Below are positions 1 through 64,000 of a stretch of DNA of 64,000 nt, piece by piece. The notes under the pieces are model-generated. The model had not been told where the DNA came from. It was given only the letters and a program-made list of their open reading frames with translations, and searched no databases. Numbering within the stretch: position 1 is the stretch's first letter; every line of letters starts with the position of its first letter. The stretch is from Ensifer sp. WSM1721 (GTDB lineage: Bacteria > Pseudomonadota > Alphaproteobacteria > Rhizobiales > Rhizobiaceae): contig NZ_CP165784.1 in NCBI RefSeq assembly GCF_000513895.2, forward strand, positions 62,001-126,000. The letters are read 5' to 3'. A program made the translations under genes and the position numbers.

Positions 1-43
1 CAAGCAGCTGCAAGAACGTATCCTTGAGAAACTGGTAGTCCAT
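1..43 (-). CDS. amino acid ABC transporter permease, 5' end only
   Basis: Only the first 14 codons are inside the window, starting from an ATG at 43-41 and reading MDYQFLKDTFLQLL. The gene follows the permease at 46-768 after a two-base gap on the same strand. In polar amino acid uptake systems (HisQM/OccQM type) two permeases are usually encoded back to back, so this is most likely the second membrane subunit. The assignment rests on context, because the visible peptide is too short to identify by itself. Confidence 0.6.
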   Translation of the reverse strand, partial: MDYQFLKDTFLQLL

Positions 44-45
44 GG

Positions 46-768
46 TCAGGCTTCTTTTGGTCTTGAGCCGTGGGCGGCGTCAGCCCGTCTTTCGGCTATT
101 TCCAAGGTGCGGGTGGTGACCGCCGTCAGCGCGAGATACATCGCGACCCCGGCGATGTAGAACAGAAAGTATTCGCGGGTTGTCCTCGCACCCACATCCG
201 TGCGGCGCATGATCTCGGCGAGGCCGGTGACAGAGACCAGCGCGGAATCCTTGAAACTGAGCTGCAGCACATTGCCCAGCCCAGGCAGCGCATATCTTAT
301 CACCTGCGGAGCAATGATCCTGCGGAGACGCAGCATCGGCCCCATTCCCATGGCGAGCGCCGCCTCGAGCTGCCCTTTCGGAATGGCGTTGAACGCGCCC
401 CGGAACACTTCAGCCTGATAAGCGCCGCAGATAACGCCGACGCCCAGAGCGCCCGCGATGAACGGCGGCATGCCCACGAAACCTTTCGCTCCCAGTGAGT
501 GGGCGACGCCGCTTACGATAGACGAGCCGCCGAAATAGAAGAGGTAGATGATGAGAAGCTCGGGAACTCCGCGGAACACCACAGTGTAGGCTTCTGCGGC
601 CGCGCGGCTCGCCATGTTCGAAGACAGCTTCAGCCAGGCTACCAGTGAGCCGATGAACGCGCCTATCAGCACGGCGGCGGCGGTAACCGCAACGGTTACG
701 GCTACGCCTTCCAGCAGCATGAGACCCCAGCCGCCATCGCCAAAGCCTAAGAGCATCAGGTCTTCCAT
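46..768 (-). CDS. polar amino acid ABC transporter permease (HisQ/OccQ-like)
   Basis: This 240-residue inner-membrane subunit belongs to the HisQM/ArtQ family of polar amino acid importers. It has an N-terminal membrane segment (about residues 18-45), further hydrophobic segments, and the cytoplasmic EAA loop (EAALAMGMGPMLRLRRIIAPQ, about 135-155) that docks on the ATPase. The length is normal for the family. The substrate-binding protein lies 73 bp upstream on the same strand and a second permease starts two bases downstream, so this is an operon. The substrate cannot be read from the permease; opines, arginine-like or other polar amino acids are usual for the group. Confidence 0.9.
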   Translation of the reverse strand: MEDLMLLGFGDGGWGLMLLEGVAVTVAVTAAAVLIGAFIGSLVAWLKLSSNMASRAAAEAYTVVFRGVPELLIIYLFYFGGSSIVSGVAHSLGAKGFVGMPPFIAGALGVGVICGAYQAEVFRGAFNAIPKGQLEAALAMGMGPMLRLRRIIAPQVIRYALPGLGNVLQLSFKDSALVSVTGLAEIMRRTDVGARTTREYFLFYIAGVAMYLALTAVTTRTLEIAERRADAAHGSRPKEA

Positions 769-841
769 ATGGAATTATCCGTGTCTCTTGAGAAAGAGAG
801 GCAGCACGTCCGGGAGGTAGGCGCGCTGCCAGTGAGGTGCG

Positions 842-1687
842 TCAGGGCGTGACGTCGCGCTTGAACCACTTTTCCGACAGACGCTTCACTGTCCCGTCCG
901 CCAGCGCACCCTTGATCACCTCGTCGAACTTGGCCTTGAGCTCCGTGTCAGCCAGACGGAAGCAAAGCGCCTGCCCGCCTCCCCAGATCGCCCCCCCGAT
1001 TTCGGGTCCGGCGAACTTCAGGTCTGCGTTGTCCGGCTTCGAGAGCGCCGATGTGAAATAGGTCGCGTCGTCGAAAGAGACGTCGATCCTGCCTGCGGCG
1101 AGGTCCAGATCATGCTCCGGCGGCGTCTTGTATTCCCGGACGGTCGCGACATCGGAGAAGTTGCGGTTGATGAACTCGGAATAGACCGTCGAAATCTGCA
1201 CGCCGATCGTCTTGCCCTGCAGAGCCTCGCGCAGCTTGCCCAGCACTTCATCCGACTGCGGCCCCTTGTCATGCTCGTCAAGCTTGAGCTTGATATCCTT
1301 TCCGGGGAGATCGGTGACCGCGCCGAGGCTGCTCACGACAAAAGCAGCCGGCGTGTTCACGTAGGGAACGGAAAACGCGATCTGCTTCTTTCGCTCGGCG
1401 GTGATGTTCACGCCATCCATCACGACGTCGAACTTGCCCGCCTGCAGGCCGGTGAACATGCCGTCCCAGTCCTGGGCCACGAACTTGCAGTCGAGTTTCG
1501 CCCGCTCGCAGAGCACCTTCGCCAGCTCGGGCTCGAACCCGTCCAACGCGCCCTCGGGTGTGGTGATGTTCCATGGCTCGTAAGCGCCCTCAAAGGCGAT
1601 GGTGACGGTCTCAGCCCGAGCGGCAGCGGCTGCGATTGTGGCCACTGTCATGATCGACGCGAAAACAATGCGGTTCAATGTCTTCAA
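842..1687 (-). CDS. periplasmic amino acid-binding protein (HisJ/ArgT-like SBP)
   Basis: This 281-residue family 3 extracellular solute-binding protein has a signal peptide at about residues 1-25, with likely cleavage after ARA. The mature N-terminus carries the family pattern of an aromatic ligand platform (GAYEPWN) followed by GFEPELAKVLCERA and the conserved DWDGMFTGLQAGKFDVVMDG. It would capture a polar amino acid in the periplasm and deliver it to the permeases downstream. The nearby aminotransferase and LuxR-type regulator suggest the ligand is used catabolically. The exact ligand is not predictable from what can be seen. Confidence 0.9.
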   Translation of the reverse strand: MKTLNRIVFASIMTVATIAAAAARAETVTIAFEGAYEPWNITTPEGALDGFEPELAKVLCERAKLDCKFVAQDWDGMFTGLQAGKFDVVMDGVNITAERKKQIAFSVPYVNTPAAFVVSSLGAVTDLPGKDIKLKLDEHDKGPQSDEVLGKLREALQGKTIGVQISTVYSEFINRNFSDVATVREYKTPPEHDLDLAAGRIDVSFDDATYFTSALSKPDNADLKFAGPEIGGAIWGGGQALCFRLADTELKAKFDEVIKGALADGTVKRLSEKWFKRDVTP

Positions 1688-1805
1688 GACACCCTCCCTT
1701 GTGGTTGAACTCCGCCAGAGCCCCTCCCCGGGCAGTTCTGCGGCGGCGAATTCATACGATTTAGGAGGCGGGCATGCACATCCCCCCGGAGGAGGACAAA
1801 GATGG

Positions 1806-2639
1806 CTAAGGCCCGGATGGAGCCATCTGGACGTGCTTCAGGAAGAGGGAAAGCAGTTCGGCCTGCGTGGAGATGGACAGCTTCTGATAAGCACGTTTTC
1901 GATGCGTCTTCACCGTCGTGATCGAGATGTCGAGATGTGAGGCGATCGATTCGGAGGAGTGCCCTCTCAAAATCATCGCGGTGACCTCGCGCTCCCTCGC
2001 GCTCAGAACGTTCTCTCCGAAACCTTCGAAATCGCTGGTTGCATCTGTTGCCTGGCGGGTCTTGGAGAATGCGAGCTGCTTCCCGACAAGCTGCCAGTGC
2101 TTGCTCAGTCCCGCGGTAATGACCGGAAGCATCATTTCCAGCGCGCGAATATTGTCTTCTTCGAAACGGGCCGTGCTTCTCTTGCGGTATAGCCCGATCT
2201 CGACCGTCAGCTTCTCGCCGAGGTCGACGGCTATGTCCACCTCCTCAAGCTCCTGCGGCCAGCCGCTGGTTATGTATCCGGCCTCCTCCTTGTCGGAGAA
2301 GATCACCTCGAGCCCCTGCTGCTGCTCATCTTCGGGATTTGCGTCGGGAGCCAAATCTCTTAATCGGTACACGCCCGTCGGCAGGCCTTTCTGATGCTGC
2401 TGGAAGAAGGCGTTCAGCACGTAGGTCTGGGTCAGAAACGTCATCATCCCGTCCCGGGCACCGGCATCGGGAAAGTTGTCGAACAGATGTATCGGCGCTT
2501 CGCTGCCGCGGTAGATGACTATCGAGAACAGGTCGAAGGCTGCATGCGCCCGCAGCCAGTCCTGAAGGGACGGGCAGAAACCGGCGTCGCCGCAAGAACG
2601 TATTAGCTGGCCGATCCTGCTGTACTCTGTCTCCGTCAT
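1806..2639 (-). CDS. LuxR-family transcriptional regulator
   Basis: This 277-residue regulator has a C-terminal LuxR/FixJ helix-turn-helix at about residues 210-270 (LSAREREVTAMILRGHSSESIASH, then ISITTVKTHRKRAYQKL). The N-terminal 170 residues look like a ligand-sensing domain rather than a response-regulator receiver, and no phospho-acceptor pattern is evident. No luxI-type synthase is present in the window, so if it senses an acyl-homoserine lactone it would be a solo. It is transcribed divergently from the aminotransferase at 2745 and away from it towards the ABC transporter genes, so it is the natural candidate regulator of both. The inducer is unknown. Confidence 0.85.
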   Translation of the reverse strand: MTETEYSRIGQLIRSCGDAGFCPSLQDWLRAHAAFDLFSIVIYRGSEAPIHLFDNFPDAGARDGMMTFLTQTYVLNAFFQQHQKGLPTGVYRLRDLAPDANPEDEQQQGLEVIFSDKEEAGYITSGWPQELEEVDIAVDLGEKLTVEIGLYRKRSTARFEEDNIRALEMMLPVITAGLSKHWQLVGKQLAFSKTRQATDATSDFEGFGENVLSAREREVTAMILRGHSSESIASHLDISITTVKTHRKRAYQKLSISTQAELLSLFLKHVQMAPSGP

Positions 2640-2656
2640 CCCCGTGCCCCGCCGTA

Positions 2657-2707
2657 ATCCTCTGGGAGGATAGCATGCAATATCGCCCCTCTGTAATCGG
2701 GGATTAC
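2657..2707. promoter_or_regulatory. two inverted repeats in the LuxR/aminotransferase divergent region
   Basis: Two perfect short palindromes lie between the divergent starts: ATCCTCTGGGAGGAT (2657-2671, 6-bp arms, 3-bp centre) and GTAATCGGGGATTAC (2693-2707, 6-bp arms, 3-bp centre). Their position fits operators for the adjacent LuxR-type regulator, although they do not match the classical lux box. Binding is inferred only from symmetry and location. Confidence 0.45.
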
Positions 2708-2744
2708 CGGATTTTCAGTAAACAGCAAGAGGAGGCAGCGGACC

Positions 2745-3851
2745 ATGCAATATGCGCGAATGATGATCGAGAAGGAGTCGCCGGAAGAGTATGGCTACGA
2801 CCTCATCAAATACAATCTTTCGGAAAGCTCGATCGCCGATCAGACGCTGTCCGACATCGGCGTGACTATTCCCGATCTCAAGCTGCTCTACGGCGAGCAT
2901 CGCGGCGACCGCGAACTCCGCGGCCTGGTCGTCGAGAAGGATGACGGCCTCCGCGCGGACAACGTGCTGATGACCGCGGGCGCTGCGGGCGCGCTGTTCA
3001 TCATATCCACAACACTGCTGAGTAAGGAAGACCACCTTGTCGTCGTGCGGCCGAACTATGCGACAAACATCGAGACGCCCCGGGCGATCGGGTGTGACAT
3101 CTCCTACATCGACGTTTCGTTCGACGACAAGTTTGCCCTGAACCTCGACGAGGTCCGGGCGGCGGTTAAGCCGAACACCCGCTATATCAGTGTCACATGC
3201 CCGCATAACCCGACAGGCACTATGTTTTCCCGGTCTGATCTGGATGCGTTGATCGAGATCGCGGAAAGCCGGGGCTGCTATCTCCTTGTCGATGAAACCT
3301 ACAGGGACTTGAGCTACGGCGTCCAGCACCCCACTGCCGCCTCCCTCAGCAAAAGAGCGATCAGCGTAGCGTCGCTGTCAAAAGCTTTTGGCATTCCGGG
3401 CGTGCGCGTCGGCTGGCTCATCACCCGGGATGAGGAGCTTTATGAGCGCTTCCTCGCTGCGAAAGAGCAGATCGGTATCTGCGGCAGTGTTCTTGACGAG
3501 AACGTTGCGCTTCAGATGCTTCGCAAGCGCGATGCCTTCCTCGGAAAGCTTCTTCCGGAAATGCAGCGCAGGCTGGATATTATGCAGGACTGGATCGACA
3601 GCGAGCGCCGGGTGGACTGGGTCCGCCCCTCCGGCGGCGTGGTAGGTTTCCCGCGACTGAACGTCCCCGCCAATTTTGACGCGCCCGAATTCTACAAGTG
3701 CCTGCTGCAGGATCACGGGACATATGTTGGCCCGGGCCACTGGTTTGAAATGCCCAGGAACTACTTCCGCGTGGGCTTCGGATGGCCCACCGCCGACGAA
3801 CTCCGCGGAGGCCTCCAGGCGATTTCCAAGACGCTTGACTCGATCCGCTGA
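2745..3851 (+). CDS. class I/II pyridoxal-phosphate aminotransferase
   Basis: This 368-residue fold-type I enzyme carries the class I/II landmarks: CPHNPTGTMFS (about 151-161), the LLVDETYRDL aspartate strand, the PLP lysine in SLSKAFGIPGVRVGWL (about 210-225), and a C-terminal FRVGFG arginine that would bind the substrate carboxylate. It is preceded by a strong AGGAGG ribosome site ending about 8 bases before the ATG. It stands alone on its strand next to a divergent LuxR regulator and an amino acid transporter, so it probably transaminates the imported amino acid. The family is broad (aspartate, aromatic, capreomycidine-synthase-like enzymes), so the substrate is open. Confidence 0.88.
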   Translation: MQYARMMIEKESPEEYGYDLIKYNLSESSIADQTLSDIGVTIPDLKLLYGEHRGDRELRGLVVEKDDGLRADNVLMTAGAAGALFIISTTLLSKEDHLVVVRPNYATNIETPRAIGCDISYIDVSFDDKFALNLDEVRAAVKPNTRYISVTCPHNPTGTMFSRSDLDALIEIAESRGCYLLVDETYRDLSYGVQHPTAASLSKRAISVASLSKAFGIPGVRVGWLITRDEELYERFLAAKEQIGICGSVLDENVALQMLRKRDAFLGKLLPEMQRRLDIMQDWIDSERRVDWVRPSGGVVGFPRLNVPANFDAPEFYKCLLQDHGTYVGPGHWFEMPRNYFRVGFGWPTADELRGGLQAISKTLDSIR

Positions 3852-3879
3852 CAAAAACCCAGTTCGCCGAAGAAGCTAC

Positions 3880-3907
3880 AGGGGCCGCGCACGCGGCCCT
3901 ACTTTTT
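3880..3907 (+). terminator. intrinsic terminator after the aminotransferase gene
   Basis: GGGCCGC-GCAC-GCGGCCC forms a 7-bp GC-only stem with a 4-base loop (3882-3899), followed by ACTTTTT. It lies about 30 bases beyond the aminotransferase stop codon. Confidence 0.85.
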
Positions 3908-4245
3908 CGTCTTCGCCTGACGTCACGGACCGTGTGGAGCCACAGACAGTTGCGCAAGAGAACGCCTCATTTCTGGCAAACGTACTTAAGCATTGAGAAA
4001 CGGAGGCAGCGTCCCACCATAGGTCTCTTACTGCGGCTATGTTGCAAAAGTTGGTTTATTGATCAAAGGAACGCTGATTGCTGAGCCGATCACGGCAAGC
4101 TGAAGCGGTTGATTAAGCCCTGATCGTTGACGCACCGACGAGGACCATGTCCTGGGAGCGGCCTCGACTTTGCGGTGAAGTCGTCAAAAGGCGGCATCAT
4201 CGCGCTCTCTCCCGCGTTGGCGATCGAAGAGCATCACTTTGAGAG
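3908..4245. other. intergenic stretch with a possible IS6-like end
   Basis: No gene is supported here. From 4035 the sequence begins GGCTATGTTGCAAAAG, which resembles the terminal inverted repeats of IS6-family elements. No transposase frame or second end was found, so at most this is a remnant. Confidence 0.35.
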
Positions 4246-5230
4246 TCAGGAGTGCCCGGCTGCCAACGCCGCTTCGACCCATGAAGCAATTTCGAGAAGA
4301 CGGCGGTCCGCGTGCCGACGGCCAATCAGCATGAAGCCGACAGGCAGGCCTGACACCGGTATAGGAAGCGAAATCGACGGGCAGTCCACCAGGTTTGCGA
4401 TGCGCGGATTGCGCAGCACGAGACCGTTGGCATCGTGGAAGGCTGCGCTCTCGTCCACCGACTCCAAGAGCGGCGCGCGAACTGGTGTCGTCGGCAGGGC
4501 GAAGACTTCGTCCTCGGTGATCGCATGCCCGAATGACCGAATAGCGGCTTGCCGCAGTTTGATCATGCGTGCGTAGTCGGTGGCCAAGATACCGGCTCCG
4601 GCTTCGATGCGCACCCGCGTCTTCGAGTCAGCGCCGTCGAGATTATCAAGACCCAGGCCGCGCAAGGTGGCGCCCACTTCGATCGACGGGAAGGTGCCGA
4701 TGCGATCAATCGCAGCAAGTTCGTCCAGGATCCCTCCCATCGAACCATCGACAACCGTCGCGCCAACCTCGCTAAGCGCAACAACTGCGCTTTCAAAAGC
4801 GTCGAGGACTTCGGGCTCGGCACGATCGAACAGCCGCCCCCTGGCGCCGCCGGTCTGATCGGGGCAATCGGCTCTCCGGCAAGCACCCGATCGGCGGGGG
4901 CGCAGTCAGCAACGCTGGATGCGATCGGACCTACCGTATCGAGGCTCGATGACAGAGAGAATGTACCCTCTGTCGGTACGCGCCCACCCGTAGGCTTGAA
5001 ACCGACGGCGCCGGAGAGCGCCGACGGAATGCGGATCGAGCCACCCGTATCGCTCCCAATCGCGATCTCGGCCATGCCGTCGATTACCGAGACGACGGCG
5101 CCGGACGACGAACCACCTGGCACGCGTACGCGATCTCGTGGATTACCCGGTACCCCGTCATGCGGATTGGTGCCAAGTGCCGAAAAGGCGAACTCGGTCA
5201 TCTGGGTCTTGCCGATGATGAACCCCTCTG
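4246..5230 (-). pseudogene. amidase-signature enzyme, frameshifted and 5'-truncated
   Basis: Two overlapping minus-strand frames together encode the central and C-terminal parts of an amidase-signature (AS) hydrolase. The upstream part reads IIGKTQMTEFAF, then the glycine/serine-rich signature (GGSSSGAVVS) with the serine nucleophile in DTGGSIRIPSA (about 5100-4990). The downstream part contains ALPTTPVRAPLL and SLPIPVSGLPVGFMLIG. The frames switch near 4840 by a single-base indel. Upstream of 5200 there is an in-frame stop, and the N-terminal region that normally supplies the catalytic lysine is missing; the chemoreceptor gene begins there. The gene therefore looks dead, probably once encoding a Glu-tRNA amidotransferase-A-like amidase. 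Confidence 0.85.
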
Positions 5231-5354
5231 GTTCCGAGCAGCATCAGCCATTTGGTTCGGATGCCGTGAGAACCCGGGAGAAGCGGTCGACCTCCACAGA
5301 ACCCGAAGAAGAACCCTCTTCACGTCTATGGGTCGCCGCGTTGTCATGACCAGT

Positions 5355-7892
5355 TTAGGCTGCTCTCATCGTCTCAGATGAGCCGTCGCCGTTCTCCCCG
5401 AGATCGAACCGGTGGATGAGTTCCTTCAGGTAATCCGCCTCGCCCGATAGTGTCCAACTCGCGGCTTCGGTCTCCTCGGCCATGGCCGCATTGCTCTGCG
5501 TCAGCTGGTCGAGTCGGCTGATCGCGCCATTAATCTCGGCGATCGAGGATGCCTGCTCCCGGCTCGACAGCGCAATCGCCCCAATCTGGGTGGAGATGCT
5601 TAGGATGTGGTTGGAAATATCCAGCAACGCAGCACCGGTCTTCGAGACCAGGCCGGCGCCGGTTGCGACTTCGGCGGTAGAGTTGCCGATCAGCGTGGAA
5701 ATCTCCCGGGCGGCGCTGGCGGAGCGCTGTGCCAGTTCCCGCACCTCCTGCGCGACGACGGCAAAGCCCTTGCCGGCCTCGCCGGCGCGTGCCGCCTCGA
5801 TGCCCGCATTGAGCGCCAAGAGGTTGATCTGGAAGGCGATGTCGTCGATGACCGCGATGATGTTGCCGATCTGGTCGGAGGCGTCCTCGATGCGCCGCAT
5901 CGCTTCCGTGGCATTGCGCACAACAACGGTGGACCGATCGGCCTCCTGCTTGGCCTCGGAAACCGTGCGGTCGGCAGTGGCCGCCTGGTCGGCCGCACTG
6001 CGGATAGTGGCGACGATCTGGTCGACGGCTGCCGCCGTTTCTTCGAGCGACGCCGCTTGCTGCTCGGTGCGACCCGAAAGCGCCTTGGCGCCTTCGGCCA
6101 TCTGGCGGCCGCTTCCTTGAATGGAAGACGACGTCGCGCGGATCTGGGCAAGGGTTTGCCTCAGGCCGGCGGCGGCGGCGTTGAAATCGGTGCGAAGCTT
6201 GTCGAGATCAGGGGCGAAGGGGTTTTCGATCGTGCAGGTTAGCCGGCCCTTGGCCATGGCATCGAGCCCGCCGGCCAGGGCATCGACCGCGAAGGCGATT
6301 TCGGCGTCGCGGCGGGACCTGTCGGCCTCGTTGCGCTGACGCTCGCCATCGGCCGCGGCACGCTGCAGCTCGGACTGCCGTTCGAGGAAGACCTTCGCCT
6401 TCGCATTGGTCTTGAAGACGTCGAGAGCACGCGCCATCTCGCCTATCTCATCGGCACGGTTCTGATTGCCGACGGCCGTGTCGAGCAGGCCGCCGGCGAG
6501 GTTGCGCATCGCCTGGGTGATCTGGCCGATTGGCCCCTTCAGCGTCAGTACCAGCGCCGCGCCGGAGACAAGGGCGATGATCACGCCCAGCGCCATGGCG
6601 CCGATGGACAGTAAGTTGGCATCCTGGCTCTGGCGGCCGGCCGCGCTCTGCTGCAGATCAGCAAACTGCGAGAGCTCCTTGCCAATGTGGTCGATCTCGG
6701 CGGCGGCGGCCTCAAATTGCTGGGCCCGCTTGTCGGTGGCGCCGACGAGTTCGGCGGTCGCCCGCTCGATCGTGTCGAGAGCCGGAGCGAGCTTTGCCGA
6801 CTGCTCGCCGGCGAAGGCGAGGCCGCCTGCCGAGGAGCTCAGCGCAAAGAGTGCTTTCCGGCATTCCGCCAGCTGCGTTGCCAGGGCGGAGTGCTTTTCC
6901 GCCGAACGGTCAAGCATGAGCTCGGCAAGCGCGATGCGTGTCAGGTAGATGGCATCGGTGAGATGCCGCGTATCCTGCATCACGAGCCCGGCCTTGGCGA
7001 GCGACGCGCCGAGCTGTTCGAACCTGGCGGACACGTCCTGCATCTTCAGGGTCGCCGCGGCTTCGAGCGGCTCCTTCAGCGTTTTGAAGTCAGCGAAGGT
7101 ATCGAGGATTTTCTGGATGTTTTCCGGCGGGCGCGGCTTGTCGTCAACGAGCGCGTTCAGTGCCTTGGCGTTGGCCGAGAAAGCCTTGCCGAGCGGCTTG
7201 GAATTCTTCGGTAATGCGGCCGGCAATAGCTTCTGGTGAACCTTCAGGTCGCCCATCGCCGCGGCGAGCCGCTGATAACCCTCACTGTCATCCTTGCGTG
7301 CCGCAAATGCATCCCCCAAGGCCGCAACAAACCGCGTCGCCGCGAGGATCTTCTGCACGTGACGCAGTTTCTCCTTGGCACTGTCTTCCTCCCTGGTGAT
7401 CGACGTGTCGAACGCAGTGGCGGCAGTCAACAGATCCGCCTGCGATCTTGAGATGCCGCCCAGGGCATTCTTGATGCCGGCCTCGAGCCGCGCTTCGTCG
7501 GCGTGCAGAGCCCAAAGATCGTCCATCCGACCGTTGATCGCGGCGAGCGCCGCGGATGCGCTTTCGAGCTCCGCCCAGCCTTCCGATTGTGGCGTCAGGC
7601 GCCGGCGGGCAGCGTCGAGGGCCGCGCGCTGGTCCCCGAGCCGCTTGAAGACAAGCGCCCGGTTTTCCTCGGTCGTCTGATCGAGAAAGCCGATCATCGC
7701 GGCATAGACATCCTTGAAACCACGCAGCGAGGCCGCGACCTCGTTGGATATCGCCATGCGGTTCTGCAGCAGTCCCGATGCCAGTATCCCGGTCACGCCG
7801 ACCGCGGTGATGCTCAGGATGAAGGGTAATACCAGCATCATCACCTTGGTTTGGATTTTGAAACGCGAAAGGAGGCGATCGACCCAGCCCAT
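5355..7892 (-). CDS. methyl-accepting chemotaxis protein
   Basis: This 845-residue transmembrane chemoreceptor has a first membrane helix at about residues 17-40, a long helical periplasmic domain (about 40-425), and a second helix at about 428-452. A HAMP domain follows at about 453-505, with a second HAMP-like segment ([20 protein letters not shown], about 545-590). The C-terminal signalling domain includes the hairpin tip [19 protein letters not shown] that contacts CheA and CheW. Size and order are typical of rhizobial receptors with an all-helical sensor. No che genes are nearby, so it presumably signals to a pathway encoded elsewhere. No CheR-tethering pentapeptide is obvious at the C-terminus, and the ligand is unknown. 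Confidence 0.95.
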
Positions 7893-8174
7893 GACATACC
7901 TCGCAAATCAATGAAGTGGCGGCTGTGTGCGCCGCAGCATGAGCCGCATCGGTAGGCAGGGAGGAATAACAAATCGATAACGACGGGCCGGTTTTCGGCA
8001 GATGTCACACAATATTCACGAACGGCAATTTGTATGACTTTTCAATAGCCTCGCTGCACCGGCATGGTCACCGCGGTTGGCAGCGGTAGCGGCGGCCGGC
8101 GGATATCCTCTTGAGGCGAACTGCCGAGCAACCTGTTTCCGAGATCTGTCGCTCGGGCGATGCCAACGTGCCGT

Positions 8175-9245
8175 TTAAGCGCCTCCCTCGGGCAGGGGCT
8201 CGTCGGCGAAGAGGTTCGCGGAAGCCGCGGCCGCTGCCCTCCTTGCGGTACCAAGGCGCGCATGGGCCTCACGCAGCTTGGTCCGCGATTCCTCGCTCAC
8301 GATCGCCGCCAGCCCCTGGAGCTGGTCAATGACAGTCTTGAGCCGCGTCTCATGCGACTGGAGTTGGCGCACCGTGCGCGTCGGATCGCTTGCAAGATCG
8401 GTGACGAGTGTCTGAAGCCGGGCTTCCTCCTCGGCCTTCAGGCCGGCAAGTTTCTCGACGGTTTCCGTCTTGGTCTTGCCCGAGAGGGCCCCGATTAGCT
8501 TGCCGACTTCGGTGTCGGATTGGCATTCGGGCTTGGCGAGAACCGCCGGCGTCTGCTCCTGCAGGGCTTTGATCTCGGCGGCTAGCTTTGCCTTTACGTC
8601 TTGGCACGCCTGCGCGAGCCCCGCGAGGATGCGTAACGGTAGTGGCGTATAGGCGAGATCATTGGTGTTCTCGACATGGACGTTAGCGGTACGTGAATCG
8701 AAGACGCTGACCGCCGAGAGCATCGAGTCGGCAGGACTACCCTGTGTCCAAGAGGTGTTTCGTTTCTGGCCGCCGATATAGAACTCTACTTTCGCTGATG
8801 GCGTGCCGGAGGCGGTAGTGTAGATGTTGGGCAGGATCGCATCGCCCCTGGGCGAACGCGCGCGGCAAATCTGTTTGAGAACGCGGGCGTAGCCAGACTT
8901 GCCTGCGCCATTGTCACCGTAGATGACCGTCAGCCCGGTTTTCCCGAATGACAGTCGCTCGCCTGGAGCGAGCGCGTTGACGTTGGACAGGTCGTGGAGC
9001 GCGCCGAGCGTGATGACGGCATGGCTAGCGGCGGGATCTCGGATGTGGGTCGCATCGAGCGGCAAGCCTTGCTCGCCGCCCGTGCAGATGGCCACGAGCG
9101 ACGCCAGGTCAGCCGGCTCCAGCTTAGCCTGGACGCATAACCGCCGCAGGGCGTCCCGTTGCCAAGCGGGGATGTCTTGTGACCATTTGAGTGTGTCATC
9201 AAGAGCCGCCGCTTCGTTCGAGAGGTCGCCATCCTGTGTGTCCAT
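8175..9245 (-). pseudogene. AAA-family ATPase, N-terminal half only (RloC-like)
   Basis: The 356-residue frame starts with a helical segment and has a clear Walker A (IYGDNGAGKSGYARVLKQIC, about residues 109-128), followed by SVFDSRTANVHVE and a coiled-coil region to the end. This is the front part of large SMC/RecF-like ATPases (AAA_13 or RloC-type, usually 700-900 residues) often found in defence islands. The Walker B and signature motifs that normally follow the coiled coil are absent: the frame stops at 8175 after LFADEPLPEGGA, and the following sequence does not resume the protein. It is probably a truncated remnant. A short functional ATPase is unlikely because the ATP site would be incomplete. 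Confidence 0.7.
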
Positions 9246-9629
9246 ATTTCAGCCCCTTTTCATTGCCGGCCAGCAATTTGGTACGCCCTTTCGCCTGACC
9301 CTTGGGTCAGTTTCCGCCGGTGATGTGTCGCGCTCACCCGGAAATTCACGTTCCCTAAATTGTCGAGCGTACGCAATGGGCGTCATCCGTGAGTCGCGTT
9401 CTTCCGAACATACGCGGAGCGCTAGAGGAAACACAGAGTTGCACTTCGTTTTCAGTGCAATTTCATCACGATCTTGCGATTGCCAAGGAACGCGGACACA
9501 CCAAACTCTCCTACCGCCCACTGGCAATCGGGAACGTCGGTGAAATGCTTTGCAACCGAGCGTTTACTCTCTCGCATTTTGCGGGAAATGTGCTCTATTA
9601 GAGGTGGAGAGAGGGAGGAACAACGCGAA
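9246..9629. other. intergenic region upstream of the HipA-like gene
   Basis: No convincing gene is visible. The stretch separates the divergently oriented ATPase remnant and the HipA-like operon and probably holds the promoter of the latter; no clear sigma-70 boxes were identified. Confidence 0.4.
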
Positions 9630-10457
9630 TTGCACAACGCAGCAAACAACAACGCTGTGGGGACCGTCGGGTTCGCCCGCGTTCTCGCCGGAGCGCAGTC
9701 ATTTCATGATAGCGGCATAGCCAACCTTAACACCACTTATCGGGGGCAAATCTTCCTAGCCGACGGAACCGTCCGCAACGCGATCATCAAAGACGTTCCG
9801 CTTCGTGAGTTGGCAAATGAGGTTATGGTGGCTGCGGTTGCGGCCCCTCTCCGATTGCCGGTCCCGGAGGCGTACTTGGCTTTTGTCCCAACTGGAATGT
9901 TGCCTATCGTCGATGCGCCAGCAATTGAAGGCGGAAACCTGATGTTTGCAAGCTGCGACGTCCAGGTACCGTCGGTGGCCACGGTTGTAAAGCCGCACAG
10001 TTTTAGCGCTGCGGCTGTTAGGAAGATCCTCGATGCCTTGTTGAAGAAGAACCTCACCGGTCTCTTTGAATTCGACACTTGGAGCGCCAATGTCGATCGC
10101 CATCTCGGCAATCTGCTGCTTTCAGGCAGTGGAGACTTCTGGATGATCGACCATGGCCGTTGCTTTTCCGGCCCCAATTGGCAACGGGAAGACCTGGACC
10201 CGCACGCGGACTATGCCAACGTGCTGGCCGCGATGCTCAGGCCGCTGCTATCTCCTGAGGAGCTAGATGAGTTGGTGGCTTCGATCGGTCAGCTTTGTGA
10301 AGCAGTGGGGCGCGTCGATTTGCGCAAAACCGGCGAAGGTAGCTTGGTCCCTCGCCTACTGGGCGAGGAAGATTTCGACGCAGTTCTGGCATTTCTTGGC
10401 GTCCGTGCTAAGAGCGCGCCCAGCATCACCGCTAAGCACCTTGGCAGGCTCGCATGA
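9630..10457 (+). CDS. HipA-like kinase-domain protein
   Basis: This protein of about 275 residues has the catalytic core of HipA-like (HipA_2 / PI3-4-kinase-related) kinases: WSANVDRHLGNLLL supplies the catalytic Asp and the metal-binding Asn, and FWMIDHGRCFSG supplies the second metal-binding Asp. A basic segment (TVRNAIIKDVP) with a lysine suited to nucleotide binding lies near residue 45. The TTG at 9630 is preferred because GGGAGG lies 11 bases upstream; the frame is open further up (ATG at 9590). Its stop overlaps the ATG of the next gene, so the two are translationally coupled. HipA kinases are toxins in persistence modules. No HipB-like DNA-binding partner is seen here, so the neutraliser, if any, must be the partner gene. 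Confidence 0.75.
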   Translation: MHNAANNNAVGTVGFARVLAGAQSFHDSGIANLNTTYRGQIFLADGTVRNAIIKDVPLRELANEVMVAAVAAPLRLPVPEAYLAFVPTGMLPIVDAPAIEGGNLMFASCDVQVPSVATVVKPHSFSAAAVRKILDALLKKNLTGLFEFDTWSANVDRHLGNLLLSGSGDFWMIDHGRCFSGPNWQREDLDPHADYANVLAAMLRPLLSPEELDELVASIGQLCEAVGRVDLRKTGEGSLVPRLLGEEDFDAVLAFLGVRAKSAPSITAKHLGRLA

Positions 10458-11389
10458 TCAAACTTGACCAAAGCGTGTTCCCAGCGCCCGAGCACGGTTT
10501 CGTTCGCGCCTTGCGGACACCCATCCTCTACCGACCCTTGCTTGGATCACCTGAGCAATTCGTCGTTGGAGTCGTGGCGTTTGACGGTGCCCAAGCGCAT
10601 CTTGAGAGAGCAAATCGCCTCGACAGGTTGGAGTGCTTCTACGGCGGACAAGCTGTTGGCGCGATACTCGCAATCGACATTTCCCTGGATGAACTCGAGG
10701 CGGACGTTGCAGTCAATCCAAACGGCCCGGCGTCCGATCGCCGATTGAGCATGTCAGGTTTGACCCTTGGCCCTTCGCACGAAGCCGAAGGTCCATCGCT
10801 CGACATCATTGCGAGCTCATGGCTGGCTGGGATGTCGTCGCTGTACGACTTGGCACCGAGAGAAAAAGTTGCTGTCGCGTATGATCACGAGCCAACGTTG
10901 CTTGAGAACGACGAGATTGCGCCGGACAAAGCCAGCGATCGCCTCGGCGGTTTGTTGTTGAAGTACGTTGTAGAACGTAACCCGAGGCTGAAGACTGCGT
11001 TTAGTCGCGACATTCTTACAAACGCACGCCGTCGGCGGGGAAATGCCCACGGTGTTCATATAGATTTCTCGGGGTCGAAGCTTGTCGCGAACTTCGCTGT
11101 ACTTTCTCCAAATGGTTACACTGCCTCGATCGACAGGATAAAGCGCCGCATGTGGGACCTCAAAGTCGCTCGAGACGATGAGCGCGTTGGCCTTCTACGT
11201 CGAGAGCATGAAATGCTCGTTCAACATCCCTCTGCCAAAGACCCACAACTCAGCCAGCGGCAAGTCGATAAAATACTCGAAAGCGTACAGGAACTACAGC
11301 GCCAAGCGGATCAGGAAGAAATTCGTTTTCGACCGATGCTTTCGATTGCACAGATTGGGGAGCATCTTCTGCAACGAGAAGCAGCTTAG
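10454..11389 (+). CDS. uncharacterised partner of the HipA-like kinase (possibly DUF3037-like)
   Basis: This 311-residue cytoplasmic protein has no membrane segment and no catalytic motif that I recognise. The N-terminal part (ILYRPLLGSPEQFVVGVVAFDG, about residues 24-45) is reminiscent of DUF3037 proteins, which often neighbour HipA-like kinases, but the resemblance is weak. The C-terminal third is charged and probably helical (about 245-300). It overlaps the kinase gene by four bases, which implies linked dosage and probably physical interaction. It could be an antitoxin, a substrate adaptor or a substrate of the kinase; the sequence does not decide. Confidence 0.6.
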   Translation: MIKLDQSVFPAPEHGFVRALRTPILYRPLLGSPEQFVVGVVAFDGAQAHLERANRLDRLECFYGGQAVGAILAIDISLDELEADVAVNPNGPASDRRLSMSGLTLGPSHEAEGPSLDIIASSWLAGMSSLYDLAPREKVAVAYDHEPTLLENDEIAPDKASDRLGGLLLKYVVERNPRLKTAFSRDILTNARRRRGNAHGVHIDFSGSKLVANFAVLSPNGYTASIDRIKRRMWDLKVARDDERVGLLRREHEMLVQHPSAKDPQLSQRQVDKILESVQELQRQADQEEIRFRPMLSIAQIGEHLLQREAA

Positions 11390-11564
11390 CCGTAGCCGTC
11401 GTGCTGTATCGACGGAGTGCTCAATAGCAACCCTGCCGCTTGGTAACGAGCCATTATTGATTGGGGATTGCCTGAATGTGCAACTGGATGCAATGCCTTC
11501 GGAGAAGGCTCGAGAGGTCTCGTGCATCATCGCATCATCGATATCCATTATCAACATAGGACGA

Positions 11565-12467
11565 TCATGTCCTAAATGGTACCGCCGATTTAACGACCTC
11601 TACGTCGTCATGTTCGAGTTGAGCTCGCAGAAATAGCTCGACGCTTTGGAGTGTGATCTCCATGTCTTTGCCTGGTCCAATACGAATGCGGCTAATAGGC
11701 AAAGGAACATTTGGGCTGCCGAGTTTGATGTAAGGAACGAGGACGTTGTCCTTTGTCCGGTATTCGATATTGGTTTGTCGGGCAGGCTCGCTAATTATCA
11801 GCCGCCATTCACGTTCATCCTCAAAACTTTTGTGCTTAAATCGTGGGGCAAGTTGCAGGAGGAGCGTTTCAAATCTCTCCAACCTGTCGTCGCCGAGAAC
11901 GTCTGCAAAAAGATCGCCGTTGATTTGGTTGAAAAGATTATCGACTTCCTGCTGCAGGACTTTGCGAGTCTGGTCTTGGCCATAGATGACTTTTTGAAGC
12001 GTGGCGTTTGACGCCTTGAACTGTTGACGCAGGCGGCTGGCGTAAAATTCTATCGCAATACCCTGCGTTCCACCGGTGTAGCCACGCCACTGGCCAAGGC
12101 TATCGTCTTGTTCGCAAAAGCAGCACGCGTAGGCAGAGGGAATGCCTCTGTCTTTGATGCGCTTCTTTACGGCAGCAAACAGCTTGGTGTCATCTATCAT
12201 TTTACTAGAGGATGCGCGCTCATCCAGAAACCTCGTGGCCTCGGAGAGACCGTAGTCCATCTCTTTCTTATCGTTCAAAAAACGGATGTTCGAAACCCAC
12301 AATTGATTGTTTGCGACAATGGAACGGAAGCCTTCAAGCGTCGTATAGTGTGTGATAGTCCGAAGGCTCTCTAGACCGCGCTGAAACGCTTCTTGCAGTT
12401 TCGCCCTTATCCGGCTTTTGTCGAGAATTTGCTGTTCTGTTTCGGATGCTTTTTTCTTTTGCGCCAT
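11565..12467 (-). CDS. DUF2971 domain protein
   Basis: This protein of about 300 residues has the DUF2971 pattern: HYTTLEGFRSIVANNQLWVSN, then FLNDKKEMDYGL, then ACCFCEQDDSLGQWRGY, and C-terminal FEDEREWRLI. The domain is of unknown biochemical function and is frequent in mobile and defence-rich regions. The ATG at 12467 is chosen because GGAG sits 6 bases upstream; an in-frame start at 12557 has no such support. It lies 102 bp downstream of the predicted nuclease gene on the same strand, so the two may be co-transcribed. The local sequence is visibly more AT-rich than the flanking genes, which suggests acquisition. Confidence 0.75.
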   Translation of the reverse strand: MAQKKKASETEQQILDKSRIRAKLQEAFQRGLESLRTITHYTTLEGFRSIVANNQLWVSNIRFLNDKKEMDYGLSEATRFLDERASSSKMIDDTKLFAAVKKRIKDRGIPSAYACCFCEQDDSLGQWRGYTGGTQGIAIEFYASRLRQQFKASNATLQKVIYGQDQTRKVLQQEVDNLFNQINGDLFADVLGDDRLERFETLLLQLAPRFKHKSFEDEREWRLIISEPARQTNIEYRTKDNVLVPYIKLGSPNVPLPISRIRIGPGKDMEITLQSVELFLRAQLEHDDVEVVKSAVPFRT

Positions 12468-12569
12468 TGCCAGCTCCATACAACTCATGCAGTTTACAGA
12501 CCACGATGCCCTGTCCCTGGCCAAAGGCTGCGCAGCGTCGGCCGTGAACAGGCTCAACGACCATTCGGG

Positions 12570-13574
12570 CTATAACCAACTCTTGCCAAGTACGACTGCG
12601 ATGCCGTCGAGCCCGATCTTGCGGCCCGGGGCCTGTTCGGGAGGCTTGTATTTCAAGGCGCGCTCTAGGATCCTTCGAGCAAAGTCGGGGTCGTCTGCCC
12701 CACGGTCGTCGCGCATCCAGGCAGATGGGTGTTCTAGATCCAGTCCGATCCAGAGATCCATTCCTGGGACCTCTCTAAGGAATAGCCCATCCTTTTCATC
12801 AGGACGGTCGAGCACCGCTGGATTGTCATACCGAAGGAAATCGGTGACCGTCCGATAGTAGCTCATGATGAAGTCAGGTTCAGGAAGTTCCAGCGGCTCG
12901 GCGGTTTCGCTCGAGCCTGTCGGGTCTATCCATTCGTGGACCAGGTTGCGTGCACTGCCGCTGAAACTTGCAAACGACGCGTAGCGCGCATTGGGCGCCA
13001 CGCCGTTGATTGTGCTGATCTGGCGCGTTTGTTCCTTTGCCGAAATCCGCTGGTCGTCGGTAATGGAGGTCGTTCGGCCCTTGGCCTCGCAGACCAACCA
13101 GTCCCCCGAAACGGCACGACCAATCAGGTCGGGCCTGCTTTTCGTTCCCTGTGTCGTCGTGACCGCGACCGTGTGTCCATGGGCATTATTAATCTTGCTA
13201 TAAACGTCGAGATGAAGGACCCAAGGGACCGAAAGAAGGTCTTCTGCTGTCAGCTTGGCCATGATCAGCCCCAGAAAGTAGGTCACGGCGCCTTTTTCCG
13301 AGCCGTCAAGCGAATTGAAAGCCGATGTGGCGCGGAAGCGCATTGTGCCTTCAGATAGGTGCGTCTGGATATTGGCTCGCGCCATCGCGCACCGCCAGAC
13401 AATTTCCATTAGAGACGCCGGGCCGAACCGGACGACGTCGAACCAAGACCGACGGCCAATCGTGATCGCTCCCCAGAGCATCGATGCCCAGTCGACATCG
13501 ACATTGTGATAGGTGCCGGGCGTGATGTGGTTGGCAGCGTTAATGACGCGTCGCCTTTGACGAATGATGGGCAT
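12570..13574 (-). CDS. predicted PD-(D/E)XK nuclease
   Basis: This 334-residue protein of no recognised family contains a restriction-endonuclease-like core: SRPDLIG (Asp149) then a beta strand ending in WLVCEAKGRT (Glu163-x-Lys165), with a possible helix-1 acidic residue at Glu93. The D-(X)n-ExK spacing and the surrounding hydrophobic strands fit the PD-(D/E)XK fold, which in bacteria is found in restriction, repair and anti-phage nucleases. No helicase, methylase or specificity domain is fused or adjacent. The start at 13574 (MPIIRQRRR) is preferred over the upstream 13601. It probably forms a two-gene unit with the downstream DUF2971 gene. The nuclease assignment is by motif only. Confidence 0.6.
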   Translation of the reverse strand: MPIIRQRRRVINAANHITPGTYHNVDVDWASMLWGAITIGRRSWFDVVRFGPASLMEIVWRCAMARANIQTHLSEGTMRFRATSAFNSLDGSEKGAVTYFLGLIMAKLTAEDLLSVPWVLHLDVYSKINNAHGHTVAVTTTQGTKSRPDLIGRAVSGDWLVCEAKGRTTSITDDQRISAKEQTRQISTINGVAPNARYASFASFSGSARNLVHEWIDPTGSSETAEPLELPEPDFIMSYYRTVTDFLRYDNPAVLDRPDEKDGLFLREVPGMDLWIGLDLEHPSAWMRDDRGADDPDFARRILERALKYKPPEQAPGRKIGLDGIAVVLGKSWL

Positions 13575-13828
13575 AAATGTCTCTCTGCGCTCATCACGCA
13601 TTTAGCTGCGAATTCTTAACTCCAGGTTGTTTGTCCAGCCGGTTGGTCGGTTTGCCTGTTCGGAGAAACGGAGCTCGGCTTAGTGCGTGCCGTGCGCCGA
13701 CCATCAAGGTTGTGGCACTGATGCTAGCACCGCAACGAATGGTCGACGCCGGAGACGAAGCCTCGACGCGAAAAGCGGAGTTTGAGTTTAGGTGTTTCCA
13801 ATGGGCTCGGTCTGAGCAATGGTGGGAC

Positions 13829-14072
13829 GCGTCGATCACCAGGCTCGCGGATACGTTCCAGATGATGCTAACCGGCATGAAGAAGCACGTCCCGGTTCTC
13901 GAGCGGGCGGGGCTCGTCGTCACGCAGAAGGTCGGGCGGGTGAGAACCTGCAAGCTTGGGAAACGCGAGCTCCAGGCGGAGGCCCAGTGGATCGAGGCGC
14001 ATCGCAAGCTCTTTGAGGCCCGCTTCGAAGCATTGGACGAAATCATCAGCGAAATGAAGCAGGAGGGAAGCG
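13829..14072 (+). pseudogene. ArsR-type HTH regulator, 5'-truncated
   Basis: The segment encodes the second half of an ArsR/SmtB winged helix (about 13835-13960: LADTFQMMLTGMKKHVPVLE, then ERAGLVVTQKVGRVRTCKL) and the usual C-terminal helix. The first part of the domain, normally ADPTRR-like, is absent, and the frame runs backwards into unrelated sequence. The frame also fails to stop at the start of the next gene and continues to 14347, which suggests a small indel near the end. ArsR genes of this subtype commonly sit directly before an AHSA1/SRPBCC gene, exactly as here, so this is the remnant of its regulator. Confidence 0.7.
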
Positions 14073-14576
14073 ATGAATCAGCAAGTCGACACTGCAGGCG
14101 GCGAGCAGAGCCGCCTGTCAGTCGAGCGCAGAGGGGATCGCGAACTCGTCGTAACGCGGACGTTCAATGCGCCGCCGAGCACGGTTTACAGGGCATGGAG
14201 CCAGCCCGAGCTGTTCCAGCGCTGGTGGGTGCCGAAATCGGTATCCGGCTTGTCGCTCGTATCGTGCGATATGGACGTCCGAACCGGCGGCAAATATCGG
14301 CTGGAATTCGGCGTCGACGGTTCGGACACCATGGTCTTCTACGGTAAGTATCTCGAGGTGGTGCCGAACGAGCGCATCGTTTGGACCAACGACGAGGGCG
14401 AAGAGGGCGCGGTCACGACCGTAACCTTCGAGGACCAGGGCGGGAAGACGCTGCTGAACTTCCACGAAGTCTATCCGTCCAGGGAGGCGCTTGAGGAAGC
14501 ACTACAGGGCGGGGCGGCCGCATTGCCGGAACAGCTGGAGCAGCTCGACGAATTGCTTTCCAGCATAGGCAAGTAG
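14073..14576 (+). CDS. SRPBCC (AHSA1-like) family protein
   Basis: This 167-residue single-domain START/SRPBCC protein has the AHSA1 pattern RTFNAPPSTVYRAWSQPELFQRWWVP (residues about 29-54), followed by DVRTGGKYRLEF and VPNERIVWT. The fold binds hydrophobic ligands in a deep cavity, and its cellular role in this subfamily is not established. The ATG is preceded by GGAGG seven bases upstream. It is paired with a truncated ArsR-type regulator immediately before it, an arrangement common in soil bacteria; with the regulator broken, its expression is probably altered. Confidence 0.88.
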   Translation: MNQQVDTAGGEQSRLSVERRGDRELVVTRTFNAPPSTVYRAWSQPELFQRWWVPKSVSGLSLVSCDMDVRTGGKYRLEFGVDGSDTMVFYGKYLEVVPNERIVWTNDEGEEGAVTTVTFEDQGGKTLLNFHEVYPSREALEEALQGGAAALPEQLEQLDELLSSIGK

Positions 14577-14763
14577 CGCGGGTCGGAAATTCAGTGGCTC
14601 CACCGGCCTTTCCAGCCGGAGCGAAGGTATGTCAGTTGCGGGGGCCGAAAGGAGACGGACCGCCTTTGGAGTGCACGCGATGAAAGTTGACCTGCGTTCA
14701 CGCTAGAACAGATGGCTGGTAGTCTTGCGAACCACATCATTGGCAACGAGAGCGGGGGACCTC

Positions 14764-15336
14764 ATGGACGGGAAATCAAAGGAAGAGACGGACCTCTACG
14801 TTGCCTTCGGCCGAGCTCTCTCCATCTGGGCCTATGTTGAATGGCTGCATTGCGAGCTGTTCCGAATAATTGCCGTGGGGCATGCGGGAAACTCCCCGCT
14901 GGCGAAGGCCTATTGGGCAATCGTCTCGTTCGATGGTAAGCACAAAATGGTTAACGCCGCGCTGACCGAGGCGCTGTCGAAACACCCGACATATCTAAAC
15001 CGTTGGAAAAGCCTGAACAACCGGCTTCACGAACTAAGCAAAGCTCGCAATCGGTTGGCTCACGCCCAGATGGTAGGCTACCCAAATGAGAAGGGTGAAG
15101 AGGCGGTCGCCATGGTGACCGCGGTTTATTCGACACCGATCGGCGAGGAAAACCGCATGTCGCTTGTGCGGGTCACCGAGATCGAGCGCAGTTTCGATAA
15201 GCTTGGCACCGATCTGCTGGCTTTTCAGGAGACCTTTGTTGTGGAGCAGCTGACGAGGGCCGGGGAGCCGATGCCACGGTTCAAATATCCGGTGGAGGAC
15301 TTGCCTCCGCAAGAGCTCGGGCCTGCCCCGATCTGA
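14764..15336 (+). CDS. hypothetical protein with a HEPN-like RNxxxH motif
   Basis: This protein of 190 residues is mostly helical and cytoplasmic. No family was recognised with confidence. Helical N-terminal segments (about 11-40) are followed by a helix ending in SKARNRLAH (residues 92-100). The RNRLAH hexamer matches the Rx4H motif of HEPN ribonucleases, and its position at the end of a long helix is what that fold predicts. HEPN proteins are common RNase toxins and defence effectors. There is no adjacent MNT nucleotidyltransferase. The start at 14764 is preferred to 14725 because a GGGG-rich ribosome site precedes it. It could also be a non-catalytic helical protein. Confidence 0.55.
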   Translation: MDGKSKEETDLYVAFGRALSIWAYVEWLHCELFRIIAVGHAGNSPLAKAYWAIVSFDGKHKMVNAALTEALSKHPTYLNRWKSLNNRLHELSKARNRLAHAQMVGYPNEKGEEAVAMVTAVYSTPIGEENRMSLVRVTEIERSFDKLGTDLLAFQETFVVEQLTRAGEPMPRFKYPVEDLPPQELGPAPI

Positions 15337-15525
15337 AGCTTGTGGTGTGTGAATTCGTCGGCTAACTGATCGACATCCGCAATTGTGAATTCGGTTCCGT
15401 GCCGCACAGTCGCTGGTCTTCGTTGGGAGCGGTTGCGGGATTGGCATGCATGAGTTTGGTCCGGCGCCTGACCAATCGCAACCACCGCAATGCCAAGTGT
15501 TGCCAAAGCGGCTTTGCTAGCCTCG

Positions 15526-15555
15526 CTCTTTATAGACCAACTCTTTATAGACCAA
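15526..15555. repeat. 15-bp perfect tandem duplication
   Basis: CTCTTTATAGACCAA occurs twice head to tail with no mismatch, inside a stretch (15337-15676) that holds no supported gene. Confidence 0.9.
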
Positions 15556-15784
15556 CTCAGCCAAACCACTTCTGCCGACACAGCGATACTGCACTAGCCA
15601 TGCGTTCCGCTGCCTATCGCTTTTTCGTACCTCAAACCGTCACACAAGCTGGTGAGTCAGGCAAGAAATTCGATAGTCTGCGTTTGTCAGATCGAGCATA
15701 GAGAAGCGTCGTGGAAAAAAGGTCGGTTACCACTATTCGAATACGAAGTACGAGGGCGGCGATGTCATTTCGCCATACGACAAC

Positions 15785-16210
15785 ATGCTAGGACTTCACC
15801 CAGGTTTTCATGAGGTTGAAGACCTCATCAGATCAGCCCACCCCGACGGTACCAGAATTCGCTCAAAAGCCGTCTACCTCTGGGATGACGAGGCACGGGC
15901 TAGGAAACAATGGGCCGCTGCAGGGCGGGTGGGGAAGGCTAAGAAATACCTCTACACAGTCGAGTACGAGGACGCTGATCTACTCCATAAAGGCGACCTC
16001 AATCACTATACGGATGCTCGTGTATCTGAGGATACTGGCGCGCGGGGCGCCGCAGCCGCATCCTATTCGGCTGGTGAGTTGCATAGGGAGGAGCCGCCGC
16101 GTGTCGAGCTAATGGTTCGCTGCGCGACCGTAATCGCCGCGGAAGAGTTTACGACACCGCCGCCAGCACCGTGGACCGATGACGATTCGCCATTTCTGAA
16201 CCCGACTTAA
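15785..16210 (+). CDS. hypothetical protein, probably missing its natural start
   Basis: The annotated frame encodes 141 residues and no domain is assigned with confidence. The reading frame is open from 15677, and the upstream residues (GYHYSNTKYEGGDVISPYDN) look like genuine protein continuing into MLGLHPGFHEVEDLI, but there is no ATG, GTG or TTG in that part. The body has VEYEDADLLHKGDLNHYTDA, which recalls DUF2441-like or ADP-ribosyltransferase-like proteins at very low confidence. The C-terminus is proline-rich. The gene is therefore either started at 15785 or is a 5'-truncated copy of a longer one. The neighbours give no functional clue. Confidence 0.45.
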   Translation: MLGLHPGFHEVEDLIRSAHPDGTRIRSKAVYLWDDEARARKQWAAAGRVGKAKKYLYTVEYEDADLLHKGDLNHYTDARVSEDTGARGAAAASYSAGELHREEPPRVELMVRCATVIAAEEFTTPPPAPWTDDDSPFLNPT

Positions 16211-16599
16211 CTCCATGCAGTCGGCTCTGGGCTGTCCCATCGTAGGGGACAGCAAGGCTTGACTGAAAATTTGGATTGGGGGCAAAGCGGCCATCCGATT
16301 TTTCGCTCGCGAAGGTCAACAACGGGTTCGTATTCCCGATTCAGACTTTGCTGGAAAGGCAGGGAAGGGTAAGGGTTCCGTTCTTCACGATCCCGGTGCA
16401 CGACTAGTTGCTGTGTTGTTCACGTTCTGGGCCAACGAGATCGCATAATGTATCGACTGGAACATTCTCCGGTGAGGTGAGGAGGCGGCTGCGACTCCAC
16501 CAATCGCGTGCAACAATCACATCCACTTACGCGGAAGAGCTCTCCTCCCGAAATCTCGGCAGTGTTCGCGAGGCGCGAGGCGCCGTCTGGCCGAACGTC
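16211..16599. other. intergenic stretch without recognised content
   Basis: No frame here has coding character or recognisable motifs. It lies between the tails of two convergent genes. Confidence 0.4.
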
Positions 16600-17427
16600 T
16601 CAGAAGCCATATCGAACAAGGCACCCCATACGGTAGGGTGTCAAGGTGGTGCTGAAGAGCTGCAGCCCGAGCTGGGCGGGCGGCGACAGCCGTGCCACCT
16701 GCCCGGTGTCCCAATCCGAACGATCCTCGATGAGCTTTAGCCCCGGTACCTGCCGCTCCATCTCAGCCGGGTCGTCGAGCGCCCACTGGAGATAGGCACC
16801 GGTGGCGCGAATCGCTGGATTGAAGCGCAGCAATCGAACTGCGAAACTGCCATAGGCATCAAAGACTATCTCGCCCGAGGGGAAGTGGCCGGCGATCCGC
16901 CGCAGCACCTGCGAAACCTGGTAGTCCTTGAGATAAGGCAGAACGCCCTCGGCGATGATCATGGCCGGCCTGTCGGCGGGCAGTTTCGCAATCCACCCGC
17001 GCTCGACTATCGAGCAGGCAATCATCGTGCAGTCCGCACGGTCGGGGTAGATCTGCTGACGCAAGTTGATGACATCGGGGAAATCCAGTTCAAACCAGCG
17101 AACTCCTGGCCCGGGATCTATCCGGAAGATGCGACTGTCGAGACCGCAGCCGAGGTGGAGAACAGTCGCGTCCGGGCAGCGCCGAAGGAATGCCTCCGTC
17201 CAGCGATCAAGCATATAGGCACGCAGCGCGATGCCGATGGTCGTGTCGTGACCAACCTTAAGGTGCTGACTGTCGCAATCGATACGGTGCAATGCCTCCG
17301 CGGCGAAGCGGTCGCGAAGCAGCGAATCCGGCATGCTACTTTCGGCCGCCTTGGCTTGGAGCGTGATCAGCAGGGTTTCCCTCACGCCGGTAAGGCCGAT
17401 TTGCTCCGGTTGCATGGCTTTCTCCAA
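16600..17427 (-). CDS. SAM-dependent methyltransferase, leucine carboxyl methyltransferase family
   Basis: This 275-residue class I methyltransferase is of the LCM/PPM family (YktD or SAV2177-like in bacteria). Motif I is TVLHLGCGLDSRIFRI (about residues 92-107), followed by VRWFELDFPDVINLR, the acidic residue that binds the ribose of SAM, and MIIAEGVLPYL further on. A conserved YMLDRWTEAFLRR precedes motif I. Bacterial members methylate carboxyl or hydroxyl groups of small molecules, often in secondary metabolism. It is a single gene with long non-coding flanks on both sides. The substrate is not predictable. Confidence 0.85.
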   Translation of the reverse strand: MEKAMQPEQIGLTGVRETLLITLQAKAAESSMPDSLLRDRFAAEALHRIDCDSQHLKVGHDTTIGIALRAYMLDRWTEAFLRRCPDATVLHLGCGLDSRIFRIDPGPGVRWFELDFPDVINLRQQIYPDRADCTMIACSIVERGWIAKLPADRPAMIIAEGVLPYLKDYQVSQVLRRIAGHFPSGEIVFDAYGSFAVRLLRFNPAIRATGAYLQWALDDPAEMERQVPGLKLIEDRSDWDTGQVARLSPPAQLGLQLFSTTLTPYRMGCLVRYGF

Positions 17428-17964
17428 AGTGCCCGACAGCAGGAGGGCACTCTCTCCGCCGCGTTAACAACGATCTCCTGTCCTCGGTACCGAAAGAGCC
17501 AGGAGGATGAGGGCTGGCATGTTCCGACGTGCCGGCTCCCGCAATATGGCGCCGACACCCCCGAGACCATACAACCATGCTGTAATGCGTGTGTGGCTTT
17601 CATGGAGGGGCAAAAAGCCCTTGCGCTGTGCGCGACCGCGCTCTTGCCAATCTGGATACCAAGATATTGGAGATACGTGGCTTGCATCGTTAACCTTGTT
17701 CTTCGCGGCGCTCAGGCCGCAACTGCGGAAGTCGCTCAGCCGCGGGTCGTTCGAAGTCTTGGTGACGGCCGGTCCTTCGGAACGCGCGCAGGCCGTCTTT
17801 GCATAAATGACGCGTCGATCCCCGAGTTTTGACGAAAATGTGTAAGGCACGTCATTTTTAAAGGACAAGGCACCCGAACTAGAATATTGTGCAGTGCAGC
17901 AAACAAGAGGCAATCTTGCCGCGTAGCACCCATGATCGCCTGCTGGCGACAGCGAGGAGGCGAC
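17428..17964. other. intergenic region between divergent genes
   Basis: This 537-bp stretch separates the methyltransferase and esterase genes, which are transcribed away from each other, so promoters for both should lie here. I see no gene with protein-like composition and no convincing repeat. Confidence 0.4.
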
Positions 17965-19047
17965 ATGCGATCCCTTTCCGATACACTGGAGCGACTTGCC
18001 AGATTTCGTAATGCTAAGGGCGGGCACACCACTGCGGCAACCTCGAAGCTATCTCGGCTGCAACGCTTCGGTCCAAATCCCGGAGCTTTAGAAGCATGGT
18101 ACCATGTTCCTGGTGGCTTGACCGAAGCGCCGGCGTTGGTCGTGGTCCTCCATGGATGTACGCAGAATGCTGCCGGTTTTGATCACGCATCTGGTTGGTC
18201 GAAACTCGCGCAGGACTTCGGTTTCGCGGTCCTTTATCCGGAGCAGGGCCACGCCAACAATGCCAACCTGTGCTTCAACTGGTTCAACCTGAGCGATATT
18301 CGCCGAGACCAGGGAGAGGTCCACTCGATACGGCAGATGATCGAGACGATGATCGCCGAGCACGGCATCGACCGTCGCCGGGTTTACATCACGGGACTGT
18401 CGGCGGGCGGCGCAATGGCGAACGCTTCGCTTTGTGCCTATCCCGAGATTTTTGCCGGCGGCGCGATCATTGCCGGCATTCCCTATGCCGCTGCTACATC
18501 AGTCCCGGAAGCCTTCGACCGCATGCGTGGACACGGCATCCCTAATGCGGAAAGCCTGCAACAGCGGTTATCCGGCGCTTCGCCGCATCGCGGTCCCTGG
18601 CCGACGATAGCGGTGTGGCATGGCACCAATGACAGCACCGTCACACAGGCGAACGCCAATGCGATTATCGCTCAGTGGAGCGGCGTCCATGGCCTCTCAT
18701 CCAGCCCATCGTCGGTGGAAACGGTCGACGGACACAAACGGCTGGCTTGGCGAGATCGGTCCGGCAGGGAAGCGATCGAGTTTTACCTCATCGAAGGCAT
18801 GGGCCATGGGACACCACTCGACGTCGCGTCTGGCTACGGACACACCGCTCCGTACATGCTCGACGTCGGAATTTCCTCTACCTTGCACATAGCGCGCTCA
18901 TGGGGCCTGACGACGTCATTCCAACGCCGGCGAGCTGACTACATCAAGCCCGCTCGGCCAGCTCGTGCAGCCAGTCTGACCGATCGGCAGGGAGACATTC
19001 AGGCGGTCATCGAAAGGGCACTGCGTTCGGCAGGACTGATACGCTGA
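17965..19047 (+). CDS. PHB-depolymerase-family esterase (PhaZ/LpqC-like)
   Basis: This 360-residue alpha/beta hydrolase belongs to the esterase_PHB family. It shows VVLHGCTQNAAGFD (oxyanion region, about residues 57-70), the nucleophile elbow ITGLSAGGAMANAS (Ser about 150), and a histidine context GHGTPLD late in the protein. There is no signal peptide, so it is likely cytoplasmic, unlike secreted PHB depolymerases; intracellular members act on short polyhydroxyalkanoate oligomers or other esters. The start at 17965 is chosen because GAGGAGG ends 4 bases upstream, whereas the longer in-frame start at 17887 has none. A strong hairpin follows its stop. Confidence 0.85.
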   Translation: MRSLSDTLERLARFRNAKGGHTTAATSKLSRLQRFGPNPGALEAWYHVPGGLTEAPALVVVLHGCTQNAAGFDHASGWSKLAQDFGFAVLYPEQGHANNANLCFNWFNLSDIRRDQGEVHSIRQMIETMIAEHGIDRRRVYITGLSAGGAMANASLCAYPEIFAGGAIIAGIPYAAATSVPEAFDRMRGHGIPNAESLQQRLSGASPHRGPWPTIAVWHGTNDSTVTQANANAIIAQWSGVHGLSSSPSSVETVDGHKRLAWRDRSGREAIEFYLIEGMGHGTPLDVASGYGHTAPYMLDVGISSTLHIARSWGLTTSFQRRRADYIKPARPARAASLTDRQGDIQAVIERALRSAGLIR

Positions 19048-19067
19048 CATCGCCCGGTCTATGGCAT

Positions 19068-19113
19068 CTTCTGTCGCTTGGGAAGAACCTATTTAAATGC
19101 CAAGCGACAGAAG
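19068..19113. terminator. 14-bp perfect hairpin built from IS-end sequences
   Basis: CTTCTGTCGCTTGG (19068-19081) and CCAAGCGACAGAAG (19100-19113) pair perfectly over an 18-base loop, 20 bases after the esterase stop. The arms contain TGTCGCTTGG, the terminal sequence of the IS21-like relics in this window, so the hairpin seems to be a fused pair of IS ends that may now work as a terminator. There is no T-run. Confidence 0.55.
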
Positions 19114-19157
19114 TACCCGCTCATTCACGCAATTGCTGGCTCGAATTGTGGGATCGG

Positions 19158-20679
19158 TGTCGCTTGGCACGTAAATGTGAGAATGCGGCTGTTTCAGCCG
19201 GATGTGGCATTTAAAGATGAGAATCCGACGGGCGGAATTCTCATGTGTGGAGCGGCCGTTTGTTGCAAGAGAGAAAATCTGTGATGCCGCTCCGTCGGGT
19301 GCAAGCCATGTGTCCGGCCTTCGCGAGGCGGCGCATATGGCCGCAGGCCCTGATGAAGTCCGCGGATCGGGTTCCAATCAAATTAGCGCGCTCGAAGCGC
19401 CTTGAGAATCTCGGATAGATCCAATCCCCGGTTCGACCGGTTTGCCATCACATCTCATCACCGCTCGCTACCTACCGTCCAGCTTGCTACTCCGTGTTGC
19501 CGAACGGAAGATCCTATTATGCGGCGCCAGCGCAAGCGACATAGGCTTGGTTGCGCGCCAACAATGCCCAGGCAATACGCGCTGTCTTGTTGGCCAGTGC
19601 CACCGAGACCAGCCGGGCCGGCTTGCGCGTGAGCAGCTTGGCCGCCCAGTTCTTGCTGGCATTGTCCTGCCGCGCCCGACGGATCACCGCCGTGGCGCCG
19701 ATAACGAGCAAGCGCCGGATATAACTATCGCCCCGTTTGCTGATGCCGACGAGTTTCTCTTTGCCGCCACTGCTATGCGAGCGCGGCGTTAGACCAAGCC
19801 ACGCCGCGAAGGAGCGGCCCGAGGAAAACAGTGTTGCATCTGGTGCCGCCGCCACGATAGCGCTTGCCGTGATCGGGCCGATGCCGGGGATGCCAGCTAG
19901 CCGCCGGCTTGCCGCATTATTCCGATGCCAGGCTAAAATCTGCTCTTCGATCTTGTCGATTTCGCTGGCCACGACGCGCATTTGTTTGATCAATCCATGC
20001 AGCGCCTTGCGCGCGAATGTGGGCAGGCTGTCTTGCGTCGTATGAAAAGCCTCGATCGCCGCTTTCACACCGGCGGATCCCTGCGCAGCAATGATGCCGA
20101 ATTCAGCAAGGTGTCCGCGCAGAGCGTTGATCAACATGGTGCGCTGGCGCACCAACAGGTCGCGGGTTTTATGCAGCATCAGGACGCCTTGCTGTTGCAT
20201 GCTCTTGACCGCGACGAAACGCATGGTTGGTCGTGTCACGGCCTCGCAGATCGCCTCCGCATCAGCCGCATCGGTCTTGCCGCGCTTGACGTAGGCTTTC
20301 ACGTAAGCTGGTGGCATCAGCCGCACCGTGTGGCCGAGCTTGCCCAATTCCCGGCCCCAATGATGAGCCGTCGCACACGCCTCGATGCCGATGAGGCAGG
20401 GGTGAAGGCCAGCGAAGAATTTCATCACCTCGCCACGGCGCAAGGCCTTACGGACCACTACTTTCCCGCAAGCGTCAATGCCGTGAACCTGGAAGATGTT
20501 TTTGGCAAGGTCGAGTCCGATTGTAACAATCTGTTTCATGGAGTGGCTCCTTTCCGTTGTTTCTCTCAACAGCGAGGCTAGACGCCGTTGGGAGGCCGCT
20601 CCACCCCATCAAATTAAGTGTCACGCCAACCAACTGAAATCATAGGTACAGCAATCTCATAATTAAATGCCAAGCGACA
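19158..20679. mobile_element. IS21-like relic ends enclosing an IS110-family insertion
   Basis: The left end begins TGTCGCTTGGCACGTAAAT and shows a second spaced copy of the GGCA(T)TTAA...GAGAAT motif, the multiple-repeat pattern of IS21-family termini. The right end finishes AATTAAATGCCAAGCGACA at 20679. No istA or istB gene remains; between the ends lies the IS110-family transposase gene. The left 60 bp is a diverged relative of the 295-bp repeats at 32524 and 43572. The 36 bases at the right end (20645-20680) recur exactly at 23035-23070. Confidence 0.65.
19517..20539 (-). CDS. IS110-family transposase
   Basis: This transposase of about 340 residues has the two IS110 domains. The N-terminal RuvC-like DEDD domain begins IVTIGLDLAKNIFQVHGID (first catalytic Asp), followed by CLIGIEACATAHHWGREL and KRGKTDAADAEAICEAV. 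The C-terminal transposase_20 region includes AGIPGIGPITASAIVA and SFAAWLGLTPRSHSSGGKEKL with the conserved serine. Length and motifs are complete, so it may be active. The start MKQIVTIGLD at 20539 is preferred to 20569. IS110 elements have no long terminal repeats, so the exact ends are not assigned. It sits inside older IS21-like debris. Confidence 0.93.
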   Translation of the reverse strand: MKQIVTIGLDLAKNIFQVHGIDACGKVVVRKALRRGEVMKFFAGLHPCLIGIEACATAHHWGRELGKLGHTVRLMPPAYVKAYVKRGKTDAADAEAICEAVTRPTMRFVAVKSMQQQGVLMLHKTRDLLVRQRTMLINALRGHLAEFGIIAAQGSAGVKAAIEAFHTTQDSLPTFARKALHGLIKQMRVVASEIDKIEEQILAWHRNNAASRRLAGIPGIGPITASAIVAAAPDATLFSSGRSFAAWLGLTPRSHSSGGKEKLVGISKRGDSYIRRLLVIGATAVIRRARQDNASKNWAAKLLTRKPARLVSVALANKTARIAWALLARNQAYVACAGAA

Positions 20680-20757
20680 CCCATCAACTGCACCATACTT
20701 TTTCCAGGCACAACAGTGACTCAGAGATGATCGCCTTCGGGCGCTTTTTCTCTCGAG

Positions 20758-21390
20758 TTAGCGGCCGGAGACTCGCCGTCGGCCTTCTCGACCCCCGAAG
20801 ATCAGTTCGGCGATATCCAGGGGTTTGTCGGGCTGCGGGCAATCGGGATTGTCGGTGTCGGGCAGCTTTTGGTCGATCGTCAGATGCGCCTGACCGTGGA
20901 CCTGCGACCACACCAAGTTTTCGAGCGCGCGGCGCTCGGCGTCGGTACGGAGCCCCATGAACTCAGCCGCCGGCGCGCAGATTTCCACCAGCTGTTGATG
21001 GCCGCACCGCGCCTGTTCCAGCAGCACCGGATCGTTCCAGTCGAGCAGGTTGGACGTGAACATCAGCCGGAACAGGCCTGGATGCGTCCGCGCATAGGCA
21101 AGATATCCGCGTGCCGCGGCGCGTAGCTGCTCCACCGGGATATCGGGCGAAGATGCTCGCTCTTCGGCCATCGATCGGGCGAACAGCTCGAAACCCCTGG
21201 TTGCCATGGCATTCATCAGATGTCGCAGGGTCGGGAAGTGATGCTCGGGCGCCGCGTGCGAGACGCCGACGCGTGCCGCCACCTTTCTGAGTGACAGGCC
21301 CTCCAGCCCGTTTTCCTCCACGAGCATTAGTGCGGCAGTGAGCAGCGCATTCCGGAGATCGCCGTGATGATAACTTTTCCCGTTCGCCAT
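20758..21390 (-). CDS. TetR-family transcriptional regulator
   Basis: This 210-residue repressor has the N-terminal TetR helix-turn-helix (HGDLRNALLTAALMLVEENG, then LSLRKVAARVGVSHAAPEHHF, residues about 9-50) and a C-terminal WHG-type ligand domain (about 85-190). It is divergent from the two membrane-protein genes at 21496 and 21934, with a perfect 12-bp inverted repeat between them, so it most likely represses that operon and itself. The recognition helix reads GVSHAAPEHHF, standard for the subfamily. The inducer is unknown. Confidence 0.9.
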   Translation of the reverse strand: MANGKSYHHGDLRNALLTAALMLVEENGLEGLSLRKVAARVGVSHAAPEHHFPTLRHLMNAMATRGFELFARSMAEERASSPDIPVEQLRAAARGYLAYARTHPGLFRLMFTSNLLDWNDPVLLEQARCGHQQLVEICAPAAEFMGLRTDAERRALENLVWSQVHGQAHLTIDQKLPDTDNPDCPQPDKPLDIAELIFGGREGRRRVSGR

Positions 21391-21429
21391 GTCGCTGCAA
21401 TAGCCTGGAAGCGGCGGTGAGTCAAAAGA

Positions 21430-21482
21430 ATCTTGACAGTGACAAGATACCGCTTAATATTCAATCCTGACACTGTCAAGAT
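21430..21482. promoter_or_regulatory. TetR operator: 12-bp inverted repeat
   Basis: ATCTTGACAGTG (21430-21441) is repeated as its exact reverse complement CACTGTCAAGAT (21471-21482). The first arm is also part of a shorter palindrome, ATCTTGACAGTGACAAGAT. Both arms contain TTGACA, a sigma-70 -35 hexamer, one reading towards each flanking gene, so repressor binding here would block both promoters. Confidence 0.8.
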
Positions 21483-21495
21483 TGAGGTCCCGATC

Positions 21496-21930
21496 ATGAA
21501 CTTCGACCAGGCATTTTCTATCGCAAATACCGCCGCGCTGGCAGGCTGGTTCGCACTTCTCCTGCTGCCCCGCTGGCCCGCGCTGGTCGCGGTCCTCCGT
21601 TACGGCCTGATAGGCGGGCTGTCCGTCGCCTACACGGTGCTGATCATGCTGTTCTTTTTCCGCGTCGAGGGCGGCGGCTTCAATTCGATCGCGGAGGTGC
21701 GCGCGCTCTTCATGTCGGATGGTGGCCTGCTCGCGGGCTGGATCCACTATCTCGCTTTCGATCTTTTCATCGGCATGCGGATCGCGCTGGAAGCCGACAG
21801 GCTCGGCATGGGCCGGCTGCTGCAGGCGCCGATCCTCGTCGCGACCTTCATGTTCGGGCCGATCGGACTTCTGATGTATTTCGCGAGCCGCGCCGCCGTA
21901 TGGGCATCCCTTTTCACCGCAAGGACCTGA
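21496..21930 (+). CDS. ABA4-like (DUF4281) membrane protein
   Basis: This 144-residue integral membrane protein has about four hydrophobic segments (residues 8-25, 34-55, 75-95, 108-130). It shows the ABA4-like features: N-terminal NTAALAGW, central GGLLAGWIHYLAFDLFIGMRI, and FMFGPIGLLMY. In plants ABA4 is needed for neoxanthin formation; bacterial homologues are uncharacterised. The ATG at 21496 is used because an earlier in-frame start lies within the operator. It is followed after three bases by another membrane-protein gene, an evident operon controlled by the divergent TetR protein. Confidence 0.85.
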   Translation: MNFDQAFSIANTAALAGWFALLLLPRWPALVAVLRYGLIGGLSVAYTVLIMLFFFRVEGGGFNSIAEVRALFMSDGGLLAGWIHYLAFDLFIGMRIALEADRLGMGRLLQAPILVATFMFGPIGLLMYFASRAAVWASLFTART

Positions 21931-21933
21931 CCC

Positions 21934-22779
21934 ATGGCCGTCATGCAAATGGACATCGCTCGCTACCAGACACGTGAAACGACGGATGCACTGGCAGATC
22001 AGGCCCGCAAGCTGCTCCTGATCGCGATCGGCATCCAAATCGCCTTCCTGATCCCCAGCCTTTTGGCCTATCTGCTCGACGAACGTCTGCTGAATGGCGT
22101 CGGCGTCTGGAGCAAGCCGATCAAATTTCAGACCTCGATCGCGATTACGGTGGGAACCCTCATTCTCCTGCTCCCGCTTCTCGATGAGGCAGTCCGGGCG
22201 ACGCGCGTGGTGCGCTGGTCCGCCCAAGCCATCGCGATCGCGGGCACGCTGGAGATTGTCTATATCGTGCTGCAGGCGGCGCGCGCCCGTGCCTCGCATT
22301 TCAACAACGACACGCCGCTCGAGATGATGCTTTATAGCGTGATGGGCGTGGGCGCGGTGACCATCGTCGTTGGCTGTTTCGTGTTCGGCTGGATGATCTG
22401 GCGCCACGGCCGCCGCGACATGGGGGAAGGCCTGCGGTTCGGCGCTACCTGGGGCCTGATGATCGGCGCGGTCCTGACCGTCATCACGGCGGGTCTGTTG
22501 TCGAGCGGCGCGCTTGCCGAGCCCGGTCACTGGGTCGGCGGCGTCAGGAGCGACGCAGACGGCCTGTTCCTCGTCGGCTGGTCGCGGACGGGCGGCGACC
22601 TCAGGGTCCCGCATTTCTTCGCCACCCACATTATGCAGGCGCTGCCGCTGCTGGGATTGCTGCTCGACCGCTGGGCGCCGGACAAGGCTCGCGCGGGCAT
22701 ATGGATCGGCGCTGCCGCAAGTGTGTTGGTCGTGGCCGCGACCTTCGCTCAGGCGGCGATGGGCAAGCCCTTTCTTTGA
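21934..22779 (+). CDS. polytopic membrane protein of unknown function
   Basis: This 281-residue protein has about seven hydrophobic segments (roughly 26-48, 62-80, 92-112, 134-158, 172-195, 228-245, 252-275). The loops are short, apart from one around 200-222 (GHWVGGVRSDADGLFLVGWS). No catalytic or transport motif is recognised. It starts three bases after the ABA4-like gene and shares its promoter, which suggests joint action on a membrane or lipid process. The last 31 bases overlap a convergent minus-strand fragment. Confidence 0.75.
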   Translation: MAVMQMDIARYQTRETTDALADQARKLLLIAIGIQIAFLIPSLLAYLLDERLLNGVGVWSKPIKFQTSIAITVGTLILLLPLLDEAVRATRVVRWSAQAIAIAGTLEIVYIVLQAARARASHFNNDTPLEMMLYSVMGVGAVTIVVGCFVFGWMIWRHGRRDMGEGLRFGATWGLMIGAVLTVITAGLLSSGALAEPGHWVGGVRSDADGLFLVGWSRTGGDLRVPHFFATHIMQALPLLGLLLDRWAPDKARAGIWIGAAASVLVVAATFAQAAMGKPFL

Positions 22780-23034
22780 CGCCGAGTTCGGCGGATCTTC
22801 TCAAACCAGTGAAGCGGCGAATAGAAGAGCGCCGAGATGAGTGCCGCTGTTGGCAGCATGATGAGCCATGCGATCAGGCTATTGCTCGCCAGCCCACAGG
22901 TCGCCACGAAAAGCGGGACCACGATATTACCGGAAAGGGACGCGGTATACCAGCAGGGCATCCATTCGGCAGCCAGGTTAGCGCACACCGCGTCGGCGAC
23001 TCGGGAGAAGGCCTCTCGAAACGAGTGCCACCTT
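22749..23034 (-). pseudogene. C-terminal fragment of a membrane protein, fused to an IS end
   Basis: The minus-strand frame keeps a protein-like C-terminus with two hydrophobic stretches (SGNIVVPLFVATCGLASN and SLIAWLIMLPTAALISALFY) and a basic tail. Its apparent ATG and first nine codons are supplied by the IS-derived sequence at 23035-23070, so the original 5' part has been lost. The family is not recognised. It overlaps the convergent membrane-protein gene by 31 bases. Confidence 0.5.
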
Positions 23035-23070
23035 GGTACAGCAATCTCATAATTAAATGCCAAGCGACAC
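23035..23070. repeat. exact 36-bp copy of an IS21-like right end
   Basis: The sequence ending AATTAAATGCCAAGCGACAC is identical to 20645-20680. No matching left end or transposase is adjacent, so it is a solo terminal remnant marking an old rearrangement breakpoint. Confidence 0.85.
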
Positions 23071-23125
23071 CGTTCAAGGCGAGGGATGCATAGTCGACGG
23101 TCACGTCGGCCTTGGATCGATCGTC

Positions 23126-23470
23126 TCAGGTGGGTGGGAACAAGAAGTCCAACGCAAAGGCGTGAAACGACCCCTTTTTACGACAACAGCGGTCATTGCA
23201 GCGGCTGGGCAGGCTGCGAGTTGATCGAGAACGGAAGCATCTCAAGCCGAACGCCGCGAGGAGGGCATGGTCCAGAGCATCACGACGCCAGGCGAAGAGC
23301 TGCGACGGACGAAGGCCGATCCGATGGGCGATCGCCGACACGCTCGCGCCGGGCTCCAGCGCCTCCGCCACCACCTGCGCCTTGAACTCATCCGAGCAAC
23401 GCCGGCGAAGTTGCCGTGGCGCACCCTCGAGGCGCTCGGCCTAGCGAGCGAGATTGTGCCTCGCTGCTAA
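23126..23470 (-). pseudogene. IS66-type TnpA (OrfA) fragment
   Basis: The minus strand encodes MVAEALEPGASVSAIAHRIG followed by LRPSQLFAWRRDAL (about 23374-23270), the helix-turn-helix of IS66-family TnpA. The preceding N-terminal residues are in another frame and the C-terminal part degenerates. No TnpB or TnpC follows, so this is a dead IS fragment. Confidence 0.75.
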
Positions 23471-23512
23471 AGAGGCCCTCATAATCCGGCTGCATTGGGA
23501 TTGGTTCGTTTG

Positions 23513-24223
23513 CTAATCCGCCGCGCCCTGAGCAGCAGGCTTTTTCACGACCACAATGTAGTTCTTCGGGTATCCTGCCGCCGTGTACCTGTGCCTTGCG
23601 TCGAGCCTATAGAACAGCGCCGCCAGGACCCTCAGAATGGGCTTGCCCGCGATGAGGATCGGCGACGCAATCCAGCCGCGGACGCCGCCGCCCAAATCAT
23701 GCGGTCTGGTAGGCAGGTATCTTGAGGCGCGTTCCATTTGATATGCAACTGTGCCCAGATATCCCTCCAGCCAACAAATGCTGACGATCTCAAATCCGGC
23801 TTTGGCCATAAGGTGACGCCAGGCGTATTGAGTGTAGCGGAAGAAGTCATAAGGCTGCTCGTGCTCTTCGTAGAAGAGTGGCGCCGAGCAGATCATGCTC
23901 CCGCCCGGTTTCAGTACCCGGTGCAATTCAGCGAGAGCGGCAAGAGGGTCGCTCAGATGTTCGAGCACTTGGTTTAGCGCCACAGCGTCGAACCGCCCGT
24001 CCTCCACAGGAATGGAAACCAGATCGCATACATACGTTGATTTGGCATATGGCTTGTCAACCTTCTCGAAATCCGCGGCCTCATATCGGCAATGGTCAAA
24101 CAAGTGCCTATAGGGTTGACTACCTGCTCCAGCGTCCAAAACCAGCGAGCCGGCGGGCAAGGAACGGGCGAACGCGCTATTCTCTCGGAGAAGCCATTCC
24201 CGCGAAGAGTTGATCATCCACAC
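23513..24223 (-). CDS. class I SAM-dependent methyltransferase
   Basis: This protein of about 236 residues is of the Methyltransf_11 type. Motif I is SLVLDAGAGSQPYRHLF (about residues 26-42), with an acidic residue after YEAADFEKVD, then DGRFDAVALNQVLEHLSDP (motif post-I and II) and HRVLKPGGSMICSAPLFYEE (motif III). This pattern, with the late EQPYDFFRYTQYAW, is common in methyltransferases of surface-polysaccharide and glycan gene sets. No glycosyltransferase is adjacent here, so the substrate is unclear. The start MWMINSSREWL or the MINSS two codons later are both possible. Confidence 0.85.
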   Translation of the reverse strand: MWMINSSREWLLRENSAFARSLPAGSLVLDAGAGSQPYRHLFDHCRYEAADFEKVDKPYAKSTYVCDLVSIPVEDGRFDAVALNQVLEHLSDPLAALAELHRVLKPGGSMICSAPLFYEEHEQPYDFFRYTQYAWRHLMAKAGFEIVSICWLEGYLGTVAYQMERASRYLPTRPHDLGGGVRGWIASPILIAGKPILRVLAALFYRLDARHRYTAAGYPKNYIVVVKKPAAQGAAD

Positions 24224-24354
24224 ACTCCAATACCAGTCATTGCGAATTGCGGTGCAACATACCCGTTCACTGCGTCTTCAGAAGGGTGGAACCCCGCCCA
24301 ATGGGAGGCTGGAATGACCTGTTTGCTGCGGAGAGCGGCCAGAGAGATTGATCC

Positions 24355-26190
24355 TCAGGCCGGCAACCCGGCGCGACGCAAGCCTTCACGCAATCGTTCC
24401 ACGTCCTCCTCCCGTCGCAAATACGAGACATCCACGAGCCAGTTCACGTATTCGCTTGGACCTGCCGACGGGTCGCCACGCCAGTAGCTACGGACGGACT
24501 GTACGAATGTTTCGGCGCACCGGCGCGCCTCCTCCAGGCGGCCCAGATGACCATAGGCCGCTGCCCGCCAAGCCATGTCCCGTGGGTGGCGAGCAGGCGC
24601 GTCGAGGGTTCACTGCTCCAGGAGAGTAGCCACCTCTTCGTAGCGACCGAGTTGGAAGAGAATGCGCGAGAAATAATAGTTGTACCAGCCTGGGTGACGC
24701 GGATTGAGCCTGAAGGCGATCTCGGCTGCAGGCAGGGCTCGCTCTGGCTTTCCCATACATCCCTGGACCCAGGCCCAGGTGATCTGGATTATCGCGTCGT
24801 TCGGGTTCATCGCCCTAGCCAGATTCAGATGCCGTTCGGCGCGCTCAAACTGGCGCCAGGTCAGACACATAAACCCGAGCGTGGAGTGCACCCTCGGGTC
24901 GTTTGGGTCGAGCGTCAGCGCCTGTTCGGCCATGCGCAGCGCTGTGACCCGGTTCTCGTCCTTCTCATGGGACACCCCGACGCCGCCATCGATAGCGCGG
25001 TTGGGGTAAACGTAGGCAAGGCCGGTATAAGCTCGGGCAAAGCCGGGGTCGATCTGAATGGCCTGCTCGAACAGCGCCTGCACTTTCACCTGGGCTTCGG
25101 GTGTGAACGTATCGGAGAGACGCAGGCCCTGAAGAAACAGATCATAGGCGCGGATGTCCTCCGGCGGACGCCGCCGGGCAGCTACCTCGCTCTCGTCGAA
25201 GATGCGTTGGGCAACAGTTGCGACGATCTGTTGGGCGATCTCCTCCTGGACATCGAACACGTCCTCAAGAGCCCGATCATATCGCTCCGTCCAGAGATGA
25301 GCTCCGGTCACCGCATCCACGAGCTGGGTCGTTATGCGAACCCGGTTCGCCGCCCGGCGCACACTGCCCTCGACCACGTATGCCGCGCCGAGTGTGCGGC
25401 CGACTTCGCGCACGTCGACGCTTTGCCCACGGCATGAGAATGAAGAGTTGCGAGCGATCACCAAGAGTTCGCGGAAGCGCGAGAGCTCAGTGATGATGTC
25501 TTCGGTGATGCCGTCGCTGAAATAGACCTGCTCGGCGTCGCCGCTCATGTTCTCGAACGGTAGAACGGCGACCGCAGTTTTGGCGGACAGCTGCGCATTA
25601 CCAACTGAGCTGGACGGAGTGCGGTCGAGAGCCAGCCTGTACGTCCTGACGGGCCGCCGGATGTTCTTGAGGCACTGTTCGCCTGCGAACTCAAAATGGT
25701 AGTCCAGCTTGCCTTGCAGATGATCATACACTGTCCCGGATATCAGCACGCTCCCAGGCGGACAGATATGCTCCAGCCGAGCTGCCACATTAACGCCGTC
25801 CCCCAGCAGATCGTCGCCATCGACCACAACGTCGCCCAGGTTGATGCCGATACGTACGATAATCCGGCGCTCAGCCGGTATTTCCGCCTGCCGGTCAGGC
25901 AGCTGCTTCTGAACTTCAGCGGCGCAGGCAACTGCATCGACGACGGAAGCGAACTCGGCGATCAGGCCGTCGCCGGTCAGCTTGACGAGACGGCCATGGT
26001 GCTCCGCCAGCAAGGGCTCGAACAAGGCTCGACGCAGATCTTTGATCGCCGCGAGCGTTGCTGTCTCGTCCAGCTCTACAAGGCGCGAGTAGCCAACCAC
26101 ATCGGCAACGAAGATTGCCGCCAGTCTGCGTTCTTCGTGGGGTAACATCACCTCTGTCCCTGGCGCTGCCCGGTATCCACGGCCACACAC
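24355..26190 (-). pseudogene. adenylate/guanylate cyclase-TolB-TPR protein, split by one stop codon
   Basis: The frame encodes a class III cyclase domain (residues about 20-190: IFVADVVGYSRLVELDE with the metal-binding Asp, LTGDGLIAEFASV, GDGVNVAARLE). A TolB-N-like segment follows (AVLPFENMSGDAEQVYFSDG, about 205-330), then TPR repeats. This CHD-TolB-TPR architecture is greatly expanded in rhizobia. A TGA at 24610-24612 interrupts the TPR part; reading resumes in the same frame with TLDAPARHPRDMAWRAAAYG to a normal end at 24355. A single C-to-T change of an Arg codon (CGA) would explain it. The first 526 residues include the whole cyclase domain, so a truncated product could still be made. 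The alternative start MLPHEERR is at 26148. Confidence 0.85.
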
Positions 26191-26460
26191 TCCGAACCAG
26201 AGAAGAATAGCTTAGTGCCGCCTCCGCGACCATCTCCCAATTCGCGATGGACCGGTTCTGGGAGTGTCTGCTACTCGAGCATTACTCCCCGATCACATCT
26301 CGTCGAGGAATGTCGTAGAAGGGTGGACAGCGGAAGTCCGTTGCACTCACTGACTATGTCGGCAACGCCGGCTAAGCGGCCATCAAGGAGCGTGCCACGG
26401 CTCCCTCAATGGTCGATCAGAGGGTTGCGGCCGAAAAGCAAGATGGCGTGGGATACCCTA

Positions 26461-27305
26461 GGCTCAGGACTCATTAATTGAGATAGAAGCAGCATGTTGC
26501 GGCGATGAGGATTGCGGAGAAGAAGGTGTGGGCGCATCGGTCGTATCGGGTTGCGATGCGTCTCCAGTCCTTGATCGCTGCCGAACATGTTTTCGATCCG
26601 GTATCGTTGTTTGTAGAGCACCGCGTCGTATTCGATGGGTTGCCGGCGGTTTCGTTTGGGCGGGATGCATGGGGAAATTCCCTTTTCCTTCAGCTCATTG
26701 CGAAACCAGTCGGCATCATAGCCGCGATCGGCCAGCAGCTCTTTGGCCTGCGGCAGGCGTTCGATGAGAGCACGTGCGCCCTTGAAGTCGCTGGCCTGCC
26801 CTTCGGTGAGCAGCAGCAGTAAAGGACGGCCAAGCCCGTCGGTAACGGCGTGAAGCTTGGAGTTCAGGCCGCCTTTGGTACGTCCGATACAGCGGGAAAG
26901 AGCCCCTTTTTAAGCAGGCTGGCTGCGGTTCGATGGGCTTTGAGATGGGTGGCATCGATCATCAGCCGGTCGCGCGTTCCCGCCTTGCCGGCGAGCGCTT
27001 CGAAGATACGGTTGAACACACCCATGCGGCTCCAGCGGATGAAGCGGTTGTAGAGGGTTTTGTGCGGGCCGTATGCCTGCGGCGCGTCTTTCCACTGAAG
27101 CCCATGTTTTATAACGTAAATGATCCCGCTGACGACCTTCAGGTCATCGGCCCTTTCGACGCCGTGGGCGAGCGGGAAATAAGGCCGGATCCGCCCGAAC
27201 TGCGACGGCGTTAGCAAAAACAAATCACTCATGGCAGCACCTCCTGCCATGTTGAATCAGAATCCGACCGAAAGCGGAAGTCCGTTAATCAATAGGTCCT
27301 GAGCC
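26461..27305 (-). mobile_element. IS5-family insertion sequence (IS427-like group), about 845 bp
   Basis: Imperfect terminal inverted repeats begin GGCTCAGGACTCATTAATTG at 26461 and, on the other strand from 27305, GGCTCAGGACCTATTGATTA. TA flanks both ends, consistent with the 2-bp TA target duplication of this group. A two-frame transposase lies inside. Confidence 0.85.
26474..27232 (-). pseudogene. IS5-family transposase (OrfA/OrfB) with an extra frameshift
   Basis: OrfA starts MSDLFLLTPSQFGRIRPYFP at 27232 and contains GLQWKDAPQAYGPHKTLYNR and the catalytic DDE aspartate in DRLMIDATHLKAHRTA. OrfB continues in another frame with GGLNSKLHAVTDGLGRP and LLADRGYDADWFRNEL, then RYRIENMFG with the catalytic Glu. 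A shift between OrfA and OrfB is normal for the group. A second change just after RIENMFG (about 26590) moves the C-terminus (DWRRIATRYDRCAHTFFSAI) out of frame, so this copy is probably inactive. Confidence 0.8.
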
Positions 27306-27544
27306 TAGATACCGACCATGACGCGGCGCTTGACATGCGGGATCGATCAGGAGCAGAGCCCCTACATATGCATGCTGCCGGAGCACAAGCTGGTGCGGCG
27401 CGGGCGAGAGATGATCGACCTGCTCGCGGGTGGAGGAGCCGAAACCGAAGCCGGCGAAGATACGGGCGGTGTCGTACGAGGCAGCGATCGTCCGGGTGTT
27501 CAAACGCATACGGTCGTCTCGTCCGGCCCTGACCCAACAAGCGG

Positions 27545-28501
27545 TCAGTACTCCCAGGGGCCCGGTACACAACGAAAGACGTCGCCGTCGGACGCCACAT
27601 GGCAGACGGACGGGAACGACAGGTGCGTGGCCACCAGCGACTCGCGGTTCGCCGCCAGCTCCCGCAAAAGACGGACCCGAACGCGAGCCGCCTCCTCTGG
27701 GTCGTGTTCGAAGCCGTTGTACCAGTCGGGGTGCTCGAACCCGACCTGGAACACGGCGTCGCCGGCAAATGTCAGCCGATTGCCGCCGGACGCCAGGCGG
27801 ACCACGCTGTGCCCGGGGGTGTGGCCGCCGGTGCGTTGGACGACCACCCCCGGCGCCACCTCGTACTCGTCCTCGAACTTCCGCAGCCGGCTGTGGTACT
27901 CTTGCAAGAACCGCTTGCCCGTCCGCCGAAGCGCGTCAGGGAACCCCGGCGGCATGGAGACGCGGGAGAAATCGGGCGACTCCCAGAACTCGGCCTCGGC
28001 GGTCGCCACGTGGATCCGCAGGTCCGGACGCAGCCGGTCCTTCATCCCGTCGACGAGCAGCCCGCCAATGTGGTCCATGTGCATGTGGGTGAGCACCACA
28101 TCGGTCACGGATGCGGGATCGATGCCGCCGGTCTCCAGTCGCTGGGCCAGCTTCCCGGCGCGCGGCAAGTCGGGGAACTCCATCCCTATCCCGGCGTCGA
28201 TGAGTATGGTCCGGCCACCGCTGCGCACCACGACCGCGTTCAGCGCCCACTCGAGCACGTCCGGCGGCAGGAACATCTCCTCCAGCCAAGCCGCCCGAAC
28301 AGTCGGGTCGACGTTGTGGCCCAACATCGCGCCTGGCAGCGATAGCACCCCATCGCTGACCACCATTACGTCAATCTCGCCGACCCGCAGCGCGTAGCGC
28401 GACGGAACCAACTCGGAATCCGGTCTACCGTGGGTGTACCTCGCGTGCACCTTGTCGGCGCAGTGCTTGACCGAAGGGTGTGAGATGTTGCCCAAGCTCA
28501 T
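27545..28501 (-). CDS. MBL-fold metallo-hydrolase
   Basis: This 318-residue metallo-beta-lactamase-fold protein has the HxHxDH zinc motif in VLTHMHMDHIGG (about residues 133-144), a later metal histidine in RTGGHTPGHSVV (about 226), the bridging aspartate in LTFAGDAVFQ, and a C-terminal ATHLSFP histidine. There is no signal peptide. The family includes lactonases and other esterases; quorum-quenching lactonases share this layout, but nothing here fixes the substrate. The ATG is preceded by GGAGG. It is followed on the same strand by cupin, reductase and esterase genes, but with gaps, so an operon is uncertain. Confidence 0.88.
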   Translation of the reverse strand: MSLGNISHPSVKHCADKVHARYTHGRPDSELVPSRYALRVGEIDVMVVSDGVLSLPGAMLGHNVDPTVRAAWLEEMFLPPDVLEWALNAVVVRSGGRTILIDAGIGMEFPDLPRAGKLAQRLETGGIDPASVTDVVLTHMHMDHIGGLLVDGMKDRLRPDLRIHVATAEAEFWESPDFSRVSMPPGFPDALRRTGKRFLQEYHSRLRKFEDEYEVAPGVVVQRTGGHTPGHSVVRLASGGNRLTFAGDAVFQVGFEHPDWYNGFEHDPEEAARVRVRLLRELAANRESLVATHLSFPSVCHVASDGDVFRCVPGPWEY

Positions 28502-28531
28502 GTCTGCCTCCTGCTGTGGTTGCCGTAACAG

Positions 28532-28921
28532 TCACTGTGCGGGCACGAGCGCCGGGGCGCCCTTGTCCTTGATCAAGAGCACCAGGAATTTCGCCGGCTG
28601 GGTGCCGCTTGCGTTCCTGTCGACGAGATGAACATCATCAGGGCCTTCATAGAAGGATTGTCCTGGTGTCAGGGTGACCTCTTGTCCGCCCTTCAGCTGC
28701 ATCACGACGGAGCCCTCCAGCACGTAAACAAACGCATGGGCATGGTGTCGGTGGATAGCGCTCGACCCGCCGGGCGCATGCTCGACTGTGATCAGCAGAG
28801 CTTCCCTGCCGGGATTCTCCGGAAGATCCTTAGACATGAGTGGCGTGACCTTAGGCTCCTGAGCCACCGCCGTGCCGATCATGAGGCACAGAAGAACCAA
28901 CGCGACGAGTTTGATCGTCAT
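28532..28921 (-). CDS. secreted cupin-domain protein
   Basis: This 129-residue protein has a signal peptide (residues 1-19, cleaved after AVA-like small residues) and one cupin barrel. Cupin motif 1 is SAIHRHHAHAFVYVLEGSV (metal-binding histidines and Glu), and motif 2 is LTPGQSFYEGPDDVHLVDRN. It would be a small periplasmic metal-binding barrel; enzymatic or sensory function is unknown. The ATG at 28921 has AAAGAGG upstream; the longer in-frame start at 29023 lacks support. Confidence 0.85.
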   Translation of the reverse strand: MTIKLVALVLLCLMIGTAVAQEPKVTPLMSKDLPENPGREALLITVEHAPGGSSAIHRHHAHAFVYVLEGSVVMQLKGGQEVTLTPGQSFYEGPDDVHLVDRNASGTQPAKFLVLLIKDKGAPALVPAQ

Positions 28922-28985
28922 AGTCGCCTCTTTCGTTCGTTGCCCGGGCCCACTCGGACAGACTGGGCGTATCTCCGATGCGAAA

Positions 28986-29499
28986 TCAGGCTGCTGCCTG
29001 TGAACGGCGGAGCCATTCGTCAAAACCGATGCGGCCGAGGCGCGCCTCTCCCAACGGCACGAGCGAGTGCTCCTCGACCCGGCTGCCGAAGTATCCGGCC
29101 TTGGGATCGCTCACGACCTCACGCGGGTCGCCGACCGCCTTTAGATAGCGGGCGACGATTTCGTTGAACGGCGCTCGTTCCGGCCCGGCGATCTCGACGA
29201 TGCCGCTTCGCGGCGCCGAGCGCGACATGGTGCCGGACGTTCGCTGCGGCCTCCGCCGCGAGAAGGTTGCGGCCGGAGGTCTCGAAGAATTGAAGCACCG
29301 CCTTGTCTTCAAATGAGGGCGAATTGGCGAGGTCGATCACGACCTGCGCGCCGGCCAGGGCCTCTATGAGGCCCTCGCCGGTGATGGTGTTGACGCCGCT
29401 GTTGGGCGAGGCGGCGACGACTTCGTGGCCGCCCTGGCGCAGAATGGCGACGGTCTTCGAGCCAATCAGGCCGGTGCCGCCGATGACGACGATCTTCAT
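28986..29499 (-). pseudogene. NAD(P)-binding NmrA/SDR-like protein with an internal deletion
   Basis: The first about 95 codons (29499-29215) encode the Rossmann start MKIVVIGGTGLIGSKTVAIL and LIEALAGAQVVIDLANSPSFE. The end, in another frame (about 29215-28986), encodes SGIVEIAGPERAPFNEIVAR and FDEWLRRSQAAA. About 100 residues that normally connect them are absent, and the two parts are out of frame at the junction. The gene is therefore a deletion remnant of an atypical SDR (YwnB/NmrA type). Confidence 0.8.
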
Positions 29500-29617
29500 G
29501 GTTTATCCTCGCTTGTCTACGATGGTCGGTATGTTCGCCGGCCGTTGCGCTTCCGCTATCAGCGGCGATGCCGCTCGGGATGCCGGGCGGCTGGTTGTTG
29601 CTCTGATTGGCCTCGCA

Positions 29618-30565
29618 TCAGTCGGCGAAGACCTTGCGCAGATAATCTGACGCCTGATCGACGGCGCCACGCACCGGGGGCGTGCTCGCGATCGGGTTGA
29701 GCAGCATAAAGTCGTGAATCGTGCCATTGTAGCGGACCGACCTGACCGGAACGCCAGCGGCAGCGAGCTTGCGGCCATAGGCCTCGCCCTCGTCGCGCAG
29801 CACGTCGTTCTCGTCGACCAAGAGCAGCGTCTGCGGCAGGCCCTCGAGCTGCTCCGAGCTGGCGTTGATCGGCGAGACGTGAATGTCGGTGCGCTTGGAA
29901 ACGTCGGGCAGATACTGATCCCAGAACCATTCCATCCCCTTCTTGGTCAGCCACGGACCCTCGGCAAACTCCCTGTAGGAGCCGGTTGACATTGAGGCGT
30001 CAGTGACCGGATAGAAGAGAAGCTGTGCCTTCACGTCAGGGCCGTTGCGTTCTTTGGCGAGCAGCGCGACCACGGCCGTCATGTTACCGCCAACACTATC
30101 GCCTGCGATCGCAATTCGGCTGGCAACCGCGCCGAACTCGTCGGGATGCTCGGCGACATACTTGAGCACTGCATAACTTTCCTCGACCGCGACGGGATAG
30201 CGGCTCTCGGGCGAGCGATCATAGTCGACGAACACCACGACGGCGTTTGCTCCAATGGTCAGCTCGCGGACCAGCCGATCATGCGTCTCGCGGTCGCCCA
30301 GCACCCAGCCGCCGCCGTGGGTGTAGATCACCACGGGCAGCGGGCCTTTGGCGCTCTCCGGCCGATAGATCCGGATGTCGGTGCGACCCTTGGGGCCGAC
30401 ATTGAGGACACGATCCTCGCTGCGCGCGGGCGCGAGCTTTACCGGCACCGACTTCTGGGCGCCGGCGAGCACCTTGCGAGCCGCCTCGGGCGAGAGCGTG
30501 TAGATGGGCGGTGCGCCGGCAAGGCCGTCGATGAAGGCTTGTGTGGTAGGCTCGAGCTGACTCAT
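29618..30565 (-). CDS. alpha/beta hydrolase of the HSL-type esterase family
   Basis: This 315-residue esterase/lipase has the oxyanion-hole HGGGW motif in VVIYTHGGGWVLGDRETHDR (about residues 79-98) and the nucleophile elbow IAGDSVGGNMTAV (Ser about 152). The acidic residue is in LLLVDENDVLRDEGEAYG (about 246-263) and the histidine in GTIHDFMLLN (about 280). The length is normal and there is no signal peptide, so it is probably cytoplasmic. It likely hydrolyses short-chain esters; the physiological substrate is unknown. GGAGG lies 6 bases before the ATG. It is a single gene next to the deleted NmrA-like pseudogene. Confidence 0.9.
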   Translation of the reverse strand: MSQLEPTTQAFIDGLAGAPPIYTLSPEAARKVLAGAQKSVPVKLAPARSEDRVLNVGPKGRTDIRIYRPESAKGPLPVVIYTHGGGWVLGDRETHDRLVRELTIGANAVVVFVDYDRSPESRYPVAVEESYAVLKYVAEHPDEFGAVASRIAIAGDSVGGNMTAVVALLAKERNGPDVKAQLLFYPVTDASMSTGSYREFAEGPWLTKKGMEWFWDQYLPDVSKRTDIHVSPINASSEQLEGLPQTLLLVDENDVLRDEGEAYGRKLAAAGVPVRSVRYNGTIHDFMLLNPIASTPPVRGAVDQASDYLRKVFAD

Positions 30566-30668
30566 TGAGGTTCCTCCGGTGTTATCCGACCGTCCTCAGC
30601 CCTTCGCGAAGCGCCTGCAATCGGCTTGCAAATGGTGCAGGTGATGCACCATTGAGCGATCCGATCAT

Positions 30669-30743
30669 TTTTGTTTGGCTGTACCCGCCCCCGACAAACG
30701 CAATGACACGACTACGCAATGCTTGTGGATGTGATTTGCCCAT
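30669..30743 (-). pseudogene. IS630-family transposase, N-terminal scrap
   Basis: MGKSHPQALRSRVIAFVGGG matches the conserved start of IS630-type transposases of rhizobia. Similarity ends after about 20-25 codons, so only the extreme 5' end remains. The rest of 30744-31263 shows no supported gene. Confidence 0.55.
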
Positions 30744-31263
30744 GGCGTCCCTCCCGTCGAGGAAGCGAACCACAGCCAACCCGATTTGTGAATCTGGAAT
30801 CCTGAAAATCGCGACGCGCTTTAGTGAACCATAGCACGTCGCGCGAACCTGCGGAATTCACGTTTGCGAAGGACTCTCAAAGCAGGCTGCAATGTCAGAA
30901 TGTCGCCCTTCTTGTCGCCGACCGGAACGAGCAGGGAACACCATTTTCCAGACGTTCCTGGCACTTCTCCGAACCGGACTTTCGCGTTTCGCCCCGAGTC
31001 GACCCGATGCGAGCGGTTTCGGAGCGGCGACTGCTCTTGCGACCGTGGCTCTCACTACCAGCGCAGCTTTTCCCGGCAATTCCGAGATTGTTTATGACAG
31101 TTTGATGACAGAGAATGCTTCGTCCCTTCGCTCTGCCAAAGGAACGTTCAGCGGCCGCGTTCACCAGGTCCCAAACTCAATCCCTGATCGGTTCAAGATG
31201 AGATCTCGACCAGGGTCCGGCCGTGCTGGCGATGGGAACGCAACTGAGAAGGAGGCAATTTCA

Positions 31264-31572
31264 ATGGCAATTCTCGAAGATGCATTCAAAGGCGGAAACG
31301 TCTTAACGGGCCTGGCGATCGGAGTGGGCGCTCTCGTTTTAGCGCCGGTCGTAACCCCATTGCTGCGTCCGGTTATCAAGACGGTTCTGAAGGCAGGTCT
31401 GGTTGCTTACGATCAAGCCCGAGTGGCTTATGCCGAGATGAACGAGAGAGCGTCCGACCTCGTCGCCGAATCGAGAGCGGAAATTGCTGGGAGTGGAACA
31501 GAAACGGCGGAAACTGGAGGCGGCCCGCGCCGTCCCGCCGAGAGGAAGACTGCAGCCACTTCCAGCAGCTAG
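31264..31572 (+). CDS. DUF5132-like small membrane protein
   Basis: This 102-residue protein begins MAILEDAFKGGNVLTGLAIG with one hydrophobic segment (about 13-35) followed by LRPVIKTVLKAGLVAYDQ, the DUF5132 pattern. The remainder is polar and low-complexity (EIAGSGTETAETGGG and a basic tail). Homologues occur near metal-transport and stress genes, but the function is unknown. An AAGGAGG ribosome site precedes the ATG at 31264; the frame is open upstream but that part does not look coding. The short hypothetical gene at 31681 follows on the same strand. Confidence 0.75.
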   Translation: MAILEDAFKGGNVLTGLAIGVGALVLAPVVTPLLRPVIKTVLKAGLVAYDQARVAYAEMNERASDLVAESRAEIAGSGTETAETGGGPRRPAERKTAATSSS

Positions 31573-31680
31573 TTTGATTAGGGAAGGCGAGAATACTTTC
31601 ACGGCGAGGCAGGGCGCTTCTTGGCTCGCCGCCTGGCGCTGTGATATCGGGGCTAACGTGGCAGGCGGCAAGGAGGAGGC

Positions 31681-32055
31681 ATGCAGCGCCAAAGAGAGGG
31701 AAGGGTGCCTTCGAGTGGGCCTTACTGGACCGAGCCGCTACCGATAGACCCGGGAGAGCTCAGCCCCTTGATCCAGTGCGCGATCGTTCAGCAAGCCGAA
31801 CGCAGCGGTTTCGAAGGATATGTCCTGCAGCTATACGACGTGTTGGAGGCGGAAAAGCCTACCGGCATTTTCGAGATCGCCTTCAACCCGAAGACCGGTA
31901 TGGCGTGCGCCATCTACGAGGCGGAGGCGCCGGTCGCGAAACATTCGGGACCGGTCGTGCTCTCGACAGAGCCGCTTTGGTTTGCAGCATCCGATCCCCA
32001 AAACGCGGCCGACGTCTTCTATGAGTTGCTGGTTGATCGTGCCGTCGATGCGTGA
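31681..32055 (+). CDS. hypothetical protein
   Basis: This 124-residue soluble protein with an AAGGAGG ribosome site has no recognised domain. It is acidic and moderately hydrophobic (PLIQCAIVQQAERSGFEGYV; GIFEIAFNPKTGMACAIYEA), consistent with a small alpha/beta fold. It lies 109 bp after the DUF5132-like gene on the same strand and may share its transcript. Confidence 0.55.
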   Translation: MQRQREGRVPSSGPYWTEPLPIDPGELSPLIQCAIVQQAERSGFEGYVLQLYDVLEAEKPTGIFEIAFNPKTGMACAIYEAEAPVAKHSGPVVLSTEPLWFAASDPQNAADVFYELLVDRAVDA

Positions 32056-32523
32056 CGCCGCCGCGCCCTGGCAGGATTGGGAGCGTGGTCCCTCGCGCGA
32101 TGAATGCGACAGCTCGCCCTGCCGCTCCCGAGGAGATCTTAGTAAGATCTGGGAACCAGCCGGCGACCCGGCATGCTCAACGTGCTCTCGCATCTTCGCT
32201 AGAATTGTCTGCAATGCGGGACATTGGCGACCTTTCAAACCTTCAGGCGAACGACTGAAACGGGTCGATCCTTCCGGTTCGCATCCGTCGCAGAAGGGTG
32301 GAGAGCCGAAGTCCGACACGAACGCGCCGAACAGCCGGAATGCGCACTTTTTCTGACTTCGACGCCTGCGGGGTAGGACTCATTGATGGTATGGGTTGGC
32401 CGCTACGCCTGATCGCGCGCCCGACGTGGGGAATACCGGCGGGTCTGCAAGGGATGCTGTTCGGACCGAGGTTCAATCATGATCGACAACCGCCTCACCA
32501 TCCTGAATGGGGTGATTACAAGA
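32056..32523. other. intergenic region without recognised content
   Basis: No frame has protein-like composition or known motifs. It ends at the first copy of the 295-bp repeat. Confidence 0.4.
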
Positions 32524-32818
32524 TGTCGTTTGGCAGCTAATCATGAGAATGCGGCTGTTTCGCCTTAGTTTGGCAGGTAATTTGAGAATGGAGCTCAATC
32601 GAACTGTAACGAGAGATATATTCTATCGCATTGTTTCTATTCGATTTTTGCTTCTGCTTTCAAAAAAGTTGTGCGGTGGTGCGCCGGGCTGCCTTCTCAA
32701 ATTAAATGCCAAAATGTCCGGCGTGGGTCTCAAATTAAGTGGCAATTCTCAATTTTGATGCACGGCTAACTATTTGAAATTATTGCATCGCGAGTCTTAC
32801 GATTAAATGCAAACGACA
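32524..32818. repeat. 295-bp IS-like repeat, copy 1 (left of gibberellin locus)
   Basis: The element starts TGTCGTTTGGCAGCTAAT and ends ATTAAATGCAAACGACA, so its termini are imperfect inverted repeats. Inside each end, further copies of a TTTGGCA-TTAAT-TGAGAAT motif occur (inverted at the right side as CTCAAATTAAATGCCAAA), which is the multiple-repeat layout of IS21-family termini. It has no gene of its own. The right end interrupts the 3' end of the ISL3-type transposase remnant. Copy 2, in the same orientation, is at 43572-43867. Confidence 0.85.
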
Positions 32819-34301
32819 ATGGCATCGATATCCCGGCGCAAAAACACGTGCGAAACGCATGATCGCGATGAGATCGGTTTCGATGGCGTCGTCGATCCAG
32901 TCGTCCAGCGCTTCCGAATTCCTGCTGCGCAGGATTCCGTTGAAGCGCATCGCCAAACTCCGCATCTTTGCGAACGCGACCGAGCCCTGCTTCAAGGTAT
33001 CGACTTTTCTTGCCTGACGGTCCGTCAGCAGGCCGCGCGGCTTTATGCATAATGCTGCGGCAACGACAGACGAGATGATATGGCCGGTATCGGGATCACG
33101 AACCGGTTCTGAATCGAATTCTTCTGGAGGAGTGTCATCGGGCTGCACCTTCTCAGCGTCACGCCAGACCTTCAACAAGCGCTCCAGATTGGCACGACTA
33201 CCAGTGTAGCCGCGGTTTTTAATATCGTAAAACACATGGCGTCCAATGCGATTTCCGTCCTTCCAGCATTGAGTCAGGAAGGCTTCAAAATACAATGGTG
33301 ATGTCGAGTTCAAAGTCGCGCGTTGCCGGTCTCGAGGCTTTCTGAAAGTGAGCCAATTCGCGATGCTGCGGCGCTCGTATCCAGTCCGCCGGGCAATCTC
33401 GCTATAAGAAAGTCCTTGTTGGCGCAGGGCGTGAAGCATCTCGAAGATTTCCTGACGCGACTGCCTATGGGCCAAGCGGGCGCGGCGGTGTTGTGCTGTG
33501 GTGCTGGCAATAGCCTCTACTGACAAAATCGGCCTGACATGGGCGTGACCGTAGAGGCTCATCTGTTCCTTGATCGCCGCCCTAAGATTTTGGACCAGGT
33601 GGAAGCGATCAGCCACCTGTTGGGCCTGTGGAGCACCCTCGCGGGCAGCCTGAGCATACAAGCCGCAGCGATCCCGACTGACGACCTCGATAGTGGGGGC
33701 GTTCTTGCAACCACGCCTTTGCGCTCTCTGCGCTGCGGTGGTCCAAAAATATCGACAACCGATCGGCGCTCGAGATCGACCATGATGGTGCCGTACCGCG
33801 TGGAGCGCCGCCAGCTCCAATCATCAATGCCAACCACCTTTATTTCGATTTCTTGGCTGGAGGCAGCAGCATTGCGTTTCGTTTTCCGCAAGGTCGTATC
33901 GTCGCTGATCGGCATTCCGAGCCGATGCATCAAGCGCTCACCAGGCCGACCGCCCATGCTGTGATAATCAGGCCGACAATCTCCGCCATCCTTTCAGTCC
34001 GGCGCGCATAAGACGACGCTATCTTCGGCAACCGATCTGTGAAGGTTCGTCGATTACATTTCCGATGTCTGCACTGCCATCGGCACAGTGAGAGCATAAC
34101 CTTCACGGCCCGCCCCTGAACTGGCAAGTCGTGGAGGCTACGGTTGTGCCAGCCGTGTCGATGACGGCTTCGTGACCCGCAGTCAGGGCAAATTCCGATT
34201 GGTTTTGCAACTGCGGAAACAACCCAATTTTCTTGACCCACAAGGGTGACACCCAGAACCTTTACCCCTGGGCCGGGCGACCATTTCGATTTCCTTCGCA
34301 T
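32819..34301 (-). pseudogene. ISL3-family transposase, multiply frameshifted and 3'-truncated
   Basis: The N-terminus at 34301 has the ISL3 zinc finger (PIGICPDCGSRSRHRHGWHN, then CRWQCRHRKCNRRTF). The DDE region continues in other frames: EIEIKVVGIDDWSWRRSTRY (about 33870), then QQVADRFHLVQNLRAAIKEQ and the long C-terminal part to RSRNSEALDDWIDDA. At least three frame changes occur (about 33940, 33800-33700 and 32870). The protein is cut at RDIDAI by the 295-bp repeat. A possible outer end of the element, reading TGTCGCTTGGCAGATAA on the minus strand, lies at 34386. Confidence 0.85.
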
Positions 34302-34389
34302 TCACGCAGATAGCAATGCGCTCGCTAACACTCTGTTAACCACACAATTTTGAGGAAGAACCCGGTTATCTGCCAAGCGACATCGGGTT

Positions 34390-34405
34390 TGTCGCGTCCG
34401 CGACA
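34390..34405 (+). promoter_or_regulatory. NifA upstream activator sequence
   Basis: TGTCGCGTCCGCGACA is a perfect TGT-N10-ACA NifA binding site, itself highly palindromic. It lies 85 bp upstream of the -24 element at 34491, the normal distance for NifA enhancers. Confidence 0.8.
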
Positions 34406-34490
34406 TGGTGATGTTCGGCCCAGGCGTGCCGCGCTCAGTTAAGACATTGAATGTTGTGCAGAGCAGTTTATCTGAGGCGCTCCCTGCAGT

Positions 34491-34505
34491 TGGCACGATT
34501 CTTGC
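34491..34505 (+). promoter_or_regulatory. sigma-54 (-24/-12) promoter of the gibberellin operon
   Basis: TGGCACGATTCTTGC matches the RpoN consensus TGGCAC-N5-TTGC exactly, including the invariant GG and GC with correct spacing. It ends 64 bp before the CYP112 start codon. With the NifA site upstream, this predicts expression under low-oxygen, nitrogen-fixing conditions. Confidence 0.85.
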
Positions 34506-34569
34506 CGCCCTAGTTGACTGCGGCACACGCCGGCATGCCCTTCCATCGCTTAGAGAGTGGAGTGCCACC

Positions 34570-35772
34570 ATGTACGAACAACCCTTGCCGACGCTGCCGA
34601 TGTGGCGCGTCGATCACATCGAGCCCTCGCCCGAGATGTTGGCGCTATGCGCGAACGGTCCGATCCACAGCGTGCGTTTCCCGTCCGGGCACGAAGGCTG
34701 GTGGGTGACAGGCTACGACGAGGCCAAGGCGGTGCTGTCCGACGCGGCGTTCCGGCCCGCGGGAATCCCGCCGGCGGCATTCACCCCGGATTCGGTGATC
34801 CTCGGTTCGCCAGGATGGCTTGTCTCGCACGAGGGGGGCGAGCATGCCCGGTTACGCACGATCGTGGCGCCGGCCTTCAGCGACCGCAGGGTGAAGCTGC
34901 TCGCGCAGCAGGTCGAGGCGATCGCCGCGCAGTTGTTCGAGACGCTGGCGGCCCAGCCCCAGCCCGCCGACCTGCGGCGCCACCTCTCCTTTCCGCTTCC
35001 GGCCATGGTCATCAGCGCGCTGATGGGCGTGCTCTACGAGGATCACGCCTTTTTCGCCGGGCTGTCCGACGAGGTGATGACGCACCAGCATGAAAGCGGC
35101 CCGCGCAGCGCGTCGCGACTGGCCTGGGAAGAACTGCGTGCCTACATTCGCGGCAAGATGCGGGACAAGCGCAAGGATCCGGGCGACAACCTGCTGACGG
35201 ATCTGCTCGCGGCGGTCGACCAGGGCAAGGCGACCGAGGAAGAGGCGATCGGCTTGGCGGCGGGCATGCTGGTGGCGGGGCACGAGAGCACCGTCGCGCA
35301 GATCGAATTCGGCCTGCTGGCCATGTTCCGCCATCCGCAACAGCGCGAACGCCTGGTCGGCGATCCATCCCTGGTGGACAAGGCGGTGGAGGAAATCCTG
35401 CGCATGTACCCGCCGGGCGCGGGCTGGGACGGCATCATGCGCTATCCCAGGACCGACGTGACCATCGCGGGCGTGCATATTCCCGCGGAGAGCAAGGTGC
35501 TGGTCGGCCTGCCGGCGACATCGTTTGATCCGCGCCATTTTGACGACCCGGAAATCTTCGACATCGGACGCGACGAAAACCCGCATCTGGCGTTCTCCTA
35601 CGGGCCGCACTACTGCATCGGCGTGGCGCTGGCCAGGCTGGAACTCAAGGTGGTGTTCGGTTCGATCTTCCAGCGCTTTCCCGCGCTGCGTCTGGCCGTG
35701 GCGCCCGAAGAACTGAAGCTGCGCAAGGAGATCATCACTGGCGGGTTCGAGGAGTTCCCGGTGCTCTGGTGA
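34570..35772 (+). CDS. cyp112: cytochrome P450 CYP112 (gibberellin C-20 oxidase)
   Basis: This 400-residue soluble bacterial P450 is the first gene of the operon. The I-helix oxygen-binding motif is [15 protein letters not shown] (about 230-245), the K-helix ExxR is EEILR, and the haem ligand is Cys349 in [17 protein letters not shown]. The N-terminus [20 protein letters not shown] matches rhizobial CYP112 proteins. In characterised bacterial pathways CYP112 removes C-20 from GA12 by successive oxidation through GA15 and GA24 to GA9. The ATG at 34570 gives the family length; the frame is open upstream but that sequence holds the promoter. The second P450 gene starts 94 bp downstream. Confidence 0.93.
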
Positions 35773-35866
35773 TGCGCGGACGCCGCCGGGAATCGCGATC
35801 TTCTCCGCAATTTGCCGGCGCGCCTGGCGCGCGCTGGTCAGATCAGCCAGCCAACAGGTAACCAAG

Positions 35867-37171
35867 ATGGACGTGCAAGAAACCACGGCAGCATGCCGGG
35901 ACGCCTTCGCCGAACTGGCGTCGCCAGCGTGCATCCACGACCCGTATCCGTTCATGCGGTGGTTGCGCGAGCACGATCCGGTGCATCGCGCGGCGTCGGG
36001 CCTCTTTCTGTTGAGCCGCCACGCCGACATCTACTGGGCGCTCAAGGCCACGGGCGATGCGTTTCGGGGACCGGCGCCGGGCGAACTGGCGCGCTATTTC
36101 CCGCGTGCGGCGACCAGCCTGTCGCTAAATCTGCTGGCGTCCACGCTAGCAATGAAGGACCCACCGACGCATACGCGTCTGCGCCGGCTGATCTCGCGCG
36201 ATTTCACCATGCGCCAGATCGACAACCTGCGGCCGAGCATCGCGCGCATCATCGCAGCGCGCCTGGACGGTATGGCGCCCGCGCTGGAGCGCGGGGAGGC
36301 GGTGGACCTGCATCGGGAATTCGCGCTGGCCTTGCCCATGTTGGTCTTCGCCGAACTGTTCGGCATGCCCCAGGACGATATGTTCGGGCTCGCCACCGGA
36401 ATCCGCGCCATTCTGGAAGGCCTGAACCCGCACGCCAGCGATCCCCAGCTCGCCGCGGCGGACGCGGCCAGCGCCAGGGTGCAGGCCTACTTCAGCGACC
36501 TCATGCAGCGCAAGCGCACCGCTCCTCGCCACGACATCGTGTCGATGCTGGTCGGCGCGCACCACGACGATGCAGACACGCTGTCGGATGCGGAGTTGAT
36601 CAGCATGCTGTGGGGCATGCTGCTGGGCGGCTTCGCCACCACTGCTGCGACCATCGACCATGCGGTGCTGGCGATGCTGGCGTATCCCGAACAGCGGCAC
36701 TGGCTGCAGGGAGACGCCGTGGCGGTGGAGGCATTCGTCGAAGAAGTCCTGCGCTGTGACGCGCCCGTCATGTTCAGCTCCATTCCGCGTATCGCCCAGC
36801 GCGACATCGAACTGGGCGGCGTGGTGATCCCGAAGAACGCGGACGTGCGCGTGCTGATCGCAGCCGGCAATCGCGACCCGGACGCCTTCGCCGATCCCGA
36901 CCGCTTCGATCCCGCGCGGTTCTACGGCACCAGTCCTGGCATGTCGACCGACGGGAAGATCATGCTGAGCTTCGGCCACGGCATCCACTTCTGCCTCGGT
37001 GCGCAACTGGCCCGGGTGCAGTTGGCCGAGAGCCTGCCGCGGATCCAGGCGCGCTTCCCCACGCTGGCGTTAGCCGAGCAGCCGACCCGGGAGCCCTCCG
37101 CGTTCCTTAGGACGTTCCGCGCGCTGCCGGTGCGGCTGCATGCGCAGGGGGGGCTGAGATGCGCGTCGTGA
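35867..37171 (+). CDS. cyp114: cytochrome P450 CYP114 (ent-kaurenoic acid oxidase)
   Basis: This 434-residue P450 has the I-helix motif [18 protein letters not shown] (about 246-263), ExxR in EEVLR, and haem ligand Cys376 in [18 protein letters not shown]. In characterised bacterial pathways CYP114 turns ent-kaurenoic acid into GA12-aldehyde, including the B-ring contraction, and needs the adjacent ferredoxin for efficient turnover. Its end overlaps the ferredoxin start by 13 bases, consistent with coupled translation of the pair. Sequence and position match rhizobial CYP114; no defects were seen. Confidence 0.93.
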
Positions 37172-37467
37172 TCGACCAGGATCTGTGCGGAACCACCGGG
37201 CAGTGCGTGCTGACGCTGCCGGGGACCTTTCGTCAGCGCGAACCGGACGGCGTGGCCGAAGTGTGCGTGGCGAAGGTCCCGCAGGCGCTGCACGCCGCCG
37301 TGCGGCTCGCGGCCAGCCAGTGCCCGGTCGCCGCCATTCAAGTCATCGAAAGCGGCGCTGGCGATGACGAGCGCGCCAGCGCCGACCCTGCGCCTTGTCC
37401 GGCGGAGGCCGAGCGGCATGCCGCGAAAGACAAACGCAATCCAGGAGGACACGATGGGACGGTTTGA
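37159..37467 (+). CDS. [3Fe-4S]-type ferredoxin of the gibberellin operon
   Basis: This 102-residue ferredoxin has cluster ligands Cys10 and Cys16 ([12 protein letters not shown]) and Cys55 ([11 protein letters not shown]), spaced C-x5-C-xn-C-P as in single [3Fe-4S] ferredoxins that serve bacterial P450s. A further Cys36 is present. It provides electrons to the P450s of the operon, CYP114 in particular. The C-terminal 40 residues are an unstructured acidic/basic tail. The gene overlaps CYP114 upstream by 13 bases and the reductase downstream by 14, so the three genes are tightly coupled. Confidence 0.92.
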
Positions 37468-38290
37468 AGGCAAGGTGGCCGTGGTGACCGGCGCCGGCGC
37501 CGGCATCGGCAAAGCATGCGCCCTTGCCATCGCGCGCGAGGGCGGCAGAGTGGTGGTGGCCGACATTGATGGCTCGGCGGCCATTGCCTGCACCGAGCAG
37601 ATCACGGCCGAAGCGGGCCACGCGCTGCCCCTGGCCATGGACATCGCCGATGCGCAGGCGGTGGCAGCACTGTTCGGGACGGCGGAGCGGCACTTCGGTG
37701 GGGTCGACCTGCTGGTGAACAACGCGAGCGCCATGTATCTGACCCCGCGCGACCGCGCGATCCTCGACCTGGACCTGACGGTCTGGGATCAGACCATGGC
37801 GACCAATCTGCGTGGCACGCTGCTTTGCTGTCGGCAGGCCATCCCACAGATGATCGCCCGCGGCGGTGGGGCGATCGTCAACATGTCGTCGTGCCAGGGG
37901 CTCAGCGGTGACACCGGGCAGACGTCCTACGCCGCGTCGAAGGCGGCGATGAACATGCTGTCGGCCTCGCTCGCCACCCAGTACGGTCATGCGCAGATCC
38001 GCTGCAACGCGGTTGCGCCGGGTCTCATCATGACCGAGCGTCTCCTCACCAAGCTGGACGAGTGGATGCAACGGCATCTGCGCCGGCACCAGCTCCTGCC
38101 GCGGGTCGGCCGCCCCGAGGACGTGGCCGCGCTGGTGGCGTTCCTGCTCTCCGACGATGCTGCGTTCATCACCGGCCAGGTCGTGTGCATCGACGGCGGC
38201 ATGCTGGCGCATGTGCCGACGTACGCCGACGGTGGCAACAGCCCCGCCGTGCGGCCTGTCGGCGACACCGCCAAAGCGGAGCGCTGCTGA
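37454..38290 (+). CDS. short-chain dehydrogenase of the gibberellin operon (SDR-GA)
   Basis: This 278-residue classical SDR has the cofactor motif VVTGAGAGIGKACAL (residues about 10-24), the ADP-ribose-binding VVVADIDG, NNAS at about 91, and the catalytic SSCQG...YAASK with Tyr159 and Lys163. The C-terminal VVCIDGGMLAH ends the Rossmann fold. In bacterial gibberellin synthesis this enzyme oxidises GA12-aldehyde to GA12. The ATG at 37454 has AGGAGG 4 bases upstream and lies within the ferredoxin gene. Its stop shares one base with the CYP117 start. Confidence 0.92.
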   Translation: MGRFEGKVAVVTGAGAGIGKACALAIAREGGRVVVADIDGSAAIACTEQITAEAGHALPLAMDIADAQAVAALFGTAERHFGGVDLLVNNASAMYLTPRDRAILDLDLTVWDQTMATNLRGTLLCCRQAIPQMIARGGGAIVNMSSCQGLSGDTGQTSYAASKAAMNMLSASLATQYGHAQIRCNAVAPGLIMTERLLTKLDEWMQRHLRRHQLLPRVGRPEDVAALVAFLLSDDAAFITGQVVCIDGGMLAHVPTYADGGNSPAVRPVGDTAKAERC

Positions 38291-39633
38291 TGGACATGCT
38301 GCTCAACCCGCTGGACCGTCGGCACAGGCTGCGGTACGACATCCCGGTCGTGCCCGGCGCTTTCCCCCTTGTCGGGCATCTTCCCGCCATCGTCTGCGAC
38401 CTGCCGCGCCTGCTGCAGCGCGCGGAGCGGATGCTGGGCAGCCACTTCTGGCTGGATTTCGGCCCTGCCGGACGCCTGATGACCTGCATGGATCCGGATG
38501 CGTTCGCACTGCTCCGGCACAAGGACGTGTCCTCCGCGCTGATCGAGGAGATCGCGCCCGAACTGCTTGGCGGAACGTTGGTCGCCCAGGACGGCGGCCC
38601 GCACCGGCAGGCCCGCGATGCAATAAAGGCGGCGTTTCTGCCCAAGGGGCTTACGCAGGCCGGCATCGGCGACCTGTTCGCGCCCGTCATCGGGGCGCGG
38701 GTGCAGGCGTGGCGCGACCGCGGCGTCGTGACCATCCTGCGCGAAACCGGGGACCTGATGCTCAAGCTCATCTTCAGCCTCATGGGAATCCCCACGCAGG
38801 ACCTGCCGGGATGGCATCGCAAGTACCGACAATTGCTGCAGTTGATCGTCGCGCCCCGGGTCGACCTGCCCGGACTGCCCTTGCGGCGCGGCCGCGCCGC
38901 CCGCGACTGGATCGACGCGCAGTTGCGCCAGTTCGTCCGCGACGCGCGCGTGCATGCCACGCGCACCGGGTTGATCAACGACATGGTGAGCGCCTTCGAT
39001 CGCAGCGACGATGCGCTCTCCGATGACGTCCTGGTCGCCAATATCCGCGCGCTGCTGCTTGCCGGTCACGACACCACCGCCTCGACGATGGCCTGGATGG
39101 TGATCGAGCTGGCGCGGCAGCCTGTGCTGTGGGACGCCCTGGTCGAGGAGGCGCAACGCGTGGGCGCGGTGCCGACCCAGCACGCGGACCTGGCGCAGTG
39201 TCCGGTCGCCGAGGCGCTGTTCCGCGAGACGCTGCGCATGCATCCGGCGGTCACGCTCCTGCCGCGTCGCGCGCTGCAGGAATTGCAACTCGGCCAACGG
39301 CGCATTCCCGCGGGCACCGATCTGTGCATCCCGCTGCTGCATTTCTCGACCTCGGCGCTGCTGCACGAGGCGCCTGATCAGTTCCGCCTGGCGCGGTGGC
39401 TGCAACGCACGGAGCCAATCCGGCCGGTGGACTTGCTGCAGTTCGGTGCCGGCCCACACGTCTGCATCGGCTACCACCTGGTATGGCTGGAAATGGTGCA
39501 GTTCTGCATCGCCTTGGCGCTGACCATGCACAAGGCCGGGGTGCGGCCGCGATTGCTGAGCGGCGTCGAAAAAGGCCGGCGCTATTATCCGACCGCACAT
39601 CCGTCCATGACAATCCGCATCGGATTCTCATGA
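38290..39633 (+). CDS. cyp117: cytochrome P450 CYP117 (ent-kaurene oxidase)
   Basis: This 447-residue P450 has the I-helix motif LLLAGHDTTASTMAWM (about 257-272), ExxR in RETLR, and haem ligand Cys392 in FGAGPHVCIGYHLVWLE. In characterised bacteria CYP117 catalyses the three-step oxidation of ent-kaurene to ent-kaurenoic acid, the first oxidative step. The N-terminus MDMLLNPLDRRHRLRYDIPV fits the family; an ATG two codons later is an alternative. There is no membrane anchor, unlike the plant enzyme. The start overlaps the preceding stop as TGATG. Confidence 0.93.
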   Translation: MDMLLNPLDRRHRLRYDIPVVPGAFPLVGHLPAIVCDLPRLLQRAERMLGSHFWLDFGPAGRLMTCMDPDAFALLRHKDVSSALIEEIAPELLGGTLVAQDGGPHRQARDAIKAAFLPKGLTQAGIGDLFAPVIGARVQAWRDRGVVTILRETGDLMLKLIFSLMGIPTQDLPGWHRKYRQLLQLIVAPRVDLPGLPLRRGRAARDWIDAQLRQFVRDARVHATRTGLINDMVSAFDRSDDALSDDVLVANIRALLLAGHDTTASTMAWMVIELARQPVLWDALVEEAQRVGAVPTQHADLAQCPVAEALFRETLRMHPAVTLLPRRALQELQLGQRRIPAGTDLCIPLLHFSTSALLHEAPDQFRLARWLQRTEPIRPVDLLQFGAGPHVCIGYHLVWLEMVQFCIALALTMHKAGVRPRLLSGVEKGRRYYPTAHPSMTIRIGFS

Positions 39634-39775
39634 GCTGGCATCGCGCGTGTGGCGAGGCAGCGGCGCCGGCGACGCGCGGCGTTGCTGCACTCGGTGCGAC
39701 GCCGGCAACATCGCCGCGGCTCGCGGCTCGCCGCTCGCCGTGGCCGTCTCCTGTCAGGTACAAGGACATAACAAC

Positions 39776-43275
<3,500 letters not shown>

Positions 43276-43352
43276 ACGCGCGGGAGGCGGCGGCGTGCGC
43301 ACGCTGCCGTCGGTCCAATCCGACGCAACGGCGCCCGATGGATGGAGCGAGC

Positions 43353-43571
43353 ATGAGCGAGACCGCCCTGAGCCGGCGCAAGGACGACCATCTGGACATC
43401 GTGCTGGAACGGCGAACGGCGCCGGCCAGGTCGCCGCCGGCTGGGAGTACATCCGTTTCGAACACTGCGCATTGCCCGAGTTGAACCTGACGCAGATCGA
43501 CCTGTGCGCCTAGCTGCTGGGCAAGACCGTGCGCGCGCCGCTGCTGATCAGCTCCATGACCGGCGGCATGC
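43353..43571 (+). pseudogene. idi: type II isopentenyl-diphosphate isomerase, decayed 5' fragment
   Basis: The fragment begins [20 protein letters not shown], the typical start of FMN-dependent type II IDI. After ERRTAPAR the frame changes by loss of one base near 43430, and homologous protein continues in the next frame ([19 protein letters not shown]). A TAG at 43511-43513 then interrupts it, reading resumes as LLGKTVRAPLLISSMTGG, and at 43572 the 295-bp repeat removes everything beyond. An intact enzyme has about 350 residues, so this is three independent lesions. IPP/DMAPP balance for the pathway must come from the chromosome-encoded pathway. Confidence 0.92.
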
Positions 43572-43867
43572 TGTCGTTTGGCAGCTAATCATGAGAATGC
43601 GGCTGTTTCGCCTTAGTTTGGCAGGTAATTTGAGAATGGAGCTCAATCGAACTGTAACGAGAGATATATTCTATCGCATTGTTTCTATTCGATTTTTGCT
43701 TCTGCTTTCAAAAAAGTTGTGCGGTGGTGCGCCGGGCTGCCTTCTCAAATTAAATGCCAAAATGTCCGGCGTGGGTCTCAAATTAAGTGGCAATTCTCAA
43801 TTTTGATGCACGGCTAATTATTTGAAATTATTGCATCGCGAGTCTTACGATTAAATGCAAAACGACA
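43572..43867. repeat. 296-bp IS-like repeat, copy 2 (right of gibberellin locus)
   Basis: It is almost identical to 32524-32818 and in the same orientation, starting TGTCGTTTGGCAGCTAATCA and ending with one extra A (TGCAAAACGACA). It cuts the idi remnant on its left and a Nudix gene on its right. The different right-hand flanks of the two copies show that the 295-bp unit is a discrete element. Confidence 0.88.
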
Positions 43868-44175
43868 GGGGGATCCCAGGGGTGTATCGAAGCGGGAGAA
43901 CGCTCAGGCGTCGCGGCGGCGCGCGAAGCTTTGGAGGAGGCGGGCGTCCGAGGCACCGTTCGACTGCGGCGATTGGCTCGTTCGTATACAGCAAGGACGA
44001 CAGCGGTGTTTCCTACCATCTCGCCATACACCTGCTTGAAGTGACGGAAACATTGGCAGACTTCCCGGAAAAGAAGACCCGGCGATTGCGATGGGCCCCG
44101 CTTGAAACGGCGGTCAAGGACGTTTCGCATCCGAGGGTCCGCGATCTCTTGCTCTGCTCGATTGGACCCATGTGA
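43868..44175 (+). pseudogene. Nudix hydrolase, 5'-truncated and frameshifted
   Basis: Just after the repeat, one frame reads GCIEAGERSGVAAREALEEAGVRG, the Nudix box (GxE...REALEEAG) that binds metal and pyrophosphate. The protein continues in another frame as IGSFVYSKDDSGVSYHLAIH and ends with KKTRRLRWAPLETAVKDVSH. The N-terminal half was lost at the repeat boundary and the two remaining parts are out of frame. Confidence 0.8.
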
Positions 44176-44558
44176 TCGCAGATCCGTAACGGATCCCTCC
44201 TGATGTCCTCTTGAGGGGCCGGGTCAGAACCGGTCCACACTTGCTGCATCACCGTGACAAAGCGAGCTGCGGCCGGTCCTGAGGATGATGGCATCGACGC
44301 TTTCGCAAGCGGGATCGCGAACGGCGCCTCACCGTCGACCTCTCCTGCGGCTGTCCCGGTCGCCGCCCATGCTCCGTATCGGCGGACGGAAGCATTGGTG
44401 CCTCAGATCGTGGAAAGGCGGGCCAGCAGATCTCGGAGCTGAGCGTTCTTCACCTCCGCAAGCGACCCGCGCACCAAGGAGTTTTTGTCCAAGGTACTTT
44501 GACTGCGGTAGACTGAGGCAGGGCAATCGAGACTGCCTCCCGCAACTTGCATTTACGG
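44176..44558. other. intergenic region without recognised content
   Basis: No reading frame on either strand has convincing protein character. It separates the Nudix remnant and the convergent UPF0262 gene. Confidence 0.4.
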
Positions 44559-45062
44559 TCAACTCTCTTCTGAGCCGAGCGCCAAAGCGGTGTTTCGCAT
44601 GAGCAGGACGTAAATCAGGGTGAACAGCCGACGGGCGGTGTCAAGATCGATCACGACCTTCGGGGCGAGACATTTCTTCAAAAGCTGGGACGCTTCGTCG
44701 TGAATAGCGCGGCGGCCTAGGTCGATGGCTTCGAACCGGGCAGCGCCCGCGCAATGGAAGGCGTCATAGTGCCTATCGCAGATCAGGATGTAATCCTTCA
44801 GGATCCGTCGGAACGGGTTGAGCGACAGATGGTGGCTGATGACAGGCGTTCCGTTCTCGATAGCGATATGGAAGGCCAGCTTTGCGTTGGCCAATGCCAA
44901 GTTGAGACGGTAAGGCCCTCCATAGTGACCGAGGGGGATGAAGCTGTTGTCCTCCAGGAGGTCGTAGATGGCGATTGTGCGCTCGCGTTCGATGTGCGCG
45001 CGGGCGCTCTGTAGAAAGCCATCCAAGGACACATCGCAAAGCTGAAACCGGTTGCCTGCCAT
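44559..45062 (-). CDS. UPF0262 family protein
   Basis: This 167-residue protein matches the alphaproteobacterial UPF0262 family. Recognisable stretches are RTIAIYDLLEDNSFIPLG, GGPYRLNLALANAKLAFHI, LSLNPFRRILKDYILICDRH and LGRRAIHDEASQLL, with the C-terminal DTARRLFTLI. Function is unknown. The family is normally chromosomal and single-copy in Rhizobiales, so this may be a second, diverged copy carried on the accessory region. No obvious operon partner is present. Confidence 0.85.
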   Translation of the reverse strand: MAGNRFQLCDVSLDGFLQSARAHIERERTIAIYDLLEDNSFIPLGHYGGPYRLNLALANAKLAFHIAIENGTPVISHHLSLNPFRRILKDYILICDRHYDAFHCAGAARFEAIDLGRRAIHDEASQLLKKCLAPKVVIDLDTARRLFTLIYVLLMRNTALALGSEES

Positions 45063-45201
45063 CGAGATCCCTCCGTACAGTCCTGGAGCTTCGGCTCATT
45101 GCGGCGCCCATGCCGCTGCCCCACCAGGCCCTCGTGAAAGAGTGACGGCCACCTCGTCGTAGCCCTTGAGGAGGCAGCGAGCCATGTTAGTCGTCCGCAC
45201 G

Positions 45202-46218
45202 TCACGCGGTACCCTGCGCCCAATCCAACACGATGAATGGTTCATCGATGTGACGCGCCATAATGTCTGCGTACAGCCTTTCCGGATTTTCGGGTGTAGT
45301 GCTGCGGATCAGGCCGTCGAGCGGGATCTTGCCTTCAGCCAGCCACTCGAGGGCGCGGGAAAAGCCGTTGAAAATCGAGTGCGGCGCCTTGTTATAGCCT
45401 TCTAGCAGCTCTTCCCATAGGAAGTTGCGGCCGTGCATGGGAAGCTCCCATTCCCAGCCCGAACGCAACGTGACGTGGTTGAAGAACACGGCGTTCAACA
45501 CGTCATGAGCTGTAAGATCGGTATATTTCCGCCAAGGGACGCCAACGAGGACCACTTCGCCCATGCGGCGGACGATGCGGCAGCCTTCCAGCACGGCGCC
45601 CTCGTGACCCGAGCAGTCGACCACGAGCGCGACCTTGCCCTGAAGGTCGGGATCATCAAGCGGCATCGCTGCGCGGGTATCGACAATGCCGCTTTTCACC
45701 AACTGTTCGCGCCGCAAGGGGTCGGGATCGACCACGGTGACGCGGTAGCCGCCGATCCGGAACAGATGGGCGGCGACGAAACCGACGGGGCCAGCCCCCG
45801 TTACGACGACGCGATCGCCAGGCCGCGCCTTTGTAGTCATCAACGTGGTCATCGACACGCCCATTAGCCGTGCTATGACGGCAATCTCGGGCGCCATGCC
45901 TTCCGGCAGGGGAAGCGTGTTTTCGGCCGCGTGCGTCTGGACAGACCGGTGATAGCCCATCGCAAAGCGCCGTTCACCGCGTTTCACGCCGGTCACGTCT
46001 TCGCCGATTTCTTCGACCTCGAATACCGCCGCATAGCCGGGCCTTACCGGGAAGCTGTCGCCGTTGGCCCAGCCGATCTCGGTGCCCTGGCTGATCAACG
46101 TGCACAGCGTTCGGCCTCGGACTTCGCCGCTATGCAACGGCTGATCCTCGTAAGACTGGAGCGTAAAGGTCTGGCGGGCGGGGATGATGATTTCAATTGG
46201 CATGGGCAGGGCTTTCAC
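45202..46218 (-). CDS. zinc-type alcohol dehydrogenase-like oxidoreductase (MDR)
   Basis: This 338-residue medium-chain dehydrogenase has a GroES-like N-terminal domain (about 1-115), an NAD(P) domain with VVVTGAGPVGFVAAHLFRIG (about 137-156), then TVVDPDPLRREQ and VALVVDCSGHEGAV. The canonical catalytic zinc residues of alcohol dehydrogenases are not evident, as in many sugar- or polyol-associated members. Its start overlaps by four bases the tail of a sugar-type ABC ATPase remnant, so it was probably the last gene of a sugar uptake and oxidation operon whose front has been lost. MPIEIIIPAR at 46203 is an alternative start. Confidence 0.82.
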   Translation of the reverse strand: MKALPMPIEIIIPARQTFTLQSYEDQPLHSGEVRGRTLCTLISQGTEIGWANGDSFPVRPGYAAVFEVEEIGEDVTGVKRGERRFAMGYHRSVQTHAAENTLPLPEGMAPEIAVIARLMGVSMTTLMTTKARPGDRVVVTGAGPVGFVAAHLFRIGGYRVTVVDPDPLRREQLVKSGIVDTRAAMPLDDPDLQGKVALVVDCSGHEGAVLEGCRIVRRMGEVVLVGVPWRKYTDLTAHDVLNAVFFNHVTLRSGWEWELPMHGRNFLWEELLEGYNKAPHSIFNGFSRALEWLAEGKIPLDGLIRSTTPENPERLYADIMARHIDEPFIVLDWAQGTA

Positions 46219-46510
46219 GGGAGGAGCGTATTGCCGGTCGCGGCATCGAAGAGATGCAGCGCGGCCGCAATGAAGGTGACATGAACCGATGCATCGTTCG
46301 CCGGTCGGTTTGCCGCGGGGACCTGCGCGATCAGTTCATGCGGGCCGACACGGAGGTCGAGAAGAGCATCGTCGCCGAGATATTCCGTTACCTCGACCGT
46401 GGCCCGCAGCGCGTTGGGAGCATCGGGCATCGTCAACGTGACGTCGGATGGCCGTATCCCGATCAGCAGGGTCTGGCCCTCTGTTGGTACGGGGTAAACT
46501 TGGTGATGCG
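46215..46510 (-). pseudogene. C-terminal (TOBE) remnant of a sugar ABC transporter ATPase
   Basis: The segment encodes EGQTLLIGIRPSDVTLTM and LRATVEVTEYLGDDALLDLR, ending HLFDAATGNTLLP, the MalK/UgpC-type regulatory (TOBE) domain. The nucleotide-binding domain with Walker motifs, about 250 residues, is missing. It overlaps the dehydrogenase start by four bases, preserving the original operon junction. Confidence 0.8.
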
Positions 46511-46849
46511 CCCTTCCCATAGAATGCGATCTGACGAAGATCTCACATGTTGTTTCCGTTCTTTGTTTCATCCATCGCGGCTAACCGCCATCAGTGATGG
46601 TCGGCAGTTGCTGCCGCCACTCCCCAGCGAGGAGATACAAAACTCGTGCCAATTTGTCTGATCGACGTGAAGAAGAAATTTGTTATTGCTTTTCAGCCAA
46701 TTAGCCACAGGAACAAAAGATCGGCTGAACAAGATCGTGTGTCACGGACCCGACAAAGCCGGCAGCCGGCGCGGATCTGGTGCTGGACGATGAATATACG
46801 AAGCTGAGGCGAACGCGGAAATAAAAGTGCCCGCCGTTGGCAGCGAGAT

Positions 46850-47209
46850 TTGCAGATCAGCCGCGACAGCCGTCCGCAATGGATCATGGATGGCAACTAC
46901 AGCGGCACCTTGGACCTGCGGCTTGCTGCTGCTGATACGTTCATCCATTTGGACTTTTCCACGATCGTTTGCGCGTGGCGGGTGGGGTCGTCGAACATTG
47001 ATGGGCTCGGTCAAAAGCGTGGCCATGAGCTTCGCGATGGGTGCCCAGAACGGCTGGACTGGCCGTTCTTGCGTTTCGTGCTGAATTATCGTCAGGACTA
47101 CAGGACGCGCAACATGGAGAGAATGGCGGCCTTCGATGGAGCGGTGCATAGATTTTCGTCACCAGGAACGCTCGATAATTTTCTATCGGCACTCGCGGGA
47201 GGCAGCTAA
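46850..47209 (+). pseudogene. adenylate-kinase-like (FlaR/topology-modulation) protein, 5'-truncated
   Basis: The 119-codon frame reads RPQWIMDGNYSGTLDLRLAA, DTFIHLDFSTIVCAWRV and the late DGCPERLDWPFLRFVLNYR, the pattern of P-loop proteins annotated as DNA topology modulation or adenylate-kinase-like. The N-terminal P-loop is absent, and no proper start exists upstream, so the protein cannot bind nucleotide normally. Confidence 0.7.
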
Positions 47210-47467
47210 CCATCCCTCTGCGACGTTTAGCTCTGACTGAATCGACGTCCGGACAGATAGAGCGTTTTATGCCGAGATCCTTCGCCGAAAACGCATGGCT
47301 TCTTTCTCGTCCCGAAACGTTGGCGTGGCATAATCCGGAAACCGGCATAATGGACACCCGTGTCCGAGAGATGGTCAGCGGTATCCGCGTAATGTTGCTG
47401 CAGACGCAGCCGAAATCAGGACGTTCACTCAGTGGACGCCAACAGAGAATAGCCGCGGCGCAGTTAC

Positions 47468-48410
47468 GTCAAATCACATGAAAACAGTGCGTGCCGTCTC
47501 GATCGAGTTGGGCAACCGGTCGGCTGCACGTCGATGTTCAGATTGAAACCATCCGCGCCCTTGGTATCGATCCAGTGCAGCATGTCTTTGGCAAAGCCCC
47601 CGGGCGTTCCGGTGAAGACGCGATGGCCGCCGGTAATGTTGGAAAATAGAAGCTCGCGGATGTTCCAGCCGTGCAGGCGTGCTTCCTTGAGCATTTCCGC
47701 GCGATGCCAGCGCGAGGCGATCGGCACGAGAGCTACGTTCGCCTCGCTCTCATCGAACGGGATCGGCGCGTCGAGATCTTCGAGCAGCGCTTCATCGACG
47801 GCAAGGTGTCGTGCCAGTCCTCGCGCAAGGCGACGGATCGAGGCGATCGTCGAGATCGCTTGTGGCGTTTGGCTTCCTCTTCTGTCGAGGCGACGATCGA
47901 GAACAGACCGGGCATCACCAGAAGGTGCTCGGGGTTGCGGCCAAAGCTCTTTGCCAGCGTCTTCACCTCGGAATAGAAGGCGCGCGCGCCCTCGATGATC
48001 CGCTGGCCGGTGAAAAGCGCGTCCGCATAGCGGGCGCCGAAGGCGCGGCTGTCGGAGGACTGGCCGGCCTGGAAGATCACCGGCCGCCCCTGCGGCGTCT
48101 CCGGCACGGAAGACGCGCCGCGGGCGGAAAAATGCGTTCCCCCGTAATCGAGTCGGCGGAGCCGCGACGGGTCGAGGTAGACGGTGGTCTGCGGGTCGGC
48201 GACCAGGGCTTGCTCGGGCAGGCTATCCCAGAATGCCGTGACGATCTGCACGAATTCCTCGGCGCGCTTGTAGCGCTCCGCCTGATCCCATCCCTTCTCG
48301 ACGCCATAGGCATCGAGAGCGGGTGGGTTCTGGGAGGTGATGATGTTCCAGGCGGCGCGGCCGCGGCTGACATGATCGATGGAGGCGATCTGCCGGGCAA
48401 TGGTGTGCCG
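47468..48410 (-). pseudogene. NtaA/SnaA/DszA-type flavin monooxygenase, truncated and frameshifted
   Basis: From 48410 the minus strand encodes IASIDHVSRGRAAWNIITSQ and QIVTAFWDSLPEQALVADPQ, then PVIFQAGQSSDSRAFGARYA and PGLFSIVASTEEEAKR. A frame change near 47870 leads to DEALLEDLDAPIPFDESEAN and then ITGGHRVFTGTPGGFAKDML. This is the bacterial-luciferase-like fold of class C two-component monooxygenases. The N-terminal approximately 100 residues are missing and the C-terminus is lost, so the gene is dead. Confidence 0.82.
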
Positions 48411-48740
48411 GAGGGGACGCAGTCGGCAGCTCGTGCGAAAGAGGCTGAGCGCTATGATCAGTTCATGGTGATGCTTGGGCGGCGGCTAGCGCAGGGCAGA
48501 AATTTGCAGAGCGAACCTCGAGGCCATCTAGGCTAAGGCGCAGGTCCACCGCTCGCCAAGGCTTTTCACAAGCATTCCGCTATCTAGAGACCATGAGCGT
48601 CGCCACGAGTTCGGCAAAAGCTGACCACACCGCTTTGAAATAAGTGAGGTCATCCGAACTGGTTCGTTCGCCAACATCGCCGCGCCTTGCTGCTGGCGTT
48701 TGAAAACGCATCATCCTCCGCATAGTGAATAAAAAATGAT
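48411..48740. other. non-coding stretch before the SDR promoter
   Basis: A plus-strand frame ending at 48536 (KEAERYDQFMVMLGRRLAQG) might be the tail of a lost gene but has no start and was not identified. Nothing else is supported. Confidence 0.35.
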
Positions 48741-48741
48741 A

Positions 48742-48769
48742 TTGACTTCCATAATGTGGGTATTATAGT
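48742..48769 (+). promoter_or_regulatory. promoter with operator motif upstream of the SDR gene
   Basis: TTGACT and TATAGT are spaced by 16 bp and overlap CCATAATGTGGG. The whole follows the pattern TTGACATCCATAATRTGGGA found also at 54149-54199 and 62984-63003. The operator lies between the -35 and -10 boxes, so binding should repress. Confidence 0.75.
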
Positions 48770-48944
48770 TCGATGCCAGGGAGAGGAGTGTGAACTTCGC
48801 CAGCCGGAACGGCAGCCGCGATGGGGCCGAGACAGCACAATAGGGCCGGGAGAATCTCTGTGACAATTCGGGCGCAGGAAGCAGGCAGTTTCAAATCGCG
48901 CTCCCCTGCATGAGCGTAAATATTTCGTCAACTTGGAGAACATC

Positions 48945-49706
48945 ATGACAAACAACGTCCACGAGCGCAGCCAGCTTAGCGGCAAGGTCGCGCTTGTTAC
49001 CGGGGGATCCCGCGGTATTGGTGCCGCAGTTGCCAAGCGGCTCGCCGCAGACGGGGCAGCGGTTGCGGTGACCTACAGCGCGTCGCCCGATGAGGCCACG
49101 AAGGTGGTGCGTGCGATTGAATCTGCTGGAGGCAAAGCTCGAGCAATCCAGGCCGATGTTCGTGACGCCGACGCTGTCACAAATGCGGTGAAGGAAACGG
49201 TAGCGTCTTTTGGCCGGCTGGACATCTTGGTCAATGCTGCTGGGGTGTTCGTGGCGAAGCCTCTCGAAGAGTTCTCTGTCGACGACTTCCAGTGGCTGGT
49301 CGACGTTCATGTGAAATCGATTTTCGTTGCGATCAAGGAAGCAGTCAAGCACCTAGGTGAGGGCGGTCGCATCATCAACATCGGCAGCATCAACAGCGAC
49401 TACGTCCCCTACAGCGGTGGGGTTCTGTATGCGCTGACCAAGGCGGCAGTAGTGGGTCTGACCAAAGCGTTGTCTCGTGACTTGGGTCCCCGCGGCATCA
49501 CTATTAACAACGTGAAGCCTGGCCCGACCAATACTGATATGAATCCTGCTGACGATCCTGCGGCGCCTTCAATCCTTGATCGGACTGCCGTTAAGCGTTT
49601 CGCCTCCCCTGAGGAGATCGCCGAATTCGTGGCCTTTATTGCGGGCCCGAAGTCAGGCTTCATTACCGGCGCCAACCTGTCGATTGACGGCGGTTATACA
49701 GCCTAA
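48945..49706 (+). CDS. SDR family oxidoreductase (FabG-like)
   Basis: This 253-residue classical SDR has VALVTGGSRGIGAAVAKRL (cofactor loop), NAAGVF (about 91), and a catalytic region INIGSINSDYVPYSGGVLYALTKAA in which Tyr and Lys (YxxxK) lie four apart. The C-terminus ends ITGANLSIDGGYTA. It reduces or oxidises a carbonyl or hydroxyl group using NAD(P). Its position before a PotABCD-like transporter and within the shared operator set suggests a sugar, polyol or hydroxy-acid substrate rather than fatty acid synthesis. The ATG at 48945 has GGAG upstream; an earlier TTG at 48933 is less likely. A hairpin follows it. Confidence 0.9.
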   Translation: MTNNVHERSQLSGKVALVTGGSRGIGAAVAKRLAADGAAVAVTYSASPDEATKVVRAIESAGGKARAIQADVRDADAVTNAVKETVASFGRLDILVNAAGVFVAKPLEEFSVDDFQWLVDVHVKSIFVAIKEAVKHLGEGGRIINIGSINSDYVPYSGGVLYALTKAAVVGLTKALSRDLGPRGITINNVKPGPTNTDMNPADDPAAPSILDRTAVKRFASPEEIAEFVAFIAGPKSGFITGANLSIDGGYTA

Positions 49707-49713
49707 AATCAAT

Positions 49714-49751
49714 GCACTGGGGAGGTCTCGAAGAACGCGACCTCCCAGTGC
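49714..49751 (+). terminator. hairpin after the SDR gene
   Basis: GCACTGGGGAGGTC and GACCTCCCAGTGC pair with one bulged G across a short loop (49714-49751). No clean T-run follows, so it may be a partial terminator between the SDR gene and the transporter genes. Confidence 0.6.
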
Positions 49752-49900
49752 CAGTACTGCTTTGTCGCTTACTGACGATAGGACAATAGACAAAGTAAAT
49801 GCTGAAGATCTCTGACCTTTGTGCGGTCAGGGAAAAGTAAAAAGGGAACATCTGCCTGGACTGACGATCAAGCCAGTTCAGCCCAACCTGGGAGAATACC

Positions 49901-50962
49901 ATGAAGACAGTCGTCGCATTTTCGAAGACGTTGATCGGGGCACTTCTTGTCCCCGCTTTCCTCTACAGCTCGAGCGCGCATAGCCAGGAGACAATACGTG
50001 TCTCGGCACAAGGCGGCTCCTATGACGTGTGCGTGAAAGACGTCTACTTTGATGCTTGGGAGAAGGAAACAGGCATCAAAGTCGAGGTTACGTCACCGTC
50101 ATATGATTTGGGTGTTTGGCGGACACAGCAGGAAACTGGCAAGCCCGATTGGGACGTTGCTACGGCAGACGTTGGCCTCCTGCACGAGCTTGTGAAAAAC
50201 GATTGGGTATTGCCGCTCGATCGTGACCTGATAACGCGAGATGGCGGCATGATCGATCTTCCAGGTCTTATTCCGGAGATCGACGGAAAGATTTATGCAC
50301 TGCCGTCGGAGCTTTTCGCGACGGTTGTAACATACAACTCCAAGACCTACGCGGGAGAAACACCGAAGACCTGGGCTGACGTCTTCGACACGGCGAAGTT
50401 CTCCGGAAAGCGCATGTTCTCCAACATGGTAGTCGATTTCGGTGTTTTGGAAGTAGCGCTTCTGGCTGATGGGGTCGCCCCAAAAGATCTCTACCCGCTG
50501 GACGTCGATCGCGCGCTGAAGAAACTGGACACGATCAAAAGCGACATTCTCTGGTACGACTTCGGTACTCAACAGATTGCCTTGCTTCAGCAAGGAGACG
50601 CGGTGATCGGCGCTGGTTGGGATGGTCGAGTCAGAGCGCTTCAACGAGACGGTGGTACGGTAGAGTTCTCTCCGACTCAGGCGATTATCAAGCCTGATCT
50701 CTGGGTTTTGCCAAAAGGCGGTAACTTCGAAGTCGGCGCAAAATTCCTCTCGTTCATCGACAATCCGGAACGGCAGGCTAAGTTCGCCACATGTGTCGGA
50801 TATGGACCTGTCCTCCGAAAAGCTTACGATTTCCTGCCGGCTGATCAGAAATTTACCGTCGATCCTAATAACACCGAAGGGTTCGTAGTCTGGAACGCCG
50901 AATACTGGGCTCAGAATGCTCGCGAAGTAACCGCGCGATTTAACGAGTGGCTTACGCGGTAA
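49901..50962 (+). CDS. ABC transporter substrate-binding protein (PotD/spermidine-putrescine-like)
   Basis: This 353-residue periplasmic binding protein has a signal peptide (residues 1-28, cleavage near AHS-QE). The body contains IRVSAQGGSYDVCVKDVYFD, WDVATADVGLLHELVKNDWV and DGKIYALPSELFATVVTYNS, typical of the PotD/PotF-like SBP_bac_8 group. It is the first gene of a four-gene transporter set in order SBP, ATPase, permease, permease. PotD-like members bind polyamines but also other small molecules such as sugar acids or amines, so the ligand is open. A GGGAG ribosome site precedes the ATG. Confidence 0.9.
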   Translation: MKTVVAFSKTLIGALLVPAFLYSSSAHSQETIRVSAQGGSYDVCVKDVYFDAWEKETGIKVEVTSPSYDLGVWRTQQETGKPDWDVATADVGLLHELVKNDWVLPLDRDLITRDGGMIDLPGLIPEIDGKIYALPSELFATVVTYNSKTYAGETPKTWADVFDTAKFSGKRMFSNMVVDFGVLEVALLADGVAPKDLYPLDVDRALKKLDTIKSDILWYDFGTQQIALLQQGDAVIGAGWDGRVRALQRDGGTVEFSPTQAIIKPDLWVLPKGGNFEVGAKFLSFIDNPERQAKFATCVGYGPVLRKAYDFLPADQKFTVDPNNTEGFVVWNAEYWAQNAREVTARFNEWLTR

Positions 50963-51007
50963 ATGTTCCGACGTCGACTTCGCTGAAAACATTAGGAGAA
51001 GAGAAGA

Positions 51008-52117
51008 GTGTCTGGAAACGTGAGGGATTGCGGGTCGCCCCCCGCAATCCAGATCAAGAATCTCAAGAAATACTTTGGCGCAGTAGAGGTATTGCGGGGG
51101 ATAGACCTCATAATCCCTCAAGGCTCCTACACTACCTTTCTCGGTCCGAGCGGATCGGGAAAGACAACGCTCCTCAAGATTATCGCCGGCTTTTCGAGTG
51201 TCAGCACAGGGTCTATCAACATCGCGGGCGTTGATGTCACGCACTATGCTGCGCGTGCTAGAGAGGTGGGCATAGTTTTTCAGAACTATGCTCTTTTCCC
51301 TCATCTGACTGCGAGAGAGAACGTCGAATATCCGCTCAAGCTTCGAAAGATGCCTGGCAACGAGCGTCGGCGGCGGGCGTTGGAATTCTTAGAGCGGGTT
51401 CAACTGACGCAATGGGCGGATCGCTATCCGCGCGAATTGTCCGGCGGCCAACAACAGCGCGTGGCGTTGGCGCGGAGTCTTGTTTACGGACCAAAACTTC
51501 TTTTGCTGGACGAACCGCTGAGCGCACTTGATAAGCATTTGCGCGGGCACATGCAGGAGTTTTTGAAAGAGCTACAGAGAAGTCTTGGCATCAGTTTCGT
51601 CCACGTGACACACGATCAGACGGAGGCGCTGGCCCTGTCTTCGCAAGTGGTCATCATGCGTGATGGCCGGTTGGAGCAGGTGGGTTCCCCCGAAGAAATA
51701 TATCGGGAACCGACTTCTCGCTTCGTGGCGGATTTTATTGGCAACAGCAATATTGTCGAATGTCAGATTGGTCCCCGTAACGGTCGCCATGCCACGATCA
51801 GCCTTGGAGATGTTCAGACGATCGGCGTCCCAATTCCTGCAAGTGCCGCGGAACGACTTGCCGTAGGAGAAAAGCCTCTTTTGTTGTTGCGGCCTGAGAA
51901 CGCCGGAGCGCCACGCCAAGGCGATGAACGCGCGGTCGCCATGTCCGGACCCGTGCTGCGCACTACATTCATGGGCACACATTATGAAGTAGTGTTCGAT
52001 ACCCCGCAGGGCGAAATTACGGCCCACCTCAACAAGGATTATGCTCGAGGTCAAACTGTACATGTTGCCTGGCGCGCGGAAGATACAGTACTCTTGCCGG
52101 CGGATGATGCACGATGA
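51008..52117 (+). CDS. ABC transporter ATP-binding protein (PotA-like)
   Basis: This 369-residue ATPase has Walker A GPSGSGKTTLLKII (about residues 46-59), the Q-loop in FQNYALFPHLTARENV, the signature LSGGQQQRVALARSL, Walker B LLLLDEPLSALD, and the H-loop HVTHDQTEALALS. A C-terminal TOBE domain follows (about 240-365). It powers the import of the ligand of the upstream binding protein. Translation starts at GTG 51008 behind AGGAGA; the stop overlaps the permease start as ATGA. Confidence 0.93.
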   Translation: MSGNVRDCGSPPAIQIKNLKKYFGAVEVLRGIDLIIPQGSYTTFLGPSGSGKTTLLKIIAGFSSVSTGSINIAGVDVTHYAARAREVGIVFQNYALFPHLTARENVEYPLKLRKMPGNERRRRALEFLERVQLTQWADRYPRELSGGQQQRVALARSLVYGPKLLLLDEPLSALDKHLRGHMQEFLKELQRSLGISFVHVTHDQTEALALSSQVVIMRDGRLEQVGSPEEIYREPTSRFVADFIGNSNIVECQIGPRNGRHATISLGDVQTIGVPIPASAAERLAVGEKPLLLLRPENAGAPRQGDERAVAMSGPVLRTTFMGTHYEVVFDTPQGEITAHLNKDYARGQTVHVAWRAEDTVLLPADDAR

Positions 52118-52944
52118 AAGATCACCAGCTCAAGGTTAGCCCGCTTGCTGTGGCTGTGCTGCCGGGCATCGTTTTGCTCGCCATATTCTTTCTGATCCCG
52201 ATCGCAAATTTGACTGCTCGTAGCTTTACGGATCCAGTCTTAGGTCTGCAGAATTACAAAGCTCTCTTTGGCTCTCAGACATATTTGCGGGTGGGCGGTC
52301 GCACAATATGGTTGTCGTTTCTAGCCATGAGTGGTTGTATTATCATCGGTACGCCCGTTGCCTATGCCATAGCGCATTCAAAACGGCAGGTCCTGGTCTC
52401 GGTAACCTTGGCCGTATTAGTGCTTTCCTTCCTAACCAGCTCACTCATACGTGCGTTCGCGTGGATGATTCTATTTGGCGCCAAGGGACCGGTCGTCGCC
52501 ATGCTGAGTGCCGCAGGTTTGGGAACGCAGACGCTACTTGCGACCCCCGGCGCAGTGGTAATCGGGATGATCCATTTCTTGTTACCAATCTACGTGCTGA
52601 CTGCAGTCGCCGGGTTGCGGAGCATGCCCTACGAATTAATAACAGCCGCAGAAGGTCTTGGCGCGTCCAGATGGTACGCTCTGCGGACCGTCTACTTGCC
52701 GCTTGCATTCCCTACAATCGGCAATGCCGGATCACTGGTATTTGTAATTGCAGTGGGATTCTTTATCACGCCAGCGCTACTTGGCGGACCAAGTGAGATG
52801 ATGCTCGGTCAGCTGATCGCGATCAGCGTCTCGAAGTTCGGAGACTTCGGATTTGCTGCCGCGACCGGCGTGGTCTTGATGCTGCTCACGCTCCTTCTTC
52901 TCAGTGCCGTACAATGGCTTTCGAAGCCAAAGCAAAAGCGATGA
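52114..52944 (+). CDS. ABC transporter permease (PotB-like)
   Basis: This 276-residue membrane protein has six predicted helices, beginning at LAVAVLPGIVLLAIFFLIPI (about 12-31). The EAA coupling loop is ITAAEGLGASRWYALRTVYLP (about 173-193), as in PotB. It partners the downstream permease. It overlaps the ATPase gene by four bases. A sixth helix is at LMLLTLLLLSAVQWL, near the C-terminus. Confidence 0.92.
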   Translation: MKDHQLKVSPLAVAVLPGIVLLAIFFLIPIANLTARSFTDPVLGLQNYKALFGSQTYLRVGGRTIWLSFLAMSGCIIIGTPVAYAIAHSKRQVLVSVTLAVLVLSFLTSSLIRAFAWMILFGAKGPVVAMLSAAGLGTQTLLATPGAVVIGMIHFLLPIYVLTAVAGLRSMPYELITAAEGLGASRWYALRTVYLPLAFPTIGNAGSLVFVIAVGFFITPALLGGPSEMMLGQLIAISVSKFGDFGFAAATGVVLMLLTLLLLSAVQWLSKPKQKR

Positions 52945-53012
52945 GAGCGGAAGAGATTGTAATGGCCGCACGAGGTCAACATCAATGCGACCTGAGCAAT
53001 GGGGTACTGAAT

Positions 53013-53900
53013 ATGTCAAAGAGCGTATCGACCGCAACTTCTGGGAATAGCCCTGACGCGATGACTCGAGCGGATGACAAGAGGGTGTCGATCCAGCCAT
53101 CGTTCGATGGAGAGGTTTTTCGGGAACGTCTTCAAATAGTTTGGGTGGCGCTGACGATTATCTTTCTACTGATACCTCTCTTTGTCGTTGTTACGATGTC
53201 GTTCTCGTCGGGCCAGTTTCTTACGATGCCCAATGACTTTTCGTTACGTTGGTACGAGGACGTTCTCGCGAGCGAGCAGTGGCGCAAGGCTGCAAAAAAC
53301 TCACTATTAATTGGTTTGCTCGCAGTCTCCATCGCATTGCCTGCTGGCTTGGGCCTAGCTTTGGCGAACCACTATGCTCCACGTAGGTGGAAGAGTCTCG
53401 TAAGGTCTAGCGCCTTGGGGCCGATGGTCGTGCCCGTCATTGTGTTCGCCATTGCGTTATTCTTCTTGTTGGCCAAATTGGGCCTCATAGGAACGGCCAT
53501 CGGCGTTGCCATCGGTCATGCTCTGCTGATCATGCCATTTATCTTCATGGCGGTTTCGACAGCTTTGGAATACTTCGATGATCAACTCATAGAGGCTGCT
53601 GAGTCACTTGGAGCATCACGTCTTTATGCCTGGCGCACAGTGATGCTTCCTTTCGTGGCGCCTGCGATCGCTGTGGGCGCAGCCCTTGCCTTTGTCAACT
53701 CGTTGGACGAAGTGGTAGTAGCCATATTTGTCGGTCGAGGTGATGCGCTCACCATTCCAAGTCTGATGTGGCGGTCCATAAATCTCGAGATCACGCCTGG
53801 AATCGCAGCGGTCGCATCGATGGTGACCGGTGCGGGCATTTTGATCCAAGGCGCAGCGTTTTTGTGGCTTTGGCGGCGTTTGAGAGCGCGGACCCGTTAG
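53013..53900 (+). CDS. ABC transporter permease (PotC-like)
   Basis: This protein of about 295 residues has a polar N-terminal extension of roughly 40 residues, then membrane helices from IVWVALTIIFLLIPLFVVVT. The EAA loop is IEAAESLGASRLYAWRTVMLP. It forms the second half of the transporter channel. The ATG at 53013 is preferred; the frame is open from 52914, overlapping PotB, but that upstream part is not protein-like for the family. A small hairpin (CCGGCTCTCGCCGG, 53905-53918) follows the stop. Confidence 0.9.
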   Translation: MSKSVSTATSGNSPDAMTRADDKRVSIQPSFDGEVFRERLQIVWVALTIIFLLIPLFVVVTMSFSSGQFLTMPNDFSLRWYEDVLASEQWRKAAKNSLLIGLLAVSIALPAGLGLALANHYAPRRWKSLVRSSALGPMVVPVIVFAIALFFLLAKLGLIGTAIGVAIGHALLIMPFIFMAVSTALEYFDDQLIEAAESLGASRLYAWRTVMLPFVAPAIAVGAALAFVNSLDEVVVAIFVGRGDALTIPSLMWRSINLEITPGIAAVASMVTGAGILIQGAAFLWLWRRLRARTR

Positions 53901-54148
53901 GTTTCCGGCTCTCGCCGGTATATGCGTCGTGGCATCTCGAGTGGCAGTGAGATCCGGCTTCAGGGAAGCCCTGGTTCGCATACTCGTAGCAGAGCTGCCC
54001 GGTCGCTCCAGCCGACCGATTGAAGTGTGAGAGGCGTTAGTGGTGCCCAGTGAATCAAGAGGCATCGCGCGTCCTGTTCAGCGATTAGCTGCGGGCCCGT
54101 GTCCATCCACTCGCTGCATCGGATGAAAACTCAAACTGATGGGTATAT

Positions 54149-54199
54149 ATCCCATAATATGGATGTCATGCATTATTGACATCCATAATGCGGGATAAT
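54149..54199. promoter_or_regulatory. double operator upstream of dhaK
   Basis: Two copies of the regulon motif face each other: ATCCCATAATATGGATGTCA (54149-54168) and TTGACATCCATAATGCGGGA (54176-54195). Together they form a large interrupted palindrome centred near 54172. The arrangement suits cooperative binding of a dimeric repressor or activator. The start codon of dhaK lies about 125 bp downstream. Confidence 0.78.
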
Positions 54200-54325
54200 A
54201 ACCTCAAGGCTGCAGTGATATCGGCTGGAAGTGTCTCAACTGACGCCGGTATCCTGCGGTCGGGAAGCGCCAAGATCGCGTGCGCCGAAATCAGAGCGAT
54301 TGGAAATTGTAGCGGAGGAAGGGCG

Positions 54326-55327
54326 TTGAAAAAATTTCTGAACAGTCCAAACGATTTTGTCGATGAAATGCTTGAGGGCATTTATAAGGCGCACCCCACG
54401 GTCACGCACGTCGGCGATGATCTACGCTGCCTCGTTAATGCAAACTCGACACCCGGGAAGGTGGGCATTGTCACAGGCGGCGGTTCGGGACATCTTCCCA
54501 CATTTCTGGGTTTTGTTGGCGACGGGATGCTCGACGGCGCCGCCGTTGGTGGCGTCTTCCAGTCGCCAAGTGCCGAGCAGATCTATCAGGTGACTAAGCA
54601 TGTCGATCAAGGGAGTGGGGTCCTCTACATCTACGGCAACTATTCAGGGGACATCATTAACTTCGACATGGCTGCCGAACTGGCCGATCTGGATGAAATA
54701 GCCGTGAAGCAGGTCGTCGGCAATGACGACGTCGCCTCATCGGTTGTCGGCGAAGAGCACAAACGCCGTGGTGTTGCCGGGATCTTCTTCATTTACAAAG
54801 CCGCGGGCGCCGCCGCTTCTGAAGGGCTTCCGCTCGATGAGGTCGCACGTGTTGCGGATAAAGCGCGTCTGCGCACTCGTACGATGGGTGTTGCACTTTC
54901 GAGCTGCGTCGTGCCGGAAATAGGCCATACTACCTTCTCCATTGGCGAGGACGAAATGGAGATCGGCATGGGGATTCACGGTGAGCCGGGGATAGGTCGC
55001 AAGAAGCTAGCACAGGCCGATGCGGTAGTTGACGAGATGATGGATCGCATTTTCGCGGAACAAGATTACAAGCAAGGTGACTCCGTCGCGGTCCTCATGA
55101 ACGGACTTGGCGGCACGCCGCTTGAAGAACTTTACATTCTTTTCCGTCGCGTTTCGCAACTACTCGAAGCTCGCGGCGTCACCGCGAAACATGTTTGGGT
55201 CGGCGAGTTTGCGACGTCAATGGAAATGGCTGGTGCTTCAGTCTCGATTCTGCTTCTCGACGAAGAACTTGATCGACTTATCGCTGCCCCGGCTAATACG
55301 CCATTCTTCCAGCACATCGCGAGGTGA
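54326..55327 (+). CDS. dhaK: dihydroxyacetone kinase subunit DhaK-like
   Basis: This 333-residue DAK1-family protein has the phosphate-binding GIVTGGGSGHLPTF (about 47-60) and the active-site histidine at residue 218 in GMGIHGEPGIG, the residue that binds the ketose covalently as a hemiaminal in characterised DhaK. Translation probably starts at a TTG (54326) behind GGAGGAAGGG, which gives the family length; the frame is open to 54176 but through the operator. It is followed after one base by dhaL. No DhaM phosphotransfer subunit is present in the window. Related kinases act on dihydroxyacetone, erythrulose or other ketoses. Confidence 0.9.
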   Translation: MKKFLNSPNDFVDEMLEGIYKAHPTVTHVGDDLRCLVNANSTPGKVGIVTGGGSGHLPTFLGFVGDGMLDGAAVGGVFQSPSAEQIYQVTKHVDQGSGVLYIYGNYSGDIINFDMAAELADLDEIAVKQVVGNDDVASSVVGEEHKRRGVAGIFFIYKAAGAAASEGLPLDEVARVADKARLRTRTMGVALSSCVVPEIGHTTFSIGEDEMEIGMGIHGEPGIGRKKLAQADAVVDEMMDRIFAEQDYKQGDSVAVLMNGLGGTPLEELYILFRRVSQLLEARGVTAKHVWVGEFATSMEMAGASVSILLLDEELDRLIAAPANTPFFQHIAR

Positions 55328-55328
55328 C

Positions 55329-55979
55329 ATGATGGCTACGCAGACGTTGAAAGCCGCCGACCTGATTGCTCTCTTCAACAGTTGGAAGATGCTTTTTGCC
55401 GAACAACGAGATTATCTAATCGCACTCGATGGCAAGGTTGGTGACAGCGATCTTGGCATTACGATGAGCAAGTCTTTTTCAGCTGCTGCGGAGGCGCTGG
55501 AAGCGGAAGGTGGGGGGGCCGGTATCGCTAAGCTGCTGCGCACCGCAGGAGCGACTATGGCCCGCACTGCGCCTTCCACCATGGGGACTTTGACAGCAAC
55601 TGGTTTTCTCCGCGGAAGCAAGGCCGTAGAAGACACAGCAGAACTGGGAACAACTGAAGTTGCCGCCTTTTGGCGGGCCTACCGTAATGGTGTGGCGGAG
55701 CGCGGTAAAGCCAACGTGGGCGACAAAACGTTACTGGATGTTCTTGACCCCATAGCCAACTCTCTCGAGCGACAGGCGGCGGCAAACAAAGACCTATGTG
55801 ACGCTCTATTGGAAACAGCGAAAGTCGCTGAACAAGCTCTTGAGTCCACCAAGTCGATGGTGGCGCAGCATGGCAAGGCTGCCGCCTTTCAGGAGAAGAC
55901 AAAGGGCTTGCAGGATGCCGGCGCAACCGTGGGCTACCTGCTAATTCGGCAGATGTCGGACTTCGTTTCGAAGCTCTGA
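55329..55979 (+). CDS. dhaL: dihydroxyacetone kinase subunit DhaL-like
   Basis: This 216-residue DAK2-domain protein carries the nucleotide- and magnesium-binding motif LDGKVGDSDLGITM (about 32-45), with the aspartates of DhaL, and the late GLQDAGATVGYLLIRQ. It donates the phosphate to the substrate held by DhaK. Two adjacent ATGs (55329 and 55332) are possible; a GAGGTGAC ribosome site supports both. It is separated from dhaK by one base. In PTS-dependent systems the bound ADP is recharged by DhaM; here the donor is unknown. Confidence 0.9.
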   Translation: MMATQTLKAADLIALFNSWKMLFAEQRDYLIALDGKVGDSDLGITMSKSFSAAAEALEAEGGGAGIAKLLRTAGATMARTAPSTMGTLTATGFLRGSKAVEDTAELGTTEVAAFWRAYRNGVAERGKANVGDKTLLDVLDPIANSLERQAAANKDLCDALLETAKVAEQALESTKSMVAQHGKAAAFQEKTKGLQDAGATVGYLLIRQMSDFVSKL

Positions 55980-56023
55980 GATATGGGGCGAAACGCCAGA
56001 TGTACCGGCTAAGCGATCGGCAT

Positions 56024-56047
56024 CCGGTCGCGAAGTTTCGCGACCGG
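56024..56047 (+). terminator. perfect hairpin after dhaL
   Basis: CCGGTCGCGAA pairs exactly with TTCGCGACCGG, an 11-bp GC-rich stem with a minimal loop, 45 bases after the dhaL stop. No T-run follows. The next 289 bases to pntA hold no supported gene. Confidence 0.65.
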
Positions 56048-56336
56048 GCGTAGACGATTGTCTCCTGAAACGGGGACAAGTGGCAGAACCCGGCCGCTAT
56101 CGAGGAGCGATATTTGCCGTGCAAGCGCACAAGCTGGCCGATGCTCGGATGGTCCGTTGCTCGGCCACGCGACCTCCGAAATTGCTAATGCGGGTCCGCG
56201 CGTGCGGGGTGTCGGCGAACGTCCGGACTGGACACACCAGCATTCATCCGCCGGCAGGAGCGTCCGGTCTTCGCCACCGGAGCCGTGTCGCGGAAAAGGC
56301 TCCTGGTAGTCAAATCGCAGAAATGGAAAGATAACA

Positions 56337-57911
56337 ATGCTAATAGGTTCGCCACGAGAACGGCTTGAGGGGGAGGGGCGCGTCGCGATGACGCCGGACA
56401 GCGCGACCCAGTTACAGAAGCTTGGATATCAATGCGTGATCGAAAGCGGCGCGGGCAAGCTTGCCGGCTTTTCGGACGATACCTACCGCGCTGCCGGCGT
56501 GACGGTGGTCGACACGGCCGACGCGCTCTACTCGTACGCCGACGTGATTGCCAAGGTGCGCCCGCCGCTTACAGAAGAGGTCGCGAAGCTCGCCCCCGGC
56601 AAGACGCTGATCTCCTTCTTCTACCCGGCGCAGAACAGGGACCTGCTGGAGCAGGCCAAGGGCATCGGCGCCAACGTGATCGCCATGGACATGGTGCCGC
56701 GCATCAGCCGCGCGCAGAAGATGGACGCGCTTTCCTCCATGGCCAATATCGCCGGCTATCGCGCGGTGATCGAGGCAGGCAACAATTTCGGCCGCTTCTT
56801 CACCGGCCAGGTGACGGCTGCCGGCAAGATCCCGCCGGCCAAGGTTCTGGTCATCGGCGCGGGCGTCGCCGGCCTTGCCGCCGTCGGCACGTCCGTGTCG
56901 CTCGGCGCCATCACCTATGCCTTCGACGTTCGCCCGGAAGTGGCCGAGCAGATCGTATCCATGGGTGCGAATTTCGTCTTCCTCGACTTCGAGGGCCCGG
57001 CCCAGGATGGCGCTGCGACGGGCGGCTATGCAGCACCCTCCTCGCCGGAGTTCCGCGAGGCGCAGCTGAAGGAGTTCCGCGAGATCGCACCCGACATCGA
57101 TATCGTCATCACCACGGCGCTGATCCCCGGCCGCGACGCGCCGAAGCTCTGGCTTGCCGACATGGTCGCCATGATGAAGCCGGGCTCTGTCATCGTCGAC
57201 CTCGCCGCCGAGCGCGGCGGAAACTGCGACCTGACGGTCGCCGACCAGAAGATCGTCTCCGACAACGGCGTGACCGTGATCGGCCACACCGACTTCCCGA
57301 GCCGGATGGCCGCGCAGTCCTCGACGCTTTATTCGACGAACATCCGCCACATGATGACGGACCTGACGCCGAAGAAGGATGGCGCGCTCGTTCACAACAT
57401 GGAAGACGACGTGATCCGGGGCGCGACCGTGGCCTTCCGGGGCGAAATCACTTATCCCCCGCCGCCGCCGAAGATCCAGGCGATCGCGGCGCAGAAGCGA
57501 CAAGAAAAGACCAAGGAACTAACGCCCGAAGAAAAGCGCGCGGCCGAAACCGCCGCCTTCAAGACGGCAACCCGCCAGCAGATCGGGCTTCTCGTCATCG
57601 GCGGCCTGCTCATGCTTCTCGTCGGGGCTTACGCGCCGGCGGCCTTCATGGGCCACTTCATCGTTTTCGCGCTTGCGTGCTTCGTCGGCTTCCAGGTCAT
57701 CTGGGGCGTGTCGCACTCGCTGCATACGCCGCTCATGGCCGTCACCAACGCGATTTCCGGCATTATCATCATCGGGGCATTGCTGCAGATCACGACAGGC
57801 GGATGGCTGGTGACGGTACTAGCAGCCGTTTCCGTTGCGATTGCGACGATCAACATCGTCGGCGGCTTCATGGTGACGCGCCGCATGCTCAACATGTTCC
57901 AGAAGTCGTAA
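56337..57911 (+). CDS. pntA: NAD(P) transhydrogenase subunit alpha (fused PntA)
   Basis: This 524-residue protein combines the NAD(H)-binding domain dI and the membrane segments of alpha2. It starts [20 protein letters not shown] with the conserved REK-like region, and has [22 protein letters not shown] (about 165-186) for the cofactor. A charged linker (about 385-410) leads into four hydrophobic helices at the C-terminus. It acts with PntB as the proton-translocating transhydrogenase that makes NADPH from NADH. Rhodospirillum-type bacteria have split alpha subunits; here they are fused as in E. coli. pntB starts 21 bases downstream. Confidence 0.95.
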
Positions 57912-57932
57912 GAAAGCAGCGGGGGATCTACA

Positions 57933-59309
57933 ATGTCTATCGGTATCCAGACTGCCGCCTATATCGCGGCATCGGTTCTCTTCATCCTTGCGCTCGGCGG
58001 CCTTTCGGGGCAGGAAAGCGCCAAGCGCGCCGTGTGGTACGGCATCGTCGGCATGGCGATTGCCGTCATCGCGACGGTCTTCGGCCCGGGCGTCGGGGTC
58101 TCGGTCGTGCTTGTCATCATGTTGGTGATCGGCGCGGTCCTGGGCGCGATCATGGCGCAGCGGGTCGAAATGACCGGCATGCCGCAGCTCGTGGCGGCGC
58201 TCCACTCCTTCGTCGGTCTTGCCGCCGTGTTCATCGGCCTCAACTCCGACACGACGGTGCATGAATTCGCAACGCATGCGGAGAAGATCATCCACGAGGT
58301 GGAAATCTTCCTCGGCGTCTTCATCGGTGCGGTGACCTGCACCGGCTCGATCATCGCCTATGGCAAGCTCTCCGGCCACATCGGCGGCAAGGCGCTGATC
58401 CTGTCCGGACGCCACGCCTACAATATCGCAATGGTCGCCGCCTCATTCGTGCTGATGCTGCTCTACATGAACGGCGCGGGCTCCTGGACGCTCTACCTCA
58501 TGACGCTGATCGCCTTCGTCGTCGGCGCGTATCTGGTCATGGCCATCGGCGGCGCCGACATGCCGGTCGTCGTCTCCATGCTCAACTCCTATTCGGGCTG
58601 GGCGGCAGCGGCCACCGGCTTCCTGCTCGGTAACGACCTTCTGATCGTCACCGGCGCGCTGGTCGGCTCCTCGGGCGCGATCCTCTCCTACATCATGTGC
58701 AAGGCGATGAACCGCCAGTTCCTGTCGGTCATCCTCGGCGGCTTCGGCAATACCTCGGGTCCGATGATGGCGGTCGAGGGCGAGCAGATCGCAATCGATT
58801 CAGAAGGTGTCGCAGCCGCGCTAAACGACGCGGATTCGGTCATCATCGTGCCCGGTTACGGCATGGCGGTGGCGCAGGCGCAAGGGGCGGTTTCCGAACT
58901 CACCCGTAAGCTGCGCGCAGCCGGCAAGGAAGTACGCTTCGCGATCCACCCGGTCGCAGGGCGTCTGCCCGGCCACATGAACGTTCTCCTCGCCGAAGCC
59001 AAGGTGCCTTACGACATCGTGCTTGAAATGGACGAGATAAACGAGGACTTCCCGAACACGGACGTCGTCATCGTCATCGGCTCCAACGACATCGTCAACC
59101 CCGCCGCGCAGGAAGACTCGAATTCGCCAATCGCCGGGATGCCGGTTCTCGAAGTCTGGAAGGCGAAGCAAGTGTTCGTCTCCAAGCGCGGCCAAGGCAC
59201 CGGATATTCCGGGATCGAGAATCCGCTTTTCTACAAGGAAAACACGCGCATGTATTACGGCGACGCGAAAGACTCGATAAGCAAGATGCTTCATCTCGTC
59301 GCGGCCTGA
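57933..59309 (+). CDS. pntB: NAD(P) transhydrogenase subunit beta
   Basis: This 458-residue protein has nine hydrophobic helices in its first about 260 residues, followed by the NADP(H)-binding dIII domain. The dIII landmarks are [17 protein letters not shown] (about 305-321), [20 protein letters not shown], and [18 protein letters not shown]. It forms the proton channel with PntA. The gene is complete. A hairpin follows at 59333-59370. In this region it would supply NADPH for the reductases encoded around it. Confidence 0.95.
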
Positions 59310-59332
59310 ATGGCATCGCGCTGTTGGCTTTT

Positions 59333-59370
59333 GGCTGCCCGTGTCGCTCTTCGAAGCGGCACGTGCAGCC
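59333..59370. terminator. long imperfect hairpin between pntB and tal
   Basis: GGCTGCCCGTGTCGCT and AGCGGCACGTGCAGCC pair over 16 positions with two mismatches and a 6-base loop. The next bases are AAGATATATT rather than a T-run. It lies between convergent genes and may serve as a bidirectional terminator. Confidence 0.6.
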
Positions 59371-59564
59371 AAGATATATTCGCATCGTTCAGGGCTTACT
59401 GCAGGGAATGAGTGTGCCCAAAAATTGCCGAGGTCAAAGCAGGCACAGGCGGTCGGCGGTGGCCGCAAGCGTGACGCATCTCAAACAAGGCGACACGTCA
59501 CAGATTGTATGTGCAATGTGGGGTTACGTGGTACCCAATTCATACAATTTGCGAGTGCTTTCGC

Positions 59565-60521
59565 TTAAGCGGCCAACCTCCGAGCAACAAGTTCCCGCAG
59601 CTTGCCGAGATCTTTTGCGAAGACGCGGATACCTTCCGAGAGCTTTTCAGTTGCCATGGCGTCTTCGTTCAACATCCAGCGGAACGTCTTCTCGTCGATC
59701 GAAATCTTGTCTATCGGAGTGATCTTGTCTTCAGAAAGAACGCGGGTGAGCGTGCCCTGGTCGGCGTCGAGTTCATCCATGAGCTGCGGCGAGATCGTCA
59801 AACGGTCACAGCCGGCCAAGGCTTCGATTTCGCCGATATTGCGGAACGATGCGCCCATGACGATCGTCTGGATGTCGTTAGCCTTATAGTAGTTGTAGAT
59901 ATCGCGGACGGAGATGACGCCCGGGTCTTCCTCAGGCCTGAATTCTTTACCGGTTGACTTCTTGTACCAGTCGAGAATGCGGCCCACGAACGGCGAGATG
60001 AGGAACACGCCGGCATCGGCACAGGCAACCGCCTGGGGCATGGAGAAGAGAAGAGTCAGGTTGCAGTTGATGCCTTCCTTCTCCAGCACTTCCGCGGCGC
60101 GGATGCCTTCCCATGTGGAGGCAAGCTTGATGAGAATGCGGTCCTGGCTGATGCCACGCGCCTTGTAGTCGGCGATGATCCGACGGGCCTTCTCGATCGA
60201 GCCTTCGATATCGAACGAGAGGTCCGCATCTACTTCGGTCGAAACCCGGCCGGGCACGAGCTTCGTCAATTCCGCACCTACTGAGACGGCGAGCCGGTCG
60301 GCGACAGCCGTAGCGGCCTTTTCCGAGGACAGACTCGATGCCTTGCCCCACGCGGTGGCTTCGGCAAACACGTCCTTGAACATGTCCGTACCGAGCGCAT
60401 TGAGGACGATCGTCGGATTCGTCGTGCAGTCGACGGGTTTGAGCCGTGCAACGGCCTCGATGTCGCCCGTATCGGCGACTACTACCGTTGATGCACGCAG
60501 TTGTTTCAGCTTGGAAGTCAA
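59565..60521 (-). CDS. tal: transaldolase
   Basis: This 318-residue class I aldolase-fold enzyme transfers dihydroxyacetone units between sugar phosphates. The Schiff-base lysine is Lys132 in RILIKLASTWEGIRAAEVLE, the same number as in E. coli TalB. Other conserved parts are VDCTTNPTIVLNA, VDADLSFD and ISPFVGRILDWY. Size is that of the long TalB type. It lies convergent with pntB. Its neighbours in the dihydroxyacetone-kinase region suggest it supports the same sugar catabolism. No regulon motif was seen directly in front of it. Confidence 0.95.
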   Translation of the reverse strand: MTSKLKQLRASTVVVADTGDIEAVARLKPVDCTTNPTIVLNALGTDMFKDVFAEATAWGKASSLSSEKAATAVADRLAVSVGAELTKLVPGRVSTEVDADLSFDIEGSIEKARRIIADYKARGISQDRILIKLASTWEGIRAAEVLEKEGINCNLTLLFSMPQAVACADAGVFLISPFVGRILDWYKKSTGKEFRPEEDPGVISVRDIYNYYKANDIQTIVMGASFRNIGEIEALAGCDRLTISPQLMDELDADQGTLTRVLSEDKITPIDKISIDEKTFRWMLNEDAMATEKLSEGIRVFAKDLGKLRELVARRLAA

Positions 60522-60667
60522 GCGAGTCTCCGTTCGCTGGCCTGCCTATTTGCGCAGGCCGTCAGCTAGTTTTGTGAGCCACATTGCGCTTGTCGTACTT
60601 GGACGCGGGCTGGAAGCCCGATATGACAAGCGGCGTATGCCGTGAAATGTGAAATTGCGCTTAGGAT

Positions 60668-61519
60668 CTATCCATTTGAATTCGTCACATGCATTCCGCC
60701 GAATTTGTTCAGTGGAGCGATACGATGTCCTTCAAGCGGATTGAGCGAGTCTTCGATCTCTCGAACTTCCTTTCGCAGCAAGGTCAACAACTCCTGCAAG
60801 CGCTCCGGGGGCAGGCGGGGACTGGTCATATTGATCGCAATTGCAGCCACAGCGTCCCGTCCTTGTGGGAGGATGGGAACTGCCATTGCGGCTATGCCAG
60901 CTACAAGCTCGTCTTGATCTACCGCATATCCTTGTTCACGCACCTGTGGAAGAATTTCCCTGATTCTACCTGCCGAGAGGTGCTTGTACATCTCATAGCG
61001 CCCCGCGTTCGCATTTATGATCGCTTCGGCTTCGTCTTCCGGCAGAAATGCCAGAATCGCGAGGCTCGCCGGGCCAACGCCGAGCGGGATCTGTCCGCCA
61101 ACATACCCGGTAAGACTATCGAGAAAGTAGGTGCCCTCCTGACGATCGACGCATACAGCATTGAACCCTGCACGCGCCATCAGAAAAAGTGTATCACCAG
61201 TCTCTGCCGAGAGCCTCACAAGTGCGGGTCGGGCCAGGCGTCTTAAACCTGTTCCGTCAGCGGCAGTCGCGCCCATGGCAAAAAGTGTGAGTCCGAGCCT
61301 ATAGCGTTTCGTATGGACTTCGCGATCGACAAGTCCATGTCGTTGAAGGGCAGTGACAATTCGATGCGCCGTCGACTGTTTGAGGGCCAACGCGTCTCCA
61401 ATCTCTGCCATAGACGCCCCCTGCTGACCAACGTCTCCAAGGTACCGCAAGACGGCGACGGCGCGGTCCAAAAGCTGGGTTCCTGTAGCCGTTTCGTTGG
61501 CTTCTCTCGTCTCCTGCAT
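60668..61519 (-). CDS. IclR-family transcriptional regulator
   Basis: This 283-residue regulator has an N-terminal winged helix (AVAVLRYLGDVGQQGASMAE, then IGDALALKQSTAHRIVTALQ, about 18-62) and a GAF-like effector domain (about 90-265: VRLSAETGDTLFLMARAG, then VAGIAAMAVPIL). IclR proteins control catabolic operons as repressors or activators. It is the only regulator gene within the 48-64 kb catabolic region, so it is the best candidate to bind the shared palindromic motif. It is oriented like the MmgE/PrpD gene, whose stop codon region precedes its start by 35 bases. Confidence 0.9.
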   Translation of the reverse strand: MQETREANETATGTQLLDRAVAVLRYLGDVGQQGASMAEIGDALALKQSTAHRIVTALQRHGLVDREVHTKRYRLGLTLFAMGATAADGTGLRRLARPALVRLSAETGDTLFLMARAGFNAVCVDRQEGTYFLDSLTGYVGGQIPLGVGPASLAILAFLPEDEAEAIINANAGRYEMYKHLSAGRIREILPQVREQGYAVDQDELVAGIAAMAVPILPQGRDAVAAIAINMTSPRLPPERLQELLTLLRKEVREIEDSLNPLEGHRIAPLNKFGGMHVTNSNG

Positions 61520-61554
61520 AGACTTCCCTTTTCCGCGATACCTTCACCAGCCCG

Positions 61555-62916
61555 TTATGCTGACACAGCAATTGGAGCATCGGTGTCCTGTTCCACACTC
61601 GCTTCCATAGCCTGAAATAGGTGATCCGTCTTCACCTCTCCGTCAATCGACCAAAGCGCAGCTTTCAGCCGCTCGGCGCTAGAACCGGCCATACGACCCC
61701 GAGCTATCCACGTGAACTTGTCGTGCAGGTCCTGGTCCGAGAGCGGGTTAGACGGTTCGCCCTTGGGTGCCAGGATGTCAAGATGGTCGCATCGCCCAGC
61801 GTAACGTATGCGGACGGCGGCCGGTGTCATGGCCGGAAATGAAGGGTCCAGGTCCGGACGATGCACCAGTTTAATCCGACGCGCGAGTGAGGTGACGCGA
61901 GTATCGTTTAGAAACTCCGCAGTCACGGGCAACAGTGCCTTTGCACCATGTACCAGCGCGAGGGCTACGGAAAACGGGATACTGTACTGCGCCACCTCAA
62001 TTGACTCCGGCTCAGATTTGTTGATCAGCGTCAAAGCCCGTGCAAACAAGCCGATTTCGATCTCCACGATCTCTTCAACGCCAATGGCGTGCTTTGCTTG
62101 AAGAGCGAGGGCTCCGTCAATGGGAGCGTGTGCCCAGCGGCATGCGCTATATATCTTGAAATACCCTTTCTCGATCTCCCAGCCGGTTCCCAAGTTCGCT
62201 ACCAAGCGGTTCTGGTCATAACGCTCAGGATCATCGAGGAGATCGAGAGGTCCGGTGTAACCGGCCACAGCCAGATCGAGCGCCATGAGGGCGTTCGCTG
62301 TTGCGAACGCGATGCCTTCTTTCACTGCGTGGCCGACCTTCGTCCAGCCGGTGGCGGATTGGCTGCTTGCTGTGTGGCCCGCAATCGCCATTGCCTCGGC
62401 AATGATGTTTGTTGGGAGCCGTTTCAGCCATCCTACCGCTGCCACCACCCCGTAGCCGCACCATCTGCCAGTATCGGTCGTCCGAATCGAATTGATGTCT
62501 CTCGCTGCAGATATCCTAAGCGCAATCTCGTAACCGAGAGCAATCGCTGCAAGCATTCGAGCGGGATTGGCCCCTTCGATCTCTGCAACAGTCAGGACAG
62601 CCGGAACGATTGCTGCGCCCGGATGACCGGCTGCGGCACGATGGCCATCGTCGAGATCGAGCATGGAGGCGTATGCGGAGTTGACGAAGGCTGCCGCCGC
62701 AGTTCTGAGTCGGACGTCTGAGAACCAGACGCGACCGGCACCTTCGCCCCACGACACGGTGGCGCCAGCTAAGGCTGCAGCTCCTGCCGCAGTAGCGGCG
62801 CCAGCTATTGCGGCCCCGACGGTATCGAGCAAAACTCTTTTCGCGGCGTGTCTTGCCGCAGTTGGAATTTCAGTGACCGAAGAGACGAAGGTGGCCAGTT
62901 CAACGGTGCGATTCAT
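61555..62916 (-). CDS. MmgE/PrpD family protein
   Basis: This 453-residue protein has the family's helical N-terminal domain (AAKRVLLDTVGAAIAGAATA, LRTAAAAFVNSAYASMLDLDDGH and HPGAAIVPAVLTVAE). Members include 2-methylcitrate dehydratase and cis-aconitate decarboxylase, which act on tricarboxylic acids, and other members act on different substrates. The start at 62916 has GAGAGGATC upstream and gives the usual length. It stands divergent from the M24 peptidase gene with the regulon operators between them. The iclR gene follows it. Confidence 0.88.
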   Translation of the reverse strand: MNRTVELATFVSSVTEIPTAARHAAKRVLLDTVGAAIAGAATAAGAAALAGATVSWGEGAGRVWFSDVRLRTAAAAFVNSAYASMLDLDDGHRAAAGHPGAAIVPAVLTVAEIEGANPARMLAAIALGYEIALRISAARDINSIRTTDTGRWCGYGVVAAVGWLKRLPTNIIAEAMAIAGHTASSQSATGWTKVGHAVKEGIAFATANALMALDLAVAGYTGPLDLLDDPERYDQNRLVANLGTGWEIEKGYFKIYSACRWAHAPIDGALALQAKHAIGVEEIVEIEIGLFARALTLINKSEPESIEVAQYSIPFSVALALVHGAKALLPVTAEFLNDTRVTSLARRIKLVHRPDLDPSFPAMTPAAVRIRYAGRCDHLDILAPKGEPSNPLSDQDLHDKFTWIARGRMAGSSAERLKAALWSIDGEVKTDHLFQAMEASVEQDTDAPIAVSA

Positions 62917-62958
62917 GGTGATCCTCTCAAAACTACTGACGAAGCAAATAGCACGGAA

Positions 62959-63009
62959 CCCACAATATGGGAACCAATAATTGTTGACATCCATATTATG
63001 GGATAGTAT
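62959..63009. promoter_or_regulatory. operator pair between the MmgE/PrpD and M24 genes
   Basis: CCCACAATATGGGA (62959-62972) is a partial motif, and TTGACATCCATATTATGGGA (62984-63003) matches the dhaK sites almost perfectly. They lie 42 bp upstream of the MmgE/PrpD start and about 260 bp before the divergent M24 gene. Confidence 0.78.
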
Positions 63010-63261
63010 TTAGGAAGGGTAAAGCGGCGCCGATGGCTCTGGGGACACAGTCGGTTATTCACGTTTGAGCACGGCGGGAATTGGGTGTGAATGCCATGTT
63101 CACGAAAACGCGCGATCCAAGTTCCGCCGGGCTCGTTGACGGAAAAGAGTCGATAGCCATCGCTGACCGCGCTGATTTCGTCGTTGGCCGTGCCATGCTT
63201 TGGCAGGTTGAAGGCGTTCTCTACTCAAACCCTTGTTGCCCACGTTGAAAGGACCTCACCC

Positions 63262-64000
63262 ATGCCGGGTCGCATCCAAGCGTTCTCGACCGAAGAATTT
63301 CAGTCACGTCTCCGCAAAACTCAGGACGAGATGCGCTCTCGTGGCATCGATGTTCTGTTGCTGCATGCGCCAGAGAATATTTATTACCTCACGGGATACC
63401 AGACGTCGGGCTATTTCGCTTATCAGACGCTCGTCGTGACCGAGAGTGCGAAAGAGCCGACGATCCTCGTTCGCTATATCGAAAGGGGCAATGTCGATGA
63501 GTATTCCTGGCTCAGTCATGACGAGACCTGGAAGGAAGGTGATGATGTCGTTCAGCGCACCGTGGACGTCATTCTGAAGGTGGGTGGCGCCAACGCCGTC
63601 ATTGGTCTCGAGAAATCCAGTTGGTTCCTAACTGCGAAGGTCGCAGAGGAACTAGTCGGCAAGCTCTCGACCGCACGATTTGTTGATGCAAGCTACCTGG
63701 TCGAACGAATCCGCCACATCAAATCTCCGCAAGAGCTGGAATATATCCGCAAGGCCGGACTCATTGCAGAGGCGGAAATTCGCACGGCGATAGAGACGAT
63801 GCGCCGGGGTGCTACGGAGGCCGAGGTCGCAGCTGCCGTTTTCCAGACCGGCGTCTCGGCTGGATGCGAATACACGGGGCTTCCGCATCACATCATGTCG
63901 GGCCATCGCGCCGCCGTTTGTCATGCCAATTGGACGAATAAACCGATCGTGCCGAGGGAGTTGGTTGCGATAGAGCTTTACGGTTGTGTTGAACGATATC
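63262..64000 (+). CDS. M24-family peptidase/creatinase-like protein, cut by window end
   Basis: At least 246 residues are inside the window. The N-terminal creatinase-N domain shows GIDVLLLHAPENIYYLTGYQ and LVRYIERGNVDEYSW; the M24 pita-bread domain begins near IRHIKSPQELEYIRKAGLIA. The metal ligands lie beyond the edge, so Xaa-Pro peptidase, creatinase or ectoine hydrolase activity cannot be separated. The ATG is at 63262. It is divergent from the MmgE/PrpD gene with the regulon operators between. Confidence 0.88.
   Translation, partial: MPGRIQAFSTEEFQSRLRKTQDEMRSRGIDVLLLHAPENIYYLTGYQTSGYFAYQTLVVTESAKEPTILVRYIERGNVDEYSWLSHDETWKEGDDVVQRTVDVILKVGGANAVIGLEKSSWFLTAKVAEELVGKLSTARFVDASYLVERIRHIKSPQELEYIRKAGLIAEAEIRTAIETMRRGATEAEVAAAVFQTGVSAGCEYTGLPHHIMSGHRAAVCHANWTNKPIVPRELVAIELYGCVERY

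Follow-up and report, generated by a model that had tools for sequence, protein, structure and literature searches.

We analysed a window of 64,000 nucleotides from Ensifer sp. WSM1721 (positions 62,001 to 126,000 of contig NZ_CP165784.1, here called C3, 584,844 bp), in which a set of diterpenoid biosynthesis genes lies on the plus strand. The first operon gene, cyp112 (34570-35772), was recognized by its reading frame, its p450 domain and 80 related loci, and was followed by cyp114 (35867-37171; frame and domain, in the order of the NGR234 annotation). The place of the ferredoxin gene was taken by a frame of 102 amino acids (37159-37467), identified by position only, as that of the annotated NGR234 ferredoxin. 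Next came a short-chain dehydrogenase gene, sdr (37454-38290; frame and domain, with the start picked by likeness to relatives), then cyp117 (38290-39633) and the geranylgeranyl diphosphate synthase gene ggps (39773-40771), both assigned by frame and domain and with starts inferred from NGR234. The last genes encode a copalyl diphosphate synthase-like protein (cps, 40826-42376; frame and domain) and a kaurene synthase-like protein with a terpene synthase domain (ks, 42373-43275); we presume these two names from the positions in the known operon. The gene order cyp112, cyp114, ferredoxin, sdr, cyp117, ggps, cps and ks, with open frames, is that of the rhizobial gibberellin operon type.

Two regulatory motifs on the plus strand precede cyp112, and their coordinates and spacings proved to be exactly those given in the initial annotation. 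The first is a NifA-type UAS, TGT-N10-ACA (TGTCGCGTCCGCGACA, 34390-34405), which forms a perfect 7+7 palindrome. The second is a sigma-54 -24/-12 element, TGGCAC-N5-TTGC (TGGCACGATTCTTGC, 34491-34505), separated from the UAS by 85 bp and from the cyp112 ATG (34570) by 64 bp. Its GG and GC are 10 bp apart, as required for a sigma-54 promoter. From start to start the UAS and the -24 are 100 bp apart, not 102, inside the range of 60-180 bp of other pairs on the plasmid. On a matrix built from the 16 published promoters in Table 1 of PMC3538637, the element scored 19.4 bits, and the training promoters themselves scored 17.1-25.9; its -12 reads TTGCC, while the consensus printed there is TTGCW. Judged from the position of this element, transcription would start near 34517.

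The motifs differed greatly in weight when taken singly and together. In the window, TGT-N10-ACA occurred 8 times against 6.89 expected, and TGGCAC-N5-TTGC once against 0.21 expected, with at least one occurrence in 20 of 100 shuffles; genome-wide, the latter pattern was found 26 times and its reversed form 11 times. Each motif alone, being near chance, is weak evidence, but the pair is beyond chance: 20,000 random 300-bp sequences contained none. On contig C3, 19 sigma-54 sites scored 16 bits or more, and 12 of these had a TGT-N10-ACA at 60-180 bp upstream, whereas ten first-order Markov controls had 0-4 sites (mean 2.2) and no pairs. The nifH promoter (site 392274) was among these 12 pairs, as was the one at 436359, just behind nifA; from their proteins we take the gene at that site to be nifB and the gene at site 430666 to be fixA. 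C3 is a symbiotic replicon: besides nifH and nifA, the latter above its curated cut-off, it bears one of the two rpoN genes of the genome.

The motifs belong to a larger unit (34383 to about 34533, plus strand) that comprises the UAS, the spacer, the -24/-12 element and the start of the leader, as defined by homologous copies; comparing peptide loci and cyp115 ends fixed its right border. When 34375-34569 was searched by BLAST against plasmids, 82 records matched, 60 of them listed. Among the matches listed, many covered the last 47 bp only, and others were 71-79% copies of the upstream part, found beside other genes on symbiotic plasmids of Mesorhizobium, Sinorhizobium, Bradyrhizobium, Microvirga and Rhizobium. 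TGT-N10-ACA was present in 9 of 10 aligned copies and TTGGCa in nearly all, and copies in other contexts (71-81% identity) retained both the UAS and the -24/-12 element. On the minus strand, 34440-34452 differed by one mismatch from WATCAANNNNTTR, which we assume to be the IHF consensus; the chance of such a site in 85 nt is 0.018, and it was seen in 9 of the 20 other module copies evaluated and missing from 11. Module matches were present in 22 of the 33 genomes of the genus; in 13 the copies had 89-100% identity and, judged by their downstream sequence, all belonged to the gibberellin-operon type, and the best copy outside this type reached 81%. The family count was at least 15 of 394 genomes, a lower bound because two candidates per genome were scored, and one genome of another genus had a gibberellin-type copy. 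The plasmid search also found a gibberellin-type copy in Rhizobium sp. 007.

We inspected 48 module loci (29, plus 19 on the other strand), of which 20 were non-gibberellin loci with a match of at least 69 nt. In 10 of these 20 longer copies, an ORF of the type MKTDMSAYGVxELTPEEASAxSGG, with a double-glycine leader, started within 450 bp; the ten loci represent 9 distinct ones, L133 and L157 being apparently identical. No such ORF was seen in the other 10, so the identity of the donor is less sure than the capture. The peptide family was found behind the module at L132, L133, L134, L135, L156, L158, L159, L163 and L165, some of which adjoin a C39-type exporter. By annotation, an HlyD-type adaptor and a peptidase-domain ABC transporter lie downstream at L132 and L133, and the Peptidase_C39 domain of the L132 transporter was confirmed. 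Four peptides were compared with domain models; no match exceeded a curated cut-off, and a class IIb bacteriocin model matched two of them below threshold. At peptide loci such as L132, L133, L156 and L163, the DNA is homologous to the module from the UAS through the -12 into the leader. There the module serves small peptide genes, whereas in the window it is followed by cyp112 and not by a peptide gene with a C39 exporter. One pattern search detected no double-glycine peptide in C3, and the exporter had only matches of about 30-39% identity in the strain's own genome, the best at 30%; general ABC transporters accounted for most of these. In the open literature we found no paper describing the loci that combine module and peptide.

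The right side of the module ends in a scar. The module extends to about 34533, and its end, GCGGCACACGCCG, is common to L156. At 34537-34559 (plus strand), GCCCTTCCATCGCTTAGAGAGTG matches C3:514340-514362 exactly over 23 bp and represents the 3' end of cyp115 (TAG at 34551-34553) with the bases that follow. The joint lies between the shared leader (to about 34533) and the cyp115 end (from 34537), and GCCGG on both of its sides would make a microhomology join possible. The intact cyp115 (C3:513124-514353), about 416 kb away, has the same tail as the relic and shares 96% identity with the P450 that precedes the CCBAU 83666 operon; no NifA-type promoter was found in the 700 bp upstream of it. 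At C3:513124-514420, the intact gene is followed by a cyp112 piece and lies downstream of an ISL3-like end, and in CCBAU 83666 the like piece stands directly before the operon. The name cyp115 was given because the gene resembles the one that precedes cyp112 in Xanthomonas, and after PMC7273348, according to which cyp115 remnants occupy the same place in almost all alpha-rhizobial operons. A derivation of the -12 element from cyp115 itself, considered for the resemblance of ATTC-GCTGCCC to ATTCTTGCTGCCC, was dropped because a peptide-locus copy has both the element and the leader after it; moreover, identity to cyp115 begins only at 34537.

We examined 85 cyp112 loci (80 kept of 137 from the genome-contig scan, four plasmid loci and the window). 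The promoter, with its pair at 76-80 bp, recurred in part of them only (8 of 85), and the notion that it is common to rhizobial gibberellin operons was rejected. Besides the window, the carriers were two S. fredii strains (NGR234 and CCBAU 83666), S. kostiense, E. sesbaniae and another three strains of Ensifer. Their -24 reads TGGCAC in two (the window and E. sesbaniae), TGGTAC in five and TGGCGC in one; because it deviates in 6 of the 7 other carriers, the group may be losing promoter strength. In 17 of the other 77 loci, among which R7A itself is not included, a nifH-type -24/-12 element was found 385-455 bp before cyp112, in contrast to 79 bp in the window, and 10 of the 17 had an exact UAS. 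BLAST with the strain's own nifH region revealed that all 17 have the promoter and the first 49-60 nifH codons fused upstream of cyp112; in one of them, L042, the match begins at the -24 element. Two Bradyrhizobium loci share the nifH fragment but have another -24/-12 element and an exact UAS. Under a looser rule with an exact UAS, applied to 49 of the remaining 58 loci, pairs appeared in two, L046 (19.1 bits) and L060 (11.7 bits); for the 9 loci left, among them L090 with 91 bp of upstream DNA, coverage was that of the first pattern and matrix scans. The cyp112 tree had a star-like backbone and the module group took 3 changes in the best tree and 1 forced by starred branches; such a tree is compatible with one origin of the group as well as with several. 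In many loci cyp112 is also preceded, at -375 to -644 (e.g., at -543 in L070), by TCGGCACGCGATTTGCT, a weaker sigma-54-like string that lacks TGG and has no exact UAS paired to it. In S. fredii CCBAU 45436 (L131), the module stands before an operon whose first annotated genes are a 454-aa P450 gene and then ferredoxin; cyp112 was not detected there by tblastn with the first 100 residues.

Could the operon be driven from elsewhere? The insertion sequence remnant that the initial annotation placed immediately upstream is indeed there: an ISL3-type transposase in two frames (32780-34382, minus strand, end approximate), ending 7 bp before the TGT of the UAS. Some insertion elements carry outward promoters, and an outward promoter or read-through from this remnant could drive the operon and leave the NifA site as a silent relic. 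We consider this improbable: a sigma-70-type scan of 34150-34600 gave a single promoter-like site, on the minus strand and directed away, and the canonical TGGCAC has been retained in the window though it is lost in other loci. It is slightly less probable still that the sigma-54 element responds to an enhancer-binding protein other than NifA. At least 7 more proteins of the genome strongly match the NifA model, yet below its cut-off; the UAS fits TGT-N10-ACA, the NifA consensus as printed in PMC4999443. The same type of UAS also stands before nifH on the plasmid. It likewise precedes the gene that we call nifB. A coincidence of two motifs is scarcely credible, even with each near expectation singly, in view of the pair statistics on C3 and in random sequences and the conservation of the entire module in unrelated loci.

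NifA control of gibberellin operons is already in print for M. loti R7A (lacZ) and B. diazoefficiens (transcript data) and is not new in kind. The diterpenoid operon msi071-msi064 of R7A has the promoter TTGGCACGAGTTTTGAA, and in nodules msi071::lacZ gave 618.4 units in the wild type, 646.0 in the nifA1 mutant and 6.3 in the nifA2 mutant (PMC3538637). The two operons share their type and a UAS plus -24/-12, with NifA dependence shown by lacZ in nodules for R7A; the R7A -24/-12 as printed is that of nifH, whereas the promoter of our strain comes from another module. In B. diazoefficiens, cyp112 and cyp114 are listed as NifA+RpoN targets after Hauser 2007, while the rows of sdr and cyp117 are unmarked (PMC6515984 Table 2), so the two P450 genes are common to that regulon and the window. 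One column of the nifA/nifH mutant nodule table gives -4.5 for cyp112 and -4.2 for cyp114 in log2 (PMC4926349 Table 3), the start of blr2143 was mapped in nodules only (PMC4842269), and nodule-only expression is described for the B. japonicum operon (PMC6278637). The related Bradyrhizobium loci had no UAS/-24/-12 pair by the patterns used; the B. diazoefficiens promoter therefore differs or is too divergent for these patterns, and NifA control is conceivable even where no motif is seen. The cytochrome P450 gene cpx, which may or may not be part of this operon, is among the predicted NifA targets in several Rhizobiales (PMC4999443). In PMC7273348, "NifA" occurs only as a grant agency and "promoter" once, in a general sentence; a term search of the main text of the NGR234 bacteroid paper (PMC3732241) did not find the operon. 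In the open literature, no paper dealing with the promoter of S. fredii-type operons was found.

Taken together, the pair beyond chance, the nifA and rpoN genes on the plasmid, the conserved module and the NifA-tied orthologous operons favour the NifA/RpoN switch proposed in the initial annotation; we consider this mechanism very likely correct, and it adds a further lineage to what is known of such control. Most probably, 34383-34533 is a working NifA/sigma-54 promoter that was taken as a unit from a symbiotic promoter family and joined to the decayed end of cyp115. The donor would be a family many of whose members precede genes for double-glycine-leader peptides. In bacteroids that fix nitrogen at low oxygen, NifA would bind 34390-34405 and be brought into contact with RpoN polymerase at 34491-34505 by bending of the DNA, to which IHF near 34446 may contribute; transcription of the operon, presumably in its whole length, would then start at about 34517. 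The apparently foreign origin of the promoter, unlike the nifH-derived one of Mesorhizobium-type operons, is the less expected part. This origin also seems to be the new part, as we found no account of it. With the module in our strain and the nifH promoter in 17 loci, promoter capture probably brought the operon under NifA on two or more occasions. We also lean towards a broader reading in which the module is the native switch of undescribed, nodule-expressed and C39-exported double-glycine peptides, and the gibberellin operon became bacteroid-specific through convergent capture, here at the cyp115 scar and separately from nifH. A horizontally mobile hormone operon may reach nodule-specific timing by acquiring local nitrogen-fixation promoters, with sources that differ by lineage, and not by retaining a single promoter throughout. 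The delayed expression of rhizobial gibberellin genes becomes testable by promoter deletion, and attention is drawn to an exported peptide family that may be made in bacteroids.

Two further sites on C3 were observed. At C3:191520, on the minus strand, a NifA/sigma-54 pair lies 76 bp before a frame of 2153 codons, presumably a non-ribosomal peptide synthetase gene. In the window, at 46484-46761 (minus strand), a second NifA-type promoter, with the UAS TGTCGGGTCCGTGACA and TTGGCACGAGTTTTGTA, is followed by a broken nifH start; this region has 71.6% identity to the strain's own nifH region over 285 bp and precedes an ABC-ATPase-like tail and a zinc-binding dehydrogenase (45202-46218).
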